DNA of 33,516 nt from Desulfobulbaceae bacterium (lineage in GTDB: Bacteria; Desulfobacterota; Desulfobulbia; Desulfobulbales; Desulfobulbaceae). Both the position numbers and the translations under genes were made by a program. A model generated the notes under the pieces. It had not been told where the DNA came from, ran no database searches, and saw nothing but the letters and a program-made list of their open reading frames with translations. This document shows, in pieces, positions 1-33,516 of the stretch (its first letter is position 1; every line of letters starts with the position of its first letter). The stretch lies in NCBI GenBank assembly GCA_019163135.1, contig JAFLKR010000095.1, positions 1 through 33,516 of the forward strand, read 5' to 3'.

Positions 1-551
1 CCTTTCCCTCGCTGCATCCCGCCGACCCCCAATTACTGGAGCATCTGCAGGACATTCATGACGCGGGATTCAAGGGGGTCAAAATGCACTCCTACTACCA
101 AGATTATTTCCTCGACGATGACAAACTCAGTCCCTTGTACATGAAAATGAGTGATCTCGGAATGATCCTGGTTATACACGCTGGCTACGACATCGCCTTT
201 CCTCGAATCCGCCGGGCTGATCCCCTGCGAATTTTTACGGTCTGCCGAAGATTTCCCGACCTGAAGCTGATCGCTACCCATCTGGGCGGCTGGGATGAAT
301 GGGAGGATGTGCGTCGCCTGCTCACCGGCAAACCGATCTATATGGAACTCTCTTTTGCCCTGGATTTCCTCGATCAGACCCGATTGCGCGACATGCTGCT
401 CTCGCACCCACCTGAATATCTGTTGTTCGGCACCGACAGCCCTTGGACCGACCAAGCAACCACCCTCAAGATGTTGGGCAAACTAGGATTGCCGGAAGCC
501 CTTTTTGAACAGATAACCCGCAGCAACGCCCGCCGTCTTCTGGCCACCTGA
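1..551 (+). CDS. Amidohydrolase (TIM-barrel metal-dependent hydrolase), 3' part
   Basis: The reading frame is already open at the left edge (codons in phase from base 3), so the N-terminus lies outside the window. About 182 residues are visible. GFKGVKMH, LVIHAGYD, ATHLGGWDEW and LLFGTDSPW follow the order of the metal- and substrate-binding strands of the amidohydrolase_2 (PF04909) fold: a Lys/His strand, two His strands and the late catalytic Asp in GTDSPW. It ends with the usual NARRLL helix. The substrate cannot be told from sequence; relatives are decarboxylases and hydrolases. It converges on dapL with only 22 bp between the two genes. Confidence 0.85.
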   Translation, partial: FPSLHPADPQLLEHLQDIHDAGFKGVKMHSYYQDYFLDDDKLSPLYMKMSDLGMILVIHAGYDIAFPRIRRADPLRIFTVCRRFPDLKLIATHLGGWDEWEDVRRLLTGKPIYMELSFALDFLDQTRLRDMLLSHPPEYLLFGTDSPWTDQATTLKMLGKLGLPEALFEQITRSNARRLLAT

Positions 552-576
552 GCGATTCCGATAGCCTTATCGCTCA
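549..576. terminator. Hairpin spanning the convergent stop codons
   Basis: An inverted repeat TGAGCGAT / ATCGCTCA (549-556 and 569-576, 12-nt loop) contains the TGA of the amidohydrolase on the plus strand and the TGA of dapL on the minus strand. There is no T-run on either side, so it is terminator-like by position only. Confidence 0.35.
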
Positions 577-1797
577 GGCTAAAGCCTGGCGGATCAGCTC
601 CATGGCCTTGACCACATTGGCCTCTGAGTTAAAGGCGGAGAGACGGATATAGCCCTGACCGCACTTGCCAAATCCCGCCCCCGGTGTACAGACCACCCCG
701 GCCTTGTCCAGCAGCATATCGAAAAATTCCCAACTGTCGCGATTTCCCTGAATCCAGATATAGGGGGCGTTGTCGCCGCCGACATAACTATAGCCGAGTT
801 CGGCCATGGCCTTGCCGATAATCTTGGCATTGCCGAGGTAACCGTCGATCAGGGCGGTGCACTGCGCCTTGCCCTCAGGCGAATAGACCGCCTCGGCCGC
901 ACGCTGCACCGGATAGGAAACCCCGTTGAATTTGGTGCAGTGCCGGCGGTTCCAGAGCGGATGGAGGGGTTGCTTGTTGCCCCCGGCGTCATAGGCCATG
1001 CACTCTTTGGGCACCACTGTATAGGCGCAGCGGGTACCGGTGAACCCGGCGCTTTTGGAATAGCTGCGGAATTCAATCGCCACCTCGCGGGCACCTTCGA
1101 TCTCGTAGATGGAATGCGGCAACTTGGGATCCCGGATAAAGGCCTCGTAGGCGGCGTCGAAGAGAATGAGCGCCTTGCTGTCCCGCGCGAAATCAACCCA
1201 GACCTTGAGTTGTTCTTTGGTGATGGTGGAGCCGGTCGGGTTGTTGGGAAAACAGAGGTAGATCAGATCAACCGGCTCGGTCGGCAGGTCGGGAACATAG
1301 TTGTTGGCTTGGGTCGATTCAAGGTAGACGATCCCCTCAAAACGGCCGTCCTTGAAGCTACCGGTACGGCCCGCCATAACATTGGTGTCGAGATAAACCG
1401 GATAGACCGGATCGGGGATGGCGATCCTCGCATCGGCGGCAAACAGTTCCTGGATATTGCCGGTATCGCACTTAGCCCCGTCGGAGACAAAAATCTCATC
1501 GGCATGGACCTCAGCGCCACGCGCCTGGAAATCGTTGACCGCGATTGCCGACCGTAAAAAATCATACCCCTGCTCCGGCCCGTAACCGCGGAATCCGCTC
1601 GTGGTTGCCATTTCGTCGACTGCGGTATGAAAGGCCTGAATGCAGGCAGCGGGCAGCGGATTGGTGACATCGCCGATTCCCAGCTTGATCACCTCGCGCT
1701 CCGGATTTTTCGCCTGAAAGGCGGCCACCCGTTTGGCGATATCGGAAAAAAGGTAGGAGGCCTGCAGCTTCAAATAATGTTCATTCACTTTCAACAT
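574..1797 (-). CDS. dapL: LL-diaminopimelate aminotransferase
   Basis: A PLP-dependent class I/II aminotransferase of 407 residues, the usual DapL length. It converts tetrahydrodipicolinate straight to LL-diaminopimelate for lysine and peptidoglycan synthesis, bypassing the DapD/C/E steps. Seen: [11 protein letters not shown] near residues 39-49, CFPNNPTGS near 182-190, and the PLP lysine K248 in [12 protein letters not shown]. This SGFTGTR-type motif and the long N-terminal arm are typical of DapL rather than AspC or HisC. It is the last gene of the pyrG-kdsA-kdsC-lptC-dapL string, 47 bp after lptC with a hairpin in the gap, so it may be partly uncoupled from the genes upstream. Confidence 0.95.
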
Positions 1798-1822
1798 GGA
1801 GAGAGTCCCTGTAAAATGGAAA

Positions 1823-1842
1823 CCTGCCGGTGACCAGGCAGG
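1823..1842 (-). terminator. Hairpin between lptC and dapL
   Basis: A perfect 6-bp stem CCTGCC / GGCAGG with an 8-nt loop lies just after the lptC stop. On the minus strand it is followed by TTTCCATTTT, a weak U-rich tail. It may attenuate read-through from lptC into dapL. Confidence 0.4.
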
Positions 1843-1844
1843 AG

Positions 1845-2414
1845 TTAAAGGTCCACCTTGACCCGGTTGCTGAAATCATAGCCGCCGGTGGAAAGGTCGT
1901 AATCCATTCGGCCCGCGGTCAACTTGATATTAGGGGCGCGCAAGTCCACCTTTCCCGGGCTGACCACCATCTTGGTGGCATCGTAGTAATCGATCCGTTC
2001 CGACAACAGCCGCTGGTTCTTAGTGGGTTTACTGATTACGACTCGTTCAGTGAGAACCAGATGCCGCTTGTCGATGTAATATTTTCCTTTCTTACTGGTG
2101 ATGTTGGTCGGTTCCTTCTCGGTGCCGATGTACATGGCACTGACTCCCACCATTTCGATGTCGTGGTCCTGTTCGGCGGTGTAGGCACGGTCGGCGTCGA
2201 TCTGCCACTCTTCCTTACCGTTGCTGGTTAAGGTGATGGCCACCGAATCCATGATAAAATTCTGCATGGGCGAGTTATCTTCCATCTGCGCCAATTTCGG
2301 ATTATATCCCCCCCGGGGCGTGAGAAAAGAGGTCACCGAAGGTTTCCACAGCGGGCTGGTTGCCAGGAACAGTAGTGGAACCAGCCATAACAGGTTGCGA
2401 GGGTTTTTGATCAT
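1845..2414 (-). CDS. lptC: LPS export ABC transporter periplasmic protein LptC
   Basis: A 189-residue protein with one N-terminal membrane anchor (about residues 7-24, [17 protein letters not shown]) followed by a periplasmic domain rich in beta-strands, as in the LptC/DUF1239 family. LptC takes LPS from LptBFG in the inner membrane and passes it to the LptA bridge. The phrases [13 protein letters not shown] and [19 protein letters not shown] fit the repeated strands of the beta-jellyroll. Its ATG overlaps the kdsC stop by 4 bp (ATGA), so the two are translationally coupled. A kdsA-kdsC-lptC order is typical of Gram-negative LPS loci and supports the call. lptA and lptB are not in this window. 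Confidence 0.9.
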
Positions 2415-3044
2415 CGGTCGAATTGGGCCAGCATCCGGTGCAATTGTCCCCGGGCCTCAAGAATAAGATCGCAGATCTCGCGGACCGCCCCCCGTCCGCC
2501 GGGACGTTCGGTCGTGTAATGGACCCGTTGCTTGATCTCCACCACCGCATTGGCGGGTGCTGCGGCAAAACCGACCCGGTTGAGGATCGGCAAATCCATC
2601 CAGTCGTCCCCCATATAGGCGGTCTGGGGAGGCCGCAAGCCAGTTTGTTTGAGGATCTCTTCAAACACGATCAGTTTATCCGACTTGCCCTGATAGACCT
2701 GACTGATGTGCAGGTCTCGGACCCGACGGGTCACCGCCTCGGAGGTACGGGCGGTGATGATGCCTACGGCCACCCCGCTTTCCTGCAGCAGCCTGATCCC
2801 CAGACCGTCCTGGGTGTTGAAACTCTTGGTTTCGAGATCGCCGGATCCATAGGTAATGCTGCCGTCGGTGAGCACACCATCGACATCGAGGAGCAGCAGG
2901 TGCACCGCTTTAGCCTTGGGCAGGGCCGCTATCCAGGCCTCACTGCGTTCAATTGGGCGGTTACGGTGCATGGCCCGGGTCCGCAGGGCCTCGGTCAATT
3001 CACAGTCGGAAGGATAGCCTCCTCCCGTCATACCGCACCCCTGA

Positions 3045-3052
<8 letters not shown>
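2411..3052 (-). CDS. kdsC: 3-deoxy-D-manno-octulosonate 8-phosphate phosphatase
   Basis: HAD-superfamily phosphatase that dephosphorylates Kdo-8-P to Kdo in the cytoplasm, the step after KdsA. Seen: motif [13 protein letters not shown], then [10 protein letters not shown] (motif II region), QGKSDK with the motif III lysine, and [10 protein letters not shown] (motif IV). The protein has no cap domain, as expected for tetrameric KdsC. I chose the ATG at 3052; an in-frame TTG sits one codon upstream. This gives about 40 extra N-terminal residues compared with common KdsC, and a later start at an internal Met (MHRNRP, about 28 codons in) is possible. It overlaps the kdsA stop by 8 bp. Confidence 0.93.
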
Positions 3053-5557
<2,505 letters not shown>

Positions 5558-5575
5558 TTACCTTTCAGGCGCAGG

Positions 5576-5605
5576 AAAAAGAGGAAGGCAGCCATCGGCT
5601 GCCTT
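5576..5605 (-). promoter_or_regulatory. Terminator-like leader hairpin ahead of pyrG
   Basis: A perfect 9-bp stem (AAGGCAGCC / GGCTGCCTT, plus-strand 5585-5593 and 5597-5605) with a 3-nt loop. On the minus strand it is followed by CCTCTTTTTCC. It sits between the predicted start of transcription and the pyrG ATG, so it could act as an attenuator; a plain 5' stabilising hairpin is the alternative. Confidence 0.5.
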
Positions 5606-5623
5606 TAAGTGGGTTGGGCACAA

Positions 5624-5652
5624 AATATACACGATCCCCGGTTTCTTTACAA
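5624..5652 (-). promoter_or_regulatory. Predicted sigma-70 promoter of the pyrG operon
   Basis: On the minus strand a -35 TTGTAA (plus 5647-5652) and a -10 TATATT (plus 5624-5629) are 17 bp apart. Transcription would start near 5617 and give a leader of about 65 nt containing the hairpin. Confidence 0.55.
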
Positions 5653-5800
5653 CCCTGACCCCCTTTGAAAAAATCAAGCAAAACATACTGATTTTTTTAA
5701 AAAAGTTAAAAAGACCCAGAGGGGCCGATCAGGTTTTAATCCCGTATGATCAATACCGGGCGTCTTGGTTTCTTCCCGATAAACCCAAGTCCAAGTCCGA

Positions 5801-6232
5801 TCACTTGCCGGTGTCGTCCCACAGGGATCGGGATAAACGAATCAACTCCTCCTGTTGCGCGACCGTCAGTGGCGCAAACGGGGAATTGTCATAGGTGGTA
5901 TCGCGGTTTTCGACCACCAGAACCTTGGCATCCGCACTCAGAGTGTGGGTATGCCAAACCCCTTGTTTAACATTGTACACCTTGCCCGGCTTGAGATCGA
6001 CCGAATGAAGTGTAATGACCTTGGCCTCACCTGAACCGACGAAAAGCAGACAGCGGCCCTGCAACAGCACAAAGACCTCGTCAGTTTCATTGTGTCGCTG
6101 CATCCGGGTCAATCGTTCCGGCAACAAGTCGGGGCTGTAGTTGAGAATAGCCACCCGCCAACTCGAATAATCTACCAAGGGCTGGTATCCTTCGCCGGTA
6201 TATTCTTTGATTTCCAACAATTGACTATGCAT
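5801..6232 (-). CDS. Small cupin-domain protein
   Basis: About 143 residues forming one cupin barrel. Seen: the first cupin motif as RHNETDEVFVLLQGR and the second as VYNVKQGVWHTHTL, with His/Glu residues suited to a metal site (H, E in RHNETDE; H in WHTH). The function is unknown; cupins range from sugar isomerases to metal-dependent dioxygenases and sensors. I chose the internal ATG at 6232 (MHSQLLEIKEY) because it starts right before the conserved domain. The frame extends to an ATG at 6271 with a hydrophobic lead-in, but neither start has a convincing ribosome site. It follows aqpZ on the same strand after about 145 bp holding GC-rich inverted repeats. Confidence 0.75.
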   Translation of the reverse strand: MHSQLLEIKEYTGEGYQPLVDYSSWRVAILNYSPDLLPERLTRMQRHNETDEVFVLLQGRCLLFVGSGEAKVITLHSVDLKPGKVYNVKQGVWHTHTLSADAKVLVVENRDTTYDNSPFAPLTVAQQEELIRLSRSLWDDTGK

Positions 6233-6377
6233 AGAGAAGATACCAAGCCAGAGCAAAAAGGCAATGCTCAAGGAAAAATGTCCGGTACATTGGGCACTGC
6301 GCGGGCATGATGTTTATACCCGCGCCAGCGCGCGCATTTGCTTGATCTTCGAGATAAACCTAATCTCGTAAAACGGA

Positions 6378-7067
6378 TTACTTTTCGGTGCTGCCGATAA
6401 ATCGATAAATCATGGCGCCGAGGAGCGCACCGACAATCGGGGCGACCCAGAACATCCAGAGTTGAGTAAGCGCCCAATCCCCCACAAACACCGCGACACC
6501 GGTGCTACGAGCCGGATTGACCGAGGTGTTGGTTACCGGGATGCTGATCAGGTGGATCAAGGTCAACCCCAAACCAATCGCGATGGGTGCAAAACCTTGC
6601 GGGGCGCGCTGATCGGTTGCACCGAGGATGATAAGAAGAAACATCATGGTCATGACTACTTCGGTGATCAGGGCGGCAAACATAGAATAACCGCCGGGGG
6701 AATGCGCACCATAGCCATTGGAAGCAAAGCCAGCGGTGACATTGAAATCGGCTTTACCGCTCGCAATCAAAAAAAGGACGCCACCGGCGGCCACAGCTCC
6801 CAAAACCTGGGCCACGATGTAGGGCATCAGTTGATTGGCCGGAAAACGCCCCCCAGCCCAGAGCCCGACGGAAACTGCCGGATTGAGATGGCAACCGGAA
6901 ATATGCCCGATGGCAAAAGCCATGGTCAATACGGTCAGGCCAAAGGCCAGGGAGACCCCCAGCAGACCGATGCCCACGTTGGGAAAGGCAGCGGCCAGCA
7001 CCGCACTCCCGCATCCACCCAAAACCAGCCAGAAGGTACCAATAAACTCCGCTCCATACTTTTTCAT
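6378..7067 (-). CDS. aqpZ: Aquaporin Z (water channel)
   Basis: A 229-residue six-helix membrane channel of the MIP family. Both half-helix motifs are intact: N62-P63-A64 in GCHLNPAVS and N184-P185-A186-R187 in TSVNPARS. The selectivity-filter arginine follows the second motif and a His lies in [10 protein letters not shown], as in water-selective AqpZ rather than the wider GlpF. A very good ribosome site, AAGGAGGAG, precedes the ATG. The role is rapid water flux during osmotic change, perhaps also passage of small neutral molecules; specificity beyond water is inference. A cupin gene follows on the same strand. Confidence 0.95.
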
Positions 7068-7336
7068 GTTGCTCCTCCTTTTATCGATGATCTTACCGCT
7101 TATTTGTCAGAGATCGCCAAAGACCAAAACACAGGGTCCAACCAAAGTAGAGTCAACTGCATTTGCTTGTTATAAGACGATGAGCTGAATGCAGACAGGA
7201 AACTTCTGCCATCTTTTCAAATTAATATAGATAATACCAGGAAAAATGTACACCGCCAAAAGTAGAAAATTAATATTTATTATGTATGTTTTCCGAGGGG
7301 TACTAAACCGTTTTTATGCCGGAGGGTGCACGCACC

Positions 7337-7573
7337 CTACACCAAGTGGATCGTGATCAGCGTTACTCTAACGAGAGTTGTCCTTATTTTTGAATAAAAT
7401 GCTTCCACTTTTGTCCAAAGAGCCATAGGCATGAAACAACTCCCCAGGAAATCGATATAAAAATCGCCTGATTTTTCATTGGCCGGTACACCTTTTACAC
7501 CCTCCACCACCACCGCGCTTCCATGCGCAAGCATCCCGAGGATGCCATCGAGGGTACAGGTCGGAAAACCATG
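7337..7573 (-). pseudogene. Possible tRNA-synthetase OB-fold remnant
   Basis: An open stretch on the minus strand reads DGILGMLAHGSAVVVEG and then GVPANEKSGDFYID. The pattern (acidic-Gly, hydrophobic, HG-S/C-xVxVxG, then a polar loop and an F-x-I strand) recalls the N-terminal anticodon-binding domain of asparaginyl-tRNA synthetases. There is no full domain, no synthetase core and no start signal, and an in-frame stop lies close upstream, so if real it is a decayed fragment. Chance resemblance is quite possible. Confidence 0.22.
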
Positions 7574-7579
7574 TTTTTC

Positions 7580-7609
7580 TTGACGTTAGCGTCCCGCTAC
7601 AGGTATACA
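7580..7609 (+). promoter_or_regulatory. Predicted sigma-70 promoter of the Pal-like gene
   Basis: TTGACG (7580-7585) and TATACA (7604-7609) are 18 bp apart and about 50 bp upstream of the lipoprotein start codon. Confidence 0.55.
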
Positions 7610-7658
7610 TCGACTATATTTTACTACCTGTCCCATTCTTTTTCCGCGAGGTTGATTT

Positions 7659-8252
7659 ATGCACACATTTATCCGTTTTTTCCTTGCAACAACGCTTACC
7701 TGCACAGTTATGCTCCTTGGCGGTTGCGGCCCGAAACCGGTTTCACCCTATGCCGCCACCGGCAATACCCCGGCTGAAGGCGATGGTAGCAACCGCCTCG
7801 GCAATATCACCGAAGAAACCGGGCCATCGCAGGAAGGTCTCAATTCCACCGGCAGGGGAGGCGGGTCGCTTAATGCCGACCAGCAGAGCGACGCTTATAA
7901 GCGCGAACATGGCCGTTCTTCCCCTGAAATGAAACCCATCTATTTTGCCTATGATCAAGCCACTATCAAAGGTGAACAGTTGCCGAGCATGGAACACAAC
8001 GGCAACTATCTGAAAAGTAACTCCGGCAGGAGGGTACTGATCGAAGGCAATACCGATGCCCGCGGCACCAACGAGTACAACCTGGCTCTGGGTGAACGTC
8101 GGGCGATAAGTGCCAAAACCTATCTGCGAGAATTCGGTATCGAAGAAAGCCGCATTCGCACAGTCAGTTACGGTGAAGAACGCCCCCTTTTCAACGGGAG
8201 TAGCGAAGATGACTACGCCCAGAACCGACGAGCTGATTTTATTCTCGAATAG
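7659..8252 (+). CDS. pal: Pal-like OmpA-domain outer-membrane lipoprotein
   Basis: 197 residues. It starts with a lipoprotein signal: a hydrophobic stretch ending in the lipobox LLGGC, with C23 as the lipidated residue. A low-complexity, Gly/Ser-rich linker of about 65 residues follows. The C-terminal OmpA/Pal peptidoglycan-binding domain begins at IYFAYDQATI and includes IEGNTDARGTNEYNLALGER and NRRADFILE, which carry the conserved Asp/Arg that grip diaminopimelate. Known role: Pal tethers the outer membrane to peptidoglycan with TolB. Here tolB and tolQRA are not adjacent and the gene stands alone with its own promoter, so a paralogous OmpA-type lipoprotein is also possible. Confidence 0.85.
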   Translation: MHTFIRFFLATTLTCTVMLLGGCGPKPVSPYAATGNTPAEGDGSNRLGNITEETGPSQEGLNSTGRGGGSLNADQQSDAYKREHGRSSPEMKPIYFAYDQATIKGEQLPSMEHNGNYLKSNSGRRVLIEGNTDARGTNEYNLALGERRAISAKTYLREFGIEESRIRTVSYGEERPLFNGSSEDDYAQNRRADFILE

Positions 8253-8276
8253 CCCCCTTTTTTATTGATCGCCCCC

Positions 8277-8305
8277 GGGTAAGCAGAACGTTTTTTCTGC
8301 TTCCC
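8277..8305. other. Stem-loop downstream of the Pal-like gene
   Basis: AAGCAGAA (8281-8288) pairs perfectly with TTCTGCTT (8295-8302), extended by GGG/CCC across one mismatch. The T-run is in the loop rather than after the stem, so it is not a standard intrinsic terminator, though its place fits a transcript end. Confidence 0.4.
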
Positions 8306-8429
8306 CGCCCCTCCCTGGACTCGCGCACCACCTATCGCTGCTCTACCCGTTGTTCATTCAAATCAAAATTTCTAATCGTTTTTTCTCGATACCCCATCGG
8401 CTTCATAACGAAAATCCTTTGTTTTTTAT

Positions 8430-8464
8430 TTGACATGGAAATGATTATCAAATACATTTGATAA
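8430..8464 (+). promoter_or_regulatory. perR promoter with overlapping Fur/PerR-type operator
   Basis: -35 TTGACA (8430-8435) and -10 TACATT (8453-8458) are 17 bp apart. A perfect inverted repeat TTATCAAAT-AC-ATTTGATAA (8445-8464) covers the -10. The AT-rich 9-2-9 geometry fits a Fur-superfamily operator and implies autorepression by the regulator encoded directly downstream. Confidence 0.65.
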
Positions 8465-8484
8465 AATTTTCCAGGAAGGTAATA

Positions 8485-9132
8485 ATGAATAGAACCCTGC
8501 GCATGACCCATCAACGCGAGATCATTCTCGAGGAGTTGAATCGAAGCAAGGTGCACCCAACTGCGGATGAGTTGTATGAGCGCATTAGAAAAAAACTTCC
8601 GCGCATCAGCCTGGCCACGGTGTATCGCAACCTGGAAATACTCTCCGAGGCGGGGTTGATAAAAAAATTGGAGATCAGCGGGCGGCAAAAACGGTTTGAT
8701 TGGGATCCAGAACCGCATAACCATGTTTTTTGCACCCAATGCCAACGGGTAGACAATATCCCGACCCCCGTTACTCAAATTCCAACTGTCGGTCCGCTAC
8801 AGGAAAAAGGGTACAATATCACCGGTTGCAGAATTGAGTTTTTCGGCCTCTGCCCGAAATGTCTAAAACTAAAACATACCAACAAAGGAGTAAGCACTAT
8901 GGGTTGTAAAACATGTGAGAGTACCGCTCTTAGCGATTCACAACGGCAAGTTCTGGAAACTTTGGCAAACACCCCCGATGCGTGCGGCAGCAAGGAAATA
9001 GCGGCCGCCACCGGCCTTGAATCCAAACAGATCAGTTGCCAAATTACCGCACTCAAGAACAAAGGGTATGTCAGTAGTCCTGCGCGCTGTAAATATACGA
9101 TTACCGACGAGGGAAAAAATCAACTAAAATAG
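8485..9132 (+). CDS. perR: PerR-type Fur-family regulator fused to a C-terminal winged-helix domain
   Basis: One frame of 215 codons. Residues 1-131 form a Fur/PerR protein: winged helix (HPTADELYERI, ISLATVYRNLEIL) plus a dimerisation domain with two zinc CxxC pairs (C83/C86, C123/C126). Aligned by eye to Bacillus PerR, the metal-sensing ligands H37, D85, H91 and H93 correspond to H24, D72, H78 and H80. The D104 position is N91. The frame then continues without a stop into a second small winged-helix module (residues 139-215). ATG 8485 is chosen because AGGAAGG precedes it and the TTG further up lies inside the promoter. Context (peroxiredoxin, desulfoferrodoxin, flavodiiron protein) fits a peroxide sensor. 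Confidence 0.85.
   Translation: MNRTLRMTHQREIILEELNRSKVHPTADELYERIRKKLPRISLATVYRNLEILSEAGLIKKLEISGRQKRFDWDPEPHNHVFCTQCQRVDNIPTPVTQIPTVGPLQEKGYNITGCRIEFFGLCPKCLKLKHTNKGVSTMGCKTCESTALSDSQRQVLETLANTPDACGSKEIAAATGLESKQISCQITALKNKGYVSSPARCKYTITDEGKNQLK
8899..9132 (+). CDS. Internal in-frame start: small Cys-containing winged-helix protein
   Basis: An ATG inside the perR frame is preceded by AAAGGAG with 8-nt spacing, an apparently complete ribosome site. The 77-residue product starts MGCKTCES, has helix-turn-helix text (CGSKEIAAATGLESKQISCQ) and a wing (GYVSSPARCKYTIT), as in MarR/ArsR-like DNA-binding domains. Cysteines in CKTC, DAC, ISC and RCK could bind metal or sense redox state. It may be made as a separate protein, as the tail of the fusion, or both. 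The upstream domain ends about where Fur proteins normally stop, so this looks like two genes joined by loss of a stop codon. Confidence 0.5.
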   Translation: MGCKTCESTALSDSQRQVLETLANTPDACGSKEIAAATGLESKQISCQITALKNKGYVSSPARCKYTITDEGKNQLK

Positions 9133-9229
9133 ATCGATCATGCAATCCGAGTCCCGCGCAAGGGCTCTTCGTTACAATTTTTTGTGCAATACCAAATAAT
9201 AATCCTTTAAAAATAGAGGTTTAGTTACG

Positions 9230-9823
9230 ATGTGCACTCTTGTTACCAAGCAGGCGCCCGATTTCACGGCAACCGCCGTTATGCCCGATAATTCAATGAA
9301 ACCCGATTTTAAACTGGCTGATTACCGGGGCAAATATGTTATTTTGTTTTTCTACCCCCTGGATTTCACCTTTGTCTGCCCCTCTGAGATCCTTGCATTT
9401 GACCGGGAACTCGCGACCTTCAAAGCCAAAAACTGTGAAATTATCGGTGTTTCCATTGATTCCCAGTTTTCCCACTGGGCCTGGAAAAATACTCCGATTA
9501 AACAGGGAGGAATCGGCAATATCCAGTATCCGCTGGTGGCTGATCTTGATAAAAAAATATCGCAACAGTACGGCGTCCTCCTCGATGCCGGTATTGCCCT
9601 GCGCGGCACCTTTCTGATCGACCGGGAAGGCGTTATCCGCCATGCGGTGGTCAATGACCTTCCACTGGGACGCAATATCGACGAGACCTTACGTATGGTC
9701 GACGCCCTCCAGTTTCACGAGAAACATGGCGATGTCTGTCCGGCCAACTGGGCGGAAGGAAAAGAGGCCATGACCCCCACTGCCGCCGGTGTTGCCGACT
9801 ATCTCAGCAAACACAACGGATAA
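9230..9823 (+). CDS. Typical 2-Cys peroxiredoxin (AhpC/Prx1 type)
   Basis: 197 residues. It reduces H2O2, organic peroxides and peroxynitrite through the peroxidatic Cys C50 in DFTFVCPSE and the resolving Cys C170 in HGDVCPANW; both match the typical 2-Cys arrangement. The Thr three residues before C50 and the Arg in GIALRGTF that complete the active site are present. The electron donor (AhpF- or thioredoxin-type) is not in the window. It lies 97 bp after the perR gene; a TTAGTTACG leader gives no strong ribosome site. Regulation by the adjacent PerR is likely from context, but I see no copy of the perR palindrome in this gap. Confidence 0.95.
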
Positions 9824-9986
9824 CCACACTGTAGCACTATTGATCAAACGGTTAATAATTAGGCAAATTGTCCCTTTCGCACCAGGGCAAGATGGTTTAG
9901 AGTTTGAACATGTTTTGCCGGTGTTAAGGTGGGTCCTGGTCTAGGTCCCGCCAAACGATTCTTTCAAACAACAAGGAGAACATGCT

Positions 9987-10361
9987 ATGACCAAAAAAAA
10001 TGAAGTGTATAAATGCGCGCTGTGCGGCAACATCGTTGAAGTCCTGCATGCCGGGGCGGGTGAACTCGTTTGCTGTGGCCAACCCATGGGATTGATGACC
10101 GAAAACACTGTTGATGCGGCCAAGGAAAAACATGTACCTGTCATCACCAAGTTGGCGGACGGGTATAAGGTCGCCGTTGGGGCGGTCGCCCATCCCATGG
10201 AGGAGAAGCACTGGATTGAATTTATCGAATTGATCGCCGACGGTAAAGTGTACCGGCAGAACCTCAATCCCGGTGACACTCCCGAGGCGACCTTCTGCAT
10301 CAAGGCAGACAAGGTATCCGCCCGCGAGTATTGCAATCTGCATGGGCTGTGGAAGGCCTGA
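9987..10361 (+). CDS. dfx: Desulfoferrodoxin (2Fe superoxide reductase)
   Basis: 124 residues in two domains. The N-terminal desulforedoxin centre has C10, C13, C29 and C30 ([16 protein letters not shown]). The C-terminal neelaredoxin centre has H49, H69, H75, C116 and H119, which bind the catalytic Fe(II); these positions agree with the Desulfovibrio enzyme as I remember it. Lys in EKHVPV next to H49 is the catalytic lysine. It reduces superoxide to H2O2 without making O2, using rubredoxin, whose gene follows 32 bp downstream. AAGGAG precedes the ATG. The peroxide formed would be removed by the peroxiredoxin upstream and by rubrerythrin at 31.5 kb. Confidence 0.97.
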
Positions 10362-10393
10362 ACACTTCAACCAACAAAACTAAGGATGTGACA

Positions 10394-10552
10394 ATGAAAA
10401 AATATACCTGTGTGGTCTGTGGCTATGTATATGATCCAGCGGAGGGTGATCCGGCAAACGGCGTAGCCGCCGGAACCGCCTTCGAAAACATTCCCGATGA
10501 CTGGACCTGCCCGGTCTGCGGCGCAGGGAAAGACGAGTTCGAAGAAGCGTGA
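10394..10552 (+). CDS. Rubredoxin
   Basis: 52 residues with the FeS4 ligands C6, C9, C39 and C42 in CVVCGY and CPVCGA, and the usual aromatic core (Y4, Y13, W37). A small cytoplasmic one-electron carrier. It sits between its two classic partners, desulfoferrodoxin and the flavodiiron protein (11170), and most likely feeds both. The start at 10394 is fixed by homology and by AAGGATG upstream; the frame stays open further 5' but that part overlaps dfx. A GC-rich hairpin follows. Confidence 0.96.
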
Positions 10553-10560
10553 ATAACCAT

Positions 10561-10592
10561 CCCTCCCGCCTGGTTATAGCCGAGCGGGAGGG
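10561..10592 (+). terminator. Hairpin after rubredoxin
   Basis: A perfect 9-bp GC-rich stem CCCTCCCGC / GCGGGAGGG with a 14-nt loop, 8 nt after the rubredoxin stop. The tail (TATTCTAA) is only weakly U-rich. Confidence 0.5.
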
Positions 10593-10791
10593 GTATTCTA
10601 ACAGGCCCTATCGGGGAAGGATACTGTCCACGGCGCACCATCGAGACGCCATCTTTTGTTGTAGAAATATCGATTAAGTCGCCAGCACGCATCCGCCCCA
10701 ATTTCTGTTCAATGCCCCGATCTCCCCTCGACAGTACAGATTCCTGCGATCAGAGGCCTTGCACTCTGCCCCTTTTTTATAAGGTTAACCT

Positions 10792-11139
10792 ATGAAAAAA
10801 ATACTGTTTTTTGCTTTTCGCGACAATCCGCTCTGCTTTATCCACGTCCTGCTCAACAGCCTCGATCTGGCGAAACAGGGGATGGAAGGAAAGATCATCC
10901 TGGAGGGTGAGGCGGTCACTCTGGTGCCGCTCATGGCCGATCCGAGTCACTTCCTCCACCCCCTGTATCTCCAGGTCAGGCAACAGGGCTTGATCATCGG
11001 GGCCTGCCGCGCCTGTTCCCTGAAATTAAAGGTCGCCGACGCCATCGAGAAAGAGGGCATACCGCTAATCGGCGAGATGTTCGGTCATCCCGCCATGTCG
11101 CAATATATAAATACCGGGTATAGTATACTTACGTTTTAA
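10792..11139 (+). CDS. DsrE/DsrF-like small protein
   Basis: 115 residues. It starts with KKILFFAFRDNPLCFIHVLLN and has a central Cys pair in GACRACSLKLKVADAIEKEG, then GHPAMSQYINTGYSILTF. This matches the DsrE-like fold (PF02635), in which the Cys after the GxxACxxC strand can carry sulfur. The exact role is unknown. Its place, 240 bp after rubredoxin and 30 bp before the flavodiiron protein on the same strand, ties it to oxygen or sulfide/persulfide stress. It differs in sequence from the DsrE-like protein of the YTD cluster at 20997. AAGG is 9 nt upstream of the ATG. Confidence 0.8.
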   Translation: MKKILFFAFRDNPLCFIHVLLNSLDLAKQGMEGKIILEGEAVTLVPLMADPSHFLHPLYLQVRQQGLIIGACRACSLKLKVADAIEKEGIPLIGEMFGHPAMSQYINTGYSILTF

Positions 11140-11169
11140 TTCAGCCTATCTTGCAGGAGGTTTGTTTCC

Positions 11170-12387
11170 ATGAAAAAAATTGAATTGGCAGATAACGTCT
11201 ACTGGGTGGGGGCCGTCGACTGGGTGACCCGTGATTTTCACGGCTACTCGATCAATGGCACCAGCTATAACGCCTATCTCATCATCGATGAGAAAATCAC
11301 CCTGATCGATACGGTCAAAAAGCCCTACACCAGTGAGTTGCTGCATCGAATCCGTAACATCATCGATCCTGAAAAAATCGATTACCTGGTGGTCAACCAT
11401 GTGGAAATGGACCATTCCGGCGCCTTGCCCGAGGTAATGGAGGCGATCAAACCGGAGAAGGTCTTCTGCTCGAAGATGGGACACAAAGCCCTGCTCCAGC
11501 ATTTCCATCGACCGGATTGGCCCTATCATGTCATCACTCCCGGCGAAGAGGTCAGCCTGGGCAAACGTACCTTGAGTTTTCTCGAAACCCGGATGCTCCA
11601 TTGGCCGGACTCGATGTTCACCTACCTCAAGGAAGACGAGATTCTGTTCACCAGTGACGCCTTCGGCGAGCATCTGGCCACCAGCGAACGCTTTGACGAT
11701 GAGGTCGGTCAGGAACTGCTGATGCATGAGGCGACCAAATATTACGCCAACATCCTTACCCTCTATTCGCCGGTGGTGAAAAAACTGCTGGCCAAAGTCC
11801 AGGAGATGCAACTGCCTATCAAGATGCTCGCCCCTGATCACGGCGTGGTGTGGCGCAGCAATCCTGGGAAGATCATCGAGGCCTATTCGCGCTGGTGTGT
11901 CCATCAGGGTAACGGCAAAGCCCTGGTTATTTACGACACCATGTGGGAATCAACCAAGATGATGGCCAAGGCCATTGCCGAAGGTCTGCACGAAGAGGGG
12001 ATTGAGTACAAACTGCTCGATCTGCAGGTCAACCATCGCAGCGATGTCATGACCGACGTGCTCGAAGCCAGCGCCGTGGTCCTGGGTTCCTCGACCCTCA
12101 ACAATGGCATGCTCCCGCGGATGGCCGATTTCCTCATGTACATGCGCGGTCTTCGCCCCACCAACAAGATCGGGGCCTGCTTCGGGTCCTACGGTTGGTC
12201 GGGTGAGGCGGTTAAAATGATGAACGATACCTTGAAAGAAATGAACATCATTCTCTGCCACGAAGGGCTGAAAATGCAGTATGTGCCCGAGCATGCGCAA
12301 CTGGGCACCTGTGTGGAAATGGGACGGACGGTAGGAAAAACCCTGAAGGCCTTTATGGCCGGTGAGAAGGTCGAATCGGTGATCTGA
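11170..12387 (+). CDS. fprA: Flavodiiron protein (rubredoxin:oxygen oxidoreductase, FprA family)
   Basis: 405 residues, the two-domain class A length. The N-terminal metallo-beta-lactamase-like domain carries the diiron ligands H77, E79 and D81 with H82 in NHVEMDHSG, H144 in MLHWPDSM, D163 in TSDAFG, and a His in APDHGVVW. The C-terminal flavodoxin domain (from about residue 255, ALVIYDTMWESTKMMA) binds FMN and includes GSSTLNNGMLP and FGSYGWSGEA. It reduces O2 to water (and possibly NO) with electrons from rubredoxin. A strong ribosome site (CAGGAGG) precedes the ATG. It closes the plus-strand stress island. Confidence 0.96.
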   Translation: MKKIELADNVYWVGAVDWVTRDFHGYSINGTSYNAYLIIDEKITLIDTVKKPYTSELLHRIRNIIDPEKIDYLVVNHVEMDHSGALPEVMEAIKPEKVFCSKMGHKALLQHFHRPDWPYHVITPGEEVSLGKRTLSFLETRMLHWPDSMFTYLKEDEILFTSDAFGEHLATSERFDDEVGQELLMHEATKYYANILTLYSPVVKKLLAKVQEMQLPIKMLAPDHGVVWRSNPGKIIEAYSRWCVHQGNGKALVIYDTMWESTKMMAKAIAEGLHEEGIEYKLLDLQVNHRSDVMTDVLEASAVVLGSSTLNNGMLPRMADFLMYMRGLRPTNKIGACFGSYGWSGEAVKMMNDTLKEMNIILCHEGLKMQYVPEHAQLGTCVEMGRTVGKTLKAFMAGEKVESVI

Positions 12388-12394
12388 TCTATCC

Positions 12395-12437
12395 GGTTTG
12401 CGGTTATCCCCTTAGTATTCGGGGGTAACCGCAAACC
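12395..12437. terminator. Long hairpin between convergent fprA and cmk
   Basis: GGTTTGCGGTTATCCCC (12395-12411) pairs with GGGGGTAACCGCAAACC (12421-12437) over 17 positions with one T:G wobble and a 9-nt loop. There is no clear T-run, but the stem is strong and the position between convergent ends fits a two-way terminator. Confidence 0.65.
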
Positions 12438-12446
12438 CTTGTCTAT

Positions 12447-13142
12447 TCACTCGCAACAACAAGGGCGGGACGTGACCCGGTCATACATCAGGCCGATGAC
12501 TTCATCGACTGGACGACCGGTGGAATCAATACAGAGCGCGTCCGGCGCGGCCTTGAGCGGGGCGATGGTTCGCTCCCGATCATCCTTGTCCCGTTTAATG
12601 ATCTGGGCCAGCAGTTGCTGCTCGTCCACAGCCTTGCCTTTACTGCGCAACTGGGTTGCTCTTCGGCTAGCGCGAACCTCGGGGCTGGCATCAAGGAAAA
12701 ATTTCCAAGCCGCATCGGGAAACACTACTGTCCCGGTATCACGCCCCTCGGCAACAATGCGGCCGGCGGCCCCTATCTGCTGCTGCAATGCAGTGAGTTT
12801 GTGCCGGACCAACGGTTGCGCCGAAACCGTTGAGGCCAGCATCCCCATTTCCGGGGTGCGCAGATATCGCCCTACCTCACGCCCATCTACAAACACCTGG
12901 ACATCATCCTCTCCTGGTGCTGGCGGGAGAAGCTCGATACGGATCGTTTCCAGGAGCGATTCCAGTTGATCGGGGTGCAACGGATCAACCCCCTGCTCCT
13001 GACAGGCATAAGCCACGGCCCGGTACATGGCACCCGTATCAAGATAGGTGAAACCGAGCCGGGCAGCCAAGGCCCGCGACACCGTGGACTTGCCGCCCCC
13101 TGAAGGTCCATCAATGGTAACGATCGGTTTATGGTCGCACAT
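12447..13142 (-). CDS. cmk: Cytidylate kinase
   Basis: 231 residues. It phosphorylates CMP and dCMP with ATP. Seen: P-loop DGPSGGGKST near residues 11-20, FTYLDTGAMYRAV with the substrate loop, VAEGRDTGTVVFPDA, and ASPEVRASRRATQ in the lid. Its 5' end overlaps hisC by 14 bp and it ends the gatC-gatA-hisC-cmk string, facing fprA. The end (SRPCCCE) has three adjacent cysteines, not a usual feature of the family. In many anaerobes cmk precedes ispH or rpsA; those are absent here. Confidence 0.95.
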   Translation of the reverse strand: MCDHKPIVTIDGPSGGGKSTVSRALAARLGFTYLDTGAMYRAVAYACQEQGVDPLHPDQLESLLETIRIELLPPAPGEDDVQVFVDGREVGRYLRTPEMGMLASTVSAQPLVRHKLTALQQQIGAAGRIVAEGRDTGTVVFPDAAWKFFLDASPEVRASRRATQLRSKGKAVDEQQLLAQIIKRDKDDRERTIAPLKAAPDALCIDSTGRPVDEVIGLMYDRVTSRPCCCE

Positions 13143-14247
13143 AGCTTAATTCCTGCAGACATTCAGCCAAGGCGGCGACAAATCGCCGGTTTTCCGCCGC
13201 CGTGCCCACGGTAATCCGGATAAAATCGGGATAGCCATAGGCCTTCATCGAGCGGACGATCACTCCCTTATAAAGCATCGCCTCATACAGTCGGGTGGCG
13301 TCACCGCCAACATCGATCAGAAAAAAATTAGTGTGCGACGGATAAGGGGTGCAGCCGAGTTGGGTCACCGCCTCAGACAGTTTGGCTCTTTCTTCCGCCG
13401 TCGCCTGCAGGGTATGGTCATAGTGAGCCATGTCGTCCAGGGCCGCCAGCGCGCCTGCCTGAGCTGGCAGGTTGATGTTGAACGGCTGCCGGACACGATG
13501 CAGCAGGCTGGCCACCTCCCGGTGCATGACCCCGAAGCCGACCCGCAATCCCGCCAGGCCGAAGGCCTTGGAAAAGGTGCGCAGAGAGACGACCGCCGGA
13601 ATATATTCAGGATGGCGGATGCAACCCAGGACATCAATACGCCGGGCCGGTACGACAAAATCGACATAGGCCTCGTCCAACACTACAATCACCGATTGCG
13701 GCAGACTGGACAGGAACCGATCAAAGGCTTCTTTCTCAATCAGGGTACCGGTCGGATTGTTCGGGTTGTCGATAAAAATCAGCCGAGTCCGGTCGGTGAC
13801 CGCCGCACTGATCGCCTCCAGGTCATGGGCCATATCTTTCAGGGGGATGACCACATTCTCCCCGCCGCGCACCTGCACAAATTTCTGGTACATGAGAAAA
13901 GAGGGATGGCTGGTGATCACCGCATCCCCGGTACCGACAAAGGCTTTGACCAAAAACTCGATGACCTCGTTGGAACCGTTACCCAGAACGATCTCGGAAG
14001 GATCCGCCCCGATCCACCGGGCGATGGCCTCGGTGAGCGAGTAGCTGGAACCATCGGGATAACGGTGGAGGTTGTGCAGCATCTCGCCGATCGCCTTCAC
14101 CGCTTTGGGCGAGGGACCCCAGGGATTTTCATTGGACGCCAGTTTGATGGCGTTGGTAATCCCGTACTCCCGTTCGAGTTCATCCATGGGTTTGCCGGGA
14201 GGATAGGGTACGATCGCTGCGATGTGTTGGGGAACAGGAATCTGCAT
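13129..14247 (-). CDS. hisC: Histidinol-phosphate aminotransferase
   Basis: 372 residues. PLP enzyme of histidine synthesis (imidazole-acetol phosphate to histidinol phosphate). Seen: KLASNENPWGPSP near residues 35-47, NPNNPTGTL near 161-169, DEAYVDF near 191-197, and the PLP lysine K227 in TFSKAFGLAGLRVGFG. These features separate it from dapL at the left of the window. The ATG lies 2 bp after the gatA stop, so translation is probably coupled. No other his genes are nearby; a broad-specificity role toward aromatic substrates is possible, as in other HisC proteins outside his operons. Confidence 0.93.
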   Translation of the reverse strand: MQIPVPQHIAAIVPYPPGKPMDELEREYGITNAIKLASNENPWGPSPKAVKAIGEMLHNLHRYPDGSSYSLTEAIARWIGADPSEIVLGNGSNEVIEFLVKAFVGTGDAVITSHPSFLMYQKFVQVRGGENVVIPLKDMAHDLEAISAAVTDRTRLIFIDNPNNPTGTLIEKEAFDRFLSSLPQSVIVVLDEAYVDFVVPARRIDVLGCIRHPEYIPAVVSLRTFSKAFGLAGLRVGFGVMHREVASLLHRVRQPFNINLPAQAGALAALDDMAHYDHTLQATAEERAKLSEAVTQLGCTPYPSHTNFFLIDVGGDATRLYEAMLYKGVIVRSMKAYGYPDFIRITVGTAAENRRFVAALAECLQELSYVRP

Positions 14248-14249
14248 AA

Positions 14250-15710
14250 TTAAACTAAAAGTGGTTTTTTTCCTGCAATGCCGGCCCGTTGTTCAAGATT
14301 GTAGGCGGCACGCAAAAGAATAGCTTCATTGAAATGGGCGGACTGGAGTTGCATACCGATCGGCAGGCCTTGAGCGTGGAATCCGCAGGGCACCGACATG
14401 CCGGGGACACCGGCCAGATTAGCAGAAAGGGTAAGGATATCGGACAAATATAGGGCAAGCGGGTCATCGGCCTTGTCGCCGATCTTCCAGGCCGGGGTCG
14501 GGCAGACTGGCGAAACCATCAGGTCGCAGGTGGTAAAGGCTTTGGCAAAATCCTCTTTAATCAAGGTCCGCACCTGGGAGGCCTTCTTGTAGTAGGCATC
14601 GTAATACCCGGCCGAGAGGGCATAGGTACCTATCAGAATCCGGCGCTTGACCTCGTCCCCGAAGCCCTGGGACCGTGAGCGTTTGTAGAGATCGATCAAC
14701 GAATCCGCAGTGCGGTCACGGAAACCGTAACGGACGCCGTCGAACCGGGCCAGATTCGAGCTGGCCTCTGCCGGAGCGATCAGATAATAAACCGCTACGC
14801 AATACTCGGTGTGCGGCAGGGAGACCTCAACGATGGTTGCCCCTGCCTCCTTGAGCATGGCTATTCCCTGGCGGACCACCCGATCAACCTCAGGGTCCAG
14901 ACCCTCGCCGAAATATTCTTTGGGCACCCCAATCCGCACGCCTTGGAGCCCATCCTGCAGCGCCCCCGAAAAATCGGGAACTTCCATGTTGATAGAGGTG
15001 GAATCACGGGGGTCATGGCCGCTGATGGCATTCATCATCAAAGCGCAGTCCCGCACATCCTTGGTCAACGGACCCACTTGATCAAGCGACGAGGCAAAAG
15101 CCACCAGGCCATAACGCGAGACCCGGCCATAAGTCGGTTTCATCCCCACCGTGCCGCAGAGCGAAGCGGGCTGACGGATCGAACCGCCGGTATCGGTCCC
15201 CAAGGAGGCAAAGCATTCGTCCGCCGCCACCGCTGCCGCCGAACCGCCACTGGAACCACCAGCCACATAGCCGATTTTCCAAGGATTGTTTGGGGTCTGA
15301 AAGGCACAGTTTTCACTGGTTGAGCCCATAGCAAATTCGTCCATGGCCAGTTTACCCAGCAGCACCGAACCGGCCTGCGCCAGCCGGGTGACCACTGTGG
15401 CATCATAGGGGGCGACGAAATGCTCCAGTATTCGGGAGCCGCAGGTGGTCGGCATCAAGGTGGTGCAGAGCACATCTTTGACGGCGAGGGGGATGCCGCA
15501 AAGTGAACCGCCCTGACCGTTTTTTCGCCGAGCATCGGCCTGCTCCGCCTGACGCAGTGCACCTTCACGATCAAGGGCCAGGTAGGCCTGCACCTGCGGC
15601 TCAACGGCATCAATTCTGGCAAGAACCGATTCGGTGAGGGCAACCGAGGTCACCGCGCCGCAATCAAGCTGATCCAGAGCTTCATGAAGGGTTAACGAGT
15701 AATGTTCCAT
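14250..15710 (-). CDS. gatA: Asp-tRNA(Asn)/Glu-tRNA(Gln) amidotransferase subunit A
   Basis: 486 residues, full length. Glutaminase subunit of GatCAB: it frees ammonia from glutamine, which GatB uses to convert mischarged Glu-tRNA(Gln) or Asp-tRNA(Asn). The amidase-signature triad is intact: K78 in LAVKDV, the cis-Ser in GGSSGGS (S153/S154) and S177 in GTDTGGSIRQ. It follows gatC by 53 bp, a gap that holds a small hairpin. gatB is not adjacent in this window. No strong ribosome site is visible before the ATG at 15710. Confidence 0.96.
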   Translation of the reverse strand: MEHYSLTLHEALDQLDCGAVTSVALTESVLARIDAVEPQVQAYLALDREGALRQAEQADARRKNGQGGSLCGIPLAVKDVLCTTLMPTTCGSRILEHFVAPYDATVVTRLAQAGSVLLGKLAMDEFAMGSTSENCAFQTPNNPWKIGYVAGGSSGGSAAAVAADECFASLGTDTGGSIRQPASLCGTVGMKPTYGRVSRYGLVAFASSLDQVGPLTKDVRDCALMMNAISGHDPRDSTSINMEVPDFSGALQDGLQGVRIGVPKEYFGEGLDPEVDRVVRQGIAMLKEAGATIVEVSLPHTEYCVAVYYLIAPAEASSNLARFDGVRYGFRDRTADSLIDLYKRSRSQGFGDEVKRRILIGTYALSAGYYDAYYKKASQVRTLIKEDFAKAFTTCDLMVSPVCPTPAWKIGDKADDPLALYLSDILTLSANLAGVPGMSVPCGFHAQGLPIGMQLQSAHFNEAILLRAAYNLEQRAGIAGKKPLLV

Positions 15711-15743
15711 GGTATGAGTATACAGAAAGTTTGAGAAAGAGAG

Positions 15744-15763
15744 CCTCTGTGGATAATCAGAGG
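15744..15763. other. Small hairpin with a DnaA-box sequence in the gatC-gatA gap
   Basis: CCTCTG (15744-15749) and CAGAGG (15758-15763) form a perfect 6-bp stem around TGGATAAT. The sequence TGTGGATAA at 15748-15756 equals the reverse complement of the consensus DnaA box TTATCCACA. Only one such box was noticed, so this may be chance. Confidence 0.35.
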
Positions 15764-16048
15764 TCAGATAATTCGCGGCACAACAAAGGATTCGCCGTTT
15801 TGTTCCGGCGCATTGGCAAGGGCCCGTTCCCGCGGCAGGGACTCCTGGACTTCATCGTCACGGAAGGCATTAACCACCGCTTGCGGGTGGGTGGTCAATG
15901 CTACCCCGGTGGTGTCCAGTTCATCGAGTTTAGCGGCATAGGAGAGGATCGCATCGAGATGTCCGGTCATGCGCTCCACCTCAGCGGCGGTCAAATCCAA
16001 ACGGGCCAGTTTGGCCACATGCTGCACTTCTTCTTGAGTTATTTTCAT
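15764..16048 (-). CDS. gatC: Asp-tRNA(Asn)/Glu-tRNA(Gln) amidotransferase subunit C
   Basis: 94 residues, the normal length. It is the small belt subunit that holds GatA to GatB. Seen: the N-terminal helix ITQEEVQHVAKLARLDLT, the middle MTGHLDAILSYAAKLDELDT and the C-terminal LRDDEV-like segment (AFRDDEVQESLPRERALANAPE) leading to the SFVVPRII tail that contacts GatA. It is the first gene of the gatC-gatA-hisC-cmk string and starts 57 bp after the HD-GYP regulator gene on the same strand, so it could share that transcript. Confidence 0.94.
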   Translation of the reverse strand: MKITQEEVQHVAKLARLDLTAAEVERMTGHLDAILSYAAKLDELDTTGVALTTHPQAVVNAFRDDEVQESLPRERALANAPEQNGESFVVPRII

Positions 16049-16105
16049 GGCTTTATAAAAGAAAAAACAACGGTGATAAGGCGTTGGCCTCGAAACAAAA
16101 AACAG

Positions 16106-17161
16106 CTATTGTTTATACAGGGAACGGACGGAAAGGACAACCCCTGCAAAAATTTCGACGAGTTCAACGTCAAATTGCGAACCGCCACAGCGCCGCAACT
16201 CGCCGATAGCTTCTGGGGTGGTAAGATTTTTTCGATAGTTGCGGCGGGAGGTCATGGCGTCATAACTGTCGGCAATGGTGATGATCCGGGTCAAGGTGTC
16301 AATTTCGTTATCACTGAGACCGTCAGGGTACCCGGAACCGTCGAGTTTTTCATGATGATGCCTAATGATATCGCGCTCCCGGTCCATAAAGCTGAGCGGT
16401 TCAATGATACTCGCCCCAATCTCCGGATGTTTTTTGATCAATTCCCACTCCTCCGGGGTCAAAGTCCCCGGTTTCTGGATACAACTGAGATCGATGACCA
16501 GTTTACCGATATCATGGAACTGGGAAGCCCGCCGCAGAACGACCATATCCTCGCCATTGAGTCCGGCGGCATCCCCTAGGAGAACAACATATTCCGTCAC
16601 TCTGCGGGTATGCCCTGCGGTATAGCCGTCTTTTTCCTCCATTGCGGCCTGCAGGCTGGACATGATCTGAACGGTAGCCTTCTCCAGGTTGTTACTGTAC
16701 TGTTCAAGTAGGATGTTTTTCTCAGCCAGTTCCCGCGTTTTTGCCAACACTTCGCTTTCTAGATTCTTTTTAACCTCTTTTTCCTGCAATAAAAAATGCC
16801 GCTTTTCCGCCGCCTGCTTGATCTTGATATGAAAGAGCTCGATGTCGGCAATGGGTTTGGTCAGAAAATCGTAGGCACCGAGGTTGATAGCCCGCACCGC
16901 ATAATCCATGGAACCTGCACCGGTGAGGAAAAGTACCGGGATATCGATCTTTTTACGGTTCAAGCACTCCATAGTCTCAAATCCGTCCATATCCGGCATA
17001 TTGATATCCAGGACAATAACGTCGAATTCATCCGACACCTGTTCCAATACCTCCCGTCCGGACTGGACAGCCACCACCTCGTGGTCGAATAGATGGAGGA
17101 TTTTTTGGATCGCACTGCGAACCAGCGTATCATCGTCTGCTATGAGAATTTTTGAACCCAT
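16106..17161 (-). CDS. Response regulator with HD-GYP (c-di-GMP phosphodiesterase) output
   Basis: 351 residues. Receiver domain 1-120 with acidic pocket D9-D11, phospho-acceptor D52 (VIVLDINMPDMDG), T80 and K102. A coiled-coil linker covers about 115-165. The HD-GYP domain covers about 170-345: HTRRV at 184-188, the HD dyad in FHDIGK (215-220), HHHEKLDGSGYPDG (268-281) with an intact GYP, and DSYDAMTSRRNY. An intact HD and GYP predict hydrolysis of cyclic di-GMP, controlled by phosphorylation. No partner histidine kinase is next to it. The upstream gap of 196 bp is AT-rich and may hold its promoter, though I see no convincing -35. Confidence 0.93.
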   Translation of the reverse strand: MGSKILIADDDTLVRSAIQKILHLFDHEVVAVQSGREVLEQVSDEFDVIVLDINMPDMDGFETMECLNRKKIDIPVLFLTGAGSMDYAVRAINLGAYDFLTKPIADIELFHIKIKQAAEKRHFLLQEKEVKKNLESEVLAKTRELAEKNILLEQYSNNLEKATVQIMSSLQAAMEEKDGYTAGHTRRVTEYVVLLGDAAGLNGEDMVVLRRASQFHDIGKLVIDLSCIQKPGTLTPEEWELIKKHPEIGASIIEPLSFMDRERDIIRHHHEKLDGSGYPDGLSDNEIDTLTRIITIADSYDAMTSRRNYRKNLTTPEAIGELRRCGGSQFDVELVEIFAGVVLSVRSLYKQ

Positions 17162-17357
17162 ATCTCTTCAGAAGTAACCCGCTAAAAAATAATATTACCG
17201 CCTGAGGAAGTGACCCACACACGGCCAAACGCGCTTTCTATATATAGTCTCTCACAATTACAAAAACTTACCAAAGAATTATTACTTAACCCCTTTGACA
17301 TTTGACGGAAAAAAACAAACTTAAATTATTAAATTCGAATAGTTAACCAAAAAAACA

Positions 17358-18422
17358 TCAAATATTCCACCAGTTTTTAATCCAGTTTAGAGTCTGGTCG
17401 AGACTGGCCGATTCGGTTCGCGTTGAACGGAACCGATTTATATTATGTGGTGTCAGATAAACCGGATAGGCGGCGGAGAGCGGCGCTCCATGCAATTCAG
17501 TCAGCACGGCCAAGGTACCGTTGCGTATATTGTCGAAATCATATCCACCTTCCAGCGTCAGCAACAACTTCCCCTGGCAGCATTCCTCAGCGAGTTCCAG
17601 CAATACCTGCGTCATATAAGCCACCCCGGCGGCACTCACCTGCATGGCACCCATGGGATCGCCACCTAAAATATCAAAACCGCAGGAAACCAGAATCAAC
17701 TGGGGACGAAAACTGCGAGCCAGCGGGACATACAGTTCATTGAATATTCGTGCATATTCTTCATCTCCCTGTCCACCGATTAAGGGAACGTTCACGGTAT
17801 ACCCTGCTCCTTTTCCCTCCCCGGATTCCAGTAAGGTCCCCGACCCTGGATAAAAGGGGTACTGGTGGGTTGAGCAATATAACACCTTGTCGTTCCGATA
17901 AAAACTGCGTTGTGTTCCATTGCCGTGGTGCAGGTCCCAATCGACTATCAGGATACGCTCCAAACCCAAATTCTTGATGGCCCACCTAGCCCCGACGGCT
18001 ATGTTATTGAACAGGCAAAACCCCATGGCCCGGTTACGCTCCGCATGATGCCCCGGGGGACGGACCAGGCAAAAAGCGTTGTCGATCTCACTGCTTGCCA
18101 GTCTCTTGATGCCATCGATCACAGCACCGGCGGCAAGCAGCGCCGCTTGATAAGAGTGCTTTGAGGTTCTAGTGTCGGCATCAAGATAACTGGCAGGAAG
18201 TGCCGCGGTGGCTGCGACCTCCCGGACCAGTTCCGGCGTATGGTTCAATTTTATCATTGCCGCGGTGGCAGCAGGAAAAACAGGAAAAAAGAGTTTCTCG
18301 GCCACCTCGGCTTTTTCCAGTTCCCGATAAATTTCATGCAAACGTTCGGCCGATTCGAGATGCTCTCTGCCGGTTTGATGTGCCAAAAATAATGGATTTT
18401 TATATACAGCGGTTTTTCGCAT
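17358..18422 (-). CDS. Histone-deacetylase-superfamily amidohydrolase
   Basis: About 354 residues, one arginase/deacetylase-fold domain. Seen: CLVRPPGHHAERNRAMGFC with the catalytic His pair, ILIVDWDLHHGNGTQ with the zinc ligands Asp and His, LVSCGFDILGGDPMG with the third zinc Asp, and LEGGYD before the C-terminal helix. Bacterial members (AcuC, HdaH, acetylpolyamine amidohydrolase) remove acetyl groups from proteins or small amines; the substrate here is unknown. I start at 18422 (MRKTAVYKNP), preceded by GGAAGAGG. This start overlaps the end of the cyclo-ligase gene by 23 bp, so the two are probably cotranscribed. Confidence 0.9.
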   Translation of the reverse strand: MRKTAVYKNPLFLAHQTGREHLESAERLHEIYRELEKAEVAEKLFFPVFPAATAAMIKLNHTPELVREVAATAALPASYLDADTRTSKHSYQAALLAAGAVIDGIKRLASSEIDNAFCLVRPPGHHAERNRAMGFCLFNNIAVGARWAIKNLGLERILIVDWDLHHGNGTQRSFYRNDKVLYCSTHQYPFYPGSGTLLESGEGKGAGYTVNVPLIGGQGDEEYARIFNELYVPLARSFRPQLILVSCGFDILGGDPMGAMQVSAAGVAYMTQVLLELAEECCQGKLLLTLEGGYDFDNIRNGTLAVLTELHGAPLSAAYPVYLTPHNINRFRSTRTESASLDQTLNWIKNWWNI

Positions 18423-19023
18423 CACCAGACCTCTTCCAGGTAAACACTTCATTTTCAGTGACCAGCACATCCATAGGGACGTCATGGGGCAGCGCCGGTA
18501 TTTTGCTGACTAATTGTCCGGAAAAGGCAAGACCAATGCGGACGGCCTGGGGCGCAACTTGTGCCAAAAAACGATCGTAATATCCGCCGCCATAGCCGAG
18601 GCGATTCCCGGCGCGATCAAACACAGCGCCTGGCATGAGGATGACTTCAAGGCTTTTCGGGTTCCTCGTCTGGCGTTCCACCAAAGAGAGAACGGGTTCC
18701 GGTATGCCTTTATATCCTGGCGCAAGATCAAGCAGGGGATCGGTTATGGCCACTGCCAGCAACCGGGAATGCTCCGGGACAGCCAGGGGGACGCAGACTA
18801 TTTTTCCCTCCGCCAGGCATCTATGGAGAAGCGGGAAGGTTTCGACTTCGCTCTGATAACTGCAATAGATCAAGATTACGTGACTTTCTTTGAAAACCGG
18901 TAACCCTGCCACTGCTTCGACAATCTGTTTACTCATCCCCCGGCGATGAGCACGGCCAATCCGGTTTCGTTCTGCGAGCATTTGATGGCGGAGTTGTTGA
19001 CGCTCGATGCGGGTATCACTCAT
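18400..19023 (-). CDS. 5-formyltetrahydrofolate cyclo-ligase
   Basis: 207 residues. ATP-dependent conversion of 5-formyl-THF to 5,10-methenyl-THF (YgfA/MTHFS family). Seen: the N-terminal helix with RQQLRHQMLAERNRI, SEVETFPLL in the substrate region, and the family signature PGAVFDRAGNRLGYGGGYYDRFL split around the Mg-ATP site. Folate one-carbon metabolism is expected in a sulfate-reducer-like anaerobe with a Wood-Ljungdahl-type pathway, but that is inference. It lies between the yedE terminator and the deacetylase-like gene, with which it overlaps. Confidence 0.93.
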   Translation of the reverse strand: MSDTRIERQQLRHQMLAERNRIGRAHRRGMSKQIVEAVAGLPVFKESHVILIYCSYQSEVETFPLLHRCLAEGKIVCVPLAVPEHSRLLAVAITDPLLDLAPGYKGIPEPVLSLVERQTRNPKSLEVILMPGAVFDRAGNRLGYGGGYYDRFLAQVAPQAVRIGLAFSGQLVSKIPALPHDVPMDVLVTENEVFTWKRSGDAKNRCI

Positions 19024-19050
19024 AGATTAGGGTTCCCTTTGCACCCCGAC

Positions 19051-19087
19051 AAAAAAAGGGCAGTACCCGTCATGGATACCACCCTTT
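19051..19087 (-). terminator. Intrinsic terminator of yedE
   Basis: On the minus strand AAAGGGTGGTATCC pairs with GGGTACTGCCCTTT (14 bp including G:U pairs) around a 5-nt loop and runs into a TTTTTTT tract. A wider 9-bp inverted repeat TTAGGGTTC (19027-19035) / GAACCCTAA (19094-19102) encloses it. Confidence 0.75.
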
Positions 19088-19107
19088 AAAACCGAACCCT
19101 AAACTAA

Positions 19108-20376
19108 TTACATTGGTAGTATCAGTTTATTGCTGTCCTCGTTCCATGAAACCACGAGGTACCAGATCAGGGCAAAACCAACAATCAAGGCCATGGTATA
19201 GCCATAGCCTAAAGCATCGGGCAGGTACAGATAGCTACCGAGATATCCTTTTTCTTCAAACCGATAGGCAGAAAACCAAGCCAGCATCAATGAATTTGAA
19301 AGGGAGAAAAACGGTACAGCCACCCACAGTTTAATCTGACCCTCCCCCACACGCCACAGGGCGCCAGATCCGCAACCTCCAGCCAGCATTGCGCCGAGGC
19401 CAAAAATAAATCCACCGACCACACCGCCCCAACCGAAGGTGCCGCGTACATAATTCATCGGATCAAGCACCGGATCGCCACCCAGGCGGGTTGCAACACT
19501 ATATTTGAGGATGGCCGCGCCGACCGCGACAATAACAATAGAAAGCGCAACGGATTTCGCCATTTTGCAATCGCCGGTCATGTGCGGTTCACGGAATCCC
19601 TGAATCATACACCAGCGTCCCCGCTGCATGGTATACCCAAGACCAACGGCGATCAGCAGGATACCGGAAAGCGAGGTAATGTATTCAACATAATCCTCCC
19701 CTTTAAAATTAGCGTAGTAATTTGCACACCAGACAACACCAACCAGCCCGGCAATCCCAAAAACCAACTGGATCAGAAAAGGGATCTCGATGGTAAAGGA
19801 TCCGCCGTCGCCCCAACTGATATGTTCCATCTCTTTATATAAGAGCCAGAGACCGAGAAGCACACCGGGAACCAACCCTACCCACATAGCAAAACCGTTG
19901 GCCGCCAGATTGCCGATAGCATTGTACATACCGCCGACGTTGCAACCACCAGCCAAGGCCGCACCGATACCCATCAAAATACCGGCAATAATGGCTTTGA
20001 CGTACTCACGCACCGGGGGAAAACGGAAAGCAAACTGTCCACCTAGGCAGGCGGAAATAAAAGCGCCACCAATAAATCCAAGACCGATGACCGAGCCAGT
20101 GTTGAATAACATCGATTTAGTCAGGATCTTATCGCCATCTTCATTGACAAACCCTATCAATTCCGCGAGGTCACCGTTAAAAACACCTGCCTTAAACAGC
20201 ATCCAGTCACCCCAATTGCGAATGGCTCCCACTGCACCCCAAGGCCGCCACCAAGCCATGATAAGGATACTCAACAGGGCTACAACAATACCGGTTATGG
20301 TCGGATTCCACTCATCCTGGCAAAGCACTTTATACAAGTGTTTAATTTTTTGCCAAAAAATCTTAACATCTTCCAT
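19108..20376 (-). CDS. yedE: YeeE/YedE-family sulfur-compound permease (YTD cluster)
   Basis: 422 residues, about ten hydrophobic segments in two homologous halves (sulf_transp/DUF395). Each half carries the pore signature: LAGGCNVGG (C145) and LAGGCGSGA (C335), plus C110 in SACLGG and C256 in GRWCMIQGF. In the characterised thiosulfate transporter TsuA/YeeE such cysteines pass the sulfur compound along the pore. Thiosulfate or polysulfide uptake is likely; which one is inference. GAAGGAGG lies about 10 nt upstream of the ATG. The gene is divergent from tusA-dsrE-hp1-hp2, and together they make up the YTD set reported in sulfur-disproportionating bacteria. Confidence 0.93.
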   Translation of the reverse strand: MEDVKIFWQKIKHLYKVLCQDEWNPTITGIVVALLSILIMAWWRPWGAVGAIRNWGDWMLFKAGVFNGDLAELIGFVNEDGDKILTKSMLFNTGSVIGLGFIGGAFISACLGGQFAFRFPPVREYVKAIIAGILMGIGAALAGGCNVGGMYNAIGNLAANGFAMWVGLVPGVLLGLWLLYKEMEHISWGDGGSFTIEIPFLIQLVFGIAGLVGVVWCANYYANFKGEDYVEYITSLSGILLIAVGLGYTMQRGRWCMIQGFREPHMTGDCKMAKSVALSIVIVAVGAAILKYSVATRLGGDPVLDPMNYVRGTFGWGGVVGGFIFGLGAMLAGGCGSGALWRVGEGQIKLWVAVPFFSLSNSLMLAWFSAYRFEEKGYLGSYLYLPDALGYGYTMALIVGFALIWYLVVSWNEDSNKLILPM

Positions 20377-20466
20377 TCTTCAACAGCCTCCTTCCCCTTT
20401 AAAATAAAAATTAACTTCCTATTCAAAAACTTCTTGCAAAATAGATGGAAATTACTGAAAAATGCA

Positions 20467-20495
20467 AAAATACCGTTGCTCACCGAATTTGTCAA
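20467..20495 (-). promoter_or_regulatory. Predicted yedE promoter
   Basis: On the minus strand TTGACA (plus 20490-20495) and TATTTT (plus 20467-20472) are separated by exactly 17 bp, about 90 bp upstream of the yedE start. Confidence 0.6.
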
Positions 20496-20601
20496 TAAAA
20501 GCAGTCACCTTACAGGAGACAGCATTCAAACGCTCACTTTTGCAAGCGATTTTAGCGGATTAATTCGGTCAACCGGTCTTGTTGCTATTTCTGTTTCTAC
20601 C

Positions 20602-20630
20602 TTGACAACCACACCATTTATTTATAAACT
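20602..20630 (+). promoter_or_regulatory. Predicted tusA-operon promoter
   Basis: TTGACA (20602-20607) followed after 17 bp by TAAACT (20625-20630), within TATAAACT. It lies about 65 bp upstream of the tusA ATG, and about 110 bp from the opposite-facing yedE promoter. Confidence 0.6.
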
Positions 20631-20696
20631 AAATCGTCTTTTTTTCATGTATAAAATGGTCTTTTTAAAAAAGTATTTTCTTAAGGAGAACACACT

Positions 20697-20954
20697 ATGA
20701 GTGACGTAAAAGTAGCACCTGAAGGTCTGGCTGTAGCTGCAGTTCTCGATGCACGTGGTTTGAGCTGCCCCATGCCGCTCCTCCGCACCAAAAAAGAAAT
20801 CGGCAAGATCAGCGCAGGGCAGATTCTGCACATTCAAGGAACCGATCCGGGTTCAAGAAACGATATCCCGGGCTGGTGTGAGCGTGCCGGTCATGAGTAT
20901 CTCGGCGAGAAGGAAGAAGCAGGGTACATTAGCTTTTTTATTAAAAAAGGATGA
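20697..20954 (+). CDS. tusA: TusA-family sulfur carrier protein (YTD cluster)
   Basis: 85 residues. The signature LDARGLSCPMPLL holds the persulfide-carrying C24 in the CPMP motif; the rest (GQILHIQGTDPGSRNDIPGW) fits the two-layer TusA fold. Known members accept sulfane sulfur and pass it to DsrE-type or other partners in the cytoplasm. A second Cys lies in IPGWCERAGH. AAGGAG precedes the ATG at good spacing. It is the first gene of the plus-strand arm of the YTD cluster and is followed 42 bp later by a DsrE-like gene, its probable partner. A role in tRNA thiolation (tus pathway) is less likely because TusBCD and TusE are absent here. Confidence 0.95.
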   Translation: MSDVKVAPEGLAVAAVLDARGLSCPMPLLRTKKEIGKISAGQILHIQGTDPGSRNDIPGWCERAGHEYLGEKEEAGYISFFIKKG

Positions 20955-20996
20955 TCTTTCCGTAAAACCTATCCTTTTGAAGGAGGAAAAAAGCCA

Positions 20997-21329
20997 ATGG
21001 CTGCTGATCCAAATAAATTTGGTATTTTCGTTACCAGCCCTCAGCACATGCGTCATATCCTCGGATTGACCAGAGCTGCGGTACATGCCGGAAAAAAGGT
21101 AATGATCTTTTTTACCTTTAAGTCCGTCCATTTAACCAAAAATCCTGATTTCTACACATTGACCCAACTCTGCGACCTTGAAGATGTAGCCATCTGTGCT
21201 GACAGCTATATTTGTGAAGGGTTCGACAACGTCAACGATGTACCCCGCGGTTTAACCGACAAACAAATGCGGACCCAAGCTTTTCACGGCGCCATTCTCG
21301 ACGAATGTGCGAAGTATATCGTCATGTAA
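20997..21329 (+). CDS. DsrE-family sulfur-transfer protein (YTD cluster)
   Basis: 110 residues. KFGIFVTSPQHMRHILGLTRAA, GKKVMIFFTFKSVHLT, EDVAICADSYICEGF and MRTQAFHGAILDECAKYIVM fit the DsrE-like alpha/beta fold. Two cysteines lie in the ICADSYICEG segment, where other DsrE proteins have the sulfur-carrying Cys, and one lies near the end. It should take or give sulfur to TusA; the direction is unknown. GAAGGAGG lies about 10 nt upstream. It belongs with tusA and two small genes downstream in one transcript, ended by the terminator at 21924. Confidence 0.85.
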   Translation: MAADPNKFGIFVTSPQHMRHILGLTRAAVHAGKKVMIFFTFKSVHLTKNPDFYTLTQLCDLEDVAICADSYICEGFDNVNDVPRGLTDKQMRTQAFHGAILDECAKYIVM

Positions 21330-21341
21330 GGAGAGACGGAT

Positions 21342-21689
21342 ATGGAATCATTAAAAGTTTATATACTGATAGCCAACCGTGTATACAATGATGGTATACG
21401 TTCTGGTTTAGGTCTTGCTGTTGAAAATCACTATTCGTTTCCCGTCATCATGAACGGTGAGTTCCCGCGCATGTCCAACTACATGGCCGAGAACATCGCC
21501 TGGATTGCCGATATGGAAGGTGAAGTGTTGAGTTGCGGCGCCGATGCGCCCACCGATTTGCCAGAAGGGACTGAAATTACCAATATCTCCTTGGAAGAAT
21601 TGGGCGAGCGAATGAGGGAAGCTGATTTCATCATTCCTTACGGTCTTCCGAAACAATCCCACGAGCCTCCAGGTGCTTGTAGCGAATAA
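21342..21689 (+). CDS. Uncharacterised YTD-cluster protein (hp1 position)
   Basis: 115 residues, no recognised enzyme motif. It begins LKVYILIANRVYNDGIRSGLGLA, then SFPVIMNGEFPRMSNYMAENIAWI, a single Cys in GEVLSCGADAP, and ends IIPYGLPKQSHEPPGACSE. The alternation of short strands and helices suggests a DsrE-like or related alpha/beta fold, but I cannot assign a family. It is 12 bp after the DsrE-like gene with GGAGA upstream. Its constant company with yedE, tusA and dsrE in sulfur-disproportionating bacteria is known from the literature on the YTD cluster; its role is not. Confidence 0.8.
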   Translation: MESLKVYILIANRVYNDGIRSGLGLAVENHYSFPVIMNGEFPRMSNYMAENIAWIADMEGEVLSCGADAPTDLPEGTEITNISLEELGERMREADFIIPYGLPKQSHEPPGACSE

Positions 21690-21701
21690 AAGGAGAAACC
21701 T

Positions 21702-21890
21702 ATGAGTGGTGATACGATGAAAATATTGCAGGTGTACAAATCTGAGCCCACCGATGATGTTAAAAAACTGGTTGAAATTCTGAACCGTGACCGTGATGCG
21801 GATGAATTTAAACTGTACATCGGTGAGCCGAATTACGATATTCTGATCCAGAAAATTTTTGCCAACGATAAAACCGTTTGCTGGTGGTAA
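21702..21890 (+). CDS. Small uncharacterised YTD-cluster protein (hp2 position)
   Basis: 62 residues. Two starts are possible: the first ATG (MSGDTMKIL, with AAGGAG 9 nt upstream) or the ATG five codons later. The core reads MKILQVYKSEPTDDVKKLV, then LYIGEPNYDILIQKIF and a conserved-looking end DKTVCWW. The lone Cys before two Trp residues is a candidate sulfur-binding or partner-docking tail, reminiscent of the C-terminal Cys of TusE/DsrC and of short DsrH-like proteins, but it is too short for either family. It is the last gene of the operon. Confidence 0.75.
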   Translation: MSGDTMKILQVYKSEPTDDVKKLVEILNRDRDADEFKLYIGEPNYDILIQKIFANDKTVCWW

Positions 21891-21923
21891 GTTTGATCTA
21901 AAACAGCTGACGTAAGGTAGTCC

Positions 21924-21958
21924 AACCCTGTCATCTCCGGATGGCGGGGTTTTTTTTT
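21924..21958 (+). terminator. Intrinsic terminator of the tusA operon
   Basis: AACCCTGTCAT pairs with ATGGCGGGGTT (11 bp with two G:U pairs), loop CTCCGG, followed by nine T. A classical rho-independent terminator. Confidence 0.9.
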
Positions 21959-21963
21959 ATTTT

Positions 21964-23085
21964 TTAGAGCAAGCAATCAGAAATAATTCTTTCCATCAGA
22001 TAGTCGTGGAAAAAGGGGCGAAACTGCCTGATTTTGATATTTTCTCTGGATGGATGTATCCGATTGGTCAATAAGATGATGATGATATCCCGTTCGGGAT
22101 CTATCCAGAATGAGGTTCCACTAAAGCCCAGATGCCCGACACTCTTAGATGAAAAATAGCGCCCGCTGCTCGACAGACCCGGTGAAGGTGTATCAAACCC
22201 TAAACACCAACTTTCGGTCGGATGTTTGGTGGTAAGCGCTTGTTGCAATAGGGTATTCGGAAAAGCGGGGTGTGACGCCCTGTTTTTCCAGATATCGAGG
22301 ATTAATTCACACAAAGTCAAAACACTCTCAACGTTCCCAAATAGTCCTGCATGTCCGCTCACTCCCCCCAGCAAACAGCAATGCTCGTCATGGACCTCCC
22401 CTTGAATGATTCTATTGCGCCAGCCACAAAGCTCTGTGGCTGCCACCAAATGATTGCTCACAGGTGACGGTTGATTGTGTGGGAGAAAACATAAATCTAG
22501 TGAAAGCTTCAGCGGGTCGGTAACTACCTTTTTATAAAAACTATCCAGCGATTTATTGGTTAGTCTTTCAATAATTTTACCCAATAAGATGAATCCTAAA
22601 TCGCTGTACCGGCAAGTTGTTGCAGGCAAATATTCCAGCGGTTCCTTTAAGATTTTTTCTATAAGGCTATTTTCAACTATCTCATTAAATTCTGGAAAAA
22701 ATTTTTCAAAATAGGGCTTATAAGAAGGCAGCCCTGAAGAATGATTGAGTATGTTTTTTACCGTTATCAAATTTTTTTCTGGTGATATGGTTAAGTCCAA
22801 CAAAGAAAGGCAGGCTTCATCCCAGTGTAATTTTCCTGTGGCTATGAGATGCAAGATACTTAAGGTGGTGCACAATGGCTTGGTGAGTGAAGCTAAATCA
22901 AAGAGGGTTTTTTTTTGAATAGCCACACCTTCCAGGTCGAAACGAGTCATCCCGCCACTGTACCATCCACGGTTACGACCCTTTTTGTTCCACATACTCA
23001 CCGCTGCGGACACTCCGTAAAAAACACCGTCGGAAAGCCCTTTCCGACAAGCTTCTTCGACATATATATTTAATTGATTTTTCAT
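21964..23085 (-). CDS. Serine hydrolase of the class C beta-lactamase / PBP family
   Basis: 373 residues. The three active-site motifs are present: S66-x-x-K69 in LASLTKP, Y160 in CRYSDLG (the YxN/YSD variant) and HLG in SVGHLGFSG. These fit the beta-lactamase (PF00144) fold used by D-aminopeptidases, esterases and peptidoglycan-editing enzymes. No signal peptide is evident, which argues for a cytoplasmic esterase or peptidase rather than a secreted beta-lactamase. It converges on the YTD operon and is divergent from dnaN. Its base composition is AT-richer than the genes to its left. The substrate is unknown. Confidence 0.87.
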   Translation of the reverse strand: MKNQLNIYVEEACRKGLSDGVFYGVSAAVSMWNKKGRNRGWYSGGMTRFDLEGVAIQKKTLFDLASLTKPLCTTLSILHLIATGKLHWDEACLSLLDLTISPEKNLITVKNILNHSSGLPSYKPYFEKFFPEFNEIVENSLIEKILKEPLEYLPATTCRYSDLGFILLGKIIERLTNKSLDSFYKKVVTDPLKLSLDLCFLPHNQPSPVSNHLVAATELCGWRNRIIQGEVHDEHCCLLGGVSGHAGLFGNVESVLTLCELILDIWKNRASHPAFPNTLLQQALTTKHPTESWCLGFDTPSPGLSSSGRYFSSKSVGHLGFSGTSFWIDPERDIIIILLTNRIHPSRENIKIRQFRPFFHDYLMERIISDCLL

Positions 23086-23369
23086 TATTTTATGGTTTGT
23101 TTCCCTGAATTATTTGTTTGATATTTCGAGGGTTTTCGAGTAATTTTTTGAGCTGATAAATTCTTGATAAAAGGGTCAAATCCTGTGCAATCAACTGTTG
23201 AAAGAATGTTAATAAATATACAATCGAGATTTCCCTCACCTAACCAAGAAAACCCGAACAAATCTTTTAACAAAACTTAGCTATTAATAACAAACAGTTA
23301 ATAGCTAATTCAACAAACTAACACCACTAATATCAACAATAAAATATATAAAGATAAAAGGATATTATT
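23086..23369. other. AT-rich divergent spacer upstream of dnaN; weak origin candidate
   Basis: A very AT-rich 284-bp gap between a leftward gene and the rightward dnaN-gyrB-gyrA set. It contains an 11-bp perfect inverted repeat (23277-23287 and 23298-23308) and an AAAATATATAAAG stretch near dnaN that may serve as its -10 region. I see no exact DnaA box, only TGTTAATAA (7 of 9). dnaA is not adjacent. Confidence 0.4.
23277..23308. repeat. 11-bp perfect inverted repeat upstream of dnaN
   Basis: TTAGCTATTAA and TTAATAGCTAA, separated by 10 nt, about 60 bp before the dnaN ATG. No T-run follows in either direction, so an operator or a structural element is more likely than a terminator. Confidence 0.6.
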
Positions 23370-24500
23370 ATGGCTTTCCAATTCAATATTGGTAGAGACG
23401 AATTACTCCGAGCTATCAGTATTCAGCAAAATATTACCAGCAAAAGAGGAACCCTGGCTATTTTATCCAATGTGCTTCTCGAGGTTCAGCCTGACCATGT
23501 GATCTTTACCGGGACCGACCTCGAAATTGGCCTGAAACAGACCGTTCCTGCAGAAGTGCTTCAAACAGGGGTTCTGACCCTGCCGGCTAAAAAACTCTTT
23601 GAAGTAGCCCGGGAATCAGGTTCTTCCATTATATCATTTAAAGAACTCGATAATAATTGGGTGGAAATTACCGCAGGACCAAGTTTGTATCGGTTAGCAG
23701 GTATGGTCGGAGATGAATTCCCTCAATTTCCTACCTATGATGAAACTGCACTTATCCAAATAGATAGCGCGGTCATGGCTGACCTAGTTGATAAAACTAT
23801 ATTCTCCATCGCTCAAGACAAAGAAAATATGTTCACCTTGACCGCCGTTTTATTACAGAAAATTAAAGAAAATGATCATCTCTATCTAAAAATGATATCT
23901 TCTGATGGACACCGCTTAACCATCATGAGCAGAGAAATCGATTCTACCCTTGATGGCCTGCACATGAATCCGGTGACTTTAATTCCCAGAAGGGGGGTGC
24001 AGGAAATTAGAAAATTTTGTGAAAACAAAATTTCCTTTGCCTTTGGGATAGAAGAAAAACAGGCCGTCTTAAAAAGCGAAGATTCTTTACTTATTGTCCG
24101 ATTAATGGAAGGTGATTTTCCAGATTTTCAAGGATTACTTAATAGTTTATCAAAAGATAATGTAATTTCTATTGATAGGAATCGTTTTCTAGAAAGTTTA
24201 AAGCGAATAAACCTTTTCACTGAAGACATATTTCATGCCATAAAAATAGAAATTAATGATAAAAAAATGATTTTAACCTCTCAAAATGCTGATTTTGGGT
24301 CTGCAAAAGATGAGTTTGATGTCGATTATGAAGGAAAATCTTTGTCATTAGGATTTAATTGTAGATATTTTATTGAAAGCCTTCAGGTTATGGAATCAAA
24401 TATTATAAATGCCAATATTAATTCTCAAGAAAGTCCATGCATGATTACTTCTAATGAAGACATAGGATTTTTAAGTATTATCATGCCTATGAAATTATAA
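23370..24500 (+). CDS. dnaN: DNA polymerase III beta subunit (sliding clamp)
   Basis: 376 residues, three clamp repeats of about 120 residues, ending in the family's typical IIMPMKL. Seen: an N-terminal domain with LAILSNVLLEV and FTGTDLEIGL, KMISSDGHRLTIMS in the middle, and GFNCRYFIESLQVM in the last domain. It forms the ring that holds polymerase III on DNA. The codon use is strongly AT-biased compared with gyrA. A weak ribosome site (AAAAGGAT) lies near the ATG. In many bacteria dnaN follows dnaA and precedes recF; here neither is adjacent, and gyrB starts 61 bp later. Confidence 0.96.
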   Translation: MAFQFNIGRDELLRAISIQQNITSKRGTLAILSNVLLEVQPDHVIFTGTDLEIGLKQTVPAEVLQTGVLTLPAKKLFEVARESGSSIISFKELDNNWVEITAGPSLYRLAGMVGDEFPQFPTYDETALIQIDSAVMADLVDKTIFSIAQDKENMFTLTAVLLQKIKENDHLYLKMISSDGHRLTIMSREIDSTLDGLHMNPVTLIPRRGVQEIRKFCENKISFAFGIEEKQAVLKSEDSLLIVRLMEGDFPDFQGLLNSLSKDNVISIDRNRFLESLKRINLFTEDIFHAIKIEINDKKMILTSQNADFGSAKDEFDVDYEGKSLSLGFNCRYFIESLQVMESNIINANINSQESPCMITSNEDIGFLSIIMPMKL

Positions 24501-24561
24501 TATTAATTTCCATTTTTTTTTAAAAAGATAGTTTTAAAATCTACAAAAACAAAGGAAAACA

Positions 24562-26973
24562 GTGACTGATATAAATAACACGTCCTATGAAGCTGAGCAT
24601 ATAAAAGTACTTGACGGACTAGAAGCGGTTCGAAAAAGACCGTCCATGTATATTGGCAACACCGGCGAAGAAGGTCTGCATCATTTAATTTACGAGGTGG
24701 TTGATAATTCCATCGATGAAGCCTTAGCCGGCCATTGCGATCAAATCAGCATCACCATCCACGAAGACAATTCCGTCACTGTCGAGGACAACGGCAGAGG
24801 AATCCCAGTCGAGATGCATCCCACCGAACATATGTCGGCCTTGGAACTGGTTATGACCACCTTGCACGCCGGTGGAAAATTTGATCACTCGACCTATAAG
24901 GTTTCTGGCGGTCTTCATGGTGTCGGTGTGTCGGTGGTCAATGCCTTGAGTAATAATACGGTTGCCGAGGTCAAACGGAACGGAAAAATATACAGGCAGA
25001 CTTTTGCTTACGGTATTCGCACCAGCGAACTTGAAGAAATAGGAATAAGCGAGCAGACCGGCACCAGCATTTTCTTCGCCCCGGACCCAGAAATTTTTTC
25101 GGAAACAACGGTTTTTCAATATGAGATCGTTAAAACCAGAATGCGGGAATTGGCTTTTCTCAATAAAAATATCCGGATTATCCTGAAAGATGAGCGTGAT
25201 GGTGCAGAAGACACCTTTTATTATGACGGCGGTATTACCTCGTATGTCGAATATTTAAACCGAAACCGCACCTGCGTCCATCCGGACCCCATTTTGATTT
25301 CTGGTGAAAAGGATTCGGTCCAGGTCGATATCTGTTTTCAATATTTTGATGGATATTCCGAGCGGCTCTTTTCTTTTGTTAACAATATAAATACAAAAGA
25401 AGGTGGTAGTCATGTAGCCGGCTTTCGAGCGGCCCTGACCAAATGCATAAACCGCTATGCCAGTGATGATGTGGTTCCCAAACATCTCAAGGAAAAAATG
25501 GGGGGCGATGATGTCCGCGAAGGATTAACCTGTGTCATTTCCGTTCGTGTACCTAATCCACAATTTGAAGGGCAGACCAAAACCAAATTGGGTAATTCCG
25601 AGGTCAAATCAATAGTTGAGTCGCTATGCAATGAAAAATTGGGAGCCTATCTGGAGCAAAATCCCGCGGTAGCCCGCAATATTTTAAGTAAAGCAGTGGA
25701 AGCGGCTCGGGCTCGGGATGCTGCTCGAAAGGCTCGTGAACTCTCCAGAAAAAAAGGGAATCTCTCCGTTTTGATGGCGGGTAAACTTGCAGAGTGCCAA
25801 AGCAAAAATCCGGCAGACCGGGAAATTTTCATAGTTGAGGGTGATTCGGCGGGCGGCTCCGCCAAACAGGGACGGGATAGGGCCGTACAGGCGATTTTAC
25901 CCCTGCGCGGTAAGATTATGAACGTTGAAAAAGCTCGTTTTGATAAAATTCTCAGCTCTGAGGAAATTAAACAATTGGTGGCCTCGCTGGGAACCGGGAT
26001 AGGCAGTGAAGAATTTGACCTGGCCAAACTCCGCTATCATAAAGTCATTATAATGACCGATGCCGATGTTGATGGAGCCCATATCCGTACTTTGCTCTTA
26101 ACCTTTTTTTATCGCCAGATGCTGCCACTAATTGAAAACGGACATGTTTATATTGGGCAACCACCGCTATATCGTCTGGGAAAAGGTAAAAAAGAGCAAT
26201 ATTTCCTCAACGATGAAGCCCTCAATACCTATCTGTATTCCCAGGCCAGTCAGTTGATGCGTATTCATACGGATAAGGATGTAATGATTGCCGAAAACGT
26301 CATGGTGGATGTCCTGCGGAAGCTTTCTGCCTTTGAAAGGATAGTGGCCTATCTGGAACGGATTAATATCCAAGAACCCTTGGCTCTGTTTATGCTGAAA
26401 AACAATGTGCACACAGCGTTGCAATTTGAAAATCGAGCCTTCGTTGATGCCTTGGCAGAAGAGTTACAAACAATGGGCACTTTGGTGGGAGCCGTCAGGA
26501 CTTGCAGTTGGCGACCCGCCTGTTTCGAATTCGACGTCACCTTCAGTGGTCAGATGCACATGGCTGTGACCCTTGGGCCCAACGTCCCGCTCATTAATGA
26601 ATATCGCCATGCCCTTGAGCTTTACAAGACGATTCAACCTTATCTCACCTGCTCCTTTACATTAGTGCGGACCGGGGCGAGCGGGCAAGAGAGTGAATCA
26701 ACAGCCGAAACCTGGCATCGACTGATTGAGTTGGTGCGCGAAGAGACCTTCAAAGGCAGCCATCTGCAGCGGTATAAAGGTTTGGGCGAGATGAACCCTG
26801 AACAACTTTGGGACACCACCATGAATCCGGAAAACCGGATGTTGCTCCAGGTAAAAATCGATGATATCCAACTCACCGACGATATTTTTACGACGCTTAT
26901 GGGAGATAAGGTCGAACCACGGAGAGAATTTATTCAAAATCACGCCCTTGAGGTGGCAGATCTGGATATTTAA
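24562..26973 (+). CDS. gyrB: DNA gyrase subunit B
   Basis: 803 residues with a GTG start (AAAGGA upstream). The N-terminal GHKL ATPase has YEVVDNSIDEALAG, VEDNGRGIPVEM and GGLHGVGVSVVNALS. The TOPRIM domain has IVEGDSAGGSAKQGRDR and IIMTDADVDGAHIRTLLL with the Mg-binding acidic residues. The protein is long because of an insertion of roughly 170 residues between the TOPRIM motifs and the QRYKGLGEMNPEQLW tail, as in the Gram-negative (E. coli-type) subunits. It works with GyrA to introduce negative supercoils. It lies between dnaN and gyrA, 68 bp from gyrA. Confidence 0.98.
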   Translation: MTDINNTSYEAEHIKVLDGLEAVRKRPSMYIGNTGEEGLHHLIYEVVDNSIDEALAGHCDQISITIHEDNSVTVEDNGRGIPVEMHPTEHMSALELVMTTLHAGGKFDHSTYKVSGGLHGVGVSVVNALSNNTVAEVKRNGKIYRQTFAYGIRTSELEEIGISEQTGTSIFFAPDPEIFSETTVFQYEIVKTRMRELAFLNKNIRIILKDERDGAEDTFYYDGGITSYVEYLNRNRTCVHPDPILISGEKDSVQVDICFQYFDGYSERLFSFVNNINTKEGGSHVAGFRAALTKCINRYASDDVVPKHLKEKMGGDDVREGLTCVISVRVPNPQFEGQTKTKLGNSEVKSIVESLCNEKLGAYLEQNPAVARNILSKAVEAARARDAARKARELSRKKGNLSVLMAGKLAECQSKNPADREIFIVEGDSAGGSAKQGRDRAVQAILPLRGKIMNVEKARFDKILSSEEIKQLVASLGTGIGSEEFDLAKLRYHKVIIMTDADVDGAHIRTLLLTFFYRQMLPLIENGHVYIGQPPLYRLGKGKKEQYFLNDEALNTYLYSQASQLMRIHTDKDVMIAENVMVDVLRKLSAFERIVAYLERINIQEPLALFMLKNNVHTALQFENRAFVDALAEELQTMGTLVGAVRTCSWRPACFEFDVTFSGQMHMAVTLGPNVPLINEYRHALELYKTIQPYLTCSFTLVRTGASGQESESTAETWHRLIELVREETFKGSHLQRYKGLGEMNPEQLWDTTMNPENRMLLQVKIDDIQLTDDIFTTLMGDKVEPRREFIQNHALEVADLDI

Positions 26974-27041
26974 CCACAGTTCGATTCAGATCACGAAAAC
27001 TAAATTATCTCCCTTAAGCCAGACTCAAGCAGGAATTTACA

Positions 27042-29552
27042 ATGACGGAATTAACCGCAGGTACCACCCCACAACCAACCATAGCCATTGAAAAGGAATT
27101 ACGTAAATCCTATATGGATTACGCCATGTCGGTCATTATCGGCAGGGCGCTTCCGGATGTCCGAGATGGCCTCAAACCGGTGCATCGCCGCACCCTTTTT
27201 GCCATGCGCGAACTGGGCAACACTTACAACCGGCCCTATATCAAATCAGCCCGTATTGTCGGTGATGTTATCGGTAAGTATCATCCCCATGGTGACACCG
27301 CCGCCTACGACACTCTGGTGCGAATGGCGCAGCATTTTTCCATGCGCTATCCCCTGGTCGACGGTCAGGGCAACTTTGGTTCCATGGATGGCGATTCGGC
27401 CGCTGCCATGCGGTATACCGAAGCTCGGATGACCCGGCTTGATCAGGAATTGGTTGCAGATCTTGAAAAAGAAACGGTGGACTTTGTCCCCAACTACGAC
27501 AATTCCCTGCAGGAGCCCTCGGTTCTTCCCTCCAAAATTCCCAATATTCTGATCAACGGATCAGAGGGGATAGCGGTCGGCATGGCCACCAAAATTCCGC
27601 CACACAATCTGACCGAAGTTATCGATGGATTGTTGGCCCTGATGGAGGATCCCGAGATCACAGTGCATCAGTTGATGGAGATCATCACCGGCCCGGATTT
27701 TCCCACCGGTGGTTTTATCTGCGGCCGTGCCGGGATTCGTGAGGCCTACGAAACCGGTCGCGGGATTATTATCATGCGCTCCAAAACCCATATTGAACCG
27801 CGTGGGGCCCATGGCGAATCCATCATCATCACCGAGGTTCCGTTTCAGCAGAATAAGGCCTCGCTGGTCGAAAAAATTGCGATGTTGATGAAGGAAAAAC
27901 GTATCACTTCGATCGCCGAAATCCGGGATGAATCCGATCGGCACGGGGTCAGGGTGGTGCTCGATCTGCGCAAAGATGAATTTCCCGATGTGGTCATTAA
28001 TCAACTCTACAAAATGACGCCGTTGCAGAAAAGTTTCGGTATTATTTTACTCTGCATTGTCAATAACAAACCGGAAATACTCAACCTTAAACAAATTTTG
28101 CAGTATTTTCTGGTCCATCGAAAAACGGTAATTTACCGACGAACCGCCTTTGAATTACGCAAGGCCGAAGAACGAGCCCATATCCTGGAAGGATTGAAAA
28201 TTGCCATAACCCACCTGGATGAAGTGGTGGCGCTTATCAGGGCGTCGGTCAACCCTGCGGAGGCCAAAGAGGGGTTGACCCAACGGTTCGAATTATCCGA
28301 GATTCAGGCGCAGACTATCCTGGATATGCGCCTACAGCGCTTAACCGGCCTGGAGCGCGAAAAAATTATCAGCGACTATCAAGAGATTATTGAAAAAATC
28401 AATTGGTTGAAGCAGGTACTTAGCGATGATAGCCTGGTGCTGCAGATCATCCGTGATGAGTTTGAAAAAATAAAGGAAGATTATGGTGATGGGCGCCGAA
28501 CCGAGATTATCGACGCGCCGGACGAAATCCTGCCCGAGGATATGATAACCCCGGAGGAAATGGTGGTAACGGTTTCGCATACCGGTTACATCAAACGAAA
28601 TCCCATGAATCTGTACCGGGCGCAGCGGCGCGGCGGCAAGGGCGTCAAGGGCATGGTCACTTTGGAGGATGATTTCGTCACTAGCCTCTATACTGCCTCC
28701 TCGCTGGACACCTTCCTCTTTTTTACCAATAAGGGTCGTGTGTTCTGGCGCAAGGTCTATGAATTGCCGCTTGCTGGCCGAACTGCCCGAGGCAAAGCCA
28801 TCGTCAATCTGCTGGAACTCGGTGAGAACGAAAAAGTTGCGGCGATTCTGCCGATTGCTGACCTGGCTAATATGGACGATAGTGTTTCGGTGCTCACGGT
28901 CACTAAACTTGGACGGGTCAAAAAGACCTTTATCTCCGAATATAAACGACCCATGCGCAAGGGGAAATTCGGGTTGACCATCCGGGATGACGATGAGATA
29001 TTGACCGCTGCGATAACCTCAGGTGATAATGAGATTTTCCTGGTCACCAAAAAAGGCCTGTCTATCCATTTTAGCGAGACCGATGTCCGCGCTATGGGAC
29101 GCCTTGCCGCAGGCGTCAAAGGGATAAACCTGGGCGAAGATGATGTGGTAGTCGGGGTTGCAGTCATCAAGAGTGATGATTCTATCCTGACCGTCACGGA
29201 AAACGGTTATGGCAAGCGTACAGCGGTGTCTGAATACAAACTCCAAACCCGGGGTGGCAAAGGCGTGTTCACCATCAAAACCAGCGAGCGCAACGGCAAT
29301 GTCGTTGGGGTGCTGCCGGTGGTCGATGAAGACCAGGTCATGCTTATTGCCAATTCCGGTAAGGTTATTCGCATGCCGATGGACACGGTTCGCATCATCG
29401 GACGTAATACCCAAGGTGTCCGCCTGATCAATCTGGAGGAAGGTGAACTGGTAGTTGACATGTCCATGCTCGCCCGGGAAGAGGTCCTCGACGACGGGGA
29501 TGATACCATTGAGGGAGATGATGAACTCGTCGAAGGAAATGATGAAGATTGA
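27042..29552 (+). CDS. gyrA: DNA gyrase subunit A
   Basis: 836 residues. The breakage-reunion domain has [20 protein letters not shown] and the catalytic tyrosine Y125 in [10 protein letters not shown]. The quinolone region reads [10 protein letters not shown], with T86 and D90 at the places of E. coli S83 and D87; Thr there is common in wild-type enzymes. The C-terminal beta-pinwheel includes the GyrA box as [10 protein letters not shown], which marks gyrase rather than ParC. The tail (about 812-836) is strongly acidic, rich in Asp, Glu and Gly, like the tails that tune supercoiling in other gyrases. Its end overlaps gpsA by 11 bp. Confidence 0.98.
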
Positions 29553-30561
29553 TAAAATAGCCATGATGGGTGCTGGCAGTTGGGGAACGGCACTGGCCCT
29601 CCTGCTGGCCCGAAAGGGTCTCAATGTGACCTTATGGGACAGGGATGTGGACCATGTCGCTAAGCTGGCACAAGACCGGGAAAATAAAAGGCACCAAGCG
29701 GGACATCCCTTTCCTGAAACTCTGGAAGTCACCGACAGCCTTCGGGCTGCCGTCATCGGGGCCCAATGTGTAGTCATGGTGGTGCCTTCACATGGGTACC
29801 GTGAGGTGTATCGCCAGGTATATCCTCTTCTGGGGGAAGGATGTGTGGTTGTTTCGGCCACCAAAGGCATTGAGATCGGCAGTGGCAAGACCATGATCGG
29901 GATTATGCGGGAAGAGAGCAATAGCCCGAAAAACGTCCATTTGGGCGCACTGAGCGGTCCCAGTTTCGCCACGGAGGTTGCCGACCAGCAACCCACGGCG
30001 GTAACCACCGCCTTTGCCGATAACGAGGCCGCCGAGGCTGTTCAGCATCTATTTTCCACCGAGTATTTCCGGGTCTATTCCTCGGGTGATGTTATCGGCC
30101 TTGAAATCAGCGGCGCTATGAAAAATGTCATCGCAATTGCCGCTGGGATCTGTGATGGCATCCATTACGGGCTCAACACCCGTGCCGCCCTGATTACCCG
30201 GGGGCTTGCTGAAATTACCCGCTTAGGCGTGGCCTTAGGTGCAGAGCCACAGACTTTTGCCGGATTGGGCGGGCTTGGCGATCTGGTGTTGACCTGCACC
30301 GGCAATTTAAGCAGGAATCGTACCGTCGGGTTGAAATTGGGGTCCGGCTTGACCCTGTCGGAGGCTCTGGCGGAGATGACTATGGTCGCGGAAGGGGTGA
30401 AAACCACCGAGTCCTGCTACAAACTGGCCAAAGAACTGAAAGTCGATATGCCGATACTTGAACAAGTTTATCAAGTGCTTTATCAAAACAAAAGGTGTGA
30501 AGATGCCGTCCTGGAACTCTTTCAACGGGATTTAAAAAAGGAGTCGGAAACTGTGGTTTAA
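29542..30561 (+). CDS. gpsA: Glycerol-3-phosphate dehydrogenase [NAD(P)+]
   Basis: 339 residues. It makes sn-glycerol-3-phosphate from dihydroxyacetone phosphate for phospholipids. Seen: Rossmann motif [16 protein letters not shown] near the start, [27 protein letters not shown], and the catalytic [16 protein letters not shown] with the essential Lys. I chose ATG 29542 ([10 protein letters not shown]), preceded by GAAGGA; another ATG is one codon upstream. The start lies within the end of gyrA, so it is probably translated by coupling and belongs to the gyrB-gyrA transcript. An intrinsic terminator follows. Confidence 0.96.
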
Positions 30562-30566
30562 CCCGG

Positions 30567-30617
30567 CCCTGGAAATGGCGAGGGAAACCAGCGGATCAAG
30601 TTTTTCCAGGGTTTTTT
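30567..30617 (+). terminator. Intrinsic terminator after gpsA
   Basis: CCCTGGAAA (30567-30575) pairs perfectly with TTTCCAGGG (30603-30611), long loop, then TTTTTT. Confidence 0.75.
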
Positions 30618-30674
30618 CAACGGTAAATCAGATAAAAACCCTACCTCATAATTTATAATTCAGGGAGGCGAGTA

Positions 30675-31304
30675 ATGAAAAAATGGGAATGTACGGTTTG
30701 TGGTTATGTTCATGAAGGTGACGAACCTCCAGATGAATGCCCGGTGTGCTCTGCGGATAAAAGTATGTTCGTGGAAATTACCGGGGACGACAATCCCGTA
30801 GAACAGGTTTCTGCTTCGGCACCCCAACCTGCTGCTAAACCCTCGATGTCGAAGGCTTTATATTTGAAGGCATCCGAACTGATCAGTACCTATCATCTTC
30901 ATCCGATAACAGTGCATACTCCCAACGGCATCATACCGATGGCGGTCATTTTTTTAGCTATCACCGCTTTCCTGGGTTTTCCCCTTTTTGAAACTGCAGC
31001 CTTGTACAGTCTCGTTTTCGTCCTGCTTAACATGCCTGTGGTCATCTTCACCGGCTATGAAATGTGGCTAAAACGTTATCAGGGTGCGTTGACTACCCTT
31101 TTTAAAATCAAAATAGCAGCGGCGGTAGTGACCGTTGTTGCCCTTTTAACCCTTATCATCTGGCGAATAGTACAGCCTGAAATAGTCACATCTCCTTCCT
31201 CCGGGCGATGGGTCTATCTGGCGGTATCGTTGCTTTTGTTGATGGCGGTGGGCGTGGCCGGTCACATGGGAGGTAAGTTGGTGTTTGGCGGCCGTAGTAA
31301 ATAG
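30675..31304 (+). CDS. Rubredoxin-like domain fused to DUF2231 membrane protein
   Basis: 209 residues. Residues 1-35 form a rubredoxin-type iron site with C6/C9 (CTVCGY) and a second pair in CPVCSA; the loop between the pairs is short, as in rubrerythrin C-termini. A flexible Pro/Ala/Ser linker (about 40-60) leads to a DUF2231-like domain with four hydrophobic segments, roughly 90-108, 112-132, 148-168 and 180-202. HPITVHTPNGIIPMA before the first helix holds His residues that could bind haem or metal. The likely job is electron transfer between the membrane and a cytoplasmic acceptor. AGGGAGG precedes the ATG. It is followed by rubrerythrin, which suggests a link to peroxide reduction. Confidence 0.82.
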   Translation: MKKWECTVCGYVHEGDEPPDECPVCSADKSMFVEITGDDNPVEQVSASAPQPAAKPSMSKALYLKASELISTYHLHPITVHTPNGIIPMAVIFLAITAFLGFPLFETAALYSLVFVLLNMPVVIFTGYEMWLKRYQGALTTLFKIKIAAAVVTVVALLTLIIWRIVQPEIVTSPSSGRWVYLAVSLLLLMAVGVAGHMGGKLVFGGRSK

Positions 31305-31532
31305 ACTGCCCGATGTTGTTGGGAAAGTATACTAATTGATTTTTATTCCTATTTTGAACTTGTCAGTAGAGATCATATGGGGTACATTCTTACCTATGTT
31401 CAAGTGTTCTTGCTGATAGCGTGCGCAGTCTGCCTGAGTGACAATGCTTAGGTGTACAAGTTAGCTGGCTGGGCCAAGTCACTACTAAAAGAATAAAAAA
31501 TAACACAATTTAACCAATGAGGGAGGGTTCCT

Positions 31533-32033
31533 ATGCCGACAACAAAAGACAATCTTAAAGATGCATTCGCCGGTGAAAGCCAAGCTAATCAAAAATACCG
31601 GGCGTTTGCCAAAAAAGCTGAAAAAGACGGTTTTGCCAATATCGCCAAACTGTTTCGTACCACTGCGGAAGCTGAGCGTATTCACGCCGAAGGACATCTC
31701 AAGGCCCTGGATATGATCGCCTCCACCGCAGACAATCTCCAGGCCGCCATCGATGGCGAAACCTATGAGTTCACCGAGATGTATCCGCCGATGGTCGAGT
31801 TGGCTATTGCTGATGGACACAAAGCAAAAACCATGTTCAAATTCGCCGTTGATGCGGAAGCCGTCCATGCCAAAATTTACGCCAAGGCGCTTGAGGCCGT
31901 AAAAAAGGGAGTGGATCTCGATGTGAGCGAATTTTATCTGTGCCCGGTTTGTGGTTATATCGAGTTGGGATCGGCTCCGGAAAAATGCCCGGTTTGCGGC
32001 GCTAAAAAAACGATTTTTGAACAAGTCGCGTAA
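31533..32033 (+). CDS. rbr: Rubrerythrin
   Basis: 166 residues. A four-helix ferritin-like domain with diiron ligands in FAGESQANQKY, EAERIHAEGH and DAEAVHAKIY, then a C-terminal rubredoxin domain with CPVCGY and CPVCGA. It reduces H2O2 to water in the cytoplasm with electrons from rubredoxin or NADH. The length fits the short Desulfo-type rubrerythrins. GGGAGGG precedes the ATG. The 228-bp leader holds no clear promoter; PerR control is expected from its role but no copy of the perR palindrome is seen. A strong terminator follows. Confidence 0.96.
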   Translation: MPTTKDNLKDAFAGESQANQKYRAFAKKAEKDGFANIAKLFRTTAEAERIHAEGHLKALDMIASTADNLQAAIDGETYEFTEMYPPMVELAIADGHKAKTMFKFAVDAEAVHAKIYAKALEAVKKGVDLDVSEFYLCPVCGYIELGSAPEKCPVCGAKKTIFEQVA

Positions 32034-32050
32034 CCCGATAAAGAACTGTT

Positions 32051-32094
32051 AAAAGAGGTGGTTGCCGGTGACTGGCAACCACCTCTTTTTTTTT
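32051..32094. terminator. Strong terminator between convergent rbr and DUF523 gene
   Basis: AGAGGTGGTTGCC pairs perfectly with GGCAACCACCTCT (13 bp, 7-nt loop) and is followed by nine T on the plus strand. The minus strand has a shorter TTTT tail, so it may act both ways. Confidence 0.92.
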
Positions 32095-32115
32095 CTGTAT
32101 CACCTTTGCCGCTAT

Positions 32116-33090
32116 TCAGACAACTTCGCGGCCGCGGCCGGAATCGTTTAACCCAGCCAGGACGCGGGGATAAGGGCGGAGAAAAATCTGGTTGTGGAGG
32201 TAGCGCTGGCCGAAACGGATGGCATAGGCCTCAAGCAGGCGGGTGACTGCCTGTAGCGGCAACCGCTCGTCCCGGTACTCCTCTATCGAGTTAACCACAT
32301 ACTGTTTTTCCTCGGGCCCAAGGTGCTCGGAAATCCAGCCGAAGGCGTGGTAAAGTGTGTTGATCACCCCGGGAATACGCAGTGGCGCATACAGAATCCG
32401 GGTGAGTTCTTCGCGGTAAAGCCGGAACACCTTGGCAACCGGTAATTTGGGATGATTGGCGACAATCTTGCCGGCCAGACGGAAACGGCTTTGGTTATAA
32501 GCGAGGAAGAGCAGTTTGTGGGTGGCGTGGAAGTCTACCAGTCGACCCATTTCCGGCTGAGTGCAGATCTCACGGAAACGAGCCAGGGTGAACAGTTTGA
32601 TCAGAAAATGTTCGCGTAGGGCCAGGTTGCTCAGTCGCATCTCGTCTTCTATGGCTTGGCCGTCAAAGACCCGCAGCACCTGTTCGCCGAAGACCCCGCC
32701 TGCTTTTTTGAGAAATTGCGGTTTATCGATGCCCTGGTAGATTTTGGTGTCGTATAGCCCGCAACTCGGCGATTTACTTTTGAGGATCACCCCATCAACC
32801 TGCGGATGGTCGACCAGAACAGAGGCAATTGTTCCCCCTATTTGTTCCGTCACATCCCGGCCAGTGGCGGGTTGATAAACTATAACCCCGTCCCCTGCCA
32901 TGCAAAGCCGAATCGGGGCGCGGGGAATCCCCAGGCCGCAATCGGTTTCCGGGCAGACCGTGATAGTCTCCACCAATGGTTGCAACTGCTCAATAAAACC
33001 ATTTTTTAAGATCTGGCCGTCGTAGCGACAGGCCGCAAAACCGAGGCAACGGCTTATAAGTACCTTCGGCACCGGAAATTTTTCGTTCAT
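32116..33090 (-). CDS. DUF523-DUF1722 protein (TudS-like desulfidase plus YbgA-like domain)
   Basis: 324 residues. The N-terminal DUF523 domain (about 8-150) has C15 and C21 in SRCLGFAACRYDG, CPETDCGLGIPR, and SKSPSCGLYDT. In the TudS thiouracil desulfidase such cysteines hold a [4Fe-4S] cluster that binds the sulfur of the substrate. The C-terminal DUF1722/YbgA domain (about 190-310) starts at LVDFHATHKLLFLAYNQ. Fusions of the two are common in databases, but their substrate is not known to me. AAAAGGGGAAG lies upstream of the ATG. It follows hgcB by 18 bp on the same strand and is probably cotranscribed with hgcAB. Confidence 0.88.
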   Translation of the reverse strand: MNEKFPVPKVLISRCLGFAACRYDGQILKNGFIEQLQPLVETITVCPETDCGLGIPRAPIRLCMAGDGVIVYQPATGRDVTEQIGGTIASVLVDHPQVDGVILKSKSPSCGLYDTKIYQGIDKPQFLKKAGGVFGEQVLRVFDGQAIEDEMRLSNLALREHFLIKLFTLARFREICTQPEMGRLVDFHATHKLLFLAYNQSRFRLAGKIVANHPKLPVAKVFRLYREELTRILYAPLRIPGVINTLYHAFGWISEHLGPEEKQYVVNSIEEYRDERLPLQAVTRLLEAYAIRFGQRYLHNQIFLRPYPRVLAGLNDSGRGREVV

Positions 33091-33108
33091 ATCTTCCCCT
33101 TTTTTAAA

Positions 33109-33396
33109 TCAGCAGCAATCGGAAACGACCTTGCGCCCAAGCAGTCGGTTGGCCCAGGAGGTAAGCAGTGCAGCAGTGCACCCCACTCCGGGGGAGACGG
33201 TGATAGCTTGCACAGGACAACTGCGCGCACAGGTGCCGCATTCCATGCAGAGATCTCTGCCCCCTACTTCCAACGCTTCGGCTGTGAGTGTAAATATACG
33301 ATACGGGCAAACTTCGGTGCACAGGCTGCAGCCCGCACAACGCAGTTGGTCGACCTGCATTGTCGCTGTTCCAGCAATATATCGATACCCGTGCAT
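33109..33396 (-). CDS. hgcB: Mercury-methylation ferredoxin HgcB
   Basis: 95 residues, the same length as characterised HgcB. Two [4Fe-4S] motifs: C20-x2-C23-x2-C26-x3-C30-P and C50-M-E-C53-x2-C56-x3-C60-P. Beyond these are the features that separate HgcB from ordinary ferredoxins: C73 in the PGVGC turn and a C-terminal vicinal pair C94-C95. These positions match those studied in Desulfovibrio HgcB, as I remember them. HgcB supplies electrons to, or hands Hg(II) to, the corrinoid methyltransferase HgcA. The start is set by GGAGG six bases before ATG 33396. hgcA ends 13 bp upstream. Confidence 0.93.
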   Translation of the reverse strand: MHGYRYIAGTATMQVDQLRCAGCSLCTEVCPYRIFTLTAEALEVGGRDLCMECGTCARSCPVQAITVSPGVGCTAALLTSWANRLLGRKVVSDCC

Positions 33397-33409
33397 CCGT
33401 CCCTCCGTG

Positions 33410-33516
33410 TTAGTAAAAAACACTGCCTGTCCAGAGCGCAAAGGTCAGGCATGTGGTGGCAATCTGTACTGGTATTCCCCGTCGCATCTCGTATTCGACT
33501 CCGCTTAGTGAGGTGA
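33410..33516 (-). CDS. hgcA: HgcA corrinoid protein, C-terminal end only
   Basis: Thirty-four codons of a frame that enters from beyond the right edge and stops with TAA just before hgcB. It reads SLSGVEYEMRRGIPVQI, then a hydrophobic segment with FALWTGSVFY at the end. A short amphipathic piece followed by a last membrane helix fits the C-terminal membrane domain of HgcA. The diagnostic cap-helix motif N(V/I)WCA(A/G)GK lies outside the window, so the call rests mostly on the position before hgcB. Confidence 0.75.
   Translation of the reverse strand, partial: TSLSGVEYEMRRGIPVQIATTCLTFALWTGSVFY

Follow-up and report, generated by a model that had tools for sequence, protein, structure and literature searches.

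A yedE–tusA–dsrEFH type II cluster in a Desulfobulbaceae genome: a probable sulfur relay that does not by itself indicate disproportionation

The window analysed here is a stretch of 33,516 nucleotides, contig JAFLKR010000095.1 of Desulfobulbaceae bacterium assembly GCA_019163135.1. An earlier note on this DNA described five genes: yedE, tusA, a dsrE-like gene and two small genes named hp1 and hp2. All five are present as open reading frames where the note placed them. The genes and their associated features are as follows.

19055..19087, minus strand: terminator-like hairpin directly after yedE; 14-pair stem, loop of 5, T tail
19108..20376, minus strand: yedE, YeeE/YedE-family sulfur (sulfane sulfur/thiosulfate) permease, 422 aa; Pfam PF04143 Sulf_transp, 155 bits (cut-off 27)
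20467..20495, minus strand: yedE promoter-like site, TTGACA-17-TATTTT; −35 block TTTGTCAA at 20488-20495 on the plus strand
20602..20630, plus strand: tusA-operon promoter-like site, TTGACA-17-TAAACT; TTGACAA at 20602-20608
20697..20954, plus strand: tusA, sulfurtransferase with CPxP motif (SCPMP), 85 aa; Pfam TusA PF01206, 83.6 bits (cut-off 28.6)
20997..21329, plus strand: dsrE type II ('dsrE-like'), 110 aa, active-site Cys67; 69% identity to the Candidatus Electronema aureum GS protein
21342..21689, plus strand: hp1, dsrF type II (chp) according to PMC13293266, 115 aa, C-terminal Cys113; 76% identity to E. aureum GS
21702..21890, plus strand: hp2, dsrH type II (chp), 62 aa, ending in CWW; 75% identity to E. 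aureum GS
21924..21951, plus strand: operon terminator hairpin directly after hp2; 12-pair stem, loop of 4, T run

Visual inspection shows an AGGAG sequence 6–11 nt 5′ of the ATG in all four plus-strand genes. The gaps separating tusA, dsrE-like, hp1 and hp2 are 42, 12 and 12 nt. The operon was said to end at a terminator, and the 12-pair hairpin and T run right after hp2 agree with this. Since a scan of 5 kb returned 9 hairpins, compared to 6.0 (sd 2.2) in shuffled sequence, the case for terminators is based on position and stem length, not number. The yedE gene was described as facing the operon. The divergent orientation is correct but the wording is not; yedE points away from the operon, lies 320 bp from it and has a conserved promoter-like site to itself, which makes it a separate transcription unit. 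In an alignment of nine sequences (the window and eight relatives) the yedE −35 block and the TTGACAA of the tusA operon were invariant (9/9 in each case), and TATAA was found in the −10 region of the latter in 5/9. No conserved operator-like block was seen between the −35 blocks of these nine sequences. Inverted repeats in the gap are short and imperfect.

The order tusA-dsrE-hp1-hp2 was unchanged in 51/51 named loci from a contig scan, none of which is labelled Desulfurivibrio or Dissulfurispira. In 44 of these loci yedE is divergent and in 4 it is co-directional; the remaining 3 show no yedE upstream, two of them being cut by a contig end. Similarly, dsrE, hp1 and hp2 were adjacent in all 30 loci, that of the window genome included, obtained from a draw across the phylum; 30 further, weaker matches for which no loci were given are left out of this count. 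Given the conserved gene order in the 51 loci, and the Pfam matches for Sulf_transp and TusA, the cluster is not a chance array of open reading frames. The locus holds the gene set that defines the YTD cluster (PMC12998232, PMC9751629): a yedE-related permease, tusA and a dsrE-like gene with two conserved hypothetical genes in synteny. Downstream, dnaN was found in 27 of the 38 named loci whose flanking sequence exceeds 3.5 kb. This conserved chromosomal neighbourhood would suit a housekeeping role in sulfur trafficking (tRNA thiolation or cofactor sulfur, as for TusBCD) unrelated to energy metabolism.

The permease touched three NCBIfam models, in each case scoring far under the cut-off, which rules out assignment as TsuA or as YedE/FdhT proper. 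Three of its cysteines are conserved among the distinct aligned rows covering each site: Cys145 (96/96), Cys256 (75/75) and Cys335 (66/67, the exception being a stop). A cysteine at position 67 of DsrE is found in the window protein, in E. aureum GS and in 85/85 distinct homologues. For hp1, Cys113 is present in 75/86 distinct homologues and the other 11 have a gap at the site. Searches of Pfam and of NCBIfam with the DsrE-like protein, hp1 and hp2 gave no match at E ≤ 1.

The small proteins were unknowns in the earlier note, a status now superseded. Two 2026 papers (PMC13293266, PMC13047784) model the dsrE-like, hp1 and hp2 products as a DsrEFH-like complex. The former names it DsrEFH type II, with hp1 as DsrF and hp2 as DsrH; according to the latter, the complex and DsrEFH are not orthologues. 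Using E. aureum proteins, PMC13293266 reports in vitro sulfur transfer between TusA and DsrE that depends on DsrE Cys67, and onward transfer to DsrC that runs in one direction only. With the Cys67Ser variant, DsrC still received sulfur, an outcome that the authors read as nonspecific. Our own structural comparisons neither favour nor rule out DsrH for hp2. Its AlphaFold model is a compact beta-alpha-beta-alpha-beta fold (pLDDT 88.6), for which Foldseek returned nothing at E ≤ 0.001. With VIA-align the highest Z was 5.5, and most matches were fragments of larger, unrelated enzymes and receptors. DsrH/TusB was absent among the 50 matches listed by either program. Modelling of hp1 gave low confidence (pLDDT 54.4). 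Sequence profiles of the PDB gave no match to DsrE, hp1 or hp2 up to E = 10, and comparing profiles against E. coli TusD, TusC and TusB yielded no significant match (2.4, 0.9 and 0.15% probability, respectively). Hence, the DsrEFH assignment made here is based on homology to the published proteins.

The cluster follows taxonomy. Of 55 genomes representing the genus, the family and the order, 46 have hp1; among those that are at least 90% complete and at most 5% contaminated the figure is 39/40. The YTD/DsrEFH type II cluster is already known and is usual for this order of bacteria. Among 296 genomes sampled evenly across the phylum, each at least 90% complete, DsrE type II was present in 58. 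Of these, 57 also encode dsrA above the cut-off, compared to 89 of the other 238; 149 genomes had neither gene. These raw counts ignore kinship and make no distinction between reductive-type and oxidative-type dsrA. The single exception, G319, has only weak dsrA matches. Housekeeping genes should not track dsrAB in this way. A complete Desulfobulbus chromosome (G018) retains tusA-dsrEFH and dsrAB, and yedE is undetectable there; it also has no MolyA match at E ≤ 1e-150. Import by YedE is therefore not always part of the system. Retention of the relay genes in G018 is what a housekeeping function would predict, but dsrAB is kept there too, and such a function is in our view improbable.

The same chromosome bears on a further proposal. 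DsrE Cys73 and a cysteine in the short C-terminal tail of DsrF (Cys113, within PPACx in most) are both present in 76/87 distinct complexes and both absent in 11/87; the 11 DsrF proteins concerned end without any tail cysteine. It is conceivable, although we consider it quite unlikely, that in Desulfobulbales tusA-dsrEFH type II forms a core relay that outlasts loss of the importer and of MOLY, as in G018, and that mostly has a second sulfur site in this co-inherited cysteine pair. Were there such a site, it could account for the published Cys67Ser DsrE still passing sulfur to DsrC.

We also inspected the remainder of the window genome. It encodes dsrA (579 bits, cut-off 392.85), dsrB (507.6 bits, cut-off 341.5) and dsrC (103.9 bits, cut-off 53.5); the DsrC C-terminus, ...GACKMAGLPKPTGCV, keeps two cysteines. 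Elsewhere the genome carries a MOLY-type locus (L117:9469-13141), arranged as follows.

L117:9469-10071: TorD/DmsD-like gene (molyC type)
L117:10072-12282: PhsA-like catalytic subunit
L117:12341-13141: Fe-S subunit, followed (by eye) by a hairpin with a T run

The 249 bases left on the contig after the Fe-S subunit contain no membrane-anchor gene. The locus thus has the MOLY arrangement, with molyA, molyB and a TorD/DmsD-type molyC together and no membrane anchor.

The YTD cluster has been proposed for predicting disproportionation from genomes, and the earlier note took it as a marker of that metabolism. On this account, YedE imports sulfur derived from S0, the relay feeds dismutation and the organism grows in this way. 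The MOLY-type locus is in keeping with this, as are homologous clusters in Desulfocapsa metagenome-assembled genomes (MAGs). In the survey of PMC12998232 the cluster occurs in all S0 disproportionators of Desulfobacterota and Nitrospirota covered, and together with MOLY is ranked the best candidate; PMC13047784 reads the same cluster as favouring a role in disproportionation. Furthermore, Desulfobulbus propionicus, a congener of the window organism, is among the S0 disproportionators listed in PMC12998232. D. elongatus, which has the same cluster, is also listed as S0-positive, in Table 1 of PMC12998232 citing Ward et al., 2021 (PMC8170396). We give this entry little weight because the main text of the cited paper mentions the species solely in connection with an oxidase and within a reference.

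A marker should be present in disproportionators and absent from non-disproportionators. The cluster does not behave in this way; it is near-universal in the order, as the hp1 counts above indicate, and is not confined to strains listed as positive with S0 or thiosulfate. The genome matching Desulfobulbus oligotrophicus Prop6 (PMC7862947) has both the YTD cluster and a MOLY-type locus, and Table 1 of PMC12998232 lists this strain as negative with S0 and thiosulfate and positive with sulfite. YTD-based prediction is thus unsafe even within one genus. MolyA orthologues were found in 31 of the 55 genomes, counting matches of at least 59% identity and one 93% fragment in G019, and scoring four matches of 39–41% as absent. 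Among the 40 genomes that are at least 90% complete and at most 5% contaminated, 18 of the 39 with hp1 lack the orthologue. PMC13293266 describes the disproportionation hypothesis as 'poorly supported' and reports type II genes in 25/63 cultured disproportionators and in many sulfate reducers unable to disproportionate. Use of the cluster in disproportionation by the window organism is possible. The cluster alone does not show that it lives by sulfur disproportionation, and we regard the marker interpretation as unlikely.

Our preferred interpretation, to which we assign a probability of about two in three, is that the cluster imports sulfane sulfur and relays it from TusA via DsrE to DsrC, feeding an oxidative Dsr pathway that is not specific to disproportionation. 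YedE would bring sulfane sulfur, as polysulfide or a related ion, to the cytoplasm. TusA would accept it as a persulfide on the CPxP cysteine and pass it to Cys67 of DsrE. The predicted DsrE-DsrF-DsrH heterotrimer, formed by the dsrE-like, hp1 and hp2 products, would load DsrC, which would deliver the sulfur to Dsr enzymes for oxidation to sulfite in this direction. An ordinary Desulfobulbus sulfate reducer would so gain a facultative oxidative use of sulfur, possibly extending to the oxidative half of disproportionation.

The genes, their operon layout, the pair of divergent promoter-like sites whose −35 blocks are invariant, the homology, Cys67 and dsrA/dsrB/dsrC are all seen in the window genome; we infer what YedE transports, that DsrAB runs oxidatively and what the physiology of the species is. 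The oxidative relay is supported by those features and by homology and synteny with the biochemically tested E. aureum GS cluster, by Cys67 in every distinct homologue, by the co-occurrence of DsrE type II with dsrA and by the in vitro transfer data for the E. aureum proteins (PMC13293266). Alternatively, the relay could also run in reverse: while sulfate is being reduced, sulfane sulfur drawn from cytoplasmic metabolism could be stored, exported or detoxified. In vitro, TusA and DsrEFH exchange sulfur in both directions, but the same experiments, as reported in PMC13293266, detected no sulfur passing from DsrC to DsrEFH type II; we consider this route highly improbable. If the oxidative relay operates, many ordinary sulfate reducers, the window organism included, may oxidize sulfur. 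The interpretation of dsrAB abundance in sediments would then change, an argument already published (PMC13293266).

Canonical (type I) DsrEFH/TusBCD is, like the window set, encoded by three small adjacent genes, and according to PMC13293266 has the same role and active-cysteine logic. It has no recognisable sequence similarity to the three window proteins. A search of the 55 genomes for type I DsrE (TIGR03012) found none above the cut-off, which one control genome exceeded; the best match in the window genome (24 bits, cut-off 89.25) is on a different contig from the cluster. The cluster of E. aureum GS has the same five genes, identically ordered, and its yedE is likewise divergent. Identity to the window is 63% for YedE, 80% for TusA, 69% for DsrE, 76% for hp1 and 75% for hp2. 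In E. aureum GS the serine hydrolase gene downstream is co-directional with the operon, whereas in the window it is convergent; cyclo-ligase and deacetylase genes follow it, and the 9.3-kb locus showed no dnaN. A close MolyA orthologue, present in the window genome, is lacking from the three genomes of cable bacteria that were searched (best 39–42%). Among the 13 named genomes searched, the six that possess the orthologue show 69–85% identity.

Three Desulfocapsa MAGs share the five genes and their order with the window. Identities are 57–66% for YedE, 79–85% for TusA, 67–68% for DsrE, 68–75% for hp1 and 60–69% for hp2, and Desulfocapsa hp1 has an insertion of 3–4 residues after residue 75. 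PMC12998232 lists Desulfocapsa isolates as able to disproportionate S0, sulfite and thiosulfate. The proposal that the window carries a complete YTD cluster is therefore borne out, all five genes being homologous and syntenic with those of YTD clusters, including the Desulfocapsa MAGs and E. aureum GS, and hp1 and hp2 being homologues of the YTD hypothetical proteins.

Five open reading frames lie where the earlier note had placed a complete YTD cluster (yedE, tusA, dsrE-like, hp1 and hp2), and that observation is confirmed. The cluster is arranged as follows.

19087–19055, hairpin with a T run, after yedE
19108–20376, minus strand, yedE
plus strand, tusA, dsrE-like, hp1 and hp2 in that order, with intergenic gaps of 42, 12 and 12 nt
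21924–21951, hairpin with a T run, after hp2

Among the five proteins, Pfam recognised YedE and TusA and did not recognise the dsrE-like, hp1 and hp2 products. The 320 bp gap between yedE and tusA contains two divergent σ70-type promoter-like sites. The −35 blocks of both sites were invariant in all nine aligned sequences (the window and eight relatives). Between these blocks the sequence was variable in the same alignment, and no conserved operator-like block was seen.

Homology to YTD proteins also held. Identities were 63–80% to those of Ca. Electronema aureum GS and 57–85% to those of three Desulfocapsa MAGs. The best named matches to hp1 were in Desulfobulbus MAGs (94% and 93%) and Desulfobulbus isolates (91%), which places the organism in Desulfobulbus. 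The flanks are conserved too: one carries 5-formyl-THF cyclo-ligase, the opposite one a serine hydrolase together with dnaN. Among the 38 named loci whose flank exceeded 3.5 kb, 27 had dnaN downstream. The YTD neighbourhood looks like a long-resident chromosomal one. In the window the cluster adjoins consecutive dnaN, gyrB and gyrA genes (23370–29552), and dnaA was absent among the window ORFs scanned with Pfam. A 2-thiouracil desulfurase plus DUF1722 protein (32116–33090) is another window gene with a sulfur-related domain.

The assembly containing the window (as contig C27) is 3.64 Mb in size and 98.95% complete. It carries dsrA and dsrB, and its DsrC has two C-terminal cysteines. On contig C58 (stretch L117) there is a further locus.

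L117:9469–13141, MOLY-type locus, with a T-run hairpin after it

Its genes encode a TorD/DmsD-like chaperone, a PhsA-like molybdoenzyme with, by eye, a twin-arginine-type N-terminus, and an Fe-S subunit. No membrane anchor gene was found between this locus and the contig end. Elsewhere (G000:C39:10737–11363), two weak DsrC/TusE-type matches, below the family cut-off, are adjacent in one 224-aa open frame, possibly a tandem DsrC-like protein.

The cluster had also been called a marker of sulfur disproportionation. The main evidence for tying it to that process is in PMC9751629, where all five proteins are reported as more abundant under thiosulfate disproportionation. As a marker, the claim is unsupported: of 55 genomes covering the genus, family and order, 46 carried hp1, and among the 40 good-quality ones the figure was 39. 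Two hp1 homologues, 76% and 45% identical to that of the window, occur together in one genome from the order (G054:C31 and G054:C53); alignment of the second is limited to residues 3–102. MolyA was found at 69% identity or more in 6 of the 13 named genomes that yielded YTD loci, and 21 of the 39 good relatives having hp1 had a MolyA orthologue (18 did not). We also considered 296 genomes drawn evenly from the phylum, each at least 90% complete. DsrE-II (the dsrE-like protein) occurred in 58, dsrA over the cut-off in 146 and both in 57, as counts uncorrected for ancestry. This shows that DsrE-II is nested inside Dsr organisms.

A negative growth test can mislead, for instance when no sulfide scavenger is used; the genome matching D. 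oligotrophicus Prop6 (G009) is therefore a strong hint of a counterexample to the marker, short of proof. This single contig of 3,102,012 bp has the YTD cluster (identity to the window: TusA 86%, DsrE 88%, hp1 90%, hp2 85%, and YedE 83% over residues 1–407, where the fetched stretch ends) and three MOLY-type genes (59, 77 and 84%). Table 1 of PMC12998232 lists Prop6 as negative for S0 and thiosulfate and positive for sulfite. D. elongatus has the cluster too and is entered there as positive for S0; the main text of the source cited for that entry describes no such test. PMC12998232 keeps YTD among the best candidates, yet unfit as a marker alone. PMC13293266 is stronger, calling the disproportionation reading 'poorly supported'.

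The relay can outlive a neighbouring yedE, as two genomes indicate. The single-contig congener G018 (2,774,417 bp, 99% complete) has dsrAB and retains tusA, dsrE (with Cys67), hp1 and hp2 in order (L145:9165–10271). YedE gave no match there at E ≤ 0.001 across the whole genome, a search that a divergent transporter could escape, and MolyA gave none at E ≤ 1e-150. At a second locus (L024), yedE was not found in the flank beside the operon; that genome has one yedE elsewhere.

Residue 67 of DsrE is cysteine in the window protein and in 85/85 distinct sequences. In 87 distinct complexes, DsrE Cys73 and DsrF (hp1) tail Cys113 went together: 76 complexes have the pair and 11 have neither, and the short DsrF proteins of those 11 lack any tail cysteine. 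The co-occurrence may reflect one old event. A second sulfur site would be a novel and rather unlikely reading of this pattern.

Neither the DsrF nor the DsrH (hp2) fold was confirmed by our structural tests, and their identity therefore rests on homology to published proteins. According to PMC13293266, dsrE-like, hp1 and hp2 form DsrEFH type II, TusA passes sulfur to DsrE in a Cys67-dependent manner, and DsrEFH-II passes sulfur to DsrC and not in reverse. A DsrEFH-like model was reached independently in PMC13047784, which treats the complex as not orthologous to DsrEFH and links it to disproportionation. The molecular kind of this cluster is already in print.
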